Below, piece by piece: positions 1 through 64,000 of a stretch of DNA of 64,000 nucleotides (the stretch's first letter is position 1; each line of letters begins with the position of its first letter). The stretch covers positions 64,001 to 128,000 of the IMG/VR virus record IMGVR_UViG_3300046513_000221, one strand, 5' to 3'. Source of the DNA: a virus. The notes beneath the pieces were generated by a model. It was not told the origin of the DNA. It was given only the letters and a program-made list of their open reading frames with translations, and made no database searches. A program made the position numbers and the translations under genes.

Positions 1-212
1 ACGCCACTGATCTTGGACCGGATGGAGTCCTGCTGATGAGCATCCGATGCACGGTGGAGTTCCGTCTGTAACTGTTGCTTTTGCTGATTGAGTTCTCTGA
101 TGTGCTGGACCACATGGTCCATGCCCTGACGAGTCTTATCCAGCGTCTGCCGCATATCCTCCGGGGAGAATTCGTTGAGCAGACATTCCATGAAAAACTG
201 TACTGAAGTCAT
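1..212 (-). CDS. Partial coiled-coil protein (N-terminus only)
   Basis: The frame is open from an ATG at 212 to the window edge, giving about 70 N-terminal residues with no stop, so the gene runs on beyond base 1. After a short hydrophobic start (VQFFMECLLNEF) the sequence becomes Gln/Glu/Lys/His-rich with heptad-like spacing (VVQHIRELNQQKQQLQTEL), which predicts an alpha-helical coiled coil. A weak GGGAAACC ribosome site precedes the ATG. It is the last visible member of the minus-strand block that starts with the terminase. No family was recognised. Confidence 0.6.
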   Translation of the reverse strand, partial: MTSVQFFMECLLNEFSPEDMRQTLDKTRQGMDHVVQHIRELNQQKQQLQTELHRASDAHQQDSIRSKISG

Positions 213-259
213 GGCGGTTTCCCAAGTAGTTTGGTTCTAAGAAGTTGTTACTGAAAGGA

Positions 260-290
260 TTGGACTTACCCCGATGAAGGGTAAGTCCAA
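260..290 (-). terminator. Terminator hairpin after the 295-993 gene
   Basis: A 12-bp inverted repeat (TTGGACTTACCC, 7-base loop, GGGTAAGTCCAA) begins just past the stop of the minus-strand gene at 295. The T-tract is weak (TCCTTTC), so termination strength is uncertain. Confidence 0.65.
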
Positions 291-294
291 TTTC

Positions 295-993
295 CTAGTA
301 GCGCAGGATCTGCTCGACTGGCGAGAGGATCTGGTTCTTCTTACCCCGCGTCATTGTAACCGATGCTTGCAGGGATTTGTTCATATCCTCGAAGGCCACG
401 GCGTTGAACACCGAGGTCACGCGGGACACGTTCTTGATGCTCACCAGAGAGAAATCCTCCGGCTTCACGCTCGGATCCACCAGTGCCATGCGGAGTGGTA
501 GGGTCTCGTCCTTGTCCCAGCGCACCAGCTCTGCAGTCAGTGCTTCCAGCACGGCTGGCTGAGAGGCGATCCGAGTGTCATTCATGGCAGCGTTCTGTTG
601 GAAGAGCTTGATCAGGTCTTCCGGGTTGCTGACGTTGATCTTCGATGCCAGCAGGTAGTTCAGGAACTTGTTGACGGTATCAACGCGCTTGAAGTACTGC
701 GTGTTCTCGATGATGATGTCTCCGGCCTCAAACTCGATGTAGTGGTTCTTCGAGTCGGTGTCGATGTTGAAGGCTGAGATCTTCACGATGATTGGCAGGT
801 TGACTTGGATGTCCTTGTAGCCACCGTCCTTGCCAGCAGGAACGCGGAAGATGAAGAAGCCAAGCATATGGATATCGGTATCGATAACCTCTGCCAGATT
901 GTTGGTGAACATGTCCTTCGAGATCACCACCTGCAGGTTCTGCTTGGCAATGACTTGGTTGTTCTTTTGTTCGATGAATGGGAAGGAAGGCAT
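295..993 (-). CDS. Uncharacterised protein in terminase block
   Basis: A 232-residue soluble protein of unknown function. The reading frame is open further upstream to 1062, but the Met at 993 is preferred: it follows GAGAAGTGAT at proper spacing, and the longer version would be translated through the terminator hairpin at 1039-1068. The sequence mixes beta-rich stretches (VVISKDMF, IIVKISAFN, FEAGDIIIEN) with a helical middle and an Arg/Lys-rich C-terminus. No signal peptide, membrane segment or known motif was found. Its position in a minus-strand series with the terminase suggests a head or packaging-related role, which is inference only. Confidence 0.75.
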   Translation of the reverse strand: MPSFPFIEQKNNQVIAKQNLQVVISKDMFTNNLAEVIDTDIHMLGFFIFRVPAGKDGGYKDIQVNLPIIVKISAFNIDTDSKNHYIEFEAGDIIIENTQYFKRVDTVNKFLNYLLASKINVSNPEDLIKLFQQNAAMNDTRIASQPAVLEALTAELVRWDKDETLPLRMALVDPSVKPEDFSLVSIKNVSRVTSVFNAVAFEDMNKSLQASVTMTRGKKNQILSPVEQILRY

Positions 994-1038
994 ATCACTT
1001 CTCGGTTGGTATCTAATATTATGCTGTTTCAATGAAAT

Positions 1039-1068
1039 ACCCCTATGACCTTTTCGGGCCATAGGGGT
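1039..1068 (-). terminator. Intergenic hairpin (ACCCCTATG family)
   Basis: The inverted repeat ACCCCTATG...CATAGGGGT lies between the stop at 1074 and the start at 993. It closely resembles hairpins at 60931 and 63479, so it belongs to a recurrent terminator family in this genome. Confidence 0.7.
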
Positions 1069-1073
1069 AGTGA

Positions 1074-1913
1074 TTACTTCTTGGAGGTGAGTTTGATCTC
1101 TGGCATGTACTCGTCACGCAGCTTGTCGGCCAGTACAGGTACATGGTTCAGGCGAACCGCGTACTTCATGACCATGAACTGCAGACGGATGTACATCTCG
1201 CGTTCGCCAGCCGACTTGGGGTTGCGGATGATGAACTGCATGACGGCGTTGAACATCAGCAGCATGGTGCGGCGGAAGTCAGCGTTCTCGATCTTCTTGA
1301 TCATGGACAGCGTGTCCTTGTACTTCAGGCACGGGATGCGGTTCACGCGCACCAAGCTACCGAACTTCTGCATCAGTTGGCGCGAGGTCGCGACGCTGGC
1401 GAAGTTAGGAGGCATGCAGGTGCCGACCTGACGCATGATCTCGGCGTTGTCTTCCAACAGGTCGAGGCTCATGATGTTGGCCGCAGCCTTCTTGCGCTGG
1501 GCATCGGTGATGCTTTGGTTGAACAGGTTCTGCGTGTTGGTCGAGCGCAGATCCTTGACGAACTTTTCGAGGAAGTTCACGAAGTCCTGACGCGACTTGA
1601 TGTACATGTCGTGCAGTTCTTCCTTGCCTTCAGCATCGATGATGTTGTCGAGGCTCAGGTCCAGACGGATCGGGGTGTCACCCGAAGGCGCGGGTACCGT
1701 GCCGTTCAGCATGTCAGCGGTCAGGGTGACCGCACGGGACGACTCTTCTTCGGTAACGATCTTGGCGACCTGATCGTCGGTCAGGGCCATGGTCTTACCC
1801 ACATTGCGAGGGACGGCGATCTTACCATCATCGCCAGCCTTGAAGAAAGGCAGCTCATCGATGATCTGGATCGAAGGGTTCTCGCCACGGGCCGGGGTGG
1901 AGGTGGTTTGCAT
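1074..1913 (-). CDS. Uncharacterised 279-aa protein, likely virion or assembly
   Basis: The protein has a low-complexity N-terminus, then a mostly helical body (DNIIDAEGKEELHDMY, FVNFLEKFVKDLRS) and a hydrophobic Met-rich helix near residue 220 (MLLMFNAVMQFII). The ATG at 1913 follows AAGGAAACCCAAC. It is followed by a hairpin terminator and preceded, 23 bases away, by the 250-aa gene next to the terminase. No family was recognised. Co-directional position with the terminase hints at head assembly. Confidence 0.75.
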   Translation of the reverse strand: MQTTSTPARGENPSIQIIDELPFFKAGDDGKIAVPRNVGKTMALTDDQVAKIVTEEESSRAVTLTADMLNGTVPAPSGDTPIRLDLSLDNIIDAEGKEELHDMYIKSRQDFVNFLEKFVKDLRSTNTQNLFNQSITDAQRKKAAANIMSLDLLEDNAEIMRQVGTCMPPNFASVATSRQLMQKFGSLVRVNRIPCLKYKDTLSMIKKIENADFRRTMLLMFNAVMQFIIRNPKSAGEREMYIRLQFMVMKYAVRLNHVPVLADKLRDEYMPEIKLTSKK

Positions 1914-1936
1914 GTTGGGTTTCCTTTTCTTTTGGG

Positions 1937-2689
1937 TTAAGCCATGTCCTTCATCTGCTCCACGAGTTCATCGCGGAAGCTAATGAGGAAATGGTTGTAG
2001 CTGGAGTGCTCGGGGAAGTTATCCACGAACTTGGTGAACAGGGCGACGTCATCGGAATCCTTGAAGATTTCCTGGAAGGCCATCGTCTGGTCGAACGTGA
2101 GCGGGTTGCTCATCAGGACGCTCTGGAAGCTGCCGACGTTGGACGTCAGTGCCTCGTTGGCGATCTCCTGATAGCTCATGATCAGGTAGATGTAGTTAGG
2201 GTTCTTGAACGTCAGCTCATTCTTGATGCGAGCGTAGATCAGATCCTTCTTGCTGTCCTTGCGGAACCGCTCGACCAAGGTCTTACGGTTGTTGATCGTC
2301 TCGGACACCAAAAACTCCATCAGACTATTCAACTTGTTGAGGTAGAAGAAGCGGTAGATGAGGCGCAGAATGCTGGAACGCATTGCACCTTCCAGCGCGT
2401 CCGGATCCGCGTAACCCTCGTAATCACGCAGGAACGCTTTCGCCACCTCGTTCTCGGCGTCCAGACGGGCCTGATCCATGCGCGGCTTGTCCTCGTCCGG
2501 CACCATGCTGATGGCGAAGTTGACCTTGTCGTTCACAGCTTGCAGGTAGTCGGTGGTACGAGAGTCATAGATCTCGTCCGGGTTGTTAAGGGACTCCACC
2601 AGTCCCTCGTACAGCAGGTGGTAGGTCTCCTCGGTGGATGGGTCCGTCTCAACGACGGACATCAGGGAGTCTTGGTTTTCGATAGCCAT
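1937..2689 (-). CDS. Uncharacterised 250-aa protein immediately downstream of terminase
   Basis: The start is 4 bases after the terminase stop, so the two are almost certainly co-transcribed. The protein is acidic and highly helical (DQARLDAENEVAKAFLRDYEG, NKLNSLMEFLVSE), with no membrane or export signal and no recognised motif. A gene coupled this tightly to a large terminase could be a portal-adjacent or packaging accessory protein, but the sequence gives no direct proof. Confidence 0.75.
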   Translation of the reverse strand: MAIENQDSLMSVVETDPSTEETYHLLYEGLVESLNNPDEIYDSRTTDYLQAVNDKVNFAISMVPDEDKPRMDQARLDAENEVAKAFLRDYEGYADPDALEGAMRSSILRLIYRFFYLNKLNSLMEFLVSETINNRKTLVERFRKDSKKDLIYARIKNELTFKNPNYIYLIMSYQEIANEALTSNVGSFQSVLMSNPLTFDQTMAFQEIFKDSDDVALFTKFVDNFPEHSSYNHFLISFRDELVEQMKDMA

Positions 2690-2693
2690 GATA

Positions 2694-4757
2694 TCACTTC
2701 AAAAAGGACAGGGTTTGTCGGTTAATAGTCACCTCGCGGCGACCCTCTAATGCTGGGTTCTTGTGTTTCTGCTTTAGGTATTCCCTCACATTCATGCCAC
2801 TATCTTTGATCTGGATCAGCTCCTCAATGCTCAAAGCAGCGATCTCGGAGGAAACCTTTTCTACTTTGTTGAGCTCGTTGGCCATCAGTTGACGGCCCTG
2901 ACGGTTGATCGTGTTGAGCACAGCAGCGTTGTCGCTGATGCGGCTCATGAGCTGCATGAAGATGTGGATGGTGTTGGAGTACGCTACAGCATACCGGACG
3001 AAGAGGTACGAGAACAGGGAGTCATCGTGACAGCCGCGCTCGTGTTCCACCTTACCGTTCCGGTCATAGACCAGCGTTTTCACGTCCTCGTAGATCTCCG
3101 GAATAGCCAGAAGCTCAGGCTCGTCGTTCACGAAGCCGACCAAGAGGTCGATCATCGCGTCGCGGCTCTGGGACGTGGTGTTGATGCCGTATACGATGTT
3201 TTCCTTATCGGATACCTTGCCCTTCTCCTTGTCCTTGTCGGCGAGAGGGATGTCGTAGAAGATGTTGTCTGGGATAACCCGGACCAGATTGTCGATCAGG
3301 CTCTTACCGTAGCTGTTGCGCTCGATGATGAGGATCGAGTTCGGCAGGATGTCCTCGATGAGGTTCTGCAGCAGATCGGTGTAGTACGAGATGTTGATCT
3401 TCGGGTTCTTGAAGGTCGCGCAGATACCCATGTCGTTCGGATCGACGATGGTGAAGGCCGAGTTGTCTCGTCCGGTACCACCCGCCGTATCGACGCCGAT
3501 GAAGTAGCGTTTCTCCAGATCCAGCTCTCGGTAGATCTTGAGTGCGTACTTCTCGTGGATCTTGCCTTCCGGATCGTTCGCACGTTTCTCCTTGCGCTCG
3601 ACTTCGAGGAAGAAGGTCTCCAGAGGCTCATCCGGGAGCAGTGCTGAGATGGCATCCAGCAGTTCTTCCTTGAAGACCGAGTTGTCGGTCGCCTTGGTCC
3701 AGACCATATCCAGCTCGCGCTTGATCTTGAGGGTGTCGTTCGCCAGAACGCGGCACTCCTTGTTGTACCATTGCTGGGACAGACCGAGCTGCTGCCAAGT
3801 GAACTTGATGAAGAGGAAGTCGTTATCCGAGTTCGTCTCGATGTACGCTTCGATCTCTTCCTTCGACCAATCGTAAAGCTCCTCGGTGAACTCTGCGGAA
3901 CCAGTCATCATGCCATGGCAGAAGGTTCCCTCCGGCACGTCGATGTTGTTCGGCGTAGTGGTGATGATCTTCGAGTAAGGCTTACCGTTGGCCTTAGCCA
4001 CCTCCGCGATCTTGGATTGTGCCGGACCTGCGGACTTGTAGATGGTGTCATTGAACTTCAGGAACGCGAACTCGTCGTACCACAGGATGGGAACCGACTG
4101 GCCGCGACCCTGCTTGTCGGCGAGGTCTTCGTTGATCGGTTGACCGGAGCAGGTGATGCGGTTGTTGCGCTTGACGCCAACCACGGACTCGACGTTGTTG
4201 GTGTCCTTGGCGTGGTTGATCGCATCCTTGATGTACTGCGGTAGGAGATCCTTGATGTCCTTGAAGCGCTTCAGGTTGTTGTTGGCATCGGCCACCGTCT
4301 TGTTGCTGAAGATGAACGAGCTGTTGTCGGTACCGAAGCTGTAGATCCACGTCAACAGGGCCGCAACACCGATGGTCTTACCGCGCTGACGAGGCAGCAT
4401 CAGGAAGATGTTGAGGTTGTTCAAAATGGCCCAAAGTGTGGCAAGAGTGCCGCGATTCAGTTCAAACTTGAGCGATGCACCCGGAGCCGGGATCCTCACG
4501 ACTTCCCGTAGGTAGTAGAACGGATTCTTGACGATCTCCACCAGAACCTTGGCCTGAATCTCCTTCGACAGCTTCTTGTCGTGCGGGTCAACGTTCATCA
4601 GATCCTTGTCGTACAATCGGAGGAAGAACTTGTTGTTCTCTACCCCGAGGGTCTTGAGCGTACGGTACATCTTGATGAACGATATGTTTTTGGAGGCGGT
4701 ATGGATGACGTAGTCGTCATAGTCCACCTCGCCGAAGTTGGGGTCAATCCTCGACAT
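2694..4757 (-). CDS. Terminase large subunit (T4 gp17-type packaging ATPase-nuclease)
   Basis: This 687-residue protein is the motor that pumps DNA into the prohead and cuts it. The N-terminal ATPase has a Walker A of the terminase type (LPRQRGKT, about residue 126) and a Walker B followed by the catalytic Glu (ILWYDEFAFL, about 230). The C-terminal RNase-H-fold nuclease shows the first metal-binding Asp in FIGVDTAGGTGRDN (about 420), a central acidic site in ILIIERNSYG, and a late Asp in CHDDSLFSY. Length fits the family. The frame is open to 4772, but the Met at 4757 is chosen because AGAGGAAG sits just before it. A 41-codon gene overlaps the start by 14 bases. Confidence 0.95.
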   Translation of the reverse strand: MSRIDPNFGEVDYDDYVIHTASKNISFIKMYRTLKTLGVENNKFFLRLYDKDLMNVDPHDKKLSKEIQAKVLVEIVKNPFYYLREVVRIPAPGASLKFELNRGTLATLWAILNNLNIFLMLPRQRGKTIGVAALLTWIYSFGTDNSSFIFSNKTVADANNNLKRFKDIKDLLPQYIKDAINHAKDTNNVESVVGVKRNNRITCSGQPINEDLADKQGRGQSVPILWYDEFAFLKFNDTIYKSAGPAQSKIAEVAKANGKPYSKIITTTPNNIDVPEGTFCHGMMTGSAEFTEELYDWSKEEIEAYIETNSDNDFLFIKFTWQQLGLSQQWYNKECRVLANDTLKIKRELDMVWTKATDNSVFKEELLDAISALLPDEPLETFFLEVERKEKRANDPEGKIHEKYALKIYRELDLEKRYFIGVDTAGGTGRDNSAFTIVDPNDMGICATFKNPKINISYYTDLLQNLIEDILPNSILIIERNSYGKSLIDNLVRVIPDNIFYDIPLADKDKEKGKVSDKENIVYGINTTSQSRDAMIDLLVGFVNDEPELLAIPEIYEDVKTLVYDRNGKVEHERGCHDDSLFSYLFVRYAVAYSNTIHIFMQLMSRISDNAAVLNTINRQGRQLMANELNKVEKVSSEIAALSIEELIQIKDSGMNVREYLKQKHKNPALEGRREVTINRQTLSFLK

Positions 4758-4869
4758 CTTGCTTCCTCTCACGATCCTCGGCGCTCTCTTCGGCCTTTTG
4801 GATCATACGAAAAGCAACGATGGAGCCCAGATCTTCTTTCTCTTTTTCAATCTTTTCGAGAGTGCTCAT
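4744..4869 (-). CDS. Small charged ORF (41 aa) overlapping the terminase start
   Basis: The reading frame encodes a highly charged helix (MSTLEKIEKEKEDLG..., ending in RKQDVED). The ATG at 4869 is preceded by AAGGTAACGAA, and the stop lies inside the terminase start region, a 14-base overlap typical of translational coupling. Its place just before the large terminase is where a small subunit is often found, but 41 residues is too short for a normal small terminase and no DNA-binding motif is visible. It could be a leader peptide for terminase translation. Confidence 0.5.
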   Translation of the reverse strand: MSTLEKIEKEKEDLGSIVAFRMIQKAEESAEDRERKQDVED

Positions 4870-4882
4870 TTCGTTACCTTAC

Positions 4883-4922
4883 AAAAAAAAAAAAGAACCG
4901 GATGCCCGAAGGCACCCGATCC
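4883..4922 (-). terminator. Rho-independent terminator after the 4925-5923 gene
   Basis: On the minus strand a GC-rich hairpin with a TTCG-type loop (GGGTGCC TTCG GGCATCC) is followed by twelve T residues. Confidence 0.9.
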
Positions 4923-4924
4923 AA

Positions 4925-5923
4925 TTAGGCCGCTACTGCGACCGGGGCTGGTTTGGAGTTGCTGGACAGCCAGCCGAAGATGCCACGGAAGACGTCGTCA
5001 ATGCCTTCAGCGAGCGTATCGCCAACGGCGCAGCCGATCTCTTCAACGGCAGTGCAAGCGCCGCCGATGATGCCTTCGGCCACGTTGACGGTACCGCCAA
5101 CGACGTTCTCGGTCAGCGTGAAGCCGCCCATGATGATCGAGTCAACACCCTTCGCCAGCATGACGATGCCGCCACCAATGACGCGCAGGACACCACCGGA
5201 GACTTCACCGATGATCTTCACGCCTTGCAGGATCAGGTTGCCGGTCTTCTTCAGGACGGTCATGGTCAGTTCGCCAGCAAAGACAGCGCCGCGATAGACC
5301 AGATCGCCGACCTTGACGGCTGCGTCGCTGACCAGTTCGTACATGGTACCGAAGGTGCGTTCCAGCAGACCCTGCTGCTCGGCGTCCGGCTTGCCCTTCA
5401 GGACGACCGAGACGCGCTTGGTCTTGTCGTCCACGATCACGTAGGTCTTGTCGGCCTTGAGGTCGGTGGTCACTTCGACGGCTTCGATCTTGGAGCCGGT
5501 TGCGGTTTCGAGAACGACCGATTCAGGCAGTGGGGTTGCGGATGCTTCGCTCATGGTGACGGTTTCCTTCGTGTTGGTTTCGATCGTGGTCTGGGTTTCA
5601 ATGGTAGCTTGTGCAGCTGCTACCGAAGCTTTGTTCTCCGCGACTGGTGCGTCGAAGAGAGCGCCCTGCGCCGTGGCGGCACCGGTACCGACTTGCATGT
5701 CGGACGCGATGTCTTTCATCTGCTGCTCGTGCTGAGCGGTCTCCGCTTTCTTGGACTTGCGGTGAACGACAGGTTTGGTATCAGGAGCAGCCTTGACGGC
5801 GGCTTTTTTGGCCACCGGCTTGACTTTGAAAGCGGCCTTGGCAGCTGGGGTTGCTTTGGCTGAGGTGCCCTTCTTAGCGGCGGTTTTAGCGGTCGATGCT
5901 GCTGCGGTTTTCGAGGTAGTCAT
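4925..5923 (-). CDS. Ala/Lys-rich (histone H1-like) protein with Gly-rich hydrophobic C-terminus
   Basis: The protein has 332 residues in three parts. Residues 1-65 are almost only Ala, Lys, Thr and Pro, like bacterial H1-type DNA-binding tails. Residues 65-150 are acidic/Thr-rich. From about residue 150 a folded beta-rich segment (KADKTYVIVDDKTKRVSVVL) leads into a long run of short Gly-containing hydrophobic repeats (VGGTVNVAEGIIGG and similar). The basic tail predicts DNA binding. The C-terminal repeats look like an amphipathic membrane- or self-association region. A promoter-like ATATATGAT lies at 5991-6000 and a strong terminator follows. Confidence 0.8.
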   Translation of the reverse strand: MTTSKTAAASTAKTAAKKGTSAKATPAAKAAFKVKPVAKKAAVKAAPDTKPVVHRKSKKAETAQHEQQMKDIASDMQVGTGAATAQGALFDAPVAENKASVAAAQATIETQTTIETNTKETVTMSEASATPLPESVVLETATGSKIEAVEVTTDLKADKTYVIVDDKTKRVSVVLKGKPDAEQQGLLERTFGTMYELVSDAAVKVGDLVYRGAVFAGELTMTVLKKTGNLILQGVKIIGEVSGGVLRVIGGGIVMLAKGVDSIIMGGFTLTENVVGGTVNVAEGIIGGACTAVEEIGCAVGDTLAEGIDDVFRGIFGWLSSNSKPAPVAVAA

Positions 5924-5990
5924 AGTGTATTCTCCAGTATTTGATAAGTGAGGTTAATGAGCATGGTAGTACCTTCTCATGATCACCAGA

Positions 5991-6000
5991 ATCATATATC
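5991..6000 (-). promoter_or_regulatory. ATATATNAT promoter-like motif
   Basis: The minus strand reads GGATATATGATTCT, 68-77 bases upstream of the ATG at 5923. It is one of a set of oriented intergenic motifs sharing ATATATNAT. Confidence 0.55.
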
Positions 6001-6073
6001 CTTGATGGATGCTCAGATTCGGTATTTTGACTACCTCACTTATCCCCGGATCACACAAAAATTCGATCCACCT

Positions 6074-6121
6074 AAAAAAAAAACACGAGGTTTGGGAACC
6101 TTACGGCTCCGGTCTCGTGTT
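6074..6121 (-). terminator. Rho-independent terminator after the 61-aa gene
   Basis: On the minus strand ACACGAG...CTCGTGT encloses an inner GGAGCC GTAA GGTTCC stem and is followed by nine T residues. Confidence 0.9.
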
Positions 6122-6141
6122 TCGGTTTCAGATAGATCTGC

Positions 6142-6327
6142 TTACATGCAGAATTCGATCTTGATGTAGTCAGCGATTTCCTTGATGGTCTCGCCTACGG
6201 CGAACATGAATTCGCGCACAACTTCATTGCATTTGGCAACGATCTTCAAGCATCCATTTACGGCCTCAGCCGATTCGATTTGTATGATGCCGATCTTGGT
6301 ACCAGCTGCGAAAGTGGTGTGTGCCAT
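6142..6327 (-). CDS. Uncharacterised 61-aa protein
   Basis: A small protein with a beta-strand-rich pattern (GTKIGIIQIESAEAVNGCLKI) and a C-terminal amphipathic helix. It has its own promoter-like motif (6389-6399) and its own terminator, so it is a single-gene unit, as expected for an early host-interaction protein. The ribosome site TTTTGGGAG lies 9-12 bases before the ATG. No family was recognised. Confidence 0.7.
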   Translation of the reverse strand: MAHTTFAAGTKIGIIQIESAEAVNGCLKIVAKCNEVVREFMFAVGETIKEIADYIKIEFCM

Positions 6328-6388
6328 GTTACCATTACTCCCAAAAGTTAAGATTGAAGGTGCTAAGACGATTCCCTACACCATTCAA

Positions 6389-6399
6389 ATCATATATGT
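6389..6399 (-). promoter_or_regulatory. ATATATNAT promoter-like motif
   Basis: The minus strand reads ACATATATGATTTG, 62 bases upstream of the ATG at 6327, in the gap after the 6404-7006 gene. Confidence 0.6.
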
Positions 6400-6403
6400 T
6401 TGA

Positions 6404-7006
6404 TTATTCAGCAGGTACGGCTTCGATGCAACCGTAGTCCTCCACCAACAGCTGGACCAGCTCACGTGGGTTCACGTATTTGCCGTTGCCGTTCATGAAG
6501 ATACTGTCGGCATGCTCCAGAACCTTGCGTTCTTTGGCGATGAACTCGTCGTCGCGTCCACGAACAGCACGGTCCTCTTCGGACAGCTCTTCGTAGCGCA
6601 CGTCGAGGCCGATGACGATGACGTTGTAGTCGGCGTACAGGTTGCCGGGACCGCACTTGCTGCGCAGGTCTTCAATGCCTTCTTCAGCGAGGATGATCGT
6701 CGCGATCTTACCATCGGTAAAGTCTGGCAGGGATCCGTACATGTCCTTGAACAGCGAGTCCGGCTTGGTGCCGATCACGCCGATCAGGCGATCTTGCAGC
6801 AGCGGGAAGGTCTTGCGCTGCACGAAGATGTACGGGTTGCCGAAGGTCTCGCCGGGGCGCATGCTGCGCGTGGAGAACTGTTGCAACTTGTAGAACAGCT
6901 CGGGATAGTCCTTGACCAGATTCTGTTCGAGGGTACTCTTCCCGGAGCCAGACACGCCCACGAGGGCGAGGATGATCGGATTTACGATTTTGTATTGGGT
7001 CTTCAA
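6404..7006 (-). CDS. Guanylate kinase-like nucleoside monophosphate kinase
   Basis: The 200-residue protein has an N-terminal P-loop in the right context (LALVGVSGSGKST, about residues 13-25) and a guanylate-kinase-like second motif (FSTRSMRPGE, about 45) that corresponds to the GMP-binding TTRxxRxGE of Gmk. The later DVRYEELSEEDRAVRGRDDEF region fits the Arg-rich lid. It would phosphorylate (d)NMPs in the cytoplasm for phage DNA synthesis, in keeping with the dCMP deaminase and Ham1 enzyme elsewhere in the window. The start is a TTG with GGAG eight bases upstream, and no closer ATG exists. Substrate specificity cannot be read here. Confidence 0.85.
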   Translation of the reverse strand: MKTQYKIVNPIILALVGVSGSGKSTLEQNLVKDYPELFYKLQQFSTRSMRPGETFGNPYIFVQRKTFPLLQDRLIGVIGTKPDSLFKDMYGSLPDFTDGKIATIILAEEGIEDLRSKCGPGNLYADYNVIVIGLDVRYEELSEEDRAVRGRDDEFIAKERKVLEHADSIFMNGNGKYVNPRELVQLLVEDYGCIEAVPAE

Positions 7007-7052
7007 AGCAATTTCTCCGTGAAATATAGCCGGACCTTCTGTCCCCTATGTT

Positions 7053-7172
7053 TCAGTTAGTCCGGCCTTGATAGTACATCAGGTTTTCTGGATACCGTAC
7101 GTACACGGGAAGATCCACCCCGTTATACGATGGATCTTCATCGATGAAACGCACGACCCACAGCAATAACAT
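7053..7172 (-). CDS. Possible small ORF (39 aa)
   Basis: The frame runs from an ATG at 7172 to a TGA at 7053, just upstream of the kinase gene. The peptide has a hydrophobic start (MLLLWVVRF) followed by a plausible folded segment (GVDLPVYVRYPENLMYYQ). No good ribosome site precedes the ATG, which keeps confidence low. Confidence 0.3.
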   Translation of the reverse strand: MLLLWVVRFIDEDPSYNGVDLPVYVRYPENLMYYQGRTN

Positions 7173-7193
7173 ATGAACGAATAGCGTTACGTA

Positions 7194-7221
7194 TTTTCAC
7201 GGAATTGTCGTCAGCTATAAT
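7194..7221 (+). promoter_or_regulatory. Sigma70-like promoter for the 7260 gene
   Basis: TTTTCA (7194-7199), a 16-base spacer and a perfect TATAAT (7216-7221) lie 39 bases before the ATG at 7260. This differs from the ATATATNAT motifs and may be read by host RNA polymerase. Confidence 0.4.
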
Positions 7222-7259
7222 ACAATTCTATAGTAGAGTTCAATTCCGAGGAAGCAATT

Positions 7260-7607
7260 ATGAAGATCGTAGCTAAATTTTTCCACAAGGTCAGCGAGTC
7301 TCTGCTGGAGACTAATAGCACAAACTGGTCCATGACGAAGCTCGTCATGATGTTCCTGATGTACCCGACCGTCACCGGCATCTTCATCTACGATGCCATC
7401 ATCCACCAGCGCATGGACGTCATGAATTCGCTGGTATACATCACCGCAGTGGCGACTCCACGCGCCCTGAGCCAGATTCTGGCAGCGCGGTACGGTTTCA
7501 AGTCCAGTGACGGCAGCGCCATCACAGACGGCAACTTCGTCGATGCCTCCCCTGTGAAGAAGTCCAAACCTGCGGAGTGTCCTGATGACGACACTCCTAG
7601 ACAGTAA
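7260..7607 (+). CDS. Small putative membrane protein, lone plus-strand gene
   Basis: A 115-residue protein with a hydrophobic stretch at about residues 24-46 (TKLVMMFLMYPTVTGIFIYD) and a second weaker one near 55-70 (VMNSLVYITAVATPRA), then a polar Lys/Asp-rich tail. GAGGAAG precedes the ATG by seven bases. The gene is isolated on the + strand among minus-strand genes, has a sigma70-like promoter and ends at a strong two-way terminator. Such features suit an early membrane-acting protein. No family was recognised. The antisense reading frame at 7215-7631 lacks a good ribosome site and was rejected. Confidence 0.75.
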   Translation: MKIVAKFFHKVSESLLETNSTNWSMTKLVMMFLMYPTVTGIFIYDAIIHQRMDVMNSLVYITAVATPRALSQILAARYGFKSSDGSAITDGNFVDASPVKKSKPAECPDDDTPRQ

Positions 7608-7623
7608 GGTCAGATAAAGAAGA

Positions 7624-7660
7624 TCCCCCATACACCCGTGAAGGTGTATGGGGGATTTTA
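7624..7660. terminator. Bidirectional terminator
   Basis: CCCCCATACACC, a 6-base loop and GGTGTATGGGGG form a perfect 12-bp stem between convergent genes ending at 7607 (+) and 7697 (-). T-rich flank on the + side. Confidence 0.85.
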
Positions 7661-7696
7661 TCTAGCGGCTATGCGCCGCTGGCCGACGCCGGAGAA

Positions 7697-8140
7697 TTAC
7701 TTCTTGGCGACTGGCTTCTTCAGCGGAGCCTTGACCGGGGCTTTGGCTGCAGGAGCAGCTGCTTTCACCGGTGCCTTGACTGGTGCCTTAGCCGGAGCTT
7801 TAGCAGCCGGTTTGGCGGCAGCTTTAGCAGGGGCTTTCTTGGCGACCTTGTCCGCGTCGTTCACGCGCACCGACTTGCCGACCTTGAACTTCATGGTCGA
7901 GTAGGCCGGAACGTGAACGGTCTCGGTCGTGCGCGGATTGATGCGGTCGCGCGCTTCGACGTGCGCCCAGCGGAAGGTACCGATCGAGGTGCGGACCGAT
8001 TCCTTGGCCTGGATGGTGTCCTTCAGGCCGTCGAACACCGCAGCGATCATCACTTCGGTGTCTTTCTTGTTGGCGGTTACGCCGTTTGCGGCCAGTTGGG
8101 CTTGTACTGCAACTACCAGATCGTCTTTTACTGCGCTCAT
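7697..8140 (-). CDS. HU/IHF-family DNA-binding protein with Ala/Lys-rich tail
   Basis: The 147-residue protein starts with an HU-type domain (residues 1-95). Helical ELxAxVAxxx-like residues are followed by the beta-arm context IGTFRWAHVEARDRINPRTT, which matches HU's GFGxFxVxxRxxRxGRNPxTG region, and VPAYSTMKFKVGKSVR, which matches IPAxxxPxFxxGKxL. Residues 98-147 are a Lys/Ala/Pro tail like those of mycobacterial and eukaryotic-like HU variants. Expected role: bend, coat or compact phage DNA. It is a single-gene unit, with a possible diverged promoter (ACATACGATT on the minus strand, near 8226-8235). Confidence 0.92.
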   Translation of the reverse strand: MSAVKDDLVVAVQAQLAANGVTANKKDTEVMIAAVFDGLKDTIQAKESVRTSIGTFRWAHVEARDRINPRTTETVHVPAYSTMKFKVGKSVRVNDADKVAKKAPAKAAAKPAAKAPAKAPVKAPVKAAAPAAKAPVKAPLKKPVAKK

Positions 8141-8329
8141 GATGCATTCCTTTAAAGGGGTTTGGTTTTGAAAATTGGGTTTCCGAGTCCCGGCGGCGAT
8201 GTGACGCCACCGAATCTCACTTTCTAATCGTATGTTACGAAGTGGGCCATCGCAAACTCAAAATCTAAATTCCAAACGTCGATCAAATACTATGCATTCT
8301 TGAAATCCCATGTAACTAATGAAATGAAT

Positions 8330-8361
8330 CCCCGAATGATGAAATTAATCACCATTCGGGG
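8330..8361 (-). terminator. Terminator hairpin after the 8396-9067 gene
   Basis: CCCCGAATG and CATTCGGGG pair around a 14-base loop just past the minus-strand stop at 8396. The rest of 8141-8395 holds no convincing gene. Confidence 0.7.
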
Positions 8362-8395
8362 TACCTAACATCTCTTGATGCTAGTTTTGATCAGG

Positions 8396-9067
8396 TTAGC
8401 CCAGCAGGTTTGCCTTGATCACTTCCACCATCTGAGCGACAGTGGTGTTTTTCTTGAAGCCAGCGATGGTGGCCTGAGCTTCTTCGCTCAGGTGCGGTGC
8501 CATCTTCTGCAGGAACTCGGTTAGCTCTGCCTTCGAGTAGGTCGAGTACTGTTCTTCGGTCAGAGGGGAGAAGGTGACTTCGCCGTTCTCTTCGCCGATG
8601 GTGGTCAGCAGGTTGATCTTCTCGCCGGTGCCGGTGCCTTGGGTGGAATCTTCGGTCGATTCTTCCGACTTGGACTCGCCAGCGCCTTCGGTGCCTTCAG
8701 GAGCGGCTTGCTCCGGGGTTTTCACGTCTTCGATCAGCTCAGCGACCGACTCCTGCGGTGCTGCCGGGGCCGGGGCTTCAGGAGCTGCGGCTTCCGGGAT
8801 CACCGGGGCGATGATGTTGGCAATGTGCTCCGGTACCGGATCGGACTCGAACACGCTGGTCGGGCGATTGATGGTGGTGCCATTCTTCAGCACTGCCTTC
8901 AGCACTTCCATCGAGAACGACTGCGACTTCAGGAAGTCGTATTGGTGGGTCAGCATCGTCACTGCTTTCAGTGGGCCATTCTTGACGAAGAACGGGATAC
9001 GGCGGGTGTCGTTCACGTCCACTACCAGATGCGAAACGTCGCCGATTTGGATATCTTCTTGGGTCAT
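8396..9067 (-). CDS. Uncharacterised acidic protein with Pro/Ala linker
   Basis: The 223-residue protein has a beta-rich N-terminus (residues 1-75), an Ala/Pro/Glu/Ser/Thr-rich linker at about 85-150, and a compact C-terminal helical part (YSKAELTEFLQKMAPHL... VAQMVEVIKANLL) that may be a small protein- or DNA-binding domain. The ATG follows AAGGAAGACCCAA. It is flanked by hairpin terminators on both sides. The layout resembles phage scaffold or decoration proteins, but no family was recognised. Confidence 0.75.
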   Translation of the reverse strand: MTQEDIQIGDVSHLVVDVNDTRRIPFFVKNGPLKAVTMLTHQYDFLKSQSFSMEVLKAVLKNGTTINRPTSVFESDPVPEHIANIIAPVIPEAAAPEAPAPAAPQESVAELIEDVKTPEQAAPEGTEGAGESKSEESTEDSTQGTGTGEKINLLTTIGEENGEVTFSPLTEEQYSTYSKAELTEFLQKMAPHLSEEAQATIAGFKKNTTVAQMVEVIKANLLG

Positions 9068-9095
9068 TTGGGTCTTCCTTAAAGGTTAAAAGAAA

Positions 9096-9127
9096 ATCTC
9101 ACTAGCGATTTTGGTCGCTAGTGAGAT
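9096..9127 (-). terminator. Perfect 13-bp hairpin terminator
   Basis: ATCTCACTAGCGA, a 6-base loop and TCGCTAGTGAGAT lie between the genes 8396-9067 and 9176-9844 on the minus strand. Confidence 0.8.
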
Positions 9128-9175
9128 TCATTTGTCTAAGCAACTATGGAGTTGTTAGATGTTGGAAACGAGGAC

Positions 9176-9844
9176 TTAGTCTTCGTCTTCCTCGTCTTCT
9201 TCGTCGTCAGCCGACGCAGCGGCATCCGCATCGGAGCCGTCGCCGTCCAGACCCTTCAGGAAGGCGGCTTCGTCGAAGTCGGCTGGCAGATCGACCGAGT
9301 CGTCGTCATCGTCCGGGATGATGCCGTCGTTGGAAGCTGCGGCGTCATCAGCCGAGTCTTCGGCCAGCAACGATGCCATGATCGAGGTTGCCGAGCTGAA
9401 GTCGGTCTCGTTCAGGCGCTTCTTCTCGTCGGTGATGTCCGAAACAGGCGGCATCTCGACGGCTGCGAGGTTGCGGTCGGGGTCTTCCGCACGGGCGACG
9501 GAGTCCGATGCCGCTTTGACAGCACTGCCGTCTTCGTTGATCGAGGTACCGGTCAGCGGTTTGTCCGGATTGGTGATGTCGTACAGATCTTCATCCGTGA
9601 CGCCCATCACTTGATCCTGATTGAAGAACTGATACTTGTCGAAGTCGCCGTCCGACTTCAGATCCGCCATACCGGCCAGATCACTATCCGACTTTGGCAG
9701 GTCAGCGGTCTCGACGAGGAAGCGTGGCTCCATCGCATCGCATACGGCTTCTTCAGCCGACAGGGTCTCCTGCAGCGACAACTCTTCCAGCTCCTTCTGC
9801 TCCAGAAGCTTGATTTTTTCTTTGGTGGTTTGGGTATTAGCCAT
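9176..9844 (-). CDS. Very acidic 222-aa protein with Asp/Glu tail
   Basis: The N-terminal 35 residues form a charged amphipathic helix (KEKIKLLEQKELEELSLQE). The rest is Asp- and Ser-rich and ends in a near-continuous Asp/Glu tract. No catalytic motif or membrane segment is present. Highly acidic, disordered proteins in phage structural blocks are often internal scaffold proteins, and acidic tails can also chaperone basic DNA-binding proteins such as the HU-like proteins here. Both are inference. Confidence 0.75.
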   Translation of the reverse strand: MANTQTTKEKIKLLEQKELEELSLQETLSAEEAVCDAMEPRFLVETADLPKSDSDLAGMADLKSDGDFDKYQFFNQDQVMGVTDEDLYDITNPDKPLTGTSINEDGSAVKAASDSVARAEDPDRNLAAVEMPPVSDITDEKKRLNETDFSSATSIMASLLAEDSADDAAASNDGIIPDDDDDSVDLPADFDEAAFLKGLDGDGSDADAAASADDEEDEEDED

Positions 9845-9903
9845 TTCGATTGGTCTTTCCTAGAAAATTCGTACGGGTGAAAACAGAGAGGTGTGCAGCG
9901 TTC

Positions 9904-11139
9904 TTATTGCCCACTCACCACTTCCCTCCGATAGTACCTGAGGGAAAATAGCACCAGAGGTACTATATAGTAGTTATCGTTGAAGTCGTCCACGAAGCCA
10001 ACATCGTTGGGGATCTCGTGGAAGTTGGACTCGTTGTAGTACCCATTGAAGGTTCGTGTGAGGAATTTCTTGTATGGGTTAGCGTTCGTCTGGATGTTGT
10101 TTTGAATCTCGTCCAGGAACGCCGGATCTATCGGGAAGACGATCTCGTCGATCGGTGCCGTTGTGGATGTGTCGAGGATCGGCGACAGGATGTAGTGGTT
10201 CGTGCTGGAGAACCAGTCCATCGAGTAGCGTGTGGCGTTACTGCGCTGGATGATGCCGCGCTTGGCGGTGTAATCCGAAGACAGACGCTCCTTCACCGCA
10301 TCCATCGGCGATGCCGAAAGGATACCGTATATTGACCTGTTGGTGTCGCCGCGACGCAGACCCTTGGTGAAGTCCGTCGAGGAGTAGCGGAAGTCACGGT
10401 AGCTCGTGTAGAACTCGATGAGTTTCTGCTTCTGGATGAAGTCGTTCAGCAGGGGGTCGATGATGCTGCGGCGGAAGCAATCGCTCTCTTGATCAACGAA
10501 CAGGAATGTCTCGTTGTCGTAATAGATTTCGTTGTACCACCGGGCGATGCCGTCGTAGATGTCCTCGATTGCCAGACCAAGCTCGAAGGCGGTCTTCTTG
10601 ACGATCGGATTCTTGGACTGACCGATGAGGTCGTAATCCACCACGAGGTTCTCGCCAACCTGCTTGGCTACATCAACCATGTCGTGGTCGGAAAGCCTGA
10701 AGGTGACTTTATAGTACTTCGAGTTGTTGTAGTTGTCCTGCTCGACGTCGGTGACGAGGAACAGCTTACTCACGTTCTGGTACTTCAGGAAGATGAGATC
10801 GTCCTGCAGCGGAATGATGGTGTCCGGCAGTACGATGCACGAACTCGTCACACTACCCACGATACCGAAATCGGTGATCTCGGTGCCGAAGGATGCGTTC
10901 TCGATCTTGTAGATCGGAAGGTTCTCAATCTTATTGAAGACGACCGGGGAGTCAGCACCAACGACCTCGCTGATGTTCTCCAAGCTCCGGTCATAGGTAC
11001 TCTTGAAGCTGTCCTTCGAGAAGTACGTGCAGAACGTAGGCGCTGACGCGAGGAAGGTCGAATAGTCCTTCGTTGCCTGTTCGAGGTAGTGCTGAATATT
11101 CGACTCGGTGATGCGCCCGTTGGTTAGAAGTCGGCCCAT
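9904..11139 (-). CDS. Uncharacterised probable virion protein (411 aa)
   Basis: A 411-residue soluble protein rich in Tyr, Asp, Asn and Phe, with mixed alpha/beta character and no signal or membrane segment. Such Tyr/Asn-rich compositions are common in tail and neck proteins. The N-terminal half holds strands such as SSCIVLPDTIIPLQDDLIFL, and the C-terminus ends in a hydrophobic segment (YYIVPLVLFSLRYYRREV). It is preceded by a terminator, so it begins a new transcription unit. No family was recognised. Confidence 0.75.
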   Translation of the reverse strand: MGRLLTNGRITESNIQHYLEQATKDYSTFLASAPTFCTYFSKDSFKSTYDRSLENISEVVGADSPVVFNKIENLPIYKIENASFGTEITDFGIVGSVTSSCIVLPDTIIPLQDDLIFLKYQNVSKLFLVTDVEQDNYNNSKYYKVTFRLSDHDMVDVAKQVGENLVVDYDLIGQSKNPIVKKTAFELGLAIEDIYDGIARWYNEIYYDNETFLFVDQESDCFRRSIIDPLLNDFIQKQKLIEFYTSYRDFRYSSTDFTKGLRRGDTNRSIYGILSASPMDAVKERLSSDYTAKRGIIQRSNATRYSMDWFSSTNHYILSPILDTSTTAPIDEIVFPIDPAFLDEIQNNIQTNANPYKKFLTRTFNGYYNESNFHEIPNDVGFVDDFNDNYYIVPLVLFSLRYYRREVVSGQ

Positions 11140-11191
11140 TTCTCTGGATCCTATCGGTTGTGTGTCTATCTGGTTGTTGCAACCTCAAGCG

Positions 11192-11250
11192 AAAAAAAAA
11201 ACGAACGACCTACAGGATTTCTCCCATAGGCCGCTGTCTTTTAGTCGTTC
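11192..11250 (-). terminator. Rho-independent terminator overlapping the end of the 47-aa gene
   Basis: GAACGAC...GTCGTTC closes a long hairpin followed on the minus strand by ten T residues. The 5' arm of the stem includes the last codons of the gene ending at 11241. Confidence 0.85.
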
Positions 11251-11384
11251 AGGATGAACTGGCGATTGCCACTCTTGTCCGACGGGTTGATCTGCATCAG
11301 GCTCTCGCTGAATGGGATCTCCGGTACCGGCTCCGGTTTCGGAACTGGTTTCTTCTGCTCTGCTTGCGGCTTGCTGTTTTCCAT
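11241..11384 (-). CDS. Small Pro/Lys/Glu-rich protein (47 aa)
   Basis: The frame is open further upstream, but the Met at 11384 is chosen: TAAGGAAAAACAC precedes it, and it lies 11 bases after the stop of the upstream gene. The peptide is a disordered KPVPKPEPVPE-type segment followed by a polar tail. It forms an operon with the 182- and 211-aa genes. Function unknown. Confidence 0.65.
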   Translation of the reverse strand: MENSKPQAEQKKPVPKPEPVPEIPFSESLMQINPSDKSGNRQFILND

Positions 11385-11394
11385 GTGTTTTTCC

Positions 11395-11943
11395 TTAGAA
11401 GAATTGGTACCATTTGCGCTGCACGTACTCCGAGTCCTCGTTGAGTCGGATGTCCGCGATAGCACTAATGATTTGTCCTGCATTCCGCTCCAGATCGCGA
11501 AGGACATCAACCAGCAGATCGATGTCTTCCACGATATCTGGACTGTTGGTGAGGAAGGTCTGGAGATCGGTGTGCAGCCAAGGACTGCCGGAGCTGAGGA
11601 TCTTCTTGGCCTCGTTGCTCCGCGTCTTCATGGCACTGAACCAGCTCGTGTAAGCCAAATTCCACTTCTCCTCGAAGCGCATGATGTCGCCGATGACATC
11701 CTTGGTGGCGTATGCGAATGCCGATGTAGCTACTACCGGACAGGTATTCCCGCGCAGTGCATTGCGCAGCGCCTCCATGAGTGGGAAGCAGCCATTGATG
11801 AACTCAGCGATATTCATCACACCCTTTTCGTCATTGACGATCCGGGTATTGATGTCTACAGCCACCATGTTGGTCAGCCGGAAGTACTGATCAACGTTCT
11901 TACCGTTATCCATTGTCTCCCGGCGTGGGATTTTCTTTTTCAT
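11395..11943 (-). CDS. Uncharacterised helical protein (182 aa)
   Basis: A mostly helical protein with Cys, Trp and Phe scattered through an apparently compact fold (LMEALRNALRGNTC, DIDLLVDVLRDLERNAGQII). The ATG at 11943 follows AAGGAAAAGC. It sits 8 bases after the 211-aa gene and 10 bases before the 47-aa gene. No motif was recognised; tail or neck completion is a possible role from its position only. Confidence 0.7.
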   Translation of the reverse strand: MKKKIPRRETMDNGKNVDQYFRLTNMVAVDINTRIVNDEKGVMNIAEFINGCFPLMEALRNALRGNTCPVVATSAFAYATKDVIGDIMRFEEKWNLAYTSWFSAMKTRSNEAKKILSSGSPWLHTDLQTFLTNSPDIVEDIDLLVDVLRDLERNAGQIISAIADIRLNEDSEYVQRKWYQFF

Positions 11944-11951
11944 GCTTTTCC

Positions 11952-12587
11952 TTATTCTTCTTCGCTCACGCTGCGACTAGCTGATGACGACGAAGATCTT
12001 TGACGACGACTGCCGATGAACGAATTTACGAGCAGCAGACTGTTGGTCGTCAGGTTGAATTCTTGTATGGCTAGGTTGAGCGAGAGGAAGACATCCATCG
12101 GGAAGAAGACAGTCGTGGCCTCTGAAACCACATTCATACGGACGCCCTTGTCGTAGGTGCCCCTGTTGTCGTTCTCTTGGATGTCAAACTCAAGGGTGAG
12201 GTAGCCTTCGACAGCCTTCACCTTTTCGCAGTAGCTAGCATACTTCTCGTTGACCCCGATGAGCTGACCGTGTACGGGATCGTTCAGCTCATCGAAGATC
12301 TTTTGCTCATTGGTACGGAGTCTCTCGGCAACAGCGTGAAATGCCTCCTTCAGATTGTACATGTGGGGGTGGCTGAAGTACGCCTCCTCCGACAGGTTGT
12401 TATCTGGATTCTCCTTATCAAACTTCTTGTAAGCGAGAATCACGTAACTGCTATAGTTCAGCGTTGCATATGAAGCGTCGCTGTTACGTGGGGTAAAATT
12501 CTTCACTCGCAGATCGTCCGGAGACTTGCACCTCAATCGCAAGGTGAATGGGCCGTACCGGAAGATGTCGTTCGATATATTTTGCAT
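11952..12587 (-). CDS. Uncharacterised 211-aa protein with Ser/Arg tail
   Basis: The 211-residue protein has a beta-rich first half (RYGPFTLRLRCKS, LNYSSYVILAYKK), a helical middle and a C-terminal low-complexity RRQRSSSSSASRSVSEEE tail. It is the first gene of a short minus-strand operon, 21 bases downstream of the UvsW-like helicase. No family was recognised. Confidence 0.7.
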   Translation of the reverse strand: MQNISNDIFRYGPFTLRLRCKSPDDLRVKNFTPRNSDASYATLNYSSYVILAYKKFDKENPDNNLSEEAYFSHPHMYNLKEAFHAVAERLRTNEQKIFDELNDPVHGQLIGVNEKYASYCEKVKAVEGYLTLEFDIQENDNRGTYDKGVRMNVVSEATTVFFPMDVFLSLNLAIQEFNLTTNSLLLVNSFIGSRRQRSSSSSASRSVSEEE

Positions 12588-12608
12588 GCAGCTCTTTCTT
12601 TTCTAAAG

Positions 12609-14126
12609 TCAATCATCCTCTTCGGAGACTTCCTTCTGAGGTTTACCGACTGTGATCCTATCCATGCTGATGGATACCTCCTCCATGACCTTGCGCTCGC
12701 GGTACATCATGTTGCGAGCCTTCTTGAAGGAGAGATCACCCAGTTGGATGAAGATACGACGCTTATCCTTCTCCTTGCGGAGACGACCAGCAATTTGCTT
12801 GATATGCGCCTCGGACGTCACCGGGGTCACATTGATGATGACCTCCAGATGAGGAATGTTTAAGATACCGGCAAACGATCTATCGGTACTGATGATCACG
12901 TTTCGATCCAACTCCGGGAGACGGTCATCGAACTTCGCAGCCGTCTTGCTGTTGAAGTAGCCGATGGTGAGATGCGGGAACTCCGTAGCGATGTACTCGC
13001 CGATCCACTCCCCCGACTCGTTGGTCTTCGTCAGGATGGCGATGCGGTTGGTGTCATCACTGAGGTTCTTTAGTGCGAGCTTCAGACTAGGGCGAAGTAC
13101 CTTCTGAAGGAACCAGTCCTTATAGTCCAGCTGCGCTTGTCCCAGCATCTTCAGATAAACCAGAGCGTCGAAGCCGTTCGGCTTGTTGATGCCCTTGGAG
13201 TGATCTGCCGAGGCATTGAGATGATACCCTACCTCGATGTACTCGAACTTCTGCAGCGGAGGCGGCTGATAGACGCAGTCCTCAGACGGTGTCATGTGAT
13301 CGAGGATGACCTGCTCGCCGTGGATGCGCTTGATGTTGGTGGCAGTCAGGTAAAAAGTGCTATGAGTTACCAGTAACATCTCCATGTAGAAGATGCACTC
13401 CAGCCCCATGTGCAACTCATCGTAAACCTTACGCCCGATCTGCATCTCTTCGAAGAAGTGCAGCAGCTCGTCGTCTGCCTTGTCCTTGAAGATAAACGAG
13501 CAAGTACGGTTACTCAGCAGCACCAGCTTGTATTTGTCTTTGTTCTTCAGGACGATACGCATCCTGTCGCGACCCTTGACGACTGCGATCTCCTCGGACT
13601 TGATGTCTGTGAATTTCTGAAATTCCTCGATCCACGTCTTGATCGCCCGGTCATCCGGGCAGACGATGACCGACATCACATCCTTCTCGCAGATGTCCTT
13701 GATGGTCGTGAAGGTCTTACCGGAGTCCGTGTCTGCGAAGAGCGCACGACGCGGCTTGTCTTTGATCCCCTTGTACTGACCGCGTCCGGCGAGGAAGTCG
13801 AGGATATCGACCTGCATCTCGTTGCGCGGGACCGCGTCTGGGTTCATCTTGATACCGCACTTGCGGTATGGAATGTAATAGTCGTCCTTCTTCACCCCGA
13901 TCTCGTCGTTTTCGAGGTAGCTGTAGAGGAACCTTGATGGGAAGTTTCGTGGCAGTGCGAAGTACTTCTCACCTTCATAGACGATGTCCTTGATTCCCGT
14001 CCACATCTCGTCGTAGCCGAAGGTGATCTTCTTCTGGAAGACCGTGTTTTTCTTAATGAACTCCGGGAGAGAATCCTCTCGGAACCCGTTTACCAACATC
14101 CTGTTTCTGTGGAGGATGATGCTCAT
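12609..14126 (-). CDS. Superfamily 2 helicase, UvsW-like
   Basis: The 505-residue protein has an SF2 helicase core. Motif I is ADTDSGKT (about residue 130), motif Ia/Ib follows, motif II is DELH (about 238), motif III is YLTATN (about 258), and motif VI is QIAGRLRKEKDKRR (about 468). An N-terminal segment of about 120 residues precedes the core, as in T4 UvsW, which unwinds R-loops and recombination branches and helps shift origin-dependent replication to recombination-dependent replication. An ATATATCAT motif lies just upstream of the ATG (14154-14167), which follows AAGGA. The mix with gp46/gp47-like genes supports a recombination role. Confidence 0.9.
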   Translation of the reverse strand: MSIILHRNRMLVNGFREDSLPEFIKKNTVFQKKITFGYDEMWTGIKDIVYEGEKYFALPRNFPSRFLYSYLENDEIGVKKDDYYIPYRKCGIKMNPDAVPRNEMQVDILDFLAGRGQYKGIKDKPRRALFADTDSGKTFTTIKDICEKDVMSVIVCPDDRAIKTWIEEFQKFTDIKSEEIAVVKGRDRMRIVLKNKDKYKLVLLSNRTCSFIFKDKADDELLHFFEEMQIGRKVYDELHMGLECIFYMEMLLVTHSTFYLTATNIKRIHGEQVILDHMTPSEDCVYQPPPLQKFEYIEVGYHLNASADHSKGINKPNGFDALVYLKMLGQAQLDYKDWFLQKVLRPSLKLALKNLSDDTNRIAILTKTNESGEWIGEYIATEFPHLTIGYFNSKTAAKFDDRLPELDRNVIISTDRSFAGILNIPHLEVIINVTPVTSEAHIKQIAGRLRKEKDKRRIFIQLGDLSFKKARNMMYRERKVMEEVSISMDRITVGKPQKEVSEEDD

Positions 14127-14153
14127 GATGATTTTCCTTCATATCATTCGTAC

Positions 14154-14167
14154 TAATGATATATTCC
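14154..14167 (-). promoter_or_regulatory. ATATATNAT promoter-like motif
   Basis: The minus strand reads GGAATATATCATTA about 30 bases before the helicase ATG at 14126. Confidence 0.5.
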
Positions 14168-14182
14168 GAAAAGCGGAATCGG

Positions 14183-14220
14183 AAAAAAATAGCGCTTGCT
14201 TGGGAACGCCCAAGCAAGCA
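14183..14220 (-). terminator. Rho-independent terminator after the dCMP deaminase gene
   Basis: GCTTGCTTGGG, a 4-base loop and CCCAAGCAAGC are followed on the minus strand by a run of T residues. Confidence 0.9.
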
Positions 14221-14246
14221 CCATGAGACAACCGACGTGTCTTCTA

Positions 14247-14816
14247 CTAACGACCGTCGTTTCCTTCCATTTCGTGACTGAAGTGATCCTCACGTTCCTC
14301 CGCATCGCGCCGCGCCTGCTCGGCAGCGAGACGACGACGGTCGAACTCAGGATCCACATCGACCACTTGGATCAGCTCGATCCCGTGGCTACTCAGGAAG
14401 TCGTTGGAGATGCCCCCTTTGAACTCTTCCAAGAAGTAGATACGCTTCACCTTGGCGCGCTTCAGCCTCGCGGCGCATCGCATGCATGGTGAGTGCGTGA
14501 TGTAGAGTGTTGCCCCTTCCAGATTCTTTCCGGATTCCATCGCACGAGCCAGCAGCTCATCCTCCGCGTGGAGGGTGGTGTCTAGCGTACGACCGTTCTC
14601 ATCGACGGTGCTTGGATCGGAGTCGTCGGCGTTGTAGTTCCAACCGTAGCCGAGAACAGAGCCGTCTTGTCCGGTCGCGATCACACCGACTTTCTTGTCA
14701 GGAGCAGGGGAACGCTTAGCCATCTGGATAGCGATGTTAAGCCATGTATTCAAAGCTGTAGCCGGTTTCGACTTCTGATAGATGAGGAGTTCCTCGTCAG
14801 GCAGTGCTTGTTCCAT
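14247..14816 (-). CDS. Deoxycytidylate (dCMP) deaminase family protein
   Basis: The 189-residue protein has the zinc-deaminase signature: the catalytic HAE in LHAEDEL (about residue 91) and the second zinc motif PCMRC (about 119). The family converts dCMP to dUMP, feeding dTTP synthesis. The fold core ends near residue 155; the remaining charged tail (RRRLAAEQARRDAEERED) looks like an added helix. The start overlaps the end of the 97-aa gene by 20 bases, which implies translational coupling. It belongs to the minus-strand operon that begins with the RNA polymerase subunit. A nucleoside or tRNA deaminase of the same superfamily is the main alternative. Confidence 0.88.
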   Translation of the reverse strand: MEQALPDEELLIYQKSKPATALNTWLNIAIQMAKRSPAPDKKVGVIATGQDGSVLGYGWNYNADDSDPSTVDENGRTLDTTLHAEDELLARAMESGKNLEGATLYITHSPCMRCAARLKRAKVKRIYFLEEFKGGISNDFLSSHGIELIQVVDVDPEFDRRRLAAEQARRDAEEREDHFSHEMEGNDGR

Positions 14817-15090
14817 TTTTATTCACCTGTAGGGTAAGCTTTCGTTTCTCGACGTCAGCCGCCTTCTTCCGCATACGTGAGTTGTAGGCAGCTTCAATGG
14901 CGGCGACTCTGGTTTCCATGATCTCCTGCGGCGAACCGGCTATGGGGCAGATGCGACGCACCCGCACAACCGACTTTGCTTCGATCTTCAACTTGTCGAT
15001 CACGCTTTTGGTAACGTCCAGAACGAACGCACCATCCCTTCCCAGTTTCTGGAACTGGGGTAGGGTAATTTTCAAATCCAGAGTCGCCAT
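14797..15090 (-). CDS. Uncharacterised 97-aa protein between RNAP subunit and dCMP deaminase
   Basis: A basic small protein: a beta-rich first half (LDLKITLPQFQKL, SVVRVRRICPI) and a helical Lys/Arg-rich second half. Start and stop overlap or abut both neighbours, so it is part of one operon with the beta-prime-like subunit. No known motif was seen. A nucleic-acid-binding or RNAP-associated role would fit its basic charge and neighbours, but that is speculation. Confidence 0.65.
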   Translation of the reverse strand: MATLDLKITLPQFQKLGRDGAFVLDVTKSVIDKLKIEAKSVVRVRRICPIAGSPQEIMETRVAAIEAAYNSRMRKKAADVEKRKLTLQVNKNGTSTA

Positions 15091-15095
15091 GTCTA

Positions 15096-16946
15096 TCAGT
15101 ACAGAAGGTCAATGATTGAGGATTGGTTCTTCTGGAACAAGTTGTTTTCGACAACCTGATCCATACGTTCAAACGCCAGAGTGATCGCCGCAGACGGGTG
15201 GTTCACAAGAGCATTGGTCAGCTTCAGAAACTTGATGTTCTCCACGTCAGCGAAGTTCTTCGGACGTTCCTGAATGTTGTTTGCATCACGGATCAGCTCG
15301 CGCAGAATCAACTCGATCGTCACGGAGCTGGAGCGAATGTTGGATTTCTCCAGCAGACTCAGGAACTCCGGCAGCAGCAGGTGGATGCTATACTCGTTGA
15401 GCAGAGCCTCGCTTTCCAGCAGCTTGATGATCTTCTTCAGCGGCGTGATCAGCTCGGTGTTCTCGATGTTGATGCGGAACACCTCGTTGTCTTCGTAGAT
15501 GTCGAGGATGTTGTCGGAACGGTAGGTGCTGATCTTGTCCTGCACCAAATCGAGGAAGATCTCCTTGCCCTCTTCGAAGTCGAACTCGATCTGACGGTCG
15601 TCGTCGAGAACGATGATTTTGTTGCTCGAAAGCTCTTCTTCGTCGCCGGTCTTCTGGATGTTCTGTACGTTCACCCGGAAGTTCCGCTTCGCGATGAGGC
15701 TGGTCTTGTCGATGTAGAAGTACTCTTCCAGCCCCGGTGGCAGCTCGATCTTCTCAGGATTGATCTGCAGCAAGTGCTTAGACGACAGCAGCATCTGAGT
15801 CAGCTGTTCGGTCAGGTTCAGCACGCCAGCGATACCGATGTGGAACGGATTGACGCGGTGCAGCTGACCGTAGCAGGTACGACAGATTTCGCCGTTGCCG
15901 AGGTGGCAAGTCGCCGGTGAGCGCAGTTTGATGTGCTTCCCGATCATCTCCATGCCGTGCTTACTCAGGGTCTTCAGACCCTTCTTGGTGTAATGGAAAC
16001 GACCGTGCAGACGCTTCAGCGAGTCCTTGGTCTCGATCTGCATCATCACGTAGTCCTCGGAACCGCAGTCCTCCACATCGGAGAGCTTCTGGTTGAGGAC
16101 GAGCAGCAGCAGCTTACGTGACGTGTAACCGGCACGGCGAACCTGCAGAGCATTGGTGATCAGCGCCTTACGAGCACCCATCGCCGAGACGAAGTAATCC
16201 ATCTCGTTACGCATGCCCTGATACAGGTTGGTGTTGACGCAGTGCGGATAGATCGCACTCGAAATGATTTCCGGCTTGTAGCCGATATTGCAGAATACTT
16301 GCTGAAACTGACCGACCGAGATGGCCAAGATCAGATTGCGATAGCAGTTGTTGGTATCGCGGGAAATCTCCTCAAGCAAATCGCGGGTCGCGGTCTTGAT
16401 GGAGTCAACGGTCTCGAAGTATCCTTGATTCTCGTCAACCTTGAAGGCGAGCAGGTCGGCTACGCGCTTGTTTTTCTCCGACAGCTTCAGCATGTCGTAG
16501 ATGTTGACTGAGTTACCAGCGGACTGGTTGATCTCGAACGTGAGATCTGCGAACTCCTCCAAGGAGTACGCGATGATGCTCTTGAGGTCATCGATATCGA
16601 CGGTGTCGTCTTCGATGCTTTCCTCGATGGTCTCGCTGAAGTATTTCTTAACTGCGGAAGCGACGTTGTCGTCCGGGCCGCAGATCAGAATGTCGCGCAT
16701 CTCAACAGGACGCGCCAACAGGAAGCGAGACTTGATCAGGATCAGCGCGATCACCAACTGGCCGAGGTTGATCTCGAATGGATCACTGCCGTCCTTGTTG
16801 ATGGAACACACAAAACTTTGCTTACGGTTGACGAAGTCCTTGGACATCAGTGTCTTTCCGTTGTTGCAGAAGTCGATCAGGCCTTCAGGGTTTTTTTCTT
16901 GCACGAAGTCTAGGAGCATCGCCTTCGATTTTTGCTGTTTTGCCAT
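15096..16946 (-). CDS. Phage RNA polymerase beta-prime subunit, C-terminal part
   Basis: The 616-residue protein matches the C-terminal half of bacterial RpoC. The bridge-helix region is clear (MDYFVSAMGARKALITNAL... GYTSRKLLL, residues 249-281; E. coli has YFISTHGARKGLADTAL...GYLTRRL). All four zinc cysteines are kept: C294 in VEDCGSED and C347, C355, C358 in TCHLGNGEICRTCYG. Next comes a diverged GEPGTQLTMRTFH region (residues 373-391, LTEQLTQMLLSSKH). The N-terminal half with the catalytic NADFDGD loop is not in this window, so beta-prime is split, as in phiKZ-type phages. The ATG follows GAGGTACGAAA. Confidence 0.92.
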   Translation of the reverse strand: MAKQQKSKAMLLDFVQEKNPEGLIDFCNNGKTLMSKDFVNRKQSFVCSINKDGSDPFEINLGQLVIALILIKSRFLLARPVEMRDILICGPDDNVASAVKKYFSETIEESIEDDTVDIDDLKSIIAYSLEEFADLTFEINQSAGNSVNIYDMLKLSEKNKRVADLLAFKVDENQGYFETVDSIKTATRDLLEEISRDTNNCYRNLILAISVGQFQQVFCNIGYKPEIISSAIYPHCVNTNLYQGMRNEMDYFVSAMGARKALITNALQVRRAGYTSRKLLLLVLNQKLSDVEDCGSEDYVMMQIETKDSLKRLHGRFHYTKKGLKTLSKHGMEMIGKHIKLRSPATCHLGNGEICRTCYGQLHRVNPFHIGIAGVLNLTEQLTQMLLSSKHLLQINPEKIELPPGLEEYFYIDKTSLIAKRNFRVNVQNIQKTGDEEELSSNKIIVLDDDRQIEFDFEEGKEIFLDLVQDKISTYRSDNILDIYEDNEVFRINIENTELITPLKKIIKLLESEALLNEYSIHLLLPEFLSLLEKSNIRSSSVTIELILRELIRDANNIQERPKNFADVENIKFLKLTNALVNHPSAAITLAFERMDQVVENNLFQKNQSSIIDLLY

Positions 16947-17130
16947 TTTCGTACCTCGTCTTTTGCACTAGGAAGGAGATCTGCAATCCCTTGGACTTCA
17001 CCTTCAGTTGAACCTTGGAAGTGGCTTTTCCGCCATTTCCCCTTTTGCTGATCGGTTTTGCTTCTTCCGGGATGTCCGGACTCAGCGCATTACCAACCTT
17101 TGATACGAAATCCATTACACCGCTTTTCAT
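16885..17130 (-). CDS. Small basic protein overlapping the RNAP subunit start
   Basis: The 81-residue product is Lys/Arg/Gly-rich (SKRGNGGKATSKVQLKVKSKG) with a short beta-rich middle. The Met at 17130 is chosen over an upstream one because GGGGACTGT precedes it. The 3' end overlaps the beta-prime-like gene by 62 bases in another frame, which suggests translational coupling. A nucleic-acid-binding function is possible from its charge. No family was recognised. Confidence 0.6.
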   Translation of the reverse strand: MKSGVMDFVSKVGNALSPDIPEEAKPISKRGNGGKATSKVQLKVKSKGLQISFLVQKTRYENGKTAKIEGDAPRLRARKKP

Positions 17131-17280
17131 ACAGTCCCCATGATTGGAATCATAGGGTGTGGCTAAGAGCCGTAGCCAGCACATCACCGCCTAAGCAGAT
17201 TTAGCGCCTCGTTCGGTTTTACACCTTAGTCATCCCTGCACCCTTGCGTTCAAAAAAATATGACGTTGTCATATAAATAC

Positions 17281-17310
17281 CTCCGCTATACCCGTGAGGA
17301 TATAGCGGAG
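17281..17310 (-). terminator. Terminator hairpin after the 17344-18288 gene
   Basis: CTCCGCTATA and TATAGCGGAG pair around a short loop. The minus-strand 3' flank is AT-rich (GTATTTATAT) without a long T run. Confidence 0.7.
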
Positions 17311-17343
17311 TTATTCAGTCTTATTCAGACTTTCGGTGCAGGT

Positions 17344-18288
17344 TTACTTCTTTTTGCCAACGACCTTCTTGGCAGCGGGAGTGAACTCGTCGCCGTTCCA
17401 GGTGCCCAGGATGAAGTTGCCTTCATCGTCGAACGCGCCTTCTTCGAACTCGCCAGCGTCGTTGACTTGACCTTTCGAGGTGGTCTTGTCGAAGTACAGC
17501 GAGAACGAAACCTTGGTGTGCGGCGACACCATGGTGTGGTACGGCGTGGCGACCTTGTCCAGACCCGGATTCGGTGCGTACACGCGCGCTTCAGCCTGAC
17601 GGCGCTTCGACTTGACGCCGAGGAACTTCAGGTCGTTGTTGACCAGCACTTCGCCCATGGTTTCTTCCATGGTCTTCAGGATGGCGGCGGTCATGGCCTT
17701 GGTCGGAGGAGCGATGTCCTTCTCGACCAGCTTCTCGTGCAGCAGGTCGACGAACATGTCGGCTGGCATCCACTGGCCCGGTTCCAGAACGCGCTGTTCC
17801 TTCTGCTCTTTCTTGGCCCAGCCGCCGCCTTTCTTGGCAGCAGGAGCGGCAGCGGCAGCAGGTGCTTTCTTCGCGGCAGGTGCCGGAGCGGCTTTAGGCG
17901 CGACCTTGGCGGCAGGAGCGGCAGCTTTAGGAGCGACTTTACCGACGACCTTCTTCGGTGCAGGTGCGGCCACTTCTTCTTCTTCGGCCTCGCCGCCTTC
18001 TTCGCCTTCTTCTTCGCTTTGCTCTTCTTCTTCGGTTTCTTCAACCGGAGCAGGAGCGGCTTTCTTCGGAGCGACCTTACCGACGACCTTCTTCGGTGCC
18101 GGTGCAGCCACTTCTTCTTCTTCGGCTTCGCCGCCTTCTTCGCCTTCGGTCTGCTCTTCTTCTTCGGTTTCTTCAACCGGAGCAGGTGCTGGCTTCTTCA
18201 CAACACCCTTCGGTGCGACCTTGGCTGCAGGTGCTGCTGCGCCACCGGCTTTTTTCGCTGCCAACAGTTCTTTCATCGTCTTTGCCAT
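17344..18288 (-). CDS. Ala/Lys/Glu-rich protein with C-terminal HU-like domain
   Basis: The product has about 314 residues. The Met at 18288 is chosen because AATGGAG precedes it. Residues 1-165 are low complexity: Ala/Pro/Lys blocks (VVGKVAPK) alternate with Glu-rich blocks, including two near-identical 46-residue repeats. From about residue 170, a domain with HU/IHF features follows: helices (ADMFVDLLHEKLVEK, AMTAAILKTMEETM), then LKFLGVKSKRRQAEARVYAPNP, equivalent to the HU beta-arm. With the HU-like gene at 7697 it points to a phage DNA-compaction system. The alternating basic and acidic blocks are unusual. An ATATATTCT motif lies upstream at 18380-18390. Confidence 0.85.
   Translation of the reverse strand: MAKTMKELLAAKKAGGAAAPAAKVAPKGVVKKPAPAPVEETEEEEQTEGEEGGEAEEEEVAAPAPKKVVGKVAPKKAAPAPVEETEEEEQSEEEGEEGGEAEEEEVAAPAPKKVVGKVAPKAAAPAAKVAPKAAPAPAAKKAPAAAAAPAAKKGGGWAKKEQKEQRVLEPGQWMPADMFVDLLHEKLVEKDIAPPTKAMTAAILKTMEETMGEVLVNNDLKFLGVKSKRRQAEARVYAPNPGLDKVATPYHTMVSPHTKVSFSLYFDKTTSKGQVNDAGEFEEGAFDDEGNFILGTWNGDEFTPAAKKVVGKKK
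17941..18190 (-). repeat. Two near-identical 138-bp direct repeats inside the HU-like gene
   Basis: Copies start at ACCGACGACC (17941) and at the same sequence near 18079, a 138-base (46-residue) period. They encode APVEETEEEEQ...VGKVAPK units. The second arm is slightly longer in one copy. Confidence 0.8.
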
Positions 18289-18379
18289 GCTAAACTCCAT
18301 TTTGGTTTGGTTAAAATACAACTTGCTTATCGATAAGTAGCTGAAATGCCGAATGAATCTTTCTCAACGGACACCATAA

Positions 18380-18390
18380 GAATATATCCA
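18380..18390 (-). promoter_or_regulatory. ATATATNAT-like promoter motif
   Basis: The minus strand reads TGGATATATTCTTATG about 90 bases before the ATG at 18288. It has one mismatch to the ATATATNAT consensus. The remaining gap, 18391-18520, holds no other recognised element. Confidence 0.45.
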
Positions 18391-18520
18391 CGTTTTCCGA
18401 GTCAAAGTTTTCCATTCGACATCTAGCATACTGTTGGGAGCCGATGAGTCTAATCACTTTCGAAAATGCGATATAGTTCATCGATCCCTTGACTTGGATG
18501 TAATTAAGCTATGAAACTCT

Positions 18521-19552
18521 TCAGATTTTTTCTTCCTGAGCGTCGAGCAGCTTCTGGAAGAGGAATCCTACGATTACGCGAGCCATCGCAATGCTACGAT
18601 GATTCCACTTCAAACGGTCCTCACCACTCACCATCGACAGCGGAACCTCGCGGTGCATTTCGCGGTCGTAGATAGCGAAGATGGAATTGTAACCGAAATC
18701 GCGCCAGAGCGTTTCGAGGAACGAGTCGTCGCCATACTGCTGGGTGGTCGGTACGAAGAGACGACCGTACATGTGGCCGACGGCGTGGTGCATGATCTCG
18801 CCGTTCTTGGCGATGCTCGCGGTCGTCACGAAGTTACCGGTCGCCATGTAGCGCTTGAAGAACGGATCAGAGAAACCGATCGAGCCGCTCAGCTTTTCGC
18901 GGATGGCCTCGGAGATGATCACCTTGTTGACGAAGTCCTTCATGTTCTTGCGGAACTTCGACAGCGATTTCTCTTCCGTCGCTTTACGCGTGAGGAACCG
19001 GTCCAGTTCTGGGAACTGGCGACTGATGCGGTCGTAGACGCCCTCGTACAGGATATCGTCCTGCACGCGAGCCGAGTGTACGCCCGGACGACCGTTGAGG
19101 ATGTCCACGCAGATGCCGGAGTCCTCAGCGAGGATGTACTTATTCTCGTTCTGGAACATACTGGACAGACCGCGACTCTTGATGAAGCAGTTGTCGAGGA
19201 AGGTCTGACCGGTCTCGTCCTGTTCCGCGTAGGCGTCACCTTCCAGCACGCCGAACGTCAGGATCCCGGTGGTGATCCCGGCCAGCTGGGTGTTCACCTT
19301 CAAGAAGTTGTTGAACTCGTCGATCTTGCCGTGGTTGCCGGTACCGAACGAGATGTGCCACTTGCCGTTCTTCGGATTCTCCAGCCACGCACGGGTGGAC
19401 AGGGTTCCGAAGTTATTCTGGATGACATCGATCTGGTGCTTGAGCTCCTTCACGCTATTCTGGAAGGTGCCGATCTTGTCGTGTTGCTGGTCCACCGACA
19501 CAAAGCCTATGGATAGCGTGTCTTTCACAAAGTCTACTGGTGTTTCATTCAT
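18521..19552 (-). CDS. Ham1/RdgB-type non-canonical nucleotide pyrophosphatase, enlarged
   Basis: A 343-residue protein with the Ham1 motifs spread across it: GTGNHGKIDEFNNFL (about residue 70; RdgB has ATGNxGKxxEF), ETGQTFLDNCFIKSR (about 113), AEDSGICVDILNGRPGVHSAR (about 142), and near the C-terminus DFGYNSIF and NHRSIAMA (RdgB: GFGYDPIF and SHRxxAL). RdgB is about 200 residues; here there is a 65-residue N-terminal extension and a roughly 80-residue helical insertion at about 180-260. The family hydrolyses (d)ITP, (d)XTP or modified dNTPs to monophosphates. In a phage it may clean the pool or remove a host nucleotide. Confidence 0.9.
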   Translation of the reverse strand: MNETPVDFVKDTLSIGFVSVDQQHDKIGTFQNSVKELKHQIDVIQNNFGTLSTRAWLENPKNGKWHISFGTGNHGKIDEFNNFLKVNTQLAGITTGILTFGVLEGDAYAEQDETGQTFLDNCFIKSRGLSSMFQNENKYILAEDSGICVDILNGRPGVHSARVQDDILYEGVYDRISRQFPELDRFLTRKATEEKSLSKFRKNMKDFVNKVIISEAIREKLSGSIGFSDPFFKRYMATGNFVTTASIAKNGEIMHHAVGHMYGRLFVPTTQQYGDDSFLETLWRDFGYNSIFAIYDREMHREVPLSMVSGEDRLKWNHRSIAMARVIVGFLFQKLLDAQEEKI

Positions 19553-19742
19553 TTCTTCTTTTCCGTCTGTTTCGACCGACCCTAACTAGAGAGTAGGCCC
19601 AGATGCCAGTCCCGCCACGCACCGAGCGAAGGGGGATTTGGGGGAAGTTCGCTATCGCTACCTTCCCCTATATTTTAAATAATCATAAATAATAATAAGA
19701 AAATGGTTATTATACCATTTATCTTCTTATCTTATAAAAGAA

Positions 19743-19769
19743 TCTCCTAACGTTTAGTACGTTAGGAGA
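19743..19769. terminator. Perfect 10-bp hairpin in AT-rich spacer
   Basis: TCTCCTAACG and CGTTAGGAGA are separated by 7 bases. Flanks are AT-rich on both sides. No gene ends right here, so an attenuator or regulatory role is possible. Confidence 0.5.
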
Positions 19770-19837
19770 TTACTTATAATTATTAAATAGTAAAATCGCA
19801 CGAGGGTTGAAGGATGTCTTTCGATATCCGTCCTTAT

Positions 19838-19847
19838 CATATATTCG
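19838..19847 (+). promoter_or_regulatory. ATATAT promoter-like motif before RNAP beta-like gene
   Basis: CATATATTCG lies 75-84 bases before the ATG at 19922. It matches the shared ATATAT core but not the final AT. Confidence 0.4.
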
Positions 19848-19921
19848 TAATCAACATCTTAAAGTTTGACGCACGAGCAACAGTAGAATAATACCAGTCA
19901 TCCACATTTGGAAAGACCATC

Positions 19922-22900
19922 ATGCTAGTCCAGCTCGACAAGATCCTCAATTCGCGGATTTATTTCTCATCGACCCTGCAGTGCAACCCATCTACCGACT
20001 CCGGCAAGTACTACGCTTTGGCGTACGACCCGGCTGACGAGAACGGGTTCAACAACCTGCTGAAATCGATCAAGTTCATGCCAAAGGGTAAGGAGTACGT
20101 GTACTACCCGGCATCGATCTTCAACCCTACATCGTTCGCTCCGATGCCATCCACCAAGGCAAAGGCAGCGTTCTACGAGTGGCTCGACAAGAACCATCCC
20201 GCATCGCACACCAAGATGAACCAGCTGACGCTGAGCGAATCACAGCAAGCCGACCACAACCCGGTGCTGTTGAACCTCGCGTCGTACTTCACGGTTCTCG
20301 ATCCGTACGCGGAGCAACACAAGAACTCCGCCTCCAACAAATACAAGTACTTCAAGATGGTTCTGGCAAAGATCCTGCCGAAGTACTCCGAATTCTCGAA
20401 GGAGAAGATGAACCTGCTGATCGACATCAGCGGCACCGTCACCAGCTCCTTCCTCTTCTTCATCCTGTACGGTCTGCGTCACGACTACGAGGCGATGACC
20501 AAGGCATTCGAGGGCATCAACGTGATCTTCGTGGACGGTCCTCACGGCCTGTTCATGAAGCCTGATCTGGCTGATCGCAAGAAGGTCCAGTCCAATCTGA
20601 ACCTGATCGCCAAGATGCTCAACATGAGCCGCAACTTCGATCGCGATGCGATCATGAAGGACAAGGACGTAAGCATCACCGACGAGAGCGTCGCAGTGTC
20701 CTCCGACAAGGTGGACCAGAAGACCATCGATGCAGCCATTGCTGGCTTCGATATCGATCGCACCACCGAGCTGGAGGGACAGACTCCCGAGCAGATCATG
20801 GCCGCGAAGACCAAACGGATCTCCATCGCCGAGAAGGATCCGAGCGACATCGCGTCCGTGACGGTCGCCAACGAGTCCGACCTCGAAGAGATTCTCGGTA
20901 GCGTCGCCACCGATGACTTCCAGAAGGTAGCCAAGGCCAATCAGGACTTCCTGAACAAGTACGCTCCTGTACAGGAGAAAGCGATCTCCAAGGCGCGTGC
21001 TGAGGCGGAGAAAGCCTTCACCGATAGCAAGCTTTCCATCACCAAAGCTGTCGATAGTTCCGTGATGAACTCGAACGTGAAGTCGTCCGTTATTGCAGCT
21101 CTGACCTCCTCGTACTATCGCAAGATCTACAAGAAGGACATCCTGAGCATCTTCACGAACCTGAACAACGATCCTGATCATCCGGTCGTGATCACCAGCT
21201 TCGAGATGAAAGACAACTCCGATCCGCTGAACATGCTGGATGAGCTGTCCGTGCAGTTCCTCGACAAGAACGGCAAGCGCCACACCTTCACGGTGGACGT
21301 GCCTAAAGTCTCCCACGATGGCTTCCTGTACCTCAATGGCAACAAGAAGTTCGTGACGAAGCAAGCCGCGCTGCTGCCGATCATCAAAGAGGCTCCGAAC
21401 CGAGTCCAGATCACCACCAACTACAAGAAGACCTTCCTGTATCGCAAGAACGACAAGACCTCCGGTATCGTCGATCGCATCTTGAAGACTCTGGTTGGCA
21501 AGAAGATCGACGGCGTGAAGCAGATCTCCGGTAACAGCTTCGCTTCGAACCTGCCGTACAACGTCAGCATCCCTTACAACCTCTTTGGTCGTCGCCTTTA
21601 TAGCGTCGAGATCCAGCAGGGTACCAGCGGTGGCAACGTCCTGCATCTGGTGTTCAACCAGAATAAGATCCGTGAGGACATGAAGGATCTTGGATTCGAC
21701 ATCGAGAAGCTCGGCGATCATGCAATTCCAGTCGCCTTCCGCTGCATCAACAACAAGATCGAGACGGTCTACTGCGAGATGAACACCCGCTCCGGGAAGA
21801 TCATCGGTGCGTGGGATCGTACAGGCAAGCCGAAGCAGGAAAACTACAAGAACATCACTCAATTCATGGCTGACCAGATCCGCAACAGCGGCAACTCGTC
21901 CCTGATCGAGGCTTTCAACAGCACCTCCGCAGGTAAGTCACTCGGTCAGACCGAGATCCGGCTGGCCGGTCGCATGATGTCGCTCGGCGTGCTGCTCTGC
22001 TTCTACCGTGGCATGTTGCCGCTGCTGGAACAGTATGGCATCAAGTACACTGTCTCCGACAAGGGTGGTCGTGCAACCGATACGCAGACCATCCTGCGTT
22101 TCAAGGATGTGTCACTCATCATCGATGCCGAGGGAGACACGACCAAGGAACTGATCGTCAACGGCTTCTACTACCTGAACACCAAGGAGTACAACCTCGA
22201 CGACGCAGGTCAGCGCGGCGCAGTCTACATCGAGTACTTCGGCGAGTACACCGGTTCCCGGAACACCGCCAAGGCCGTGCTGAACTTCGAGTCGGCGATG
22301 ATCGATCCGATTACGTTGGAGGTGCTGAAGGATCTGCACCTGCCGACCACCTTCGTCGATCTGCTGCTGTACGGTAACACCATGCTCGGCGACTTCACGC
22401 ACAAATCGAAGAACGACATGTCGAACTTCCGTACCCGTGACGCGGAGGTCGTGTCCGTGGCGGTCTACAACACCCTGATCACCGCGTTCAACGAGTACAA
22501 ACGTACCGTGAAGACCGGTGTGGTCACCTCGATCTCGGCTCCTCGCGATGCCGTGACGAAGACTCTTCAGACCTACCAGAACATCGAGGGCTACTCGACG
22601 CTGTCACCGTTTCTGGAGATCCAGAACAAGGCTAAGACCACGTTTAAGGGTCCGTCGGGTCTAAACTCCGACGACAGCTACACTGCGGATATGAGAGCAT
22701 TCGACGAGTCCATGGTCGGGGTTTTCGGTATCTTTACCCCCGTTTCTGCACAGGTGGGTATCGCACGCTCCATGACCCTGAACCCACGCATCAACCATGT
22801 GCGTGGCTATCTGGAAAAGAAGAACGTCAATGACATGAACATGGACGAGTTGTACGCCCCCGGCGAGCTGCTCAACATCTTCGTGGCGTCCCACTCCGAC

Positions 22901-24109
22901 CCGATGCGTATCTGCATGGCGACGACTCAGGGCGGTCACATCATCGCGACCAAGGTCCAGCACAACTACCTGATCGGTACCGGCATCGACAAGACGCTGT
23001 CCCATCTGGTTGGTCAGGACTTCGCCTTCAAGGCATCGGAGGACGGTGTGGTGTCCAAGGTCGATGAGACCAACAAGCTCGTCTTCCTGAAGTACGCCTC
23101 CGGCGAGACGACCGCGATCGACATCAGCGACAAGCCAGCCAACAACTCGGCTGGTGGCTTCTACATGAAGAATCAGCTGGAATTGACTGATGGTCTGAAG
23201 GTAGGCTCGAAGTTCAAGGTCGGTCAAATCCTCGCGACGAATCGCCAGTTCTTCAAGGAGGACATGGATGGCTCGCACGGCTTCGCTGCCGGTCGCCTGA
23301 CCAAGGTCGCCCTGATGTGCCTGACGACCACCTACGAGGACTCGATGCCGATCACCGACACCGTGCGCCGCGAGATGGCCTCGACGATCATCTCGGAGAA
23401 GGAGACCATCCTCAAGGAGAACTCCCGCATCCACTCGATCGCCAAGGAAGGTCAGTATATCAACATCAACGAGCCGCTGGTCATCTTCGAGGAGATCGGC
23501 GATACCGAGAAGGCCGCACTGAGTGCCGTAGAGAAGGCTTCCAACCCGGACTTTGGTAAAGGTTCGGAGCTGGAGTATCTCGGCAAGAACGTGGTCAAGT
23601 CGAAGTACGCCGGTCTGATCACTAACATCAAGGTCTACTACAACTGCGATCTGGAGTCGCCAACGCTCGAACCAACTCTGAAGGAGTATCTGCAGGGCTA
23701 CATCGAGTCGAACAAGCGTCGCTCCGGTCTGCTGAAGGGCATCAAGGCTGACGAGCTGATCGAACAAGCATCGACCGAGCGGATCATGAAGGACAAGATC
23801 CTCGGCAATGAGATGCAGGGCGTGCTGATCGTGTTTTACATCCAGCACGAGGAAGATTCTTCTATCGGTAACAAGTTGACCTTCTTCTCCGCAGCCAAGG
23901 GCATCGTGTCCGAGGTGATCCCGGACGAGTTGGCTCCGTATACTGACTACCGTCCGAAGGATCCTATCGAGGCGATCCTGAGTCCGATGTCGCTGATCAG
24001 TCGTAACGTACCCGACCTGATGCTGACGGGTCTGTCGAACCGCGTGATCGTGGAACTGCGCAAGCAGGTTCTTGAAGATCTCGGTCTCATCCCCGTCGCT
24101 ACTGCTTGA
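19922..24109 (+). CDS. Phage RNA polymerase beta-like subunit (single chain)
   Basis: The 1395-residue protein matches bacterial RpoB from about residue 400 on. Landmarks: VDVPKVSHDGFLYLNG (about 457; RpoB GEIPLMTENGTFIINGTER), AAGRLTKVALMCLTTTYEDSMPI (about 1118; RpoB GxNxxVAFMPWxGYNFEDSI), and GNKLTFFSAAKGIVSEVIPDE (about 1314; RpoB GDKMAGRHGNKGVISKIxP), which keeps the two active-site lysines, then DPIEAILSPMSLISRN (RpoB DIVLNPLGVPSRM). The first 400 residues are unlike RpoB. The C-terminal clamp segment is absent. phiKZ-type phages split beta; here it is one chain. It has its own promoter-like motif, a leader and a terminator. Confidence 0.92.
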   Translation: MLVQLDKILNSRIYFSSTLQCNPSTDSGKYYALAYDPADENGFNNLLKSIKFMPKGKEYVYYPASIFNPTSFAPMPSTKAKAAFYEWLDKNHPASHTKMNQLTLSESQQADHNPVLLNLASYFTVLDPYAEQHKNSASNKYKYFKMVLAKILPKYSEFSKEKMNLLIDISGTVTSSFLFFILYGLRHDYEAMTKAFEGINVIFVDGPHGLFMKPDLADRKKVQSNLNLIAKMLNMSRNFDRDAIMKDKDVSITDESVAVSSDKVDQKTIDAAIAGFDIDRTTELEGQTPEQIMAAKTKRISIAEKDPSDIASVTVANESDLEEILGSVATDDFQKVAKANQDFLNKYAPVQEKAISKARAEAEKAFTDSKLSITKAVDSSVMNSNVKSSVIAALTSSYYRKIYKKDILSIFTNLNNDPDHPVVITSFEMKDNSDPLNMLDELSVQFLDKNGKRHTFTVDVPKVSHDGFLYLNGNKKFVTKQAALLPIIKEAPNRVQITTNYKKTFLYRKNDKTSGIVDRILKTLVGKKIDGVKQISGNSFASNLPYNVSIPYNLFGRRLYSVEIQQGTSGGNVLHLVFNQNKIREDMKDLGFDIEKLGDHAIPVAFRCINNKIETVYCEMNTRSGKIIGAWDRTGKPKQENYKNITQFMADQIRNSGNSSLIEAFNSTSAGKSLGQTEIRLAGRMMSLGVLLCFYRGMLPLLEQYGIKYTVSDKGGRATDTQTILRFKDVSLIIDAEGDTTKELIVNGFYYLNTKEYNLDDAGQRGAVYIEYFGEYTGSRNTAKAVLNFESAMIDPITLEVLKDLHLPTTFVDLLLYGNTMLGDFTHKSKNDMSNFRTRDAEVVSVAVYNTLITAFNEYKRTVKTGVVTSISAPRDAVTKTLQTYQNIEGYSTLSPFLEIQNKAKTTFKGPSGLNSDDSYTADMRAFDESMVGVFGIFTPVSAQVGIARSMTLNPRINHVRGYLEKKNVNDMNMDELYAPGELLNIFVASHSDPMRICMATTQGGHIIATKVQHNYLIGTGIDKTLSHLVGQDFAFKASEDGVVSKVDETNKLVFLKYASGETTAIDISDKPANNSAGGFYMKNQLELTDGLKVGSKFKVGQILATNRQFFKEDMDGSHGFAAGRLTKVALMCLTTTYEDSMPITDTVRREMASTIISEKETILKENSRIHSIAKEGQYININEPLVIFEEIGDTEKAALSAVEKASNPDFGKGSELEYLGKNVVKSKYAGLITNIKVYYNCDLESPTLEPTLKEYLQGYIESNKRRSGLLKGIKADELIEQASTERIMKDKILGNEMQGVLIVFYIQHEEDSSIGNKLTFFSAAKGIVSEVIPDELAPYTDYRPKDPIEAILSPMSLISRNVPDLMLTGLSNRVIVELRKQVLEDLGLIPVATA

Positions 24110-24114
24110 TTTTA

Positions 24115-24155
24115 ACGGACTTGCCCTTACTCGGCAAGTCCGTTTTTCTTTTTCT
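24115..24155 (+). terminator. Rho-independent terminator after RNAP beta-like gene
   Basis: ACGGACTTGCC, a 7-base loop and GGCAAGTCCGT are followed by TTTTCTTTTTCTT. Confidence 0.92.
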
Positions 24156-24211
24156 TGAACATTTTCCAACAACTCTTTAGTCATTCGTTAAATCTATGAA
24201 GAAAGTGGCAT

Positions 24212-24514
24212 ATGACTGATATCAAAATCAAGTCCACCAACGTGGCCGGTAAGGTTCCTCATGTCTCTGACATCGATGATTCCGAGCTGGCGATGAACAC
24301 GGCGGATGGCAAACTCTTCCTGAAACGCAGTGATGCTGGTGTTGACTCGATCGTGGAGATCGGGAAGACTGAGATCGTCGATGATCTCTCCTCCAGCGAT
24401 GCCTCCAAGGCGCTTTCTGCGGCTCAGGGTCGAGTTCTGAGCGAGCGTATCGACACGCTTTCGGCTGACAACGGCGTGAGCATGGCGCTCGCGCTTTCTA
24501 TCGCACTGGGGTAA
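24212..24514 (+). CDS. Small tail-fibre-type protein (100 aa)
   Basis: The segment SELAMNTADGKLFLKR is the typical phage tail-fibre module (E-[LI]-A-x-N-T-x-D-G-K-L-[YF]) found at the N-terminus of many fibres and tropism proteins. A helical stretch follows (SDASKALSAAQGRVLSERIDTL), also common in fibre connectors. It is the first gene of a tail-fibre operon (24212-27707), with 3 bases between its stop and the next ATG. It may be an adaptor linking the fibre to the baseplate. Confidence 0.75.
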   Translation: MTDIKIKSTNVAGKVPHVSDIDDSELAMNTADGKLFLKRSDAGVDSIVEIGKTEIVDDLSSSDASKALSAAQGRVLSERIDTLSADNGVSMALALSIALG

Positions 24515-24517
24515 CAC

Positions 24518-24835
24518 ATGCCAAGCTTTGCAAGCTTTCCCGTGCAGAACGTGGGCACTGTCGAGAAGGAGCTGTATCACAACGATACCGCCCTCTCCGC
24601 AGTGATCACCGGCTGCAACGTGGCCAACCTTCAGGCCTCGAACCTGCCTGTAACGGTTGGTATCCGACGTGGACAGACGTTCACGCGGATTGCCCCGACC
24701 AAGATGATCGCCGGTGATGACAACGAAGAACTTGCCAAGGGCAAAATCGTTGTGATGCCGGATGACAGGGTCGTGGCATTTTCCAACACGGACGATGCAT
24801 TTGACATCATCCTCTCTGTATTGCAAGGAGTATGA
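24518..24835 (+). CDS. Small fibre-cluster protein (105 aa)
   Basis: A beta-rich 105-residue protein (NLPVTVGIRRGQTFTRI, KGKIVVMPDDRVVAF) located between two fibre-type genes. The pattern suits a small receptor-side or connector subunit. The stop overlaps the next frame near 24832-24838. No family was recognised. Confidence 0.7.
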   Translation: MPSFASFPVQNVGTVEKELYHNDTALSAVITGCNVANLQASNLPVTVGIRRGQTFTRIAPTKMIAGDDNEELAKGKIVVMPDDRVVAFSNTDDAFDIILSVLQGV

Positions 24836-24837
24836 TC

Positions 24838-25098
24838 ATGTCTCTCCAAACAGCACAACTCGGTGGCGTAGTCATCGACGACAGTATTTCCAAGAAGGTC
24901 TTCTATGGTATCCGTTTCCAACAGGCAACGGGCCACCTGAACATCGAGGAGATCTCCAAGGGTTCCGATCCGATCGCCCTGCCACAGGACGGTGTGATCG
25001 ACCCTACCGATTACAAACAATGGCTCTGGACTAACTCCAAGCTTTCCTTTCAATGGTCCACGACAAAACCGGGCCACCTCGAACTGGTGATTAAATGA
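24838..25098 (+). CDS. Small fibre-cluster protein (86 aa)
   Basis: Two in-frame ATGs occur at 24832 and 24838; the second is preferred because AAGGAG lies seven bases before it. The protein is beta-rich with aromatic residues (YKQWLWTNSKLSFQW). Its stop overlaps the ATG of the large fibre gene (25095). Likely a structural fibre component, from position only. Confidence 0.7.
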   Translation: MSLQTAQLGGVVIDDSISKKVFYGIRFQQATGHLNIEEISKGSDPIALPQDGVIDPTDYKQWLWTNSKLSFQWSTTKPGHLELVIK

Positions 25099-27236
25099 AT
25101 ATTATCGATCTGGGTAAACTCCGCTTCCACTTCGCCGGTCAATTCGACGCTGGCGCGAACTACGAGTACAACGACATCGTCAAGTACGGCGGTAATGTGT
25201 ACTGCTACATCTATGCCCTGAAAGAACCGGGCCACCTGCCGACCGATACCAAGTACTGGGATCTGATGGTCGAGGGTATCGACTTCCAAGGCGTCTTCTC
25301 GCCGACGACCGCCTACAAGGTCGGTCAAGGTATCGCCTACGGCGGTAAGGTCTACATCGCCATCGCCGACTCGCAAGGTCAAATTCCTCCGAACGCTGCC
25401 TTCTGGTCGCAGTTCGTGGATGGCGTGCAGTATGAAGGTGTGTGGTCGAATCTGACCGCCTACCAGAAGAACGACATGGTGAAGTACGGTGCTTGCATGT
25501 ACATCGCCAAGGTTGACAACACCAATGCCAATCCGGTCGATCCGACCAAGTGGGACAAGATGGTTGACGGTATCTCGGCGCAGAGCGTCTGGAACTCCGC
25601 TACCGCTTACGTTCCCAACGACGTGGTCGCCTACGGTGCCAATCTGTACCGCGCTCTGGTGAATAACACCAACATCGTTCCGGGTTCGGACCCTGCCAAG
25701 TGGGATCTGTACATCGGCGGCGCATCGTACAAAGGTGTATACAGTGCTGCAGCCGTTTATCTGTGCGGTGAGATTGTCGCCTACGGTGCCAACCTGTACC
25801 GTGTGAAGACGACCGTGCAGTCCGTGACTGCTGGTGTGCTGCCAACCGACAACACCAAGTACGACCTGTTCCTGTCGGGTGTGACCTTTAGCGGTGTATG
25901 GTCGTCCGCGAACGCGTACACCATCGGTTCGCTCGTGTCCTACGGTGCCAACCTGTACCGCGCCAAGGCCGACTCGCCAATCGCAACGCTGCCAACCGAC
26001 ACCTCGAAATGGGATCTGTTGAACACCGGTTTCCGCAACACCGGCCCATGGACGACCGCAGCCACTTATCTGCTGAACGACGTAGTGTCGTATGGTGGTA
26101 ACACCTTCATCTGTCTCGTACCTCATGCTTCGGCTGCATTTAACGCCGATCTGGCGGCTGCTAAATGGCAGAAGTTCAATGGTGGCGTACGCTATCGTGG
26201 TACGTGGGCGACCGGTGTGTCGTACCTGAAGGACGATATGTTGACGGATGGCATCTCGCTGTTCATCGTTCTCAACGACTACGTTTCCGGTGCAACCTCC
26301 GCCGCCGATATCGCCGGTGTCAACCTGCAGATGACTGCACGCGGTGCATCCGGAGTGCCAGTTTTCACTCTGGCCGACAAAGACAAAACCATCACCAACG
26401 ATGGCGTGAACCTGATCTGGACTCCTCGCGATGTATTCGCCGGTCGTGAGATCATCGACGGCGTAACGTTGGCCCCGATCGTGGCTTCGATGTTCTCCGT
26501 ATTCTCGCGCCAAGGTGCTTACAGCTCCATGGCGACTGGTAATACTTCCCCTGCTGCACCACAGCTGATTCCGGCTGGTTCGCAGGGTGCTACGGATGCG
26601 ATGCAGCTGCTCAACATCGCGATGGGCGACGGTTACGGCGCGTCCGGTAGCGCCACCCAGCCATGGCTGATGGATGATACCGGTGGCATGAACCGTCGTC
26701 TCGAATACGCAGCCGGTCTCCGCTTGGGTCACCGCCGTACGTTCTACAGTATGAACAACCCGACGTCTTATCCGCCGATTGGTATTCGCATCATGCCAGT
26801 ACGGAATAACTCGGCGGTTTCGAAGAACATCACGCTTAACTTTGCGCATTCAGCGTACAGTGAAGGTGCAGCTCTCTATGTCGGTACCCCTACCACGGGT
26901 CTGTATAGCGCTGCAGCTGCCGTAGCTTGGACTGTTCCCTACACCTACAGTGGTTCCATTTATGAGACGACTGGCTCGACCACGATCACCATCCCGCCGA
27001 ACACGACCGTCCTGATCATGCTGGCTAACACCATGCAGTATCAGACGACCAACATGTTCCAGGATATCAACTACTTCTATGGCCTGAATACGACGTTCTC
27101 GGATCCGGCCATCCAAGTGGATATGCGTATGCTCACCATGCTGGCACATGCTCGCCTCCCGGCTAACTACAGCTACTCGTCCAACGAAGCGCACAAGGTC
27201 TACAACCAGTGCGCTAAAATCTACGGAGATCGTTAA
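25095..27236 (+). CDS. Tail fibre with eight carbohydrate-binding-type repeats
   Basis: The 713-residue protein begins with about eight tandem repeats of roughly 45 residues (about residues 18-420), each with the pattern Y-x-x-N-D-[IV]-V-x-Y-G-[AG]-N-[LV]-Y and ending in KWD, as in chitinase-type CBM5/12 modules used by phage fibres to bind surface sugars. The C-terminal 290 residues form a separate beta-rich domain (GYGASGSATQPWLMDD, NTTVLIMLANTM) that probably forms the receptor-contacting tip. Overlapping starts and stops on both sides place it in the fibre operon. Expected location: outer tail tip, as a trimer by analogy. Confidence 0.85.
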   Translation: MNIIDLGKLRFHFAGQFDAGANYEYNDIVKYGGNVYCYIYALKEPGHLPTDTKYWDLMVEGIDFQGVFSPTTAYKVGQGIAYGGKVYIAIADSQGQIPPNAAFWSQFVDGVQYEGVWSNLTAYQKNDMVKYGACMYIAKVDNTNANPVDPTKWDKMVDGISAQSVWNSATAYVPNDVVAYGANLYRALVNNTNIVPGSDPAKWDLYIGGASYKGVYSAAAVYLCGEIVAYGANLYRVKTTVQSVTAGVLPTDNTKYDLFLSGVTFSGVWSSANAYTIGSLVSYGANLYRAKADSPIATLPTDTSKWDLLNTGFRNTGPWTTAATYLLNDVVSYGGNTFICLVPHASAAFNADLAAAKWQKFNGGVRYRGTWATGVSYLKDDMLTDGISLFIVLNDYVSGATSAADIAGVNLQMTARGASGVPVFTLADKDKTITNDGVNLIWTPRDVFAGREIIDGVTLAPIVASMFSVFSRQGAYSSMATGNTSPAAPQLIPAGSQGATDAMQLLNIAMGDGYGASGSATQPWLMDDTGGMNRRLEYAAGLRLGHRRTFYSMNNPTSYPPIGIRIMPVRNNSAVSKNITLNFAHSAYSEGAALYVGTPTTGLYSAAAAVAWTVPYTYSGSIYETTGSTTITIPPNTTVLIMLANTMQYQTTNMFQDINYFYGLNTTFSDPAIQVDMRMLTMLAHARLPANYSYSSNEAHKVYNQCAKIYGDR
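25140..26350 (+). repeat. Eight tandem repeats (about 135-150 bp) in the fibre gene
   Basis: Each unit encodes a VxYGANLYR-like core followed by DxxKWDxxxxG. Repeats 4-6 share nearly identical bases around TACGGTGCCAACCTGTACCG (25621, 25780 and 25940 regions). Confidence 0.8.
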
Positions 27237-27239
27237 ACC

Positions 27240-27707
27240 ATGAAATTCTATGCATTTTTCAAGGATGGTGTTGCCGTCCAACAAACGCAGCTGGATGAGA
27301 GCATCGATGCTCCTGAAGGCATGACCGAGATCTCGGAAGAGAATTTCGGTAAACAACTGAAGTTGGTTGGTGGCGAAGTGCGCCAACAGACTCCGGAAGA
27401 ACTGGAAGCCAAGGCTCAGGCTGAACAGTTGCTGATGCTGAAGATGGTGTTGGACGGCGCAGTTCAGGCACACATGGATACGGTCGTTCAAGGCCGTGGC
27501 TATACCAGCATGATCTACGCCGTATCGTACTACAACAGCACCAAGCCTCGGTTCAAAGCTGAGGCTGAGGCTGCGGTAAAGTTCCGTGACGATGTCTGGG
27601 AGAAGTGCATCGAGGTTCTGTCTGCTGTCGAAGCGGGTGAACGCGAGATCCCGTCCGTCGAGGAACTGATCGCTGAATTGCCACTGATCGAGTGGCCTGT
27701 CGTCTAA
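27240..27707 (+). CDS. Probable tail fibre assembly or chaperone-type protein (155 aa)
   Basis: The protein starts with a beta-strand pattern common in fibre-assembly proteins (MKFYAFFKDGVAVQQTQL, then DAPEGMTEISEENF) and continues with long charged helices and a C-terminal segment about the genome position of a minor fibre protein. Placement directly after the large fibre gene is where fibre-assembly chaperones usually sit. A DUF4376-like helical region is possible. A two-way terminator follows. Confidence 0.6.
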   Translation: MKFYAFFKDGVAVQQTQLDESIDAPEGMTEISEENFGKQLKLVGGEVRQQTPEELEAKAQAEQLLMLKMVLDGAVQAHMDTVVQGRGYTSMIYAVSYYNSTKPRFKAEAEAAVKFRDDVWEKCIEVLSAVEAGEREIPSVEELIAELPLIEWPVV

Positions 27708-27711
27708 CCGA

Positions 27712-27760
27712 CGAAAAAAAAAGAATCGCCCTAGACCCGCAAAGGTCTAGGGTGGTTTTT
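27712..27760. terminator. Bidirectional terminator
   Basis: CGCCCTAGACC, a 6-base loop and GGTCTAGGGTGG lie between an A run (27714-27722) and a T run (27756-27760), serving convergent genes. Confidence 0.88.
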
Positions 27761-27911
27761 ACTTCGGTGCCATGTGGGCGAGCATCGCGAAGGCTGCAAC
27801 GAAACCGCACAGGAGCAGTGCGCCACCGATGGCCCACTGACGGACCTCATTGTTGACGATGGATGCTTCGGCTTTGGATACGTAGCGCTGATGGATGATA
27901 CTGAATTTCAT
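27759..27911 (-). CDS. Small single-pass membrane protein (50 aa)
   Basis: The frame encodes a polar N-terminus (MKFSIIHQRYVSKAEAS) followed by a clear membrane segment, residues 27-45 (AIGGALLLCGFVAAFAML), and a short tail. TTGGGAG precedes the ATG at 27911 by about seven bases, and the gene ends in the two-way terminator. Genes of this shape in phages include holin-like or superinfection proteins. The function is not determined. Confidence 0.65.
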   Translation of the reverse strand: MKFSIIHQRYVSKAEASIVNNEVRQWAIGGALLLCGFVAAFAMLAHMAPK

Positions 27912-27970
27912 GGTTTGCTCCCAAGTGTTAAGGAAAGACGTCGGTGTTTCATCGACGTCTCTTTTCCCGA

Positions 27971-28819
27971 TTAATGTTTCGTGTGTACTTCGCTTCGCAG
28001 AGCTACACCACGCGAACGTACGTGGTAGTAGATCTGTCCAACGCCCACATTGTGCTTTGTTGCGATATTCTGGATCGTAAGCTTTTCTTCCGGATCGGAG
28101 TAGTCAGCGATCAAAGCTTTGATCGCCGATTCTTCAATCAGAGGATTTTTTGCTTTGTAACCTTCAGAATGATTCTTAACAACGCGAGAATTTTTCTTCG
28201 GTGCTTCGCTAGGATACAAGTCGAAGTAGTTGATGTACCTTCCCTCAATCTTGGTAAAACTGATTGGGAAGATTGCACGAATCGCTACCGAGATACCGAT
28301 GCAGTTGAGCTTTTTGCTGATCGTGTAAATGCGGTTACGCATTTCCGAAACGCTTTGCGGCCAATTTGGGTCATTGACAAATTTTGGGAAGCCCCAGTTC
28401 AAGTGCTTCAGCATATCTTCGGAGTTCTTCGTGACCGGACCGACAGCATCGTCCATCATTCGATGAATTGCTTTCAAGAAGACATCTTTGCTCGGAACAG
28501 GAGCCTTAATGTTTTCCATACCGGTGATGATGTTTTCCCCAAGTACAATTTTCTTTACTTGCACTTGAGGAATAGTCGTCTTAGGCCTCGGCGGCAGTGC
28601 CTTGATCTCTTCTTTTTTTCTTGGAGCCGAAAGAATCTTCCTTTTTCCTTCAGGAAACTTCTCTTCAAGCTGATCAGGGGCTGTGGCTACATGAGCTACT
28701 GGCGGGGCTGACTCGATGCTACTCTTGAAAAGTTCGAAGAGCTCATCGAGGGTGTTGTATTTAGTGTACGTCCCATCATCGAACGTCAAAAGTATTCCAT
28801 TAACCTTTTTATTTTCCAA
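27971..28819 (-). CDS. AT-rich gene for a putative HTH DNA-binding protein
   Basis: The 282-residue protein has a C-terminal helix-turn-helix pattern (KLTIQNIATKHNVGVGQIYYHVRSRGV, about 250-276), a basic Pro/Lys-rich middle (residues 55-95) and a mixed N-terminus. Lys/Asn/Ile content and AT-rich codons set it apart from its GC-rich neighbours, a sign of recent acquisition. It starts with TTG, with TTTGGGAG seven bases upstream. A strong ATATATAAT motif is present at 28868-28878. A transcription regulator is the simplest reading; a homing-type or terminase-small-like DNA-binding protein is also possible. Confidence 0.65.
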   Translation of the reverse strand: MENKKVNGILLTFDDGTYTKYNTLDELFELFKSSIESAPPVAHVATAPDQLEEKFPEGKRKILSAPRKKEEIKALPPRPKTTIPQVQVKKIVLGENIITGMENIKAPVPSKDVFLKAIHRMMDDAVGPVTKNSEDMLKHLNWGFPKFVNDPNWPQSVSEMRNRIYTISKKLNCIGISVAIRAIFPISFTKIEGRYINYFDLYPSEAPKKNSRVVKNHSEGYKAKNPLIEESAIKALIADYSDPEEKLTIQNIATKHNVGVGQIYYHVRSRGVALRSEVHTKH

Positions 28820-28867
28820 GTCTGTGCTCCCAAAGTTTAAACAACTTATCTACAAAATCTCAAAATA

Positions 28868-28878
28868 ATTATATATAA
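28868..28878 (-). promoter_or_regulatory. ATATATNAT promoter-like motif
   Basis: The minus strand reads TTTATATATAATTATT about 50 bases before the TTG start at 28819. Confidence 0.6.
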
Positions 28879-28957
28879 ACAATTCTCTTTCAGTTACGTT
28901 TTCAGTGCACAATTAGTGATACAACTTATAAATAATATGAACTCCATCTAATATAAA

Positions 28958-29512
28958 ATGACACAGCTAGACTACGAGCAATTCCCGGCAGATAGCCTGG
29001 AAATTGCAATGAATCTCATCGAGGATCTGGGTTTCTCCGAGAAGGAACTCGCCTCTATGGAGGCAGACATCATCAACATCCTCACCGAGGAGAACTACAC
29101 GACCCTCGAACTCACCTACTACGGTGAGCCGAAGGCACAGGCTCGCGCCCGGTCGTCCGGTCTAACGGGATTTTTCTATGATCCGAGTCAATCCCTGAAG
29201 AGCTGGCTGGTGGAGCAGATCACTTCTCAGCTCCCTCGCGGCTTCACTCTCGTGGACACTGAGATCCACATGGAGTGCAAATTCTACAAAGGGATGCCGA
29301 AAAGTGCGAGCAAGAAGGCCAAGGTCATGATGGAGCTCGGAGTCATCCGTCCCACGACAAAGCCTGACAACGACAACTATCTGAAGCTGGTACAGGATGC
29401 CCTGAACCGCGTCCTGTACACAGACGATGCCGTCATCACGAAGGTCTCGGCGGAGAAGTACTTTTCCTGCAAACCTCGTGCAACGATCAAGCTCCGATTC
29501 AAGCGCAAATGA
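28958..29512 (+). CDS. RusA-family Holliday junction resolvase
   Basis: The 184-residue protein contains the RusA core: a DNA-binding LTYYGEPKAQARARSS segment (about residue 50) and the metal site in TKPDNDNYLKLVQDALN (about 131-147; RusA has RPDxDNLxKxxxDAL) followed by YTDDAVI (about 151), which supplies the third Asp. RusA cuts four-way junctions. RusA is about 120 residues; here about 45 extra N-terminal helical residues occur. No clear ribosome site precedes the ATG. An AT-rich element (28922-28938) lies only about 20 bases upstream, so the message may be nearly leaderless. Confidence 0.9.
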   Translation: MTQLDYEQFPADSLEIAMNLIEDLGFSEKELASMEADIINILTEENYTTLELTYYGEPKAQARARSSGLTGFFYDPSQSLKSWLVEQITSQLPRGFTLVDTEIHMECKFYKGMPKSASKKAKVMMELGVIRPTTKPDNDNYLKLVQDALNRVLYTDDAVITKVSAEKYFSCKPRATIKLRFKRK

Positions 29513-29561
29513 ACATCGGGATAGCAACAACTCCCCATCTTGAATTCCTCTTCTTTGGAAT

Positions 29562-29601
29562 CCCTCTAGGGCCGAAAGGCTTCTAGAGGGCTTTTTTTTT
29601 T
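29562..29601 (+). terminator. Rho-independent terminator after rusA-like gene
   Basis: CCCTCTAGGGCC, GAAA loop and GGCTTCTAGAGGG are followed by ten T residues. Confidence 0.92.
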
Positions 29602-29642
29602 CTGAAGGACAAGTTATTAGATGAAACAACAAGGAGCCTTAG

Positions 29643-31055
29643 ATGGCAGTCAATAACGTATTTATCAAGGATCTCCCTTACGAGTTCCTTAAGACAAAGT
29701 CCGGTGAGTTCTTCAGTTCACCGGAGTACAAGGGCATGCAGGATCTCTTCGACTCGAAGAAGACCCCGGCACCGATGCTGGCTGATGCGCCGCCGCTCGA
29801 TGTGATGCCGGACCAGCTCCTGAACTACGCTCGTGACCTCGTGGTGAAGCGCTACATGGGCGACACGGTGATCGCCGAGACCGAGGACGAGATGATCGGC
29901 GTAATGTACACCAAGATGCTGTCGAAGATCGGTATCAAGATGAAGCGTTCGCAGAAGATGCTGCGCCCCATCACCAAGGATCTGACCAACTACGTGGTGC
30001 TTCCGGCCACCGTGATCCGCCGCGAGGTGGAACCTCCGGACATCCGGCGCTTCCGCAACGGTTCGCTGGACAAGGTGGGGATGCAGATCCCTGCTATGAC
30101 GGGCCTTCGTCCAGAGAAGACCTCGGACCCAGTACTCGACGTCGTGGCCGGAAGTCTGTTCTACCAGAACACCATGTCGAACGATGTCTTCGATGACGTC
30201 AAGTTCCGCAACAACAAGATCAATGACTTCATTCAGGACTCGATCGTAAGGGAGGAGGGCGTATCACACGGCCTCGAAGTCTTTCGAGATCCTGCGGAGG
30301 TTGATGTCAACTACGCATTTCGCTACAGCGATATCGATGCGACCGTCAAGCTCGTACGTGAATCATTCATCGACAAGTATTTCTCGTCGTTCAATTCCAA
30401 GGCTAAGCTGACAATGGATGCCGATGCCCTGAAGCAGTCGATCAGAATGAATTTCAGGATAACACCTGTACCGAGGGATCCGTTCTCGATCTTCAGGTTC
30501 ACATCTTCAGAGCAGACTCCTCAGTCGGATTATACGGTCACCCACAATCTCCGTTCGTCCAACATCATCTCAGGTACCATCATGGTAGATCAGAGTGATG
30601 AGTTCTCCTGCACCGGTGTGACAGCGGACAGTGAGAATACCGCCAAGGTGGTCCTCACCGACCCGTCCAACGTGCTGGTGACGATCGTATCCAGTAATGT
30701 CTCGGATGCGCAGTTCAGACTGAAGGACATGCTAAAGGACAAGAAGGTCTTGGTCCGCGTCATCAACTTCGACTTCGCGGACACATGGCGTCTGGACTTC
30801 GAGGGACTGGACGATGGTTTCCTGATCGATTTCGAGACGGATCAGGATCCGATACTCAAGCCCAAGTCGATCAAGCTGGTAGACCCGAACCGGGCCGAGA
30901 TTGCCTTCGACTTCCCTGTTTCCGGCAAACTCTACCTGATGGCCAACTCCGAGAACGTGCTCACTGACGGCGATATCGTTGTGACCAAAGACAACGTGGA
31001 GAACGTGCTCGCAAGCACGAACTTCTATAGGAAAGGATTCAAGATATGGAAATAG
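29643..31055 (+). CDS. Probable virion (baseplate or tail) protein, 470 aa
   Basis: The N-terminal half is mixed and basic (MKRSQKMLRPITKDLTNYVVLP), and the C-terminal half is beta-rich with immunoglobulin-like strands (STDENTAKVVLTDPSNVLVTIV, KIKLVDPNRAEIAFDFPVSGKLYLM). The latter suggests one or more Ig-like beta-sandwich domains, which are common on phage tails. The gene starts a + strand cluster (29643-33226) with overlapping 84-aa and 400-aa genes. ATG follows AAGGAGCCTTAG. No specific family was recognised. Confidence 0.7.
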   Translation: MAVNNVFIKDLPYEFLKTKSGEFFSSPEYKGMQDLFDSKKTPAPMLADAPPLDVMPDQLLNYARDLVVKRYMGDTVIAETEDEMIGVMYTKMLSKIGIKMKRSQKMLRPITKDLTNYVVLPATVIRREVEPPDIRRFRNGSLDKVGMQIPAMTGLRPEKTSDPVLDVVAGSLFYQNTMSNDVFDDVKFRNNKINDFIQDSIVREEGVSHGLEVFRDPAEVDVNYAFRYSDIDATVKLVRESFIDKYFSSFNSKAKLTMDADALKQSIRMNFRITPVPRDPFSIFRFTSSEQTPQSDYTVTHNLRSSNIISGTIMVDQSDEFSCTGVTADSENTAKVVLTDPSNVLVTIVSSNVSDAQFRLKDMLKDKKVLVRVINFDFADTWRLDFEGLDDGFLIDFETDQDPILKPKSIKLVDPNRAEIAFDFPVSGKLYLMANSENVLTDGDIVVTKDNVENVLASTNFYRKGFKIWK

Positions 31056-31300
31056 TAGAGATCGGAGCTAGCGAGTCGGCAGACGTAGCGAAGAGTACCA
31101 CTGACAACGTGGCGCTCAACGTCGTCAGCGCACTCGCCAACGTGGCGCTCGGCAAGGGAGAGAATGGGCTGTCCGACAAGAACGCTCGCCTCTTCGCCTC
31201 GATGCGCAACAAGCTCTTCATCAAGTACATCGGTGCCGACTACGAGGTACTGCTGCCTAGCGTGTCGCGTAATGACCGCTATCTCCCAGCCATCCAGTGA
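31046..31300 (+). CDS. Uncharacterised 84-aa protein in virion cluster
   Basis: The start overlaps the upstream stop by ten bases. Ala/Val/Asn-rich first half (SADVAKSTTDNVALNVVSAL), basic second half. It looks like a small accessory structural protein; no family was recognised. Confidence 0.65.
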   Translation: MEIVEIGASESADVAKSTTDNVALNVVSALANVALGKGENGLSDKNARLFASMRNKLFIKYIGADYEVLLPSVSRNDRYLPAIQ

Positions 31301-31308
31301 GGTGAACC

Positions 31309-32511
31309 ATGATTCGTAACTGCCTCGGCATCACGGTTGATGACATGAAGCGAGACCTCTTCAAGCAACAGGACAACTGGCTTCTCGGTTGGCTCCTGCA
31401 GCAGAAGTGTGGCGGCGGTAGCGCAGGTCACGCCGCTCTCTCCAACTTCGACGCCTTTAATGTCTTCACGGCTAAGAAAGCTCTGGACTACCTGAACAAC
31501 GCCGATGCTCGCAACGGCCACCTCTCCGGGAATGACATGTATGGCTTCCTCAGAGACCTCTTCCCGAGTCTCCTGAGTGAGTTCGCGCAGCGCGAGTGCG
31601 TCGGTGGAAACAACTCCATCAACGACTTCATTCGTCCCTACAAGGACGATCCGTACAAGAACATGTACCCGAACACGATCACGGATGCGCAGAAAAACGT
31701 TCTGTTGAATTCCTTGCAGAACTCGAACTTCAACGCCACGCCGCGTGTGGGTACCGGTCAGGACGGCAATGGCGGTAACCCGTACGGATGGACCGGCTAC
31801 GGCAACAACGGCACCACAGGCTCTGGCCTGAATGGCAATGGTCAGTACGGTACCGGTAACGGTGGCTCCGGCGCTCCGAAGGGTGGTGGATCGGGACTCC
31901 CGTACATCATCGTCAACGAGAACGACACTCCCGGTGCAGGTAACCTGTCCGACAAGACCGGCGACCTCTTCGGCGATAGCATTCTCGGTCGTATCCCTCC
32001 CGACAAGATCGAAGGAATGAATCCCGACAAGGCCATCTACACGAAGTGCTTCAAGACGACGTTCAATCTGGACCAGTTCCTCGTCCCTGACAGTCCCGAG
32101 TCGAAGCCCGTCATTACGCAGGGCAAGATCCAGAACCTGAAGAGGATCTACGACTCGATCCTCATCCCGATCTACAAGTACTACTACGGTGATGAGGGAG
32201 ACATCTCCTGCAAGATGCGCATCCACGGAGGCCTGACTTCGATGAAGGTAGCCTACCAGCTGCTGGGATCGTCGCTCTCCACCAAGCACATCACCGGCGA
32301 GGCATGTAACTTCTCTCTGGTGTCAGTGTCCAACGATACAGTCATTAAGGACATTCAGGAACGTAGGATCAAGATCGACTTCGGCGTGATGGCCGAGATC
32401 AACGGCATCTTCATCACGCTTCCGGGTACGTTCGAGGGCTACGAGGTGAGCGGAGTGGTTCTGTCCTCTCCAACATTCGATGCGGACAACATCCAAGTCA
32501 ATTTCTCCTAG
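31309..32511 (+). CDS. Virion protein with Gly-rich linker and M15-like peptidase domain
   Basis: The 400-residue protein has three parts. Residues 1-140 are helical, residues 140-200 are a Gly/Asn-rich linker (GNGQYGTGNGGSG), and residues 250-345 resemble the D-Ala-D-Ala carboxypeptidase-like M15 domain found on phage tails. The core KRIYDSILIPIYKYY...GGLTS...LSTKHITGEACNFSL follows the SxHxxGxAxD pattern of this family, but the metal-binding Asp is Asn here (about residue 345). A beta-rich tail ends the protein. Either the domain still cuts peptidoglycan with altered metal ligands or it is an inactive structural copy. Confidence 0.65.
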   Translation: MIRNCLGITVDDMKRDLFKQQDNWLLGWLLQQKCGGGSAGHAALSNFDAFNVFTAKKALDYLNNADARNGHLSGNDMYGFLRDLFPSLLSEFAQRECVGGNNSINDFIRPYKDDPYKNMYPNTITDAQKNVLLNSLQNSNFNATPRVGTGQDGNGGNPYGWTGYGNNGTTGSGLNGNGQYGTGNGGSGAPKGGGSGLPYIIVNENDTPGAGNLSDKTGDLFGDSILGRIPPDKIEGMNPDKAIYTKCFKTTFNLDQFLVPDSPESKPVITQGKIQNLKRIYDSILIPIYKYYYGDEGDISCKMRIHGGLTSMKVAYQLLGSSLSTKHITGEACNFSLVSVSNDTVIKDIQERRIKIDFGVMAEINGIFITLPGTFEGYEVSGVVLSSPTFDADNIQVNFS

Positions 32512-32593
32512 ACTTTCATTGAGATTCAACTTCATGTGGGCTTCGACTTGGAGCAACACGGTTAATAGTTAAAACCTTGCATGGAAAATGAAA

Positions 32594-33226
32594 ATGTCCA
32601 ACAACATCACACCAGATCAGATCCTGACGGAGGAGGAGAACAAACGCCTCTCCCGCATGATCTCGGTCAAGAAACACATCTACTCCTACGTGGACAACAA
32701 GAAGCTCATCGAGTTCCTGTTGCACCTGATCGACACCAGCGGTCTGCTGGCGTTCGAGCGGAAGTCCGATCGCCGGTTCCTCAACCTGCGTAACCTGAGC
32801 CTGAGCCTGGCCTTCGATGTCGAAGCGGCCAAGCAACGGTATCCGAAGGCTGATTACATCAGCCACAACATGAAGGACGGCGAGAGCCGTCCGCATGTCA
32901 TCGACCGCCGCACGGCCATCGTACGCGAGTTGGTGGTCACGCCGTTCGTCAACCTGATGAACACGATGCTGCGCGCCATCCTCCACGGCACGATCCCGGA
33001 GGAGTACGAGCACACCCAGTGGATCATGTCCATCCTGCCGGATGACTTCGAGACGCTGGCGAACTCGATCAACACCTTCGTGGACCTGATGTCGAAGAAA
33101 AACGAGCTGGAGGAGGACTTCTTCATGTTCGGCCTGACTTCGGCCCTCACCTATCCACCGGAAGACAAGGAGCGTCCGTCCAGTCTGGATCAGGATCCGG
33201 GCTTCACGCTGGAGTTCCTGCTGTAA
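32594..33226 (+). CDS. Uncharacterised 210-aa helical protein
   Basis: The protein is mostly helical (KKLIEFLLHLIDTSGLLAF, FVNLMNTMLRAIL), acidic at the C-terminus, and without membrane segments. Several ATGs compete (32581, 32588, 32594); the last has GGA at suitable distance and is used here. It ends the + strand virion cluster before a hairpin. No family was recognised. Confidence 0.65.
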   Translation: MSNNITPDQILTEEENKRLSRMISVKKHIYSYVDNKKLIEFLLHLIDTSGLLAFERKSDRRFLNLRNLSLSLAFDVEAAKQRYPKADYISHNMKDGESRPHVIDRRTAIVRELVVTPFVNLMNTMLRAILHGTIPEEYEHTQWIMSILPDDFETLANSINTFVDLMSKKNELEEDFFMFGLTSALTYPPEDKERPSSLDQDPGFTLEFLL

Positions 33227-33232
33227 AACGTC

Positions 33233-33262
33233 ATGGGTATGAGCCGAAAGGTTCATACCCAT
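33233..33262 (+). terminator. GAAA-loop hairpin at end of virion cluster
   Basis: ATGGGTATGAGCC, GAAA and GGTTCATACCCAT pair. There is no T run directly after, and AACGT/ACGTT repeats flank the hairpin. Confidence 0.65.
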
Positions 33263-33287
33263 CAAACGTTAACTAAACTCCTTGGCG

Positions 33288-33299
33288 AATATATTATGT
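33288..33299 (+). promoter_or_regulatory. ATATATNAT promoter-like motif
   Basis: GAATATATTATGTAAG lies 46-57 bases before the ATG at 33345. Confidence 0.6.
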
Positions 33300-33344
33300 A
33301 AGTGATGACTTAGGGTTCATCTTCTAATATAGGGAGTTTTAGTA

Positions 33345-33848
33345 ATGCCTAAATACAACTGCACCGTAGTAAAGCGTCCATCTCAGTTCAACCTGCGTCA
33401 GTGGAAGACCAATCTGCCGAAAGCGAAGGGTCTCCAGTACCTGTACTGCTCCGAAGTGGCCGACAAGGGCAACGAGGACATCGGTGGTGATATGACGTCC
33501 TACCTGCTTCTCAACGGTAAGGTCATCTTCGCATCGCTACTGGCCGCTGGTCACGATCTGCCTGAAGGGGATGCTCGCGCACCGAACACCCGTTCCGTGT
33601 CGATCTTCCTGATGCCGGGTCAGGAGCCTGAGAAGGCATTCGCCCCGCTATTCAGTGTCCCGAGCATCGTTGACAGTTCGCTGGCCGATGGTCTGGTCGT
33701 GTACGACATGACATCCCCGACCTTCGACGGATTCATCGCCGGTTGCAAAGAGATCGAGAAGAAGAATAAGGATCTCGGCGACAGTGTGAGCTCTTTCTTC
33801 GCGAAGTACCGCGATCTGATCGAGGGTCATCTGCGTACGAAACACTGA
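33345..33848 (+). CDS. Uncharacterised 167-aa protein upstream of structured RNA
   Basis: The protein has mixed alpha/beta character (MTSYLLLNGKVIFASLLAAGHDLPEGDA, FLMPGQEPEKAFAPLF) with a charged helical C-terminus. ATG follows AGGGAGTTTTAGTA. The gene has its own promoter-like motif and runs directly into the structured RNA region at 33849-34245, so both could lie on one transcript. Function unknown. Confidence 0.7.
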   Translation: MPKYNCTVVKRPSQFNLRQWKTNLPKAKGLQYLYCSEVADKGNEDIGGDMTSYLLLNGKVIFASLLAAGHDLPEGDARAPNTRSVSIFLMPGQEPEKAFAPLFSVPSIVDSSLADGLVVYDMTSPTFDGFIAGCKEIEKKNKDLGDSVSSFFAKYRDLIEGHLRTKH

Positions 33849-34245
33849 TGTGGTGCAATGCAGTCTGGTGAAAGGATGAAAGTCCTTGGGATTCTACGAA
33901 ATGGTATTTTTGCACACCTAACAAGGTAATGTACCAGTGAGTGGGCCTCTGCCTTCCGTGCGACATCGTCGCCTGTGCGTCCCGCGCCCACTCCGTAAAC
34001 GAATTCTTCTCTGGCTTGCACCCCGGAAGAATGGAGCGTCGGGAGACGTTCCACCTCACAGACCGCAAATCGGTCTGCTGGTCGTTGCCGCGAAGCGCCG
34101 GTCACGTTGGATAAACGTGCTGGATGCTAATGCGTGGCTACGGCTGATCAGGGAAGGCTTTGCCAACCCAACCCCGAGGCGGGATAGCGGCGTTCGGGCC
34201 GTTGCGGCGTCGAGAGACGCCACCCGCCTCACCTTTTTTTTTTTT
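33849..34245 (+). ncRNA. Candidate structured non-coding RNA (about 400 nt)
   Basis: There is no convincing gene, but there are many nested perfect stems: GTGCAA/TTGCAC (33853/33910) enclosing AAGGA-GAAA-TCCTT; GAGTGGGC/GCCCACTC (33939/33986) enclosing GCGAC/GTCGC; ATTCTTC/GAAGAAT (34003/34026); TGGAGCGTC-GGGA-GACGTTCCA (34032); CAGACCG/CGGTCTG (34059); CACGTT/AACGTG (34103); and GAGGCGGG/CCCGCCTC (34176/34223) enclosing GGCGTC-GAGA-GACGCC. Several have GNRA tetraloops, typical of folded RNAs with tertiary contacts. A 12-T run ends it. No tRNA, tmRNA, RNase P or group I intron core was recognised. Confidence 0.65.
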
Positions 34246-34306
34246 GCACAATCTAGTTATGCGATAGCTGGAGCCTTCTACTTTTGCGTGTTATACCGCC
34301 AAAATC

Positions 34307-34342
34307 TACCACATGAGACCTCACGGTTTCATGTGGTATTTC
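34307..34342 (+). terminator. Hairpin after the structured RNA region
   Basis: TACCACATGAGACC, a 4-base loop and GGTTTCATGTGGTA form a 14-bp stem followed by TTTC. Confidence 0.65.
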
Positions 34343-34356
34343 AATCTAGCTATTAG

Positions 34357-34367
34357 GTATATATAAT
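34357..34367 (+). promoter_or_regulatory. ATATATNAT promoter-like motif
   Basis: GGTATATATAATAACG lies about 55 bases before the ATG at 34420. Confidence 0.6.
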
Positions 34368-34419
34368 AACGACGATACAGATTACAGGTTTGTACCTGCA
34401 CAGCATTTAAAGGACACGT

Positions 34420-35649
34420 ATGTCTAAAACAGTATTTGATTTCATTCCATCCTTCATCACCATCTCCGACGTACACCACGGCGCGAAGCCGGAAGAGCAG
34501 ATGCGTCACGAGTTCTACGGTGAAGGCGGTTTCTTCGATGTGCTCGATGCAGCACTGCCGGAACCGGAGTTTCTCGGCGTGGCGATCACCGGCGACTGGT
34601 GGGACTGCAAGCTCTCCATGAATGATCCGAAGGCCAAGCTCGGTACCTCGATCGTCGTGGATATCATGACCCGCTGCAAGAGTCACAACAAGTGGCTCAT
34701 CATCCTGCGCGGCACGTATTCGCACGATCTCCAGCAGCTGGACCACTTCAAGGAACTCGAAGTAACCTACGAAAAGTTCCGTCTATTCAACACCGTCGAG
34801 GAGTTCCAGTTCGGGCCGCTGAAGACTCTGATCGTCCCGGAGGAGTACCCGAAGGATCCGGACGAGTACTACGGCGAGTACTACGACCGCAAGTACGATC
34901 TGATCCTCGGTCATGGCTTCTTCGACTTCAACTGTTTCGACTCCAACGACGCCGAGAAATCGATGCCGTCGATGCCGGTCTTCGATGCAGAGAAGTTCTG
35001 CAAGATGGCACCGCTGACCATCTTCGGCCACGACCATACCCACAAAAACTTCATCGGCGCGATCCACAAGGGCATGAAGGGCAAGCCGGGTCGCATCTTC
35101 TACAACGGCTCCTTCTCCCGCCTCTGCCACGGCGAGGAACCGGCGAAGGGCTTCCTCTACGTCGTCTATGATCCTAGCGATATTCAGGTGAACTTCATCG
35201 AGAACGAGCTGGCTCCGAAGTACGTGACCGTCAACATCGAGTCTCTGATGCGGAAGGTCGCCACGATCAACTTCGAGTCCATCGTGAAGACGACGGAGGC
35301 TTACCGTAAGGCTCACGGTGTCTACGACCTGAAGGTCAAAGTACCGGCGAAGTTCTCCGAAGAGTACCGGAACGAGGTGGAGCTAGCTAAGAACTACTTC
35401 TCCAGCCGCGACGGCTTCCGGTTTGAGACTGGTCGCCTGAGCATCGCCCACAAGGACGAGAACGTCACCGACGTGCATGGTGAGACCGAGAACGGTAGCA
35501 GCATCGAGAACTCGCAGTATGCCTTCCTCTTCGGTAACGACGACATCGTGACGAAGATCGGCAAGTTCATCGACACCAAGCACAACGGCGAGATCACGCT
35601 GAGCCGGGAGGACATCGCGCAGTGTCTCGCTCCGGTCAACAACACCTAA
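34420..35649 (+). CDS. Mre11/SbcD-like nuclease (T4 gp47-type)
   Basis: The 409-residue protein has the calcineurin-type phosphoesterase motifs in order: ISDVHHG (about residue 13, D-x-H), GDWWD (about 54, GDxxD), RGTYSHD (about 100, in place of GNHD), GHGFFDF (about 165), and FGHDHTHKNF (about 202, GHxH). Family members pair with a Rad50/SbcC ATPase to process DNA ends for recombination; a matching ATPase lies at 41323-44106 on the other strand. The C-terminal 190 residues would form the capping and ATPase-binding part. ATG follows AAAGGACACGT. Confidence 0.92.
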   Translation: MSKTVFDFIPSFITISDVHHGAKPEEQMRHEFYGEGGFFDVLDAALPEPEFLGVAITGDWWDCKLSMNDPKAKLGTSIVVDIMTRCKSHNKWLIILRGTYSHDLQQLDHFKELEVTYEKFRLFNTVEEFQFGPLKTLIVPEEYPKDPDEYYGEYYDRKYDLILGHGFFDFNCFDSNDAEKSMPSMPVFDAEKFCKMAPLTIFGHDHTHKNFIGAIHKGMKGKPGRIFYNGSFSRLCHGEEPAKGFLYVVYDPSDIQVNFIENELAPKYVTVNIESLMRKVATINFESIVKTTEAYRKAHGVYDLKVKVPAKFSEEYRNEVELAKNYFSSRDGFRFETGRLSIAHKDENVTDVHGETENGSSIENSQYAFLFGNDDIVTKIGKFIDTKHNGEITLSREDIAQCLAPVNNT

Positions 35650-35770
35650 GAAGCACACTGGGGGATGAGCTTGGTCTACGACTCATCTCCCAACATCGGA
35701 TTACCCAGTCTCCACTCCCGGAGGCCACCCGTGTCGAGCGGGAGAAGTAACAGCTTTATGGAAAAGTAGA
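35650..35770 (+). promoter_or_regulatory. Structured leader between nuclease and helicase genes
   Basis: Two hairpins occur: GGGGATGAG/CTCATCTCC (35661/35682) and CTCCCG/CGGGAG (35715/35739), then AACAGC and a ribosome site. No promoter motif or T run was found, so it may be a 5' control element or weak terminator in a shared transcript. Confidence 0.35.
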
Positions 35771-37453
35771 ATGAAAAAAAGACAAGGCAGTTCCAGCGGT
35801 TCCTCGTCATCACCCAGCAGTAAGAAGATCGAGCTGGAGATTCCGTTATCGCTGTTTCGAAACCTGATCGCGTACCTCTTCAGCGATCACAGCAACAAAG
35901 GCTTCATCAAGCAACTGAACATCCTGTTCAAGCTGATCAACACCAACAAGTTCGAGCAGGACGTCGATTACGAAGTGGCGTTCAGCATCACCCGCCAGTA
36001 CTGCAAGATGATGCTGGACGACGACCTGCGCAACAACGAGCTGATCTACCAGAAAATGATCGCGAACGATCGCTTCGAGGGAGAGCTTGAGAGAACTCTG
36101 GACGAGTGCATCGCCGAGCAGGAGATCGACGAGAACTTCGCCCGGTTCGTCGAGAACGAGTTCATCGACCGACTGAACTTCGTCAATGCGATGCCGGTCA
36201 TCTCGGACCTGAAGCGTAAGATCCAGGCTCTTGAGAAGCACGAGTACGACGATTTTGGCACCGCGATCGAAGGGATCCGCGAGCAGACAACCGCATTCAA
36301 CAAAACACTTGCTGTGCGCAGCGCCGCGACGATCGCTCACCCGGTCATCTCGTTCGCCAGCGACAGCTTCATGACCCAGCTCCGCTCCTTCCACAAGAGC
36401 CTGACCAACCCCAAGCGTGCTATCCGCACCGGCCTGAAGCGTCTGAACCAGATGCTGGGCGGCGGCTTCATGCCGGGTAAGGTCTACGTGTTCATGGCGG
36501 TATCGGGCGGTTGGAAGTCCGGTCTGCTGCTGAACGTGCTGCTGTGGGCGGCGAAGTACAACAAGGACTCCCGCTGCCGCGACCAGTCCCGCAAGCCTCT
36601 GTATCTCTACCTGACTCAGGAGAACGATACCGAGGAGACGATGGATCGCCTGTTCAGCTATCTGCGTGCTGCGCAGGATGGTCACATCAGCGCCACGCCG
36701 GAAGAGATCTATGACCTCTTCATCGAGGAAGGCATCAAGTCCGAGCACTATGACGTTCGTGTACACTACTACCCTAAAGGTACTATCTGCGCGAACGACA
36801 TCGAGAACATCGTTCGCGAGCTGGAAGATGACGGCGTGTACGAGGTTAAACTGATCGTACACGACTACATCAAACGTCTGAAGCCGAACATTGCCACAGG
36901 CGACTTGCGTATCGATCTCGGTGAGGCCGCGAATGATCTGTCCACCAGCTCGAAGGCCATGAAGCTGCCTATCGTGACGGCGAACCAGATCAACCGGGGC
37001 GCATACGACGTGTTGATGCAGCAGGGCAAGAACGAGGGCAAGAACGACCTCGGCAAGAACGCATCGCTGACAATGCAGTCCGAATCGCAGATGGTCACGG
37101 AGAACGTGGACTGGGTTGGCGCTATCAACAAGGAGTGCCTTACCTCGACGAATGAATGGTTCATCTCGTTCACCGACCTGAAGAACCGTGCCGCAAAATC
37201 CAACAAGACCTACAGCAACCGCTACTTCGCCCAACCTTTCGAGGAAGGCAACAGTATGCGCTTGATGGAGGATGTCGATATGCCGGAAGGCGTCTGCTAC
37301 GGCGTCGATAACATCGCTGACCAGCTCAAGTCCTACGATCCTAACTCGGTCGATGAGGACGAGGGCGGTGCTCCGGCACCACAGCGCCGCAATGGCAACC
37401 GCACCGCTCGCCGCATCAGTATCAACGATGCGGTCGAAGAGGAAGCAGCCTAA
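35771..37453 (+). CDS. DnaB/gp41-like replicative helicase
   Basis: The 560-residue protein has a RecA-fold helicase core. Upstream KRAIRTGLKRLNQMLGGGFMPGKVYVFMA leads into the P-loop (AVSGGWKSG, about residue 242), whose residue before Lys is Trp instead of Gly. Walker B is LIVHDYIKRL (about 363; DnaB LIVIDYLQLM), and TANQINRGAYD (about 398) matches the DnaB Q/R motif. The first 200 residues are helical, like the N-terminal hexamer domain. It unwinds DNA at the fork. The C-terminus is Asp/Glu- then Arg-rich. ATG follows GGAAAAGTAGA. Confidence 0.9.
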   Translation: MKKRQGSSSGSSSSPSSKKIELEIPLSLFRNLIAYLFSDHSNKGFIKQLNILFKLINTNKFEQDVDYEVAFSITRQYCKMMLDDDLRNNELIYQKMIANDRFEGELERTLDECIAEQEIDENFARFVENEFIDRLNFVNAMPVISDLKRKIQALEKHEYDDFGTAIEGIREQTTAFNKTLAVRSAATIAHPVISFASDSFMTQLRSFHKSLTNPKRAIRTGLKRLNQMLGGGFMPGKVYVFMAVSGGWKSGLLLNVLLWAAKYNKDSRCRDQSRKPLYLYLTQENDTEETMDRLFSYLRAAQDGHISATPEEIYDLFIEEGIKSEHYDVRVHYYPKGTICANDIENIVRELEDDGVYEVKLIVHDYIKRLKPNIATGDLRIDLGEAANDLSTSSKAMKLPIVTANQINRGAYDVLMQQGKNEGKNDLGKNASLTMQSESQMVTENVDWVGAINKECLTSTNEWFISFTDLKNRAAKSNKTYSNRYFAQPFEEGNSMRLMEDVDMPEGVCYGVDNIADQLKSYDPNSVDEDEGGAPAPQRRNGNRTARRISINDAVEEEAA

Positions 37454-37460
37454 TCTAGGA

Positions 37461-37508
37461 CGGACAGACCCGCTTGAGCAAATGCGCTCTTTGGGTCTGT
37501 CCGATTTA
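37461..37508 (+). terminator. Terminator after helicase gene
   Basis: CGGACAGACCC and GGGTCTGTCCG pair across a 21-base loop, followed by ATTTATTT. Confidence 0.75.
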
Positions 37509-37526
37509 TTTAACTGAGGAGTTGCA

Positions 37527-37985
37527 ATGCACGACACGCAAGAAGCAAAGATGTACTCCGTATCGATTTACGATGCACTGGAAGAGAAGGTCATCTTCCG
37601 TCAGGTAGAGTCGCCAACCGGCAATGTCGATGACATCCTGTTGGCCGTCTTCAAGGACATCTTCGACACCGAGGATGGTTCCGTATCGATCGACGCGGAA
37701 TACGTTAAGAATAACCCTTATACCTTCAAGGACATGGTAGTCGTATCGATCATCCAGACCGATGCGCCGAACCTGTACGATATCCACGAAGACGACGAAA
37801 CGGAAGAAGAAGATGACGGACACGAGTTCGCCCTCACCGGCACCATCGACACCGCCAACTCCGCAGCAGCTGTTCAGCTTGTTGACCGAGGCGATGCGGC
37901 AGAGGGACAAGCTGTACGAGGACACTGTCCTTTCCGGAAAGTACTGTCAGTATTCAGGTCTCTCAACCCTTTCAGCGGTCCTTGA
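37527..37985 (+). CDS. Uncharacterised 152-aa protein (long overlap with next frame)
   Basis: The first 95 residues look like a normal acidic alpha/beta protein (YSVSIYDALEEKVIFRQVE, DVEDILLAVFKDIF-type helices). After the acidic EDDETEEEDDG stretch the sequence is less protein-like and overlaps the next gene by 173 bases in a different frame. GAGGAGTTGCA precedes the ATG. Either the overlap is real or the protein naturally ends by a frameshift near 37800. Function unknown. Confidence 0.6.
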   Translation: MHDTQEAKMYSVSIYDALEEKVIFRQVESPTGNVDDILLAVFKDIFDTEDGSVSIDAEYVKNNPYTFKDMVVVSIIQTDAPNLYDIHEDDETEEEDDGHEFALTGTIDTANSAAAVQLVDRGDAAEGQAVRGHCPFRKVLSVFRSLNPFSGP

Positions 37986-38358
37986 TTACATCGAGGTCTT
38001 CGCTCTAAATGATCTGCAACTGTTGGAACTGGAACGTCTCCAGAAGATGGAGATCCTGCGTTATCTGCTCACGCAGACGAAGTACGGCCAGAACCTGATG
38101 TATTTCGGACCAAGTTCGATGAACGTCAGCCTGGATTCCATGTACAACGCTCGGATGGAGATACGTGATGCTTCCACGGGTGCAATGATTCTCGGTAATA
38201 TCTCGAACAACAATGGCTACAGCCAAAGTCAAGTAGCCGTGAAATTCTTCGGGGCCAACATCGTGGTCGCTGATGAAAGTGTATCGTCGCGGTTCAATAC
38301 GGCGATGGCGGTTCTCGATGGTATTGCCCTCAACATTATGACCTTCTTCGGTCTGTAG
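37813..38358 (+). CDS. Uncharacterised 181-aa protein
   Basis: The Met at 37813 is chosen from a longer open frame (from 37762): it follows GGAAGAAGAAG, and the upstream part is low complexity. After a Ser/Pro/Thr linker, the protein is helical with a segment rich in Met and Asn (SSMNVSLDSMYNARMEIRDA). It is followed by a strong terminator. No family was recognised. Confidence 0.65.
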   Translation: MTDTSSPSPAPSTPPTPQQLFSLLTEAMRQRDKLYEDTVLSGKYCQYSGLSTLSAVLDYIEVFALNDLQLLELERLQKMEILRYLLTQTKYGQNLMYFGPSSMNVSLDSMYNARMEIRDASTGAMILGNISNNNGYSQSQVAVKFFGANIVVADESVSSRFNTAMAVLDGIALNIMTFFGL

Positions 38359-38365
38359 AATTCGA

Positions 38366-38406
38366 GAGAAGCGGATGATACCCGCTTCTCCACCCTCTTT
38401 TTTTTT
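38366..38406 (+). terminator. Rho-independent terminator
   Basis: GAGAAGCGG, a 7-base loop and CCGCTTCTC are followed by nine T residues. Confidence 0.92.
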
Positions 38407-38469
38407 GCATTTGCCTTTTCTGACAAAAGATAACAGCTTCATAGTTGCAACCACTAACAGAAAATTCTC

Positions 38470-39648
38470 ATGAAAACACAGATTATCTCAGCAGTATTAC
38501 TCCTGATATCCGGCTTCCTGATCACCGGGTCTGGAGCGTACTTCTCGGTGAAGGGCTTCACGATGTTCATCCCGGATGAGACCATCTTCATCGGTCTGCT
38601 CGTTCTGGCGGTGGCCTTCGAGGTCGCCAAGATCACAGCATCGACCTTCCTCTTCCACAAGTCCGGAGACTCTCGTTACCCGACTTGGATGAAGTTCGTC
38701 CTGTCGCTGTGCGTGGTCGTCTTGATCCTAATGTCCGACATCTTCACTTTCTCGCACCTCAACGTGTCCGTCGCCAAGTCGATGGCACAGGTCGAGGCTA
38801 TCGACCGAGGCAAGGAGCGCCAGACCACAGAGCACCAGCGTCTGGTGGACGCAATCGCGAAGGTCGATAAGCAGATCGAGTCCGTCCCGGACAACGCGAG
38901 TGTTAACCAGCGCCTCCGCATGAAGAACGCCTACAACGAGGAAAAGACACAATTGCGTCAGAAGCTCGACAAGATGGAGACTGAGATCACCGCATCGGAG
39001 AAGGAATCCATCGACAACGATCGGTTCCTGTTCCTCAACTCCATCTCCAAGCTCATGCATGTTGGTAAGGAGACCATGTTCACCATCGTCGTCCTGACCG
39101 TGACCTTCATCATCGACCCTCTAGCTATCTCGCTGATAGTCTTCGGTACGGCTGTGCTGACCGATGCCTTCCGGAAAAGGAACGAAAAACTGATACCTCT
39201 GTCGGAGGTGGAATTTGATCCTGTCGAGACCATTACCGAGCCTGTAGTTGAGGTGGAAATGGTACAGATTACCCCGGAACCGGTGCGTGACGCTGGTGAT
39301 GCGTGGTCCAAGGCCGATCTCGATGCCGTTATCGCCACCATCGTACACAAGCCCGTGATTGACGACACCGAGACCTTCGAGGCCGTCAGTGCGATGGTCA
39401 CTGCCGAGGTGGAACACACAAAAAATGAGGAAGCTCCGGAACCAATCGAAGAGCCTGTGATCGAACCTGATCCAGTCGTCGAGGCGGATCCCGAAGCGGA
39501 ATCGCTGGAGGAAGCGGAGCTGCGCGCCGAACTGACCGCCGACGTCTCCATCCAAGCAACTCCGACCACCCCGACCGCCAAGCTGGCGCGTAAGCACCTG
39601 CAGGTGACCAACTACAAGGTGAAGGACAACGAAGATGCAGCAGAGTAA
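38470..39648 (+). CDS. Multi-pass membrane protein with coiled coil and acidic tail
   Basis: The 392-residue protein has four predicted membrane segments: about residues 3-29, 38-57, 73-96 and 198-225 (TMFTIVVLTVTFIIDPLAISLIVFG). Between the third and fourth lies a long charged coiled coil (about 105-190). The last 165 residues are acidic and Pro/Glu-rich (EEAPEPIEEPVIEPDPVVEADPE). It would sit in the inner membrane with large soluble parts. No ribosome site was clear. It starts an operon with the 199-, 147- and 118-aa genes. Roles in lysis control or membrane anchoring are both possible; no family was recognised. Confidence 0.75.
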   Translation: MKTQIISAVLLLISGFLITGSGAYFSVKGFTMFIPDETIFIGLLVLAVAFEVAKITASTFLFHKSGDSRYPTWMKFVLSLCVVVLILMSDIFTFSHLNVSVAKSMAQVEAIDRGKERQTTEHQRLVDAIAKVDKQIESVPDNASVNQRLRMKNAYNEEKTQLRQKLDKMETEITASEKESIDNDRFLFLNSISKLMHVGKETMFTIVVLTVTFIIDPLAISLIVFGTAVLTDAFRKRNEKLIPLSEVEFDPVETITEPVVEVEMVQITPEPVRDAGDAWSKADLDAVIATIVHKPVIDDTETFEAVSAMVTAEVEHTKNEEAPEPIEEPVIEPDPVVEADPEAESLEEAELRAELTADVSIQATPTTPTAKLARKHLQVTNYKVKDNEDAAE

Positions 39649-40234
39649 GTACTATGCGGTCTCCCCGACCGACACGCGGCGTCAGAACCGCTACATCATC
39701 CTCGCCCACGTATCGGACTTCGTGATGCGGGGATGGTTCTTCGATCCGGATCTGCGGAACAAGACGAACTACTTCTGCTTCGACAAGATCAAGAACTACT
39801 TCCGGGAGCGCGTCGACATCCGTCAGATGCCCTTCCACTACTACACCTCGATCATCAAGGGCGACTGGGAGCTGTTCCACGCCGCCCCGGCTACGTACCG
39901 CTCGCCGATGATCTCCGAGGCCATCCAGCGCTACTACATCCCCGACCGCTTCCGGGATGCGATCGTCATCTGTGTTCAGGACAACTTCGCCCTGAACACG
40001 GCTGATATGCGGATGCACCAGCTGCTCGGCTCGACCCTGATCGCGCCTCTGCTCAACCAGTTCAAGGTGAACTTCATGGACTCCGTGTTCTGGTTCGACG
40101 AGATCTTCGATTGGGACAAGTACAATCAGGACGTGGAGGACGACCCGCTCGGCTACACGTACCCATACGAGACGAATCGAATGAAGTTCTTCGATCGTAC
40201 CATATTCAACCTTGAATGCCGGAGGTTCATCTAA
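39635..40234 (+). CDS. Uncharacterised 199-aa protein, aromatic-rich
   Basis: A Tyr/Phe/Trp- and Asp-rich soluble protein (GWFFDPDLRNKTNYFCFDKIKNYF). It overlaps the upstream gene by 14 bases and the next start by one base (TAATG), so it is translationally coupled. Aromatic-rich compositions like this are seen in tail or neck proteins. No family was recognised. Confidence 0.7.
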   Translation: MQQSKYYAVSPTDTRRQNRYIILAHVSDFVMRGWFFDPDLRNKTNYFCFDKIKNYFRERVDIRQMPFHYYTSIIKGDWELFHAAPATYRSPMISEAIQRYYIPDRFRDAIVICVQDNFALNTADMRMHQLLGSTLIAPLLNQFKVNFMDSVFWFDEIFDWDKYNQDVEDDPLGYTYPYETNRMKFFDRTIFNLECRRFI

Positions 40235-40677
40235 TGGCTACATCTTTCATTCAATTCGACTCGGCTGACATGGCTACCTTGGAGGAGTCCATCACTCACT
40301 CCAAGGAGAATCCCTTCCTCATGGACAAGTTCTCGGACAAGCTCCGGACCACCATCGACGGAGAGGGTTGCCTCGTCAACGAGCCAGCCAACATCCTCAG
40401 TTCTCTGGTGTGGATGCTGGAACCGTTTCTGGTGGAGGAGCCTCTCCCGGATAACGAGAAGTACATGCCAGAGAGGACTTCGAAGCGTCTATACAACTCG
40501 CATGATTTCTGGTTCGTCCTGATGCTGATCAACGGCGTCGCGGCGTGCAGCGAGTACAACCTGACGACAATCAAGCTCCTACAGGCGAAGGATCTTCACA
40601 AGATCGAGATCTTCCTAGCGAAGGTCAAGGGTCAGGTCAGCGCCTACGGAGAGGACCGCGACGTGATCTACAGCTAA
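40234..40677 (+). CDS. Uncharacterised 147-aa protein, possibly baseplate wedge-like
   Basis: The ATG at 40234 follows GGAGGTTCATCTA and overlaps the previous stop. The segment RLYNSHDFWFVLMLINGV (about residues 88-105) resembles the Y-x-x-xxxW-VLLMxN signature of T4 gp53-type baseplate wedge proteins, but the rest does not clearly match. Treat the similarity as a hint. Confidence 0.55.
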   Translation: MATSFIQFDSADMATLEESITHSKENPFLMDKFSDKLRTTIDGEGCLVNEPANILSSLVWMLEPFLVEEPLPDNEKYMPERTSKRLYNSHDFWFVLMLINGVAACSEYNLTTIKLLQAKDLHKIEIFLAKVKGQVSAYGEDRDVIYS

Positions 40678-40687
40678 GGAGAACGAT

Positions 40688-41044
40688 ATGACCCTCATGA
40701 TGTTCTGGCTTTTCACCAAGCACATTCTGGCAGACTTCTTCCTCCAATCGGAGGTGCAGCTCAGTCAGAAGGGTGACTTCAACCGCATCGGCGGCTACAT
40801 CCACGCCGGTATCCACGCTGTGCTGACCCTGTCGGTGTTCCTGTTCATGAAGCATCCTCTAGGGGCGGCGTTTCTGGCGGCGATGGTGGACTTCGGTATT
40901 CACTACCTGATCGACTGGTGTAAGGTCAACGTCGGACGCCTGATGAAGACCAAGCCCTCCGACAAGGCTTTCTGGTGGAGCTTCGGCATAGACCAGTACC
41001 TCCACTTCCTCACATACGCTTTGCTCATCCATCTCTTTGGCTAG
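40688..41044 (+). CDS. DUF3307-type small membrane protein
   Basis: The 118-residue protein matches the DUF3307 pattern: an N-terminal LFTKHILADFFLQ (KH...DF.LQ) followed by HAGIHAVLTLSVFLF (helix with His), then FGIHYLIDWCKVN (HYLID) and DQYLHFLTYALLIHL at the end. These His/Asp positions in hydrophobic helices are typical of the family, found in phages and mobile elements, with unknown biochemistry. ATG follows AAGGAGAACGAT. It ends the + strand block at a two-way terminator. Confidence 0.85.
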   Translation: MTLMMFWLFTKHILADFFLQSEVQLSQKGDFNRIGGYIHAGIHAVLTLSVFLFMKHPLGAAFLAAMVDFGIHYLIDWCKVNVGRLMKTKPSDKAFWWSFGIDQYLHFLTYALLIHLFG

Positions 41045-41045
41045 C

Positions 41046-41095
41046 AAAAAAAAAAAGAAGACCATTACCCTCAACGGGGTAATGGTCTCTTTACT
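41046..41095. terminator. Bidirectional terminator between convergent blocks
   Basis: An A run (41046-41056), then GACCATTACCC, a 5-base loop and GGGGTAATGGTC, then TCTTTA. Confidence 0.88.
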
Positions 41096-41326
41096 TTACT
41101 TCTTCCTGTGACTCCAGACAAGGATCATCTTCCCGATGTAGAGCGCCGCTGATATCAGCAAGCCGCGCACCACTACGGTCGGAGTCACCTGCTCCAGAGG
41201 CTCGATTACCCCGCCGTCACTCAACGCGAGTATGAAGAGCATCCCCATAGTCAGGTTGAAGAAGACGACGTGGACGGTGATGATCACTCGCGTGACAAAG
41301 CCGAGTTCGTCCACTTGGATCTTCAT
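41096..41326 (-). CDS. Small two-span membrane protein (76 aa)
   Basis: Two hydrophobic segments (about residues 10-36, FVTRVIITVHVVFFNLTMGMLFILAL, shown in part, and 49-70, VVVRGLLISAALYIGKMIL) flank a short acidic loop. The start overlaps the Rad50-like gene stop by four bases, so the two are translationally coupled. Two-span small proteins in phages are often holins or inhibitors. No family was recognised. Confidence 0.7.
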   Translation of the reverse strand: MKIQVDELGFVTRVIITVHVVFFNLTMGMLFILALSDGGVIEPLEQVTPTVVVRGLLISAALYIGKMILVWSHRKK

Positions 41327-44106
41327 TTTTTCGACTTCTTACGATAGTCTGCGATGATCTCCTTGTTCGCCATGAAGCCGGTGTCGTCGGTCTCCACGGA
41401 GCTTCCCGGCAGCAGGATCAGGGCCAGTTCCGCAGCGTGGAACGCGTCGTTGTGGGTGATCATGAAGCACTGCTCGCAGTTCAGGGTGTCAAGCTGCACA
41501 TCCAGAATGTCGATGAAGCGCTTCCGGTTCACGGTGTCGAGTTCCGCGTCGATCTCGTCGAGGTAGACGATGTTGTACTTGCTCTCGTCCTCCTTCTTAC
41601 GCTTGATCGCGGAGCTGGAGATACCGAGGGACAGAGCGCACTTGATGAGCGCCGTCTCACCCTGACTGCAGGACTTGACGTCTTTGTTGTACATGACGTT
41701 GTTCTGGTAGACAGGTACGAGGAAGTCCTCGTCGGAGATGTGGAAGTCGATGAAGAACGACTCACCGAACGCCATGTTGAGCAGATCGTTGGTGGACTCC
41801 TTGATCTCGCCGAGGTACACGCCGAGTACGTACAGCGGCATCCCGGTCTTGATGTCCAGAGTGTCGCGCACGATCATCAGCTTGTCGCGTATGGCGACCA
41901 GAGCGTCCTTGCGCTCCTTGTACTGCGTGATGCGCTCCAGCTTCAGCTTCTCCTTGTTGAGGGAGTCGCTTGTCTCGATCACGATCTCGTCGGCGTTCAC
42001 CTTGCGGATCTTGATCTCCTCCATCTTATCGATGTTGGAATCGCGCTTGGTGATGCTGTCCTTGTTACGCTCGTAGATCTTGTTGAGCGTCTTCAGGCTC
42101 TTGTCGATGTCCTTGATCGAAACCATGTGACCGTAGATGGCGGAGTACAATTCCACGATCTGTTCCTTGGTGTCGATCTCGGTATCAACTGCATCGATCT
42201 TCTCGATGAGGTCGGCCTCCTCGCTCGTCATCGTATTGATCTCTTCACGATGAGTGGCGATACGCTGACGGATGTCAACCAGCAGCTGCTCGGCATTCTG
42301 GAGGTTGTCGATGCGTTCCTTGGTGTTGACCTTGGCGCGCTCGGTATCCTTCATCTTCTGACTCAGGTTGATCTTGGTCACCAGACGACCGAAGTCATAC
42401 TGCTTGCCGATGTCCTCGCCGGAGGACTGGTAGGTGATGCGACCGATCTCGGTGGCGTCGCCCAGACTCAACAGCTCCACCAGATCGCTCTTGGAAGCGG
42501 TGATAGAGTGCATCTCCAGCGACATGTAGACCGACTCGTTGAAGAGCTTGTAGTGACGCTGGACCATCTGCATCATGGTCAGAGTAGCGTGGAGTTCAGC
42601 CAGTTCATCTTCCTTCAACTGAATCTGTTCTTCAACCTTGACCTGCTCGCCGTCCTTCTCCAGTTCCTTCTGGCCGATGCGGTACACCGCGCAGGTACTG
42701 GTCTTGCACATCGCGGTGATGCGACGTACGGCTTCCGAAGCGATCTTATCGTCCTCCAGCTGACGCAGCCGCTTCTTCAGACCGGAGATCTCCTTCTCGG
42801 TAGTCTCGATGAGACCGGAGTACTCGCTGATGTTAGCGTTGAGGGCGCTCCCACCAATGTCGAACAAAACTGATTCAATCACCTCTTGATCGTAGCTGCT
42901 CAGATCGTGTTTAGCCTCGACCAGACGGTTGGCGAAGCGGCTCAGCTCGTTGACGGATGCCGTGGCCTCCTCCAACTCGAAGCTCTCCACCAGCTTCGAG
43001 TCGAACTCGGAGATGGAATTGAAGCGTTCGGTGTGCTGGCGCAGGTTCTCGGTGTGCTCCTGCAGCTGGAGCTTCATGTTGGCGATACTGGCGCTCGTCG
43101 GCGACGAGTACTTACGCTCGTCTGCCTCGGCAGCGGCTTTGTTCTTCGAAGCGTTGTGCTTGTTAGACTGGAGCTTCTCCCGCTCGACGTTCAGCTTGCT
43201 CTGCGTCACGCGCAGTTCCTTCAGCTTCTCGTTGAGGCTCTCGATCTTCTCCTTCAGTTCTTCGGCGGAGATGCCGCGACGCTTGGGGAACTTCTCGTAG
43301 ATGGCCTCCAGCTTGGCCTCCTCACCGTCGCGCTGCTCGATCAGCAGGAGGCGTTGCTCCAGATCGGACGCGAAGGCTTCGAGGTTCTCATCGATCGCCT
43401 CGTTTTCCTTCTGTACGGTACCCAACTCGACCGCGATGGCGTTCGCCTCGGCGGTGTTCTTCTTCAGAGTCTTCGTGAGGATGTCGATCTGCGTGGTGAC
43501 ATCGGCCTCGGAGTCGAGACGACCCAGCTCATCGGTGATGTGCTTGATCTCCTTCCCGGATGCGTTGAACTTATCGTTCACGATCTTGAAGTGGTTGGTG
43601 TACTCTTCGACGCTCGGAGTGAAGCGCTGCATGAACTGCTTGCGTGCGCTGCTGTTCATGTCGATCAGGCTGGTGGAGCCGGAGCCGATGCGGACCAGCT
43701 TGAAGTGCTCGGGCGTCACACCCAGTTCCTTCTCGCACAGTGCCTCGAAGGTGCGCTTACCGCCGTTACCGTTCAGGTTGTGCTCGTCGTCGGTGCCGTT
43801 CTTGAACATGAATGACTTGACCTTGCCACTCTTGTAGAAGTGCTGGATGACGTAGTAGTCCTCGTCCTTCTGGTAATGAATCTCTTTGTAGCCCTCCTTG
43901 CCTTCGAGGATCAGCTCGGTGCGACCGTCGAAGGACTCAGCGAACGGCGTCAGCATGCTCATGGCGGTGCTCTTACCGGATCCGTTCTCGCCGAGGAACA
44001 TGATGTTTCGCTTGTCAGACTCGCGCAGGTCGATCTCGAATTCCGAGATCTTCATCCCGGCCCAGATGCCCTTGAAGTTGACAAGCTTGAAGTATGGAAT
44101 ACGCAT
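41323..44106 (-). CDS. Rad50/SbcC-like ATPase (T4 gp46-type)
   Basis: The 927-residue protein has a bipartite ABC ATPase around a very long coiled coil. Walker A is LGENGSGKST (about 38-47), the signature motif is CSQGETALIKCALSLG (about 812), and Walker B plus D-loop is IVYLDEIDAELDTVN (about 850), with the H-loop in MITHNDAFHAA (about 890). In the middle, CKTSTC (about 465) sits where the zinc hook CxxC would be, but the spacing is longer. It would pair with the Mre11-like nuclease at 34420 to resect DNA ends for recombination-dependent replication. Divergent promoter motif at 44141-44150. Confidence 0.95.
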   Translation of the reverse strand: MRIPYFKLVNFKGIWAGMKISEFEIDLRESDKRNIMFLGENGSGKSTAMSMLTPFAESFDGRTELILEGKEGYKEIHYQKDEDYYVIQHFYKSGKVKSFMFKNGTDDEHNLNGNGGKRTFEALCEKELGVTPEHFKLVRIGSGSTSLIDMNSSARKQFMQRFTPSVEEYTNHFKIVNDKFNASGKEIKHITDELGRLDSEADVTTQIDILTKTLKKNTAEANAIAVELGTVQKENEAIDENLEAFASDLEQRLLLIEQRDGEEAKLEAIYEKFPKRRGISAEELKEKIESLNEKLKELRVTQSKLNVEREKLQSNKHNASKNKAAAEADERKYSSPTSASIANMKLQLQEHTENLRQHTERFNSISEFDSKLVESFELEEATASVNELSRFANRLVEAKHDLSSYDQEVIESVLFDIGGSALNANISEYSGLIETTEKEISGLKKRLRQLEDDKIASEAVRRITAMCKTSTCAVYRIGQKELEKDGEQVKVEEQIQLKEDELAELHATLTMMQMVQRHYKLFNESVYMSLEMHSITASKSDLVELLSLGDATEIGRITYQSSGEDIGKQYDFGRLVTKINLSQKMKDTERAKVNTKERIDNLQNAEQLLVDIRQRIATHREEINTMTSEEADLIEKIDAVDTEIDTKEQIVELYSAIYGHMVSIKDIDKSLKTLNKIYERNKDSITKRDSNIDKMEEIKIRKVNADEIVIETSDSLNKEKLKLERITQYKERKDALVAIRDKLMIVRDTLDIKTGMPLYVLGVYLGEIKESTNDLLNMAFGESFFIDFHISDEDFLVPVYQNNVMYNKDVKSCSQGETALIKCALSLGISSSAIKRKKEDESKYNIVYLDEIDAELDTVNRKRFIDILDVQLDTLNCEQCFMITHNDAFHAAELALILLPGSSVETDDTGFMANKEIIADYRKKSKK

Positions 44107-44140
44107 TTTCTTCCTTTAGATGAAACTATCGATCATTGCT

Positions 44141-44150
44141 ATTATATATG
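44141..44150 (-). promoter_or_regulatory. ATATATNAT promoter-like motif for Rad50-like gene
   Basis: The minus strand reads ACATATATAATAGC, 35-44 bases before the ATG at 44106. The motif for the divergent subtilase gene lies about 90 bases away. Confidence 0.65.
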
Positions 44151-44235
44151 TCCATACGAGCTTTTGTATAGTGATGCGTCACCTCAACAAGATCCTTTGG
44201 ATCACAGGAAAATGTGTAATTCGAAAGGATTATGC

Positions 44236-44246
44236 ACATATATAAT
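44236..44246 (+). promoter_or_regulatory. ATATATNAT promoter-like motif for subtilase gene
   Basis: ACATATATAATGGG lies 56-66 bases before the ATG at 44302, almost identical to the motif on the opposite strand at 44141. The rest of 44107-44301 has no gene. Confidence 0.65.
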
Positions 44247-44301
44247 GGGAATGAACCATGTTGAGGGATCATCCCTCGAAATCAATTAAAGGAGATACAC
44301 C

Positions 44302-46161
44302 ATGAGTAACGATATCGCATTTCTGCTGTCCACCGCATCCATCAAGTCCACGGATGACGGCGAGCCCGGACGTTTCAAGCTCACCAACGATTCCAAAGAG
44401 AAGATCTACCTCTCGTGGATCGATTTCACTGGCAGCATCAAGCAGTACGCGGTCATTGATCCCGGTCAGAGCTACGTTCAGCTCACCACGCAGACTTCCC
44501 ATGCGTGGCAGGTCAGCAGCGACAGCGGTAACGTCGCTTTCAAGTTCTTCCCAACTGTCTATGGCAACATCGATGTCAAGGGGTCCGGTACGCCGGTCTT
44601 CGAGTCGTTTGCCAACGCCACCGTCCATACCGACATCGGTAACTGGAACACCTACACTGGCTACGGCCTGATCAACGTCGGACGTTCCCTCGGCATCGCC
44701 GACACGGGCGACGACGGCTTCCATCTGGGCGGCAAGAACAACAATGTCGCTCTGGAGCTGATCAACGCACCAGTGGCATGGAAGAACGGCTTCACCGGCA
44801 AGGGCGTCAAGGTGGCGGTGATCGACTCCGGCATCGCCGACAACCCGGAGATCCACGGCAAGATCGTCGATCAGTGGGACTTCCGCGATAACGATTCCGA
44901 TGCTTCTCCGACGAACGGTGCCTACAAGGACCACTCTCTCGGCGTGGCATCGATCATCGCGGCCAATCACGACAACAAGGGCAACGCCCCGGATACGTCC
45001 GGCGTGGCCCCTGATGCGTCCCTGCTGAACGTGCGTGTCTCCAGCCCCGAAGGCGCTCGCGGCGACGACATCGCCAAGGGCATCATCTGGTCGGTGGATC
45101 ACGGTGCTGACGTTCTCTGCATCCCACTGCAGGGTGCCGGTGACGGCTACGACCAGTCCATCCACGATGCTCTGAAGTACGCCGCAGACCACAACGTCGT
45201 GAGCGTGGTGATCGGCGGTAACTTCGGCATCTACGGCGGCTCCGGTATCGGTCTGGCAGCTAAAGAAGGTCTTTGCATCACGGTAGGCAACTACGACGTG
45301 AATGTCGGTGACCCGTTCGGCTCGTCCAACCTTCCCGGCAATACCCCGTTTGACTGGGTGATGGCCTCCTCGACAGGCTACGTACCCAACTCGCACGGCG
45401 GTTACACATTCTACATGGATGGCGGCACCTCGTTCGCTGGTCCGTACGTCGCCGGTCTGGCCGCTCTGCTCGTGCAGAAGTATCCTGACGCTTCCGCGAA
45501 GTTCATCATGGACAAGATCGTCGAAGGTGCGACTGGCGTACCTAACGACGGTTCCTCCCGCACCGGGACTGCGCTGGCCGACAAGTTCATCAACACGAAC
45601 ATCGGCGAGCACTTCTTCGGCAAGGAGGGAATTGACACCGTGTCCTACGGCGGCAATCAGGGCGACTACACCGTAGCGAATACCAACGGTGTCTTCACGG
45701 TGACCGACAACCACACCAAGGTTGTGGACGCATTCTCCAGCGTGGAGCGCATCCAGTTCTCCGACCATGCCGTTGCCCTCGACATCGATGGTAATGCGGG
45801 TCAGGTGTACCGCCTCTACCAAGCGGCGTTCGACCGTAAGCCGGATGTGCAAGGTCTCGGCTTCTGGATCAACGCTATGGACAAGGGCATGACTTTGGAG
45901 CAAGTAGCCAAAGGCTTTCTCGACTCCCCGGAAATGAAGCGGGTCTATGGTGACACGAGCGATAAAGGCTTCATCACCAACCTGTACAGCAACGTGCTCC
46001 ACCGCACCGCCGATCAGGGCGGTTTCAACTGGCACGTTGATAACCTGTCCCACGGCGTTTCCCGCGTGCAGGAGCTGATCGGCTTCAGCGAAAGCGCGGA
46101 GAACGTTGCAAATCTGGTAGGCGTGATCAACCACGGCATTGATTTTGTGCCGGTAATCTAA
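44302..46161 (+). CDS. Subtilisin-like serine protease with VHL-like and DUF4214 domains
   Basis: The 619-residue protein has an unusual order. Residues 22-100 match the VHL beta-domain pattern (FKLTND...LSWIDFTG...QYAVIDPGQSY...TSHAW), keeping Tyr49, His67 and Trp69 of the hydroxyproline pocket of pVHL. Residues 165-410 are an S8 peptidase: Asp175 (VAVIDSG), His211 (KDHSLGVAS), Asn307 (GGNFG) and Ser377 (GGTSFAGPYVAG). Residues 440-495 are a beta-rich DTVSYGG...ERIQFSD linker typical of secreted RTX-like proteins, and 496-600 are DUF4214 (GQVYRLYQAAFDRKPD). No signal peptide is seen. It may process phage or host proteins; the location is unknown. Confidence 0.9.
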   Translation: MSNDIAFLLSTASIKSTDDGEPGRFKLTNDSKEKIYLSWIDFTGSIKQYAVIDPGQSYVQLTTQTSHAWQVSSDSGNVAFKFFPTVYGNIDVKGSGTPVFESFANATVHTDIGNWNTYTGYGLINVGRSLGIADTGDDGFHLGGKNNNVALELINAPVAWKNGFTGKGVKVAVIDSGIADNPEIHGKIVDQWDFRDNDSDASPTNGAYKDHSLGVASIIAANHDNKGNAPDTSGVAPDASLLNVRVSSPEGARGDDIAKGIIWSVDHGADVLCIPLQGAGDGYDQSIHDALKYAADHNVVSVVIGGNFGIYGGSGIGLAAKEGLCITVGNYDVNVGDPFGSSNLPGNTPFDWVMASSTGYVPNSHGGYTFYMDGGTSFAGPYVAGLAALLVQKYPDASAKFIMDKIVEGATGVPNDGSSRTGTALADKFINTNIGEHFFGKEGIDTVSYGGNQGDYTVANTNGVFTVTDNHTKVVDAFSSVERIQFSDHAVALDIDGNAGQVYRLYQAAFDRKPDVQGLGFWINAMDKGMTLEQVAKGFLDSPEMKRVYGDTSDKGFITNLYSNVLHRTADQGGFNWHVDNLSHGVSRVQELIGFSESAENVANLVGVINHGIDFVPVI

Positions 46162-46171
46162 GGAACTTGAT

Positions 46172-46789
46172 TTGATCGATATCGATAGACCTGATCGTAA
46201 CGGACGCATCTATGATCGTAGTGTCCTGAACGCTCTGATGGCGCAGATTGCCCTTTCCGGCCCCGGTCGTCAGCTTGTGCAAGAAGCTGCTCGCTCGATG
46301 CCGGAAAGGGTGGTGTTCATGACCGCATCACCTCGTAATTCGGGACGATGCTACGCGCACACCATGCACGGCCTGCACCGCCATTGGGATATCCAGCCTT
46401 ACGGACGCTATCACTGGCCCAAGCTGGACTACACCAGTCCAAGTAATCTGGACACGTTTTACGAACGTGGTAGTTTGCAAAATAACCTGAAGAGCGTCAA
46501 TGCTAAGAAGGCACTAGCTGCGGACTTCATCAGCGAGAGTCGTAAGCGCGCCGAGCGTAACAAACTCCGTCAGAAGGTGATGGAGGTACTGGTCAGTATG
46601 AAGACCTGTGGTTGGACCCGTTTCAACAACGAGAACGTTCCTCCTGTTGTTCCTCTGGATGTCACACGGGAAGGACTGCGGATGGGAGTATTCGAAGGAA
46701 AGAGTGTGGGGGAGATGCGAGTCACCAAAAAAGGTAGGAACCTGGTGAATAAACTGACTAAGGAAAGGGAAAGCCATGCAACAAGTTAA
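46172..46789 (+). CDS. Uncharacterised 205-aa protein with prohead-protease-like N-terminal motif
   Basis: The gene begins with TTG seven bases after AAGGA. The N-terminal PDRNGRIYDRSVL (residues 7-19) resembles the NRNGRIYPxxxL signature of T4 gp21-type prohead proteases, seen intact in the gene at 61543. The rest does not match that family: a His/Tyr-rich middle (HTMHGLHRHWDIQPYGRYHW) and a basic helical C-terminus. It lies between the subtilase gene and the 125-aa gene. It may be a degenerate or fused relic, or chance similarity. Confidence 0.65.
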   Translation: MIDIDRPDRNGRIYDRSVLNALMAQIALSGPGRQLVQEAARSMPERVVFMTASPRNSGRCYAHTMHGLHRHWDIQPYGRYHWPKLDYTSPSNLDTFYERGSLQNNLKSVNAKKALAADFISESRKRAERNKLRQKVMEVLVSMKTCGWTRFNNENVPPVVPLDVTREGLRMGVFEGKSVGEMRVTKKGRNLVNKLTKERESHATS

Positions 46790-47153
46790 CACGCTGACTC
46801 TGGTCGGCACTCAGCCGTCCCGCTTGACCAAGGCGGTAGAGATCGCTATGAACCCTGAAGTAGACAACGTTCTGAAGCCTCGTAGCTTCACCTTCAGTCG
46901 GGAAGATGGTCTCATCCTGTTCTCCGAAAAGGAAGCGGGTGCGAATGTCTTCCGCTCGCCTGTCAACTCCGGCGACATCGCGGAGATGGCTCGCGAGTGG
47001 CTGAAGACCGAGGATGCGTCCAATGTCTCCTACGAGCAGTGGGAGAAGGAGGGCGTTGACCGCGACGGCTGGAAGGTCTACTGCGGTGCCAATCATCGTG
47101 TGGGCAACTACTCGAACGTGATCTGCGCGATCCGTCCGACTCAGGTCTGCTAA
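46776..47153 (+). CDS. Uncharacterised 125-aa protein
   Basis: The start overlaps the upstream gene by 14 bases. A mixed acidic protein (LKPRSFTFSREDGLILFSEKEAG) with a Trp/Tyr/Cys-containing C-terminus (WEKEGVDRDGWKVYCGANH). No family was recognised. Confidence 0.7.
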   Translation: MQQVNTLTLVGTQPSRLTKAVEIAMNPEVDNVLKPRSFTFSREDGLILFSEKEAGANVFRSPVNSGDIAEMAREWLKTEDASNVSYEQWEKEGVDRDGWKVYCGANHRVGNYSNVICAIRPTQVC

Positions 47154-47319
47154 AGTAGTTTCAAGGGGACGATCTCGGTCGTCTCCTGTTGTAAAACCGG
47201 GTATGCCACCGTCCCAAGCGGTACATGCTCGGTAACCCGAAAGGGTTCTAGCACTCCTTAGCTAAAACTAGGGAGTTAACATTCGTGCTGTTCTTAGTAG
47301 AAAAAGAGAGGACACGGTC
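47154..47319 (+). promoter_or_regulatory. Structured leader before the WGIHH family genes
   Basis: The 166-base gap holds GGGGACGA/TCGTCTCC (47165/47179), AACCC-GAAA-GGGTT (47234-47247) and CTCC/GGAG (47254/47272) stems before a GAGAGGA ribosome site. It could be an attenuator or 5' control element. No known riboswitch consensus was identified. Confidence 0.4.
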
Positions 47320-48150
47320 ATGAGCAGTCAGCAACACGCGGGTGAAGGTTCCCAGCAGCTGCAACGAGGGGATACCACCGCACATCAAAGCAGCGTATCG
47401 CAGACCAACGTACTGGTCGCGCGTTTCGACCGTAAGGACTACGATGTGGTTAGGGAGACGGTGAACCGCTTCAGGGCGAGGTTCGCTGATGTGGAGTTCC
47501 ACTTTGTCAAGTCGGAGCTCGGCACGCAGAGGGATTTCCTCTACGTTAACCGGATGCCGGACGGAACTGCGATAGGCGAGTTCTGGGGAATCCATCATGC
47601 CATGATGGCCTCTAAAGAAGCGGGGATTCCACTGAAGCTGGCGGAGACCTCGTTCAAGCCAGTCCTGACTGAGCCTCTAGTCATCAGACCTCCGAGTCTG
47701 GTCCCGGAGGAGTTCATCCATTCGTTCGACAAGAGCATGACGGAGATCTACTCTGAGGCGGCACGTCGCTTCCGGGCTGACAACCCTCATCTCTGGTTCA
47801 AGATCGTCTGGGGCGCAAGCGAGAACGCTCTTGTGGTCTACGGTCGTAATGGTAAGGAGGACATGGAAGACCTCGTCCACTGCGTCCATTACCTCATCGC
47901 CCACCAAAACGGCGATGGCACTTTCGACTGCTACACGCCGATGCATCGGGTCAGGGCTAATGATATTCGTCCGTTCAAGAGTGTATTTGTAAGGCAAAAG
48001 GATTCGCCGATCTATACCGAGTTTCGGTTAGTGTTCGCCGAGGAGCCTACAGAAGAAAAATGGCATGGGGATGCCTTAGCAGTTAACGTGAAGACGGGGG
48101 AGTGCGGCCATCTCTCCAGCTTCAGGTTAGAAGAAGTATTTGCTCCTTAG
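47320..48150 (+). CDS. Uncharacterised 276-aa protein with two copies of a WGIHH-type domain
   Basis: After a Gln/Ser-rich N-terminus, residues 30-110 hold a domain that ends in EFWGIHHAMMAS. Residues 130-205 repeat its pattern in weaker form (FRADNPHLWFKIVWG..., ending in VHCVHYLIAHQNGDG). The small gene that follows has a third copy (NKFWGIHHVIEN). The domain pattern is F-R-x-R-[FY]-x-x-V-x-F-H-F-x-x-x-x-x-G-T at its middle. No known family was recognised. ATG follows GAGAGGACACGGTC. A terminator closes the pair at 48500. Confidence 0.75.
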   Translation: MSSQQHAGEGSQQLQRGDTTAHQSSVSQTNVLVARFDRKDYDVVRETVNRFRARFADVEFHFVKSELGTQRDFLYVNRMPDGTAIGEFWGIHHAMMASKEAGIPLKLAETSFKPVLTEPLVIRPPSLVPEEFIHSFDKSMTEIYSEAARRFRADNPHLWFKIVWGASENALVVYGRNGKEDMEDLVHCVHYLIAHQNGDGTFDCYTPMHRVRANDIRPFKSVFVRQKDSPIYTEFRLVFAEEPTEEKWHGDALAVNVKTGECGHLSSFRLEEVFAP

Positions 48151-48208
48151 AGAGATAAACCGGTCAAACAAGAGATTACGATGTAAACCTAGAGAAAGGA
48201 ACAGCATT

Positions 48209-48490
48209 GTGATCGAATCGATGACCGATCCGAATGATTCCGTCTGGACTTCCCGTGGGCGTAGGTTCGTAACTAACCTCCTTCCCGGCCAGTTGGAGAC
48301 GTACACCGAGTCAACGAGGGAATTCGAGCGTCGATACCCCGGCGTTCTGTTTCACTTCGGTGCTTCGTCAGTGGGAACACCGGGCGATCTTGGCCTTGAA
48401 GCGAGTTTTCCTCAAGGCCGTTTGCCAGACCTGAATAAGTTCTGGGGAATCCATCATGTGATAGAGAACCAACGATTCAGACGAATCTAG
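48209..48490 (+). CDS. Small paralogue of the WGIHH domain protein (93 aa)
   Basis: The start is a GTG at 48209 that follows GAAAGGAACAGCATT; an in-frame ATG at 48221 is the alternative. It shares RRYPGVLFHFGASSVGTPGD and NKFWGIHHVIEN with the neighbour's first domain, so it arose by duplication and kept one domain. Function unknown. Confidence 0.65.
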   Translation: MIESMTDPNDSVWTSRGRRFVTNLLPGQLETYTESTREFERRYPGVLFHFGASSVGTPGDLGLEASFPQGRLPDLNKFWGIHHVIENQRFRRI

Positions 48491-48499
48491 GATAAAAAT

Positions 48500-48540
48500 C
48501 CCTATACCCTTTGCGGGGTATAGGGGTTCTTTTTTTTTTT
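48500..48540 (+). terminator. Rho-independent terminator after the WGIHH genes
   Basis: CCCTATACCC, a short loop and GGGGTATAGGG are followed by TTC and twelve T residues. Confidence 0.92.
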
Positions 48541-48557
48541 ACAAGCCGGGTTTCCGA

Positions 48558-49031
48558 TCACGCATGACGTTCTCCTTTGAGTTTGATTGCGGCGGCCTCA
48601 CGTTGGACCTTCTTCAGGTCTGCCATGTGGTCGCGGATCTTCTTCTCGCCGCGAATCTTCAGCGACACGTAGCGTGGACCTCCGGTGAGAAAGGTCTCCT
48701 TCGCGATCATCAGACCCAAGAGCTGCAGGATTATGATGGGGGTGAAGGTGAGCGCCACACCGGCCACGAAGACTCCGCCCCAAAAGATACCCTCGTGGCT
48801 CTTACCGTCGAGGATGTCAATCGCGAAGTCGCAGACCTTGATGGAATTGGCGATCTCATCTTCGAGTTCCTTCTTGTCCTCCGGATTACTTACCTTGGCG
48901 ATACGGTTCCGGTACATCTGGATCTCGGATGGATCAATGTGCGTCAACACCTTCTTCATCCCACTGTAGACTCGTTCAGGGGTCGATTCCCCGCTGAGGA
49001 GTTCGTTCAGGAATTCTTGCTGGCTTTTCAT
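48558..49031 (-). CDS. Membrane-associated 157-aa protein
   Basis: A helical N-terminus (residues 1-75) leads into a hydrophobic hairpin, about 83-113 (GIFWGGVFVAGVALTF, IIILQLLGLMIA), and a basic C-terminus (IRGEKKIRDHMADLKKVQREAA). The start overlaps the 264-aa gene's stop by four bases. Last gene of a four-gene minus-strand operon opposite the tape-measure block. No family was recognised. Confidence 0.7.
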   Translation of the reverse strand: MKSQQEFLNELLSGESTPERVYSGMKKVLTHIDPSEIQMYRNRIAKVSNPEDKKELEDEIANSIKVCDFAIDILDGKSHEGIFWGGVFVAGVALTFTPIIILQLLGLMIAKETFLTGGPRYVSLKIRGEKKIRDHMADLKKVQREAAAIKLKGERHA

Positions 49032-49822
49032 GTTGGATCCTTGTCAAGACGAAATGCGGTTGCGAGTTCTACCATCAGTCCCTTAGCCGTCATCTCGTCG
49101 AAGAACGCCGCGTAGGTACGGGCGCTCACTATTTTGTTGAACCACGCATCGCAGACGACGTCTTCGGTCACGTAGATCGCGTCGAATGCGGTCAGGATGA
49201 ACCTGATCCGGTCAACCAGATCCCCGGCGACCGCGTCACTGTACGTCTCGACCCAACCGAATGGGACGCCATTCACGGTCTTGAGGAACTCGCCGAGCAG
49301 ATGGCACCGGGCCATGATCGACAAGTCCTCATCACCGCGATTGGTGATGTAGTAGTGGTGCATTTTCTTCAGCGCCTTGTTGTTGCCGTTCGAGTCAAAA
49401 GACCCGCCGATTACGTAGGCTAGCAGCATCTGCTGGAAGACAGCTCCACGGTTGACGATCTCCAGACCTTCCCCATCGAGACGGATCAGATCGGTCACGA
49501 GGAACGATCCCCTGAGACCGGTACCGTAGAAGCCCTCCGAGAAGGACAGTACGAAGTCTGAAGGAATCGCGGACGCGATGAAACCGTAATCCACATGCTC
49601 CCGGCTCCCGCTGGCCGCAAGGAGTCTCTCATGCGTCTCCGGTCGAAGCAGACGGTTGATCTCCTCATAGCCGGTACGACCATAGACCGAGCGGATGATC
49701 GGCGCTGCGAGCTGGTAGAGTCCACCGGCGATCATGCCGTGGTAGCGAATGAGATCATCCGGACGCTCGAACAGCCCTCTGTATGGTGCCATTCCGATGG
49801 CGAATTGTTTAAGCGTCCTCAT
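49028..49822 (-). CDS. Uncharacterised 264-aa protein
   Basis: A largely helical soluble protein with Gly/Tyr-rich loops (GFIASAIPSDFVLSFSEGFYG, FGWVETYSDAVAGDLVDRI). ATG follows GGAGAAATC. It is coupled to both neighbours in the operon. The position beside the 538-aa gene and the tape-measure block suggests a tail role, by inference only. Confidence 0.7.
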   Translation of the reverse strand: MRTLKQFAIGMAPYRGLFERPDDLIRYHGMIAGGLYQLAAPIIRSVYGRTGYEEINRLLRPETHERLLAASGSREHVDYGFIASAIPSDFVLSFSEGFYGTGLRGSFLVTDLIRLDGEGLEIVNRGAVFQQMLLAYVIGGSFDSNGNNKALKKMHHYYITNRGDEDLSIMARCHLLGEFLKTVNGVPFGWVETYSDAVAGDLVDRIRFILTAFDAIYVTEDVVCDAWFNKIVSARTYAAFFDEMTAKGLMVELATAFRLDKDPT

Positions 49823-49830
49823 GATTTCTC

Positions 49831-50238
49831 CTATGCGGCGTGCTGGTGTTGTTGCTGCTGACGCTTCTGGATCTCGTGCTCGATGCGCGGGATGACCATG
49901 ATGCAGAACCGAACCAGATCGGCCAGAACCGGTTCGTGGTAACAGTCATCCCGTAGGCTGTGCAGACGATTGACGATGCTCTGCAGCTCGCCGACGCTCA
50001 TCCGGTCCACATCGTCACGGTGCAGGATACGATCATGGATCTCTCTTGCCTCATGACGAAGACGCTGTACATGCAACGCTGCGTCTTCATCGATGAGCAG
50101 CTGTTCCATCAGTTGGCTCACCGACGTGGAGTTGTCGTAGCGGCTAGTAGCCAGTTGCAGCTCGACTTCCACGAAGAACTGCTTGGTTGCTTCACGGCGT
50201 TCTGCCGGGTCTTGTATCAGTTGTTCAATTAAGTTCAT
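49831..50238 (-). CDS. Uncharacterised helical protein with Gln/His tail (135 aa)
   Basis: The Met at 50238 is chosen: AGAAGAGATATC precedes it and it overlaps the upstream gene's stop (ATGA at 50235-50238). The product is nearly all helix, with charged heptads (LMEQLLIDEDAALHVQRLRHEAREI) and a Gln/His-rich C-terminus. It may be a tail assembly chaperone, which would fit a gene next to tape-measure genes. No family was recognised. Confidence 0.65.
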   Translation of the reverse strand: MNLIEQLIQDPAERREATKQFFVEVELQLATSRYDNSTSVSQLMEQLLIDEDAALHVQRLRHEAREIHDRILHRDDVDRMSVGELQSIVNRLHSLRDDCYHEPVLADLVRFCIMVIPRIEHEIQKRQQQQHQHAA

Positions 50239-51851
50239 GATATCTCTTCTGGTGAAAATAGACTTGCCCACTCGTCCTCAACACCGGTGATCCCCTTGAG
50301 GGGTTCGGTCTCTTGGAGAGGGAAAGAGTCTGGTGCTGTGCCGTTGAGAGGCCAGCCCCCGGTGAGCGCGGAGGCGTCCATCTCACGGTCGATGTCGTGC
50401 ATGCTCTCGAACAGTACAACGTTGTTTTGCACGTTGTTCTCGTTGAGGCGGTTGACGTAGTCCACGCTACTCCGGCACTCACCGGAGAAGTCGTTGATCT
50501 TGGAGAAATCGGTCTGCACTTCGGAGAGATTACCGAGGAGAGAATTGGATACGCGGTACGTCTCCAGATTCGTGCCAAGATTCTGCGTCAGGATGTTGGA
50601 TTCATCGAAGCCGTAGGTCGAGACCACCTGCGAAGCCAGACCATTAGGAAGGCTACTGGTACTGGATGGGAAGGAGAAAGTCTGACCGGGAAGCTGCTTA
50701 GTCGAATCGATGTATTGAGTGCTGCGATCGTAATACTTGGTCGAAGTATCGACCTTAGCGTCCCGAGCACGGTACATATCGCCGGAGCAGCAGTAGCAAG
50801 CCGTCCTGTCCGAGAAGGAACCCTGATTCAGACCGTACTGCTGGTATGCCATCTGTTGATTAGCCGCCGAGAGGCCGGAGACCCCCATAGCCGTGCTGAT
50901 GAACGGGTCGTAGTTGCCGAACCTGTTGAGGGACTGGGCTGCGATACAGGCACTAACTGATTTGTTGCCAAACGATCCCTGCAAGGAGTTGCCCAGCGCC
51001 GTACCGAGGATACTCGATACACCGTTCTTTGTCATGAACCGACCCACCTCCGGAGAGATACCCGCTAGGGCGCTCTTCATCTGAGGTGGGATCTTGTCGG
51101 TTATACCGTTCACCGTGCTCTGGATCCCGGCGACGCCTTTAGCCGCGTACGATACAGCACCGTTAACGACACTCATAGTGCCGTTGATGGCTCCCATGAC
51201 ACCGGACACCGGTGACTTGAAGTCGAACGATGTACCGCTCGTCTGCGCCAGCTTGGTCAGACCCATAGAGAGCAGACCGAGGACCGTGTCTTCCTTGCAC
51301 TCCATCATCTTGGCGACATTGGAGATCGGATCCTTGATGGTAGGGATGTTGGTGTTAGAGCGAGCGCCGGGTGCGAACCCAGACAACGCATTGCCAGCTG
51401 CCTTGGCGATCTTCACCAGAGAGTTACCGATGCCCTTGATGCAGTCCTTGATGAAGTCTCCGTCCACCTTGGACAGACCGATCTTAAGGTCATCGAAGGC
51501 CATATCGATCTTATCCAAAAGATGACCAATGTTGAGGGACGCCACCTTGTCGGTGAGCTTACCAAGGAAATCGAGACACTCCGCACCCGCCTGTGCGATC
51601 AGGAGACCGGTCTGGATGCCAGTATCCACGATCCCCATCACGGCCTGGACACCAACTCGGGAGTTCAAGAGATTCCTATCGGCAGAGCCGAGAATGGAGC
51701 CCATGTTGCCGAAGTTGATGTTACCGCAGGGGAGGTTGTTGGAGACATACTGCTGTTTTGTGTAGCCACTGTATGGCCGAACGTTGGACTCAGTCGGCAG
51801 CAACTTGCTGAACGGCCTGATGAGTGAGTCCTTGATATCTACTGCTATCAT
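50235..51851 (-). CDS. Probable virion protein (538 aa), divergent from tape measure
   Basis: The frame is open to 51926, but the ATG at 51851 has a near-ideal AAGGAGCACAGC ribosome site. The protein is Ser/Gly/Ala-rich with repeated Gly-hydrophobic segments (SVVNGAVSYAAKGVAG, SALAGISPEVGRFM), a CYCCSGDMYRA Cys cluster near residue 385 and an acidic Asn/Ser-rich C-terminus. The body resembles tail-associated proteins. It is the first gene of a minus-strand operon (48558-51851) that diverges from the tape-measure gene. No specific family was recognised. Confidence 0.7.
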   Translation of the reverse strand: MIAVDIKDSLIRPFSKLLPTESNVRPYSGYTKQQYVSNNLPCGNINFGNMGSILGSADRNLLNSRVGVQAVMGIVDTGIQTGLLIAQAGAECLDFLGKLTDKVASLNIGHLLDKIDMAFDDLKIGLSKVDGDFIKDCIKGIGNSLVKIAKAAGNALSGFAPGARSNTNIPTIKDPISNVAKMMECKEDTVLGLLSMGLTKLAQTSGTSFDFKSPVSGVMGAINGTMSVVNGAVSYAAKGVAGIQSTVNGITDKIPPQMKSALAGISPEVGRFMTKNGVSSILGTALGNSLQGSFGNKSVSACIAAQSLNRFGNYDPFISTAMGVSGLSAANQQMAYQQYGLNQGSFSDRTACYCCSGDMYRARDAKVDTSTKYYDRSTQYIDSTKQLPGQTFSFPSSTSSLPNGLASQVVSTYGFDESNILTQNLGTNLETYRVSNSLLGNLSEVQTDFSKINDFSGECRSSVDYVNRLNENNVQNNVVLFESMHDIDREMDASALTGGWPLNGTAPDSFPLQETEPLKGITGVEDEWASLFSPEEIS

Positions 51852-52009
51852 GCTGTGCTCCTTGCACGTCGCATGCAATGAAGTCCAATCCGATATGGAA
51901 TGAACTCCATGAGGCATGACTTTCATTGTCGATTATTAAGGTGTTTCCTATGATGCGCAACACATTAGTAATCGAAATCAAGCAACTTTCTAGCATAGGG
52001 GCTACTAAC

Positions 52010-55000
52010 ATGGCCGGTTTATTCAAGAACATAATGAAGTCCCTGACGACTAAGGTAATCCCTGACATCGCCAAGAACGCATTCCCCACGGTTCAGCAGC
52101 TGAACGAGGAAAGGCGTCAGAACTTTAGAGAAGCTGAAGGTGTAATGGATGAGCTCGGCGTGAAGATGAACTCCTTCAAGGAGAACTTCGCCGGTCTCGG
52201 TACAATCCACAGGAATCTAGCTAAACAGCTGGGTTCCGGCAGCTTCGGCACCTCTCAGGAGGACGCCGACAACGCGATGATGAAGTCGATGTTCGGCATC
52301 GACTTCGACGAACCTATCGGCGGCGCGGATGATTCCGCCGACGGTGCGAAGGGTTCCAAGAAGGTCATCATCAACAATATCAACTCCTCGAAGATGCCTT
52401 CAGGTATCACCGAGGACGGTCTGGGTACCATCCAGTCCATCGCCAAGCAGACGAACGTCAACGCACGCGGTCTGGCCTCCAACGCCAAGATCCTCTCCTC
52501 CATCAACTACAATCTGGGTCTGATGAACGCCTTCCACATCGAGAAGACGTCAGCTTACTACGATCTGTCGCTGGAGTCGATGAAAGGCCTCATGGCCGGT
52601 CAGAAGGAGATGATGGACCAGAATAGGGCCATGGCGGATCACTATAAAGAGATGCAGGAGAACGCACGCCTTGATGCAATGAACCGCCAGCTCGACGTGA
52701 AGCAGGTGCTGAACCCGGCCAACTTCATGAAGCGCATCGCCGAGAACCCGCTCTTCAGCGATCTCGTGATGGGTGCCGCTGGCTCCAAGGTCAAGCAAGC
52801 CATTCAGGATCCTCTCGGTATGGCGGCTTCGCTCGCCGGTACGGCCATCATGCAGAAGTTCGCAGGTGGTCTGATCAACAGCGTGGAGCAGTTCGCCAAA
52901 GACTTGCCTTACATGGCACAGAATAAGTTCGAGAAGTGGTCCGGCTCCCGTGACTTCTCCAAGAGCGGCTTCAGTCTGACGAACGTCCTCGCCACGATCG
53001 GCGACAACCTGAAGCTGAACACCGCCGATGCGCGTGTCCGCATGAATCAGGACAAGGACGGCCCGGTAGCATGGGATGCCAAGGCACGCCGCGCACTGGT
53101 GACGGAGATCCCCGGATACCTCGCCAAGATGCTGCGTGAGCTGGAGGCGACCAACCACTTGATGGCCGACGCGTGGGGAACCAAGCGTCGCAACGTCGAG
53201 CATCAGGTCTACGACGGCATGACCGGATCCTTCACCTACGAGGGTGAGATCAAGAAGCGTCTGAACAAGAACATCAAGGACATCGATCAGGGCCAGCACT
53301 TCGGTGGTCTGGGCAGTCAGGTCGATACTGTTGCTCGCATGGGTAACATGTCCAAGTCCGAGGCCGCTAAGGTCAAGGCGATCATGATGAACATCGGCAA
53401 CTCCAACATGGCTGGCGAGGTCAACCTCCGCTCCAAGGAGAATGTCAAGGCCAACATGGCGAACTACGTCAAACAGACGTACAAGCGCAAAGAAGGTCAG
53501 ACCGACGAGAACTACAACAAGGCCATCGAACGCCGCATCGCAGCTCTGACGACTGGTAAGTCCGGTAAGTCGATTGACAAGTTCATCGGCACACTGCAGT
53601 CCTCCGGCACTGGCGGTAACGCCATTCGTCAGCAGACCCTCGACCGTCTGCTGGGCGAGCTGAACGGCACGTCCGACGCTTCCAAGAAGCAAGAGCTGCA
53701 AGAGGAGTACACCCGTCAAAAGGACATGTTTGACGAGGCAAAGAAGCGCGGTCGTAATGAGCTGGAGAAGACCGAATCGGCATTGAAACGCCATTCGCTC
53801 GACCGCTTCACCGCAGCAGAGCGCTTCGGCAACTCGCAGCGTGACTCCGCGTCCTCCAGTGTCTTCGCTATCAACAACATGTCCGGTCAGATGTCCAAGC
53901 GTCAGATGATCGCGCAGCGTACCAAGATGCCGGATGCCAGCGCCCTCGACAAGCTCGATGCATGGGCAGAGCGTCTGAAGGAACCCTTCGACAAGCTCAA
54001 TGCCTTCTTCAGCAAGTGGTACGGCAAGTTCGAAGTCAAGATGAATCAGGCTATGGACTGGGTCGGAGACAAGGTCAAGAAGGCTTGGGGCTGGATGAGC
54101 GACAAGGCCACCAAGGGCTACAACAAGGCCAAGGACGGCTTGAAGAACCTGAACGAGATGTTCCAGGCCAACATCGTCCTGCCTCTGAAGAAGCGCCTGA
54201 TGGGCGGTGATGAAGACAAGGCCAAGAAGCTCTCCTTCATGAAGGTCATGGAGATCAACTGGAACAAGAACGTCCTCCTGCCGTTCAAGCGCATGCTGCT
54301 CGGCGACGACAAGGATGCCGCCAAGAAGCTGTCGCTCTGGCAGACGATCAAGTTCAGCGCCAACAAGGCCATGCAGCCCGTCAAGGACTGGTTCAACAAA
54401 CAATTCGTGCCTTCGATGAAGGACATGTACAAGGAAGTCTCCGGCGAGGTCAAGAAGTACGCCCTCCAGTTCAAGGACTGGATCGTTAAGGATGTCTTCG
54501 GAGGCGGTAAAGCCTTCTTCAAGGGCATCTTCGGCGACGAAAACATCGCCAAGCTCCGCAAGAATCTGGTCGATCCATTCAAGAATGCCGTGAACAAACT
54601 GACCGACTCGCTCGGCGGTATGCTCAAGTTCTTCGCCCGTATCCCGGTCAACTTCTTCCGTGGTGTCGCAGACACTATCAAGATGAAGCGCTGGAAAAAG
54701 GGTGAGGGTAACTTCTCCGAAGAAGAGATCGAACGCTTCAAGGGTCACGAGGAGCGCGGCTCCGCTTTCGATTGGAAGAACAAAGGCAATCCAGCCAAGA
54801 AGGCTCAGGACGCTACCGCTGGTGTGCGCTCCGAGGCTACTGAAATGGGTGCCAACATCAACGAGGGTCTCGCAGACGGCATGCAGCAGACTCAGGATCA
54901 GGTTCAAGAGCAAGTGGACGAGGTAGCTCACACCAGCATCCTGGACCGTATCAAGAAGGCTCTGGGTATCCATTCTCCTTCCCGCGAGATGATTGCCATC

Positions 55001-58000
55001 GGCGGTCACATCATGGACGGTCTGCGGATCGGCATGGAGAACGGTCGTGACGACCTGCGCAACACCATGCGCGGTATCCACGAGGATATCATCGACGTGG
55101 ATGCACGTGAGGTGTTCCCTATGGCCGGTGGCGGTGATCGCAAGGCCAACGCTGGTGGTTCTGGCAACCGCGCCTCCGGTACTGGTCCTTCCAACATCCT
55201 CGAATCGATCAAGCGCTCGGTGGAAGCCATCGAGAAGACGACCGACAACAACCTGCCAATCATCGCCGACAACACCAAGACCATCATCGACATCCTCAAC
55301 GGTCTCGATCATAGTGGCGGAAATGGCGGCAAGAAGGGTGGTCTCTTCGGTAAGATCAAGGGCTTCTTCACCAACATTATGACCGCACCGATGAAGGTGC
55401 TGAAGGATACCTTTAACAGCCTGAAAGACCTCCCCGGCAAACTGCTCACAGGCATTTCCGGGTTCGCCAAGGACTTCTTCGGCAAGGCCGGTAAGGTAAT
55501 CACCGGACTGGTCGAGACCGTCACTCCGATGATCGGCAACCTCATGGAGGGTGCCGCGAACGTACTGAAGAGTACAACCGAGATGCTGATGACCGGCGCT
55601 AAACGCGTCTTCGATCAGATCGGTCCTATGGCTGAGAAGCTGGGCAAGATGGTTCAGGACGTAGCGACCAAGGCGTTGGAAACGGCGACCAGTCTCGCCA
55701 AGTCGATTGGCAAGGCTCTCAAGCCGATGACCGATGCGGCCATCCAGATCGGTAAGGATCTCCTGACCGGTATGCGTCCTGCGATCTCCGCGCTGACGGC
55801 AACCCTGTCGAACGCGATCGTCGGCCTTGCCAAGTTCGGTAAGAGCCTCTTCGATTTGACCATGAACATCGCCAACAAGCTGCTCGCTAAGGGTGCTGGT
55901 CTGGCCGACAAGCTCATGGGTGGCATCGGCGGTCTCTCGATCGGAGGCTTCGGCAATGGCGGTAGCGCTACCGTGGCGGTGAGTAACTTCTCCGACATGC
56001 GCGGTCACCGTCGCTCGAACCCGCTGTTCGTACATGTGGTCGATGGTCGCGTCCAGACCTACTCCGGCAAGGGCAAGGCCCGTGTTGGCAAGATCGACAA
56101 CGACGAGGGAAGCTTCGGCCTGAAGGGTCTGCTCGGCGGTAAGAAAGACAAGAAGGATGGCGAGGGCGACAGCGATTCGCTGATGGGTGCCGCAGGTGGA
56201 GCACTGGCCGGTACCGCTGGTGCCGCGCTGCTGGGTCGTGGTAAGGCTCTTGTAGGTAAGGGCATGTCCAAGATCGGTGGCTTCCTCGGCTTCAAAGGCA
56301 AGGCTCCTGCTGTTCCAGCAGGTGCCGCTGCCGGTGCTGAGAGCGCGACCGTCAAGGCCGCTGCTGGCACTGCGACCAAGGTTCCGACCGCAGCCGGTGA
56401 AATGGCTGAGACCGCAGCCAAGGGCGAAGCAAGCGCTGCCGCTAAAACCGCATCCAAAGTTCCTACATCCGGCGCTGCCGCTGGTGCTGAGAGCGCGACC
56501 GTCAAGGCCGCGTCCGGCGCAGCAGGTGCTGCTGAGAACGTCGCTGCTGGTGCGGCGAAGTCCGGTGGAGTCATGTCCAAGATCGGTAGTGCTGGCAAAG
56601 GCCTTATGAAGGGCGGAGTCGGTAAGCTGGTCAAGGGCGTGGGTGCTGGTGCTATCGTCAGCATGGGCGGTTCCGCTCTGACCAACCTCTTCACCGAGGA
56701 AGGTTCGAAGACTAACAAACTCCTGAACGCCGTCTTCGGAACGGTGGGTGACGCGGCAACTGGCGCGGCGATCGGTAGCTTCATCCCGGTCATCGGTAAC
56801 GTCGTTGGTGCCGTGGGCGGTGCGCTGTACGGTGCCGCTACCAAACTCATCCCTGCAATCGAGGATGCTTTCAGCGAAGAGATTCAGAGCATGACGACCT
56901 CCTTCTTGGAGTTCCCGGACAAGCTGACCGCATGGATCGATGCACTGCCAGCCAAGGTTGACAAGTTCGCCGAGGACATCCCTAAGAAGCTGCTCTCGTT
57001 GTTCGAGGCTCCTGATGCTGGTGACCTCGATCCGGTGACTGGTCTGCCGAAGGAAGAAAAACCATCTATCCTTTGGAAAATGACCAAGGCGCTGGGTAAT
57101 GCCGGTGTCGCCCTGATCGCAGCCATGCCTAAGCTGGGTATCACTCTTGCCGAGTCCTTCGGTAAGATCCTCGGTTCCGCCTTGATGGGTGCCGTTGGTA
57201 TGCTCGGTAAGGGCGTGACGAGTGTGGTGTTCGGCGTGTCGAACTACTTCGAGGACATGGTCGCAGGTGTCAAGAACTGGGCTGCGTCCACGAAGATCGG
57301 TAGCATGCTGGGCCTGAAGGGTGAGTCCAAGGACGAGGAGAACAATCGCAAGGTTTCTCGTGCCGCGTCTCAGAACGCATACATGGCGAACTACGATGCC
57401 ACTGTTTCGGACCTGTCCTCCAAGGCGGGTAAGCTCGGTGGTCAGATCGGCGGTGCCGTTGGTGCTGTCGCTATGGCCCCGGTGACGGGTGCTGCAGTGC
57501 TCGCTAAGGGTGCTCAAGCCCTGACCGATGATGGTGGTGCGGAGAAGAACCGTAACCGCTACGACGAGGCCATGAAGGCATCCGGTGGTGATGAGAAGAA
57601 GGCTAAGGAGTATGCCAAGACCAAGTTCGGTGGCGACGTTGAGTCCTACTGGAACAAGGGCAAGGATGCTTCTGGTCAAGCCAACAAGGCCGTTAGCGAC
57701 GCTCGCTACCAGAAGTGGCTGATCGCCAACAACGAGAAGTCTGGCCCTGAGTCGCGTGCTCGTTTCGACGCTATGGTCGCATCCGAAGCCGGTGGTAAGG
57801 CCAAGGGTAACTTCGGTAGCAAGGAAGTCAGCGACGCGATCGCTCAGGCCTCCGCTGCGTACGGTCTCGACGTAAGTCTGATGACCAAGATGGCTCTGGT
57901 GGAATCCGGTATGGATCCGAAGGCGACCTCACCAACGGGTGCTAAGGGTCTCTTCCAGTTCGTCACCGGCACCGGTAAGGAGATGGGTCTGAACAGCGAG

Positions 58001-58927
58001 GACCAGTTCTTCAATCCGTACACCAATGCTATGGCAGGTGCGCGGTACCTGAAGATGAACGGTAATCAGCTGGCCGCGAAGAACGTCCCTGTCAATCCAC
58101 TGACCCTGTATCTGGCTCACCAGCTGGGTGCTGGCGGTGTGACTGAGGTATGGAATGCTGCCGCCAACGGCAAGCTCCTGTCCGACGATCGCATCAAGGC
58201 AATGACCCTCAACAATCCGGGTCTGACCAAGGAGCAACTGTCCAATCCGAAGCTGTACATCTCAGCGTGGGACAAGAAGCTCCAGACCGGCATCAATCCG
58301 TTCGGCGATCTGTCGAGCGCGATGAGTGCCGTGAAGGTTGATTCCCGCGTGGCCGCAATCGGCGCGGCTGGTATCACTCCGACCTCGTCCAGCACCCCGG
58401 CAACAGCTACCGCAGATTCCAAGGTTCCTGCGGTGGCCGCGTCTAGCCCTATGGTAGCAGCAGCGACCGCAACCCCTTCAGTATCGGGTGGTAACGCGAT
58501 CAATGGTGCTTCCCCTTCGGTTATGGCAGCTGGTGGTAGTGCGCAGGTAGCTGCCAATGAGACTGTTGCTCAGAACCGTAACACCGGTTCCGTGATGGCC
58601 GCTGCGGTATCGACCGGCGTATCGACCGACAAGGATCCGATCCTGTCCGAGATGCAGAAGCAGACCGGCATCCTCGCATCCATCGCTGGCAACACCGGTG
58701 AGATGAAGATCGCGGCCCTGAGCGCTGTGCAGAACAACATCGCTGAATCCTCTTCCGACAAGGCCGAGGACAAGATGGTTGCTGCAAAGGCTCAGATCGC
58801 GGGTAAGAGGGCTGAACGTCTCGCCACCGATCTCTTCGGTAACATGAATCAGAACAGCGGTTCCAGTGCAGTGCCTTCGGGTAACGCGCTGCGTATCGCC
58901 TCTGGCATGAGTGGTCGCTTCGCGTGA
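52010..58927 (+). CDS. Tape measure protein with lytic transglycosylase domain
   Basis: The product has about 2305 residues. The frame is open to 51926; the Met at 52010 follows AGGGGCTACTAAC and starts MAGLFKNIMKS, with an in-frame ATG at 51950 as alternative. Long helical stretches, Ala/Gly/Lys-rich low complexity near 1440-1530 and Gly-rich hydrophobic segments are typical of tape-measure proteins, which set tail length and pass DNA across the envelope. Near residue 1940-2065 is a soluble-lytic-transglycosylase domain: EVSDAIAQASAAYGLD, catalytic Glu about 1965 in ALVESGMDP, then GAKGLFQFVTGTG and NAMAGARYL. It cuts peptidoglycan during infection. Confidence 0.93.
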   Translation: MAGLFKNIMKSLTTKVIPDIAKNAFPTVQQLNEERRQNFREAEGVMDELGVKMNSFKENFAGLGTIHRNLAKQLGSGSFGTSQEDADNAMMKSMFGIDFDEPIGGADDSADGAKGSKKVIINNINSSKMPSGITEDGLGTIQSIAKQTNVNARGLASNAKILSSINYNLGLMNAFHIEKTSAYYDLSLESMKGLMAGQKEMMDQNRAMADHYKEMQENARLDAMNRQLDVKQVLNPANFMKRIAENPLFSDLVMGAAGSKVKQAIQDPLGMAASLAGTAIMQKFAGGLINSVEQFAKDLPYMAQNKFEKWSGSRDFSKSGFSLTNVLATIGDNLKLNTADARVRMNQDKDGPVAWDAKARRALVTEIPGYLAKMLRELEATNHLMADAWGTKRRNVEHQVYDGMTGSFTYEGEIKKRLNKNIKDIDQGQHFGGLGSQVDTVARMGNMSKSEAAKVKAIMMNIGNSNMAGEVNLRSKENVKANMANYVKQTYKRKEGQTDENYNKAIERRIAALTTGKSGKSIDKFIGTLQSSGTGGNAIRQQTLDRLLGELNGTSDASKKQELQEEYTRQKDMFDEAKKRGRNELEKTESALKRHSLDRFTAAERFGNSQRDSASSSVFAINNMSGQMSKRQMIAQRTKMPDASALDKLDAWAERLKEPFDKLNAFFSKWYGKFEVKMNQAMDWVGDKVKKAWGWMSDKATKGYNKAKDGLKNLNEMFQANIVLPLKKRLMGGDEDKAKKLSFMKVMEINWNKNVLLPFKRMLLGDDKDAAKKLSLWQTIKFSANKAMQPVKDWFNKQFVPSMKDMYKEVSGEVKKYALQFKDWIVKDVFGGGKAFFKGIFGDENIAKLRKNLVDPFKNAVNKLTDSLGGMLKFFARIPVNFFRGVADTIKMKRWKKGEGNFSEEEIERFKGHEERGSAFDWKNKGNPAKKAQDATAGVRSEATEMGANINEGLADGMQQTQDQVQEQVDEVAHTSILDRIKKALGIHSPSREMIAIGGHIMDGLRIGMENGRDDLRNTMRGIHEDIIDVDAREVFPMAGGGDRKANAGGSGNRASGTGPSNILESIKRSVEAIEKTTDNNLPIIADNTKTIIDILNGLDHSGGNGGKKGGLFGKIKGFFTNIMTAPMKVLKDTFNSLKDLPGKLLTGISGFAKDFFGKAGKVITGLVETVTPMIGNLMEGAANVLKSTTEMLMTGAKRVFDQIGPMAEKLGKMVQDVATKALETATSLAKSIGKALKPMTDAAIQIGKDLLTGMRPAISALTATLSNAIVGLAKFGKSLFDLTMNIANKLLAKGAGLADKLMGGIGGLSIGGFGNGGSATVAVSNFSDMRGHRRSNPLFVHVVDGRVQTYSGKGKARVGKIDNDEGSFGLKGLLGGKKDKKDGEGDSDSLMGAAGGALAGTAGAALLGRGKALVGKGMSKIGGFLGFKGKAPAVPAGAAAGAESATVKAAAGTATKVPTAAGEMAETAAKGEASAAAKTASKVPTSGAAAGAESATVKAASGAAGAAENVAAGAAKSGGVMSKIGSAGKGLMKGGVGKLVKGVGAGAIVSMGGSALTNLFTEEGSKTNKLLNAVFGTVGDAATGAAIGSFIPVIGNVVGAVGGALYGAATKLIPAIEDAFSEEIQSMTTSFLEFPDKLTAWIDALPAKVDKFAEDIPKKLLSLFEAPDAGDLDPVTGLPKEEKPSILWKMTKALGNAGVALIAAMPKLGITLAESFGKILGSALMGAVGMLGKGVTSVVFGVSNYFEDMVAGVKNWAASTKIGSMLGLKGESKDEENNRKVSRAASQNAYMANYDATVSDLSSKAGKLGGQIGGAVGAVAMAPVTGAAVLAKGAQALTDDGGAEKNRNRYDEAMKASGGDEKKAKEYAKTKFGGDVESYWNKGKDASGQANKAVSDARYQKWLIANNEKSGPESRARFDAMVASEAGGKAKGNFGSKEVSDAIAQASAAYGLDVSLMTKMALVESGMDPKATSPTGAKGLFQFVTGTGKEMGLNSEDQFFNPYTNAMAGARYLKMNGNQLAAKNVPVNPLTLYLAHQLGAGGVTEVWNAAANGKLLSDDRIKAMTLNNPGLTKEQLSNPKLYISAWDKKLQTGINPFGDLSSAMSAVKVDSRVAAIGAAGITPTSSSTPATATADSKVPAVAASSPMVAAATATPSVSGGNAINGASPSVMAAGGSAQVAANETVAQNRNTGSVMAAAVSTGVSTDKDPILSEMQKQTGILASIAGNTGEMKIAALSAVQNNIAESSSDKAEDKMVAAKAQIAGKRAERLATDLFGNMNQNSGSSAVPSGNALRIASGMSGRFA

Positions 58928-58953
58928 TAACTAATGTTTAGAGAAGCATTTAC

Positions 58954-58994
58954 GGGCGCTACGGGATTAACTTCTCGTAGCGCCCTCTTTTTTA
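58954..58994 (+). terminator. Rho-independent terminator after tape measure gene
   Basis: GGGCGCTACG, a 12-base loop and CGTAGCGCCC are followed by TCTTTTTTTA. Confidence 0.9.
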
Positions 58995-59009
58995 TTTAGG
59001 AGTAACGAC

Positions 59010-60365
59010 ATGGCTGCTGACCTGAACATGTCCAATCCGTCCGAGAACCCCTACGCTAAGTTCTACGAGCCTAGCTTCGGGACCATCATCGGACGTCCGA
59101 TGGCATTCAACGCAAAATGCGACCCAAACCAGCGCGTGTATCAAGACACGATGCTAAAGAACAACACGATCGTCCGGATCACTCCGGGCATCTACAACTA
59201 CAATCAGGCAAGCCTGAAGCGAGCTGATGAGATCCTGGAAGAACATAGTAAAGAGATGCAGGAACTCAAGGCCAAGGGTCTGGAACCCGGATCCTACGAG
59301 CGGAAGGTCAACGAGATCAACCAGAAGTATCAGGATAAGCTGATCAAGGAGAAGGTGGACATGCGCTACCTGACCTTCAAGCCGGACTTCCCGCACTTCC
59401 TGCGCGCCCTGCAGCTGCTGATCAACCGCACCTCCACCTCGCTCTTCAACCGGAAGCTCAACAGCGCCACCGGCTCGAAGTCGTCCTTCCTGACCGACAT
59501 CCTCGCGTCGCTGGACATCGAGCAGAACGCGGCCTACCGTGGCTTCAACATGTGGGTGGAGAAGTCCACCTCGATCTCCGAGTCCATCAACAACAGCTAT
59601 ACCAGCTCGGTGTTCGAGGGTCTCCAGAACAAGGTCTCTCGTTTCACCCGCGAGCTTCAGGCGGTCGGTATGTCGGTAGGCAACGCCACCAACGCCGACC
59701 AGCAGAAGGACGTGAAGGTTGATGGCGACTTCCAGAATCAGGCGTCCGTCCTCGGTCAGCTGGTGCAGAAAGCATCGTCTGCGATGGCAGGTTCCAAGAT
59801 CATCATCCCTCAGATCTGGGACGACTCGAAGTTCACCCGTACGTACAACATCGCCTTCCGCTTCAGCTCACCGTACGGCGACGACCGCTCGTGCTACGTG
59901 AACGTCATCCTCCCGTTCCTGTTCCTGTTGTGCTGCGCACTGCCGCGTCAGGACGGTCCTTCCGGTATGATGAACCCGTTCCTGCTTCAGATGGACTGCC
60001 CCGGCTACTTCAGCACCCCAATGGGATGCGTGACCGACATGTCGTTCGTCAAGGGCGGCAACGAGCAGCTGTGGAACTACTCCGGTCTACCTATGGTGAT
60101 CGAGGGTACGATGGCCGTGTCCGACCTGTACAACGCGCTGTCGCTCCCGCTGGAGAACCAGCAGCTGCTGAGTAACTACGGCACTGCGGCATTCCTCAAC
60201 AACCTCGTTGGTGCGTCCCTGTACTCGACGGAAGACCCTAGCGTCCTCGACCAACTGGCCAACTCCATCAAGGGTGGTCTGATGAGCGTGGCCGATCCTC
60301 TGAATCAGGCCGACGCCAAGATCCTCTCGATCATGCGTTGGGCTGGTCTGACCAAGCAGAACTAA
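59010..60365 (+). CDS. Probable virion protein (451 aa) downstream of tape measure
   Basis: The protein has a charged coiled-coil segment (about residues 70-110, ADEILEEHSKEMQELKAKG), a helical middle and a hydrophobic patch near 305 (VNVILPFLFLLCCALP), then a Gly/Met-rich globular C-terminus. ATG follows TAGGAGTAACGAC. It lies where baseplate hub or tail-tip proteins usually occur. The lipoprotein gene follows in nine bases. No specific family was recognised. Confidence 0.7.
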   Translation: MAADLNMSNPSENPYAKFYEPSFGTIIGRPMAFNAKCDPNQRVYQDTMLKNNTIVRITPGIYNYNQASLKRADEILEEHSKEMQELKAKGLEPGSYERKVNEINQKYQDKLIKEKVDMRYLTFKPDFPHFLRALQLLINRTSTSLFNRKLNSATGSKSSFLTDILASLDIEQNAAYRGFNMWVEKSTSISESINNSYTSSVFEGLQNKVSRFTRELQAVGMSVGNATNADQQKDVKVDGDFQNQASVLGQLVQKASSAMAGSKIIIPQIWDDSKFTRTYNIAFRFSSPYGDDRSCYVNVILPFLFLLCCALPRQDGPSGMMNPFLLQMDCPGYFSTPMGCVTDMSFVKGGNEQLWNYSGLPMVIEGTMAVSDLYNALSLPLENQQLLSNYGTAAFLNNLVGASLYSTEDPSVLDQLANSIKGGLMSVADPLNQADAKILSIMRWAGLTKQN

Positions 60366-60374
60366 GGAGGAAAC

Positions 60375-60563
60375 ATGCGTAAAACGATTGGAATGGTCGT
60401 GAGCATCATCGTTCTCGGTATCACACTGAACGGTTGCTCCAGCGAACCGAAAAAGAGTACCATGCGTGTCGAACGCGGTGAGGTGACCTCGGCACCCTAC
60501 GGCTACACCGACTACTGTCGGAACCACCCCGAGTACAAGGAGTGCGGCAATGCAGCTAAGTGA
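60375..60563 (+). CDS. Small lipoprotein (62 aa)
   Basis: A classical lipoprotein signal: MRKT, a hydrophobic segment (GMVVSIIVLGITL) and a lipobox LNGC with Cys at residue 21. The mature part is about 42 residues, polar, with three more Cys-type positions (DYC, KEC). Cleavage would leave an acyl-Cys anchored in the outer or inner membrane. Strong AAGGAGG ribosome site. The 3' end overlaps the cysteine protease gene by 14 bases. An o-spanin-like role is possible because of its size, but no i-spanin is next to it. Confidence 0.8.
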   Translation: MRKTIGMVVSIIVLGITLNGCSSEPKKSTMRVERGEVTSAPYGYTDYCRNHPEYKECGNAAK

Positions 60564-60924
60564 ACTTGACTCCATCAACCGGCGCGTGAACGAGTCGGTT
60601 ACCTACAAGACCGACATCGAGGAGTACAACCAGCTGGAGTTCTGGAACGTGGCCGGTACGGTCGGTGACTGCGAGGACTACTGCCTCCTGAAGATCCACC
60701 GTCTTCTGGCGGCTGGACTCCCGATCTCGGCGATGTCGCTGGTGGTCTGCGCCTATGAGGACGAAGGTCACTGCGTCCTCTTCGTCGAGCTGGACGGCGA
60801 GACCTACGTGCTCGACAACAACAGCGACCAGCTGCTCTTCCCGGAGGACACCCCGTACGAGTGGATCAAGGTCCAGACCCCCGGTACGCCGGAGTGGCGC
60901 GAGATGAAGCTGGTCAAGCGCTAA
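60550..60924 (+). CDS. BTLCP/LapG-like transglutaminase-type cysteine protease
   Basis: The 124-residue protein carries the family's catalytic pattern: Cys in GTVGDCEDYCLLK (about residue 42), His in EDEGHCVLFVEL (about 77), and Asp in YVLDNNSDQLL (about 89). This matches the BTLCP (DUF920) family that includes LapG, which clips large surface adhesins from bacteria. LapG acts in the periplasm with a signal peptide; here none is seen, so the site of action or the substrate differs. ATG follows AAGGAGTGCGGCA. Translation is coupled to the lipoprotein gene. Confidence 0.85.
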   Translation: MQLSELDSINRRVNESVTYKTDIEEYNQLEFWNVAGTVGDCEDYCLLKIHRLLAAGLPISAMSLVVCAYEDEGHCVLFVELDGETYVLDNNSDQLLFPEDTPYEWIKVQTPGTPEWREMKLVKR

Positions 60925-60930
60925 ACACGG

Positions 60931-60966
60931 AAACCCCATAGACCTTAACGGGCCTATGGGGTTTAT
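60931..60966. terminator. Bidirectional terminator (CCCATAG family)
   Basis: AACCCCATAGACC, a 6-base loop and GGCCTATGGGGTT are followed by TATTTTATTT. Serves convergent genes ending at 60924 (+) and 60968 (-). Confidence 0.85.
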
Positions 60967-60967
60967 T

Positions 60968-61411
60968 TTATTTCTTCAGGAAAGTACTCGGTCGATAGTC
61001 ATACTCGAACACCGAGCTATATCGCTCTTGCATGGTCATGGGTTCCAGCATTACCGTACGGCACTTCACCGCAACCACCTTGTCGCTGTGGTTGTGCTGA
61101 AACGCGTAAAATACTAGGCCGATGATTCTTGTTACTTCTTGTAGGGCGTCTAGGAGTGGTGGAACCTTGACGTTCACGTAGAAGACTTCTTGCTTGGTCC
61201 CGGTGACGGTTGTGTCGTATGCGAAATCCTCTTCTCGCTCCCGAGAGAAGACACGGATCTCGACATCCGGTCGTACCTCCATCGATGCATTGAAAAGGTC
61301 AAACATCTCTCTGTAGATAGGCGCGGTGCCATCCGACTCGACGTCTATATCGACACGGATCTTGTAGAAATCGCCGTACTTTGTCAGCACAGGTTTCTTG
61401 TCGGTACTCAT
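60968..61411 (-). CDS. Uncharacterised 147-aa protein
   Basis: The frame is open to 61474, but the ATG at 61411 has AAGAAGAAACCAC before it. The protein alternates strands and helices (KIRVDIDVESDGTAPIY, FYVNVKVPPLLDALQEVTRII) and is the only minus-strand gene in this stretch. Lone antisense genes in phage blocks are often host-takeover functions. No family was recognised. Confidence 0.65.
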   Translation of the reverse strand: MSTDKKPVLTKYGDFYKIRVDIDVESDGTAPIYREMFDLFNASMEVRPDVEIRVFSREREEDFAYDTTVTGTKQEVFYVNVKVPPLLDALQEVTRIIGLVFYAFQHNHSDKVVAVKCRTVMLEPMTMQERYSSVFEYDYRPSTFLKK

Positions 61412-61542
61412 GTGGTTTCTTCTTTCATAAACCGTTCTTCTGCGGAACGGTGCTTTCGTTGCTCGGACAAGCATCGATTGTACAACAGTTACTTAGTTAA
61501 ACAATCTTGCATCAGAAAATTTCACCAAAGGAATATGTCATG

Positions 61543-62355
61543 ACTGACAAAATCGTAGGCTACATTTTTCATGAGAGCGGTCCGGTGAACGAGTCGGAGA
61601 TCCGCTCGATCGAACACCGTCGCAATGGTGTGGTACGCATGACGACCGTGTTGCAGGAGGCGAACCTCCCGAACCGCAACGGTCGCATCTACCCTAAAGC
61701 TATCATCGAGAAGGCTCTGGCGGCTCCTTTCATCAAGGAGAAGCTGGGTACTAATTCCCTGTTAGGCGAGGACGGTCACCCTGTAACGGACTCGATCCAG
61801 CGTCAGGCAACCATCGTCCAGCAGAACGCCGCCTGTGCCATCAAGCGCTTCTGGTGGGACGAGAGCGACTCCAACATCCTGCTGGGTGAAGTGGAGTCGG
61901 CTGGCACCACCGTCGGTAAGGACTGGGCCGGTCTGATCCGCGAGAACGGCATGATCCCCTCGTTCTCCATGCGCGGCATGGGCGACGTGATCAAGGGTCC
62001 GGGCGGTCGCGTGACCGTCAAGGATCCGCTGCGTATCGTCACGTACGACGCGGTCAACTTCCCTTCGCACCAGAAGGCTTACATGCGCTCGCTGCAGGAG
62101 CAAGTGGATCCGACCACCGCGATCCGTATGTCGCAGCTGGCTCGCTACGCAGCCGAGAACAGCAAGGACATGTCGATGCTGAACGAGTCCGTCCTGTGCA
62201 TCACTCAGGACAAGATCGACTTCTCGCTGAACGAGAAGGGTCAACTGGTAGTCACCGACAAGTCGGATGGTCAACCGAAGGCCGTGATGCTGCTTGAACG
62301 GAACCTCGAACGCGAGGTCACCGACGCGTTGCGCTCCCTGCGCTTCGGCAGCTGA
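61543..62355 (+). CDS. Prohead protease (T4 gp21-type)
   Basis: The ATG at 61543 follows AAAGGAATATGTC. The 270-residue protein has the family N-terminus (EANLPNRNGRIYPKAI, residues 44-59) and the segment LLGEDGHPV (about 78-86) that carries a catalytic His, followed by the beta-rich core (NILLGEVESAGTTVGKDW) and the NGMIPSFSMRGMG segment (about 143) that supplies the conserved Ser. Prohead proteases cut scaffold and capsid proteins during head maturation. The C-terminal 70 residues are probably scaffold-like. Confidence 0.93.
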   Translation, partial: TDKIVGYIFHESGPVNESEIRSIEHRRNGVVRMTTVLQEANLPNRNGRIYPKAIIEKALAAPFIKEKLGTNSLLGEDGHPVTDSIQRQATIVQQNAACAIKRFWWDESDSNILLGEVESAGTTVGKDWAGLIRENGMIPSFSMRGMGDVIKGPGGRVTVKDPLRIVTYDAVNFPSHQKAYMRSLQEQVDPTTAIRMSQLARYAAENSKDMSMLNESVLCITQDKIDFSLNEKGQLVVTDKSDGQPKAVMLLERNLEREVTDALRSLRFGS

Positions 62356-62368
62356 TCGACGCCTAAAT

Positions 62369-62395
62369 CCCAATGCCCCTAATACGGGCATTGGG
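62369..62395 (+). terminator. Hairpin terminator after prohead protease gene
   Basis: CCCAATGCCC, a 7-base loop and GGGCATTGGG, then AAAACG. No T run. Confidence 0.7.
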
Positions 62396-62421
62396 AAAAC
62401 GAAATCGTTGCGGTAAATCTT

Positions 62422-62434
62422 CATATATTATAAT
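62422..62434 (+). promoter_or_regulatory. ATATATNAT promoter-like motif
   Basis: CATATATTATAATGATG lies 44-56 bases before the ATG at 62478. Confidence 0.6.
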
Positions 62435-62477
62435 GATGAGTCGTAGATGACTCTTAACATATTAGGAGAAGTAAGAT

Positions 62478-62840
62478 ATGCTGAAGCATTCTTTCATACT
62501 GGCACAGGCCGCTGAGGCTCGCAATCAGGTTCGTTTCGACCCCGAGAACGCATCTCACGTCCGTAGCGCGCTGACCTACTTCAACGCTATGTCGCCTAAC
62601 CGCAACAAGTGGATCGACGAGGTCACCGGCACCCAGTACGCCTTTATCGACGAGCTGGAGTACCCCTCGCTGCCGGACATGGTGCGCGAGAAGCTCATGT
62701 ACGCTCAGATCCGCAAGATCACGGGCATGGAGGAGATCCAGGACACGTACCAGATCCTCTCCCGCATGAACCACGCCGATCTGATGAAGCCGGTGAAGTC
62801 GGGCATCCCCGTCATCGTGGATGCCTCGGTCGAGGCGTAA
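62478..62840 (+). CDS. Uncharacterised 120-aa protein
   Basis: A helical acidic protein (MLKHSFILAQAAEARNQVRF, EYPSLPDMVREKLMYAQIRK) with a short beta tail (SGIPVIVDASVEA). Ribosome site TTAGGAGAAGTAAG. Own promoter-like motif. No family was recognised. Confidence 0.7.
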   Translation: MLKHSFILAQAAEARNQVRFDPENASHVRSALTYFNAMSPNRNKWIDEVTGTQYAFIDELEYPSLPDMVREKLMYAQIRKITGMEEIQDTYQILSRMNHADLMKPVKSGIPVIVDASVEA

Positions 62841-62851
62841 GGCAGTAAAAT

Positions 62852-62861
62852 ACATATATAG
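62852..62861 (+). promoter_or_regulatory. ATATAT promoter-like element
   Basis: TACATATATAGTTAAAG lies about 65 bases before the ATG at 62923. It shares the ATATAT core, but not the final AT. Confidence 0.4.
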
Positions 62862-62922
62862 TTAAAGAGCGATCGGAACTGTGATATCCGGTCGTGCAAA
62901 CAAACCTTTGGGAGCAATGGAA

Positions 62923-63192
62923 ATGAAGATTCAAGCATTACTGGACGTCAACGCACGCATCGCAGCTAACGAGCTGGTGAGCGACATCAACGTCTTCCTG
63001 CACAACGGAAGCAACATCTTCGGTACTCTGGAGGAAGTGGACGAGCAGGCAGAGTTCATCGTGATCACCAAGGAGACCGCAGGTCAACTCATTGGCTCGG
63101 TCCAGAATCCTTCCACGTTCCAGGACGTGTTCATCGACGTCGAGGACATCTCCTACATCGAGACCGACCGCACCAAAGAAACGGAGGAGTGA
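62923..63192 (+). CDS. Small protein with an Sm-like pattern (89 aa)
   Basis: Two ATGs compete (62917, 62923); GGAG spacing favours the second. After an N-terminal helix (IQALLDVNARIAANEL), the strand order follows the Sm/Hfq fold: INVFLHNGSNIFGTLEEVDE (strands 1-2 with the inner Gly), FIVITKE, then VFIDVEDISYIETD at the end. This resembles the Sm-like I-x-V-x-L-x-x-G-x-x-x-x-G-x-L pattern. RNA binding in a ring would follow if correct. Followed by a second gene of similar pattern, one base later. Confidence 0.55.
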   Translation: MKIQALLDVNARIAANELVSDINVFLHNGSNIFGTLEEVDEQAEFIVITKETAGQLIGSVQNPSTFQDVFIDVEDISYIETDRTKETEE

Positions 63193-63193
63193 C

Positions 63194-63469
63194 ATGATCG
63201 ACATCGACACCCTGATCCAGATGATCAAGTCCTTCGAGGTCTCCCCAACCGTGACGGTCTGGGACATCAAGGGATGCTGCTTCACCGGCATCGTGGACAC
63301 CGAGCGCACGAACGCACAGATGCTGGTACTCCTTCCCGACAGCAAGATCGATCCGGAGGGCTTCGGCAACATCGGCGCACCGGTCATCATGTCCGTGGCC
63401 TACGTCGGCAAGATCGTCACCCAGCCCCCGACCGTGCTGCCAGCGGGTCAGATCCATCGCAACCGCTAG
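63194..63469 (+). CDS. Second Sm-like candidate protein (91 aa)
   Basis: ATG at 63194 follows GGAGGAGTGAC. The central strands VTVWDIKGCCFTGIVDTER, MLVLLPDSK and PVIMSVAYVGKIV give the same pattern as the preceding gene, with G-C-C-F-x-G between strands 1 and 2. The C-terminus is a Pro-rich tail. Tandem duplication with divergence is likely. The pair could form a hetero-oligomer. Function is not proven. Confidence 0.5.
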   Translation: MIDIDTLIQMIKSFEVSPTVTVWDIKGCCFTGIVDTERTNAQMLVLLPDSKIDPEGFGNIGAPVIMSVAYVGKIVTQPPTVLPAGQIHRNR

Positions 63470-63478
63470 AGCAAAGAT

Positions 63479-63521
63479 ACCCATAGACCCTCAACGGGCC
63501 TATGGGTGGTTCTTTTTTTTT
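63479..63521 (+). terminator. Terminator (CCCATAG family) after Sm-like pair
   Basis: ACCCATAGACCC, a 5-base loop and GGGCCTATGGGT are followed by GGTTC and eight T residues. Confidence 0.92.
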
Positions 63522-63540
63522 CCTATATACGATCGGGATC

Positions 63541-64000
63541 CTACTCGTCGACCAGATCCTCCTTGTACTCCCCGGTCATGACGATGTCGCCCTCGAACGT
63601 CGGGAGCTTGCTGACATCGAAGTCCTCGGGTACATCATACGAGAGCGTGATGTGCGGCTGGTACTCGCTGAAGTCGTAGGTGGCGTCGTGGTCCCTCATC
63701 AGCTGCTCGTGACGAGCGCAGACCTCGGGTGCGTCCAGCAGCATCACCAGAGCCTTCTTCTCCTGCCCGAACAGTGCGTACCCCTTGTGCCTCGCAGTGT
63801 AGACCTCGTTTGGCTGGGCGACCATGTCGTCGTGGATCCTGCGACTGTAGATCAGCGTCGTGTGCAGCTTGTCACCACTCACGCCGTCCGTGATCCCCAC
63901 GTCCGTCTGGAACTGCGAGATGCGGTCCTGAGTCGCCTTGTCCGCAACCAGAGCCACGTAGGTGCCGGTGCGACCGTACCCGGTGGACGTCTTGTCACTC
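63541..64000 (-). CDS. 2H phosphoesterase, Acb1-like anti-CBASS protein (truncated by window end)
   Basis: The frame is open to the window edge, so the start is missing; the visible N-terminal residues (STGYGRTGTYVALVADK) fit the start of the family. Two HxT motifs mark the active site: LHTTLIYSR (first) and YQPHITLSYDV (second), with FEGDIVMTGEYKEDL after. This order and spacing match the T4-type Acb1 family (gene 57B), which destroys the cyclic di- and trinucleotides made by CBASS and so blocks that abortive-infection defence. The visible part is about 152 residues. A general 2'-5' RNA ligase-type 2H enzyme is the alternative. Confidence 0.85.
   Translation of the reverse strand, partial: SDKTSTGYGRTGTYVALVADKATQDRISQFQTDVGITDGVSGDKLHTTLIYSRRIHDDMVAQPNEVYTARHKGYALFGQEKKALVMLLDAPEVCARHEQLMRDHDATYDFSEYQPHITLSYDVPEDFDVSKLPTFEGDIVMTGEYKEDLVDE

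Follow-up and report, generated by a model that had tools for sequence, protein, structure and literature searches.

To our knowledge, only a few large structured RNAs of phages have been described, and their functions are poorly understood. GOLLD and ROOL are often located near a phage tRNA island and assemble into RNA nanocages. Many GOLLD RNAs are longer than 800 nt, and the residue numbering of ROOL extends beyond 460 (PMC12286853). Yersinia phage phiR1-37 was reported to express misc_4, an intergenic RNA of about 300 nt that lacks a reading frame, at 61,640-61,936 (PMC4848604). In phage AR9, early promoters follow the consensus AAATATATATTAT-(6N)-G and late promoters AACA-(6N)-TA/G (PMC5312081), and a late consensus has been reported as missing in phiR1-37.

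The window analyzed here comprises bases 64,001-128,000 of the 263,413-base virus record IMGVR_UViG_3300046513_000221, and positions refer to this 64-kb stretch unless stated otherwise. The DnaB-like helicase, SbcD/SbcC-like proteins, terminase, and multisubunit RNA polymerase (RNAP) beta subunits identify the source contig as a jumbo phage of the phiR1-37/AR9-like type. The closest named phage is phiR1-37, with 39.5% amino-acid identity in RNAP beta. Two IMG/VR contigs, G001 and G002 (IMGVR_UViG_3300047095_000811), are nearer, with 54% identity in SbcD, and are more than 99.9% identical to each other across their overlap. Genome contigs searched with RNAP and SbcD alignments yielded no relatives. 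Neither tRNA genes nor Rfam families above threshold were found anywhere in the 263-kb contig.

The region of interest, 33849-34245, starts directly past the end of a 167-aa gene (stop codon at 33846-33848) and finishes with a run of 12 T (34234-34245), so the limits given by the original prediction were correct. Among the gene-free gaps of the window, the one to which it belongs (33849-34419) is the largest, and this gap also contains the most GC-rich 150-nt block among contig gaps of at least 150 bp (0.65, vs. a mean gap GC of 0.45). Codon log-odds, trained on 14 long ORFs from the window, were negative or zero in all six frames, compared with +0.53 to +0.72 for three neighboring genes, and ORFs inside the region left no trace in Pfam or PHROG at E<=1. 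These results bear out the claim that the region holds no credible gene, and codon log-odds likewise detected no coding frame across it that would speak against an RNA. A GTG ORF at 33937-34356, which runs through the T tract, was dismissed as a gene, since it has negative codon scores and belongs to no family. The region thus qualifies as a structured non-coding RNA candidate with no apparent coding capacity.

The Rfam and homologue searches that had been suggested with the original prediction both came back empty. Rfam 15 covariance models gave nothing credible on the region at the gathering threshold or even at E<=10, and no covariance-model or ARAGORN match was obtained for tRNA, tmRNA, RNase P RNA, group I or II introns, known ribozymes, or riboswitches, in agreement with the earlier statement that tRNA, tmRNA, RNase P, and group I introns do not fit. 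Matches by blastn in phages and plasmids were absent or at chance level, DNA searches of the two nearest contigs found no copy, two exact-pattern scans of IMG/VR returned unrelated loci only, and there were no significant paralogues within the phage. phiR1-37 gave no match by sequence or covariance models. Covariance models R1 and R2 were also negative over 25 related records; being built from a single sequence, they have little power, and a diverged homologue could be missed.

The predicted fold consists of a 5' domain, a row of hairpins, and a terminator domain, as follows.

33852-34022, plus strand: 5' domain, an inverted repeat closed by GGUGCAA (33852-33858) and UUGCACC (34016-34022)
34032-34169, plus strand: central hairpins, mean pair probability 0.92-1.00, made up of the next four features
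34032-34053, plus strand: GGGA hairpin
34059-34077, plus strand: hairpin
34080-34145, plus strand: long interrupted stem
34151-34169, plus strand: small stem
34176-34245, plus strand: terminator domain, an 8-bp stem with two hairpins (one with a GAGA loop), then ACC and T12; z -4.8

The helices of the 5' domain have mean pair probabilities of 0.65-0.99. The domain encloses a GAAA hairpin and two branches, 33902-33936 and 33939-33993, with stems at 33902/33931, 33939/33986, and 33960/33968, and a continuation of 7 bp plus 4 bp pairs 33888-33898 with 33994-34007. In the terminator domain the folded part covers 34176-34230. The final stem had been described as followed by 12 T; the T12 run is present, but ACC intervenes and the stem encloses two inner hairpins. 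In addition, GCCTTCC (33951-33957), in an internal loop of the 5' domain, is a perfect 7-bp complement of GGAAGGC in a later hairpin arm (34152-34158). This pairing could be a pseudoknot, though such matches arise by chance.

Of the helices in the predicted fold that are 5 bp or longer, 14 have a mean pair probability above 0.8; together they make up 94 bp. Dinucleotide shuffles gave 5.8 +/- 3.0 such helices and reached 14 in 1 of 200 cases; random windows of the phage gave 6.1 +/- 2.8, and none of 200 reached 14. The antisense strand of the region forms only 7. On a fixed grid over the whole phage, 14 helices occurred in 12 of 2080 windows and 94 bp in 4 of 2080, which places the helix content in roughly the top 0.2-0.6% of the contig; as the ends of the region were tuned and the grid positions were not, it should be read as a top-half-percent feature and not as a unique one. 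At least ten nested perfect stems had been predicted, and although the number was exceeded by confident helices, some of the stems contain G-U pairs and bulges. The three predicted GNRA hairpins are present, all on the sense strand: GAAA at 33878, GGGA at 34041, and GAGA at 34212. None of 5000 shuffles had three GNRA-capped stems (at least 6 bp) in 394 nt. Over the contig they average 0.06 per 394 nt, and grid windows have two at most. The minimum free energy, about -165.7 kcal/mol, corresponds to a z of -3.93 for the sense strand (opposite strand, -2.6); the sense value lies near the 5th percentile (-4.28) of the 397-nt windows of this phage and is modest only. The claim of far more structure than expected therefore holds for well-defined helices but not for energy. 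By helix count and GNRA stems, the modeled structure exceeds that of nearly all shuffled sequences.

The region might also be a spacer, or what is left of a decayed gene, with structure that arose partly by chance in a GC-rich stretch. The modest free energy, the 12 grid windows that also reach 14 helices, the lack of homologues, and a place that varies between relatives are all compatible with this view. Against it stand the missing protein trace in every frame, the three GNRA hairpins that no shuffle reproduced, the preference of the structure for the sense strand, and the terminator that the unit possesses. A chance spacer is rather unlikely, and the sequence evidence favors a real structured RNA.

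The features that may define the transcription unit are listed below.

33233-33262, plus strand: probable terminator hairpin after the upstream 212-aa gene, an inverted repeat with 13-nt arms, 92% complementary
33288-33304, plus strand: promoter of the early, virion-RNA-polymerase type (AATATATTAT-GTAAGT-G), with its start predicted at G33304, fitting the AR9/phiR1-37 early consensus
33345-33848, plus strand: orphan 167-aa gene, codon score +0.53, front of the putative transcription unit of the RNA
33841-33852, plus strand: late-promoter-like site, AACA-CTGATG-TG, with the AR9 late letters; would start the RNA at G33852
34307-34338, no strand assigned: second terminator-like hairpin in the interval between the RNA and SbcD, 14-nt arms, 93% complementary
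34359-34374, plus strand: early promoter of the SbcD-like gene (34420-35649), ATATATAAT-AACGAC-G

The core of the early promoter, TATATTAT-N6-G at 33290-33304, lies just upstream of the 167-aa gene. The early-type arrangement of an AT-rich motif, 6 nt, and G is likewise found at 34360 and other places, and the contig has 31 matches to the pattern TATATNATNW, including 33290 and 34360. The hairpin at 33233-33262 probably divides the unit of the 167-aa gene and the RNA from the preceding operon. The original prediction had placed the RNA between two operons. This does not hold as stated: the only convincing promoter for the RNA is the early one of the 167-aa gene at 33290, so that the RNA probably forms the 3' portion of the unit transcribed from there. 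SbcD, further downstream, has a separate early promoter at 34360. The simplest unit would run from the early promoter at 33290 with its start at G33304, through the 167-aa gene and the structured RNA, to the terminator at 34245. A riboswitch or leader of SbcD was dismissed, since a terminator and the separate early promoter of SbcD intervene.

Both AR9-type promoter classes seem to be used in the contig, early (33290, 34360) and late. Of the tetramers upstream of genes, AACA has the strongest strand bias, and the late form AACA-(6N)-TA can be read from the sequence alone. EM motif discovery restricted to the window yielded no useful motif. The non-virion RNA polymerase might instead produce an independent late RNA from the AACA-N6-TG site at 33841; its start would be G33852, which is the first base of the closing helix. 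Late promoters of this kind appear to be widely used here (AACA-(6N)-T(A/G) upstream of genes: 40 forward vs. 12 reverse, with spacing 6 alone standing out), and the letters of the site fit the AR9 late consensus. However, TG replaces TA and a G precedes the T, and the site reaches 4.0 bits, against a median of 12.3 and a 5th percentile of 8.2 for the late sites of the phage, a comparison that concerns the variable positions only, as the reference sites were picked by the same letters. In addition, 406 contig positions score equally well. A late start at G33852 is possible but improbable, and with so poor a match a separate RNA would need to be processed from a longer transcript.

The 167-aa protein has no family in Pfam, PHROG, NCBIfam, or PADLOC and no relatives by tblastn or IMG/VR scan, and its predicted fold (pLDDT 39) is an unusable model. 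It is linked to the RNA by position alone. The nearest relative shows the same order of a 207-aa gene, a terminator, an early promoter, a small gene, SbcD, and DnaB. Its slot holds an unrelated 123-aa early ORF (L005:7617-7988), 12 bases from SbcD, and lacks both the structured RNA and the 167-aa gene, which makes these two look like exchangeable early cargo. Unrelated small orphan genes thus occupy the slot between the 207/212-aa gene and SbcD in two related phages, and the slot is possibly a site for host take-over cargo.

Tentatively, and short of holding it probable, we favor lineage-specific early cargo, in which one transcript carries the orphan 167-aa protein and a structured RNA that probably persists and acts in trans. 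The virion RNA polymerase would start at about G33304 and produce a single transcript of ~940 nt that extends to the T12 terminator (34245). The 167-aa protein would be encoded at its front, and the rear part (~33852-34245) would fold during transcription into a compact RNA made up of the 5' domain, the row of stable hairpins, and the terminator domain. Once the mRNA part had been trimmed by processing, the RNA part would probably persist as a stable RNA and work in trans during host take-over, perhaps in partnership with the 167-aa protein. This reading draws on the lack of coding, folding potential above background, the early promoter motif, the terminator, and the absence from the nearest relative. 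It is also consistent with the direction-specific structure and with a GC-rich island amid AT-rich gaps.

The same observations fit a very elaborate 3' untranslated region (UTR) of the 167-aa gene, in which the hairpins guard the early mRNA against 3' exonucleases and secure termination, and no separate RNA is made. The only strong promoter precedes the 167-aa gene, and the structure starts right past its stop codon and finishes in a terminator. However, the other terminators of this phage are single short hairpins before the T run, and neither stability nor termination would need anything near ~390 nt, a long-range multi-branch domain, and three GNRA stems. We consider a 3' UTR somewhat unlikely as the whole explanation and prefer the early cassette of protein plus RNA. 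A more far-reaching version of the cassette is unlikely: a new class of large RNA in which a two-domain RNA of ~390 nt and a dedicated 167-aa partner, both from one early promoter, would form a ribonucleoprotein that takes over or disarms the host; in phiR1-37/AR9-like jumbo phages the pair would be swapped in and out at a place flanked by conserved replication genes. Taken together, the sequence makes a new phage RNA credible, with its production and job putative. If the preferred reading is true, an early-transcribed RNA tied to a small variable gene, in a jumbo phage with its own RNA polymerases, would open the part that such RNAs play in host take-over to testing; should the region be only an ornate 3' UTR, its interest is small.

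Two further stretches were observed outside the region. Just past the window, contig positions 129,693-130,299 (G000:C1, L013) contain four early promoters in tandem, ATATATNAATAT, and at least two of these precede a near-identical hairpin (GGAGGGTGTGACCAC..GTGGTCATTCTCC). Behind the promoters comes a stretch of ~370 bases that has stops in every forward frame and ends in a terminator with 13 T. This stretch is a candidate for a second non-coding early RNA. In G002, ~560 gene-free and highly structured bases on the minus strand (L051:2483-3047) lie directly upstream of a tRNA cluster (Asn, Ala, Tyr, Ser, Glu), a GOLLD/ROOL-like placement, and contain a 14-bp long-range helix GCCCGCCUCAUAAG/CUUAUGAGGUGGGC. 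No Rfam family matched this stretch, its blastn match in phages was at chance level only, and it has no alignable similarity to region 33849-34245.

The original prediction had pointed to GOLLD and ROOL as possible relatives. Like them, the region is phage-encoded and non-coding, with many helices and no assigned function. Unlike them, it is only about 390 nt and thus much shorter, has no Rfam match to either at any threshold used, and lies in a contig without tRNAs. The suggested relation was therefore not supported, and the sequence indicates that the region is not GOLLD or ROOL. misc_4 of phiR1-37 is similar in being frame-less, intergenic, and of comparable size, and it belongs to the closest named phage; it is located elsewhere, beside the RNAP beta gene. 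Its expression is a precedent for such RNAs in this phage group. The structured 3' ends of phage early mRNAs with intrinsic terminators likewise follow a stop codon and lead up to a hairpin and T run, but where they have one hairpin, the region has about 390 nt that include a long-range closed domain. Units that pair a protein with an RNA are also found in phages and mobile elements, such as type III toxin-antitoxin systems and IscB/TnpB with guide RNA. The 167-aa protein has no family match and the RNA no Rfam match (e.g., HEARO), but by analogy the locus may resemble these units in that a gene would share its transcription unit with a structured RNA.
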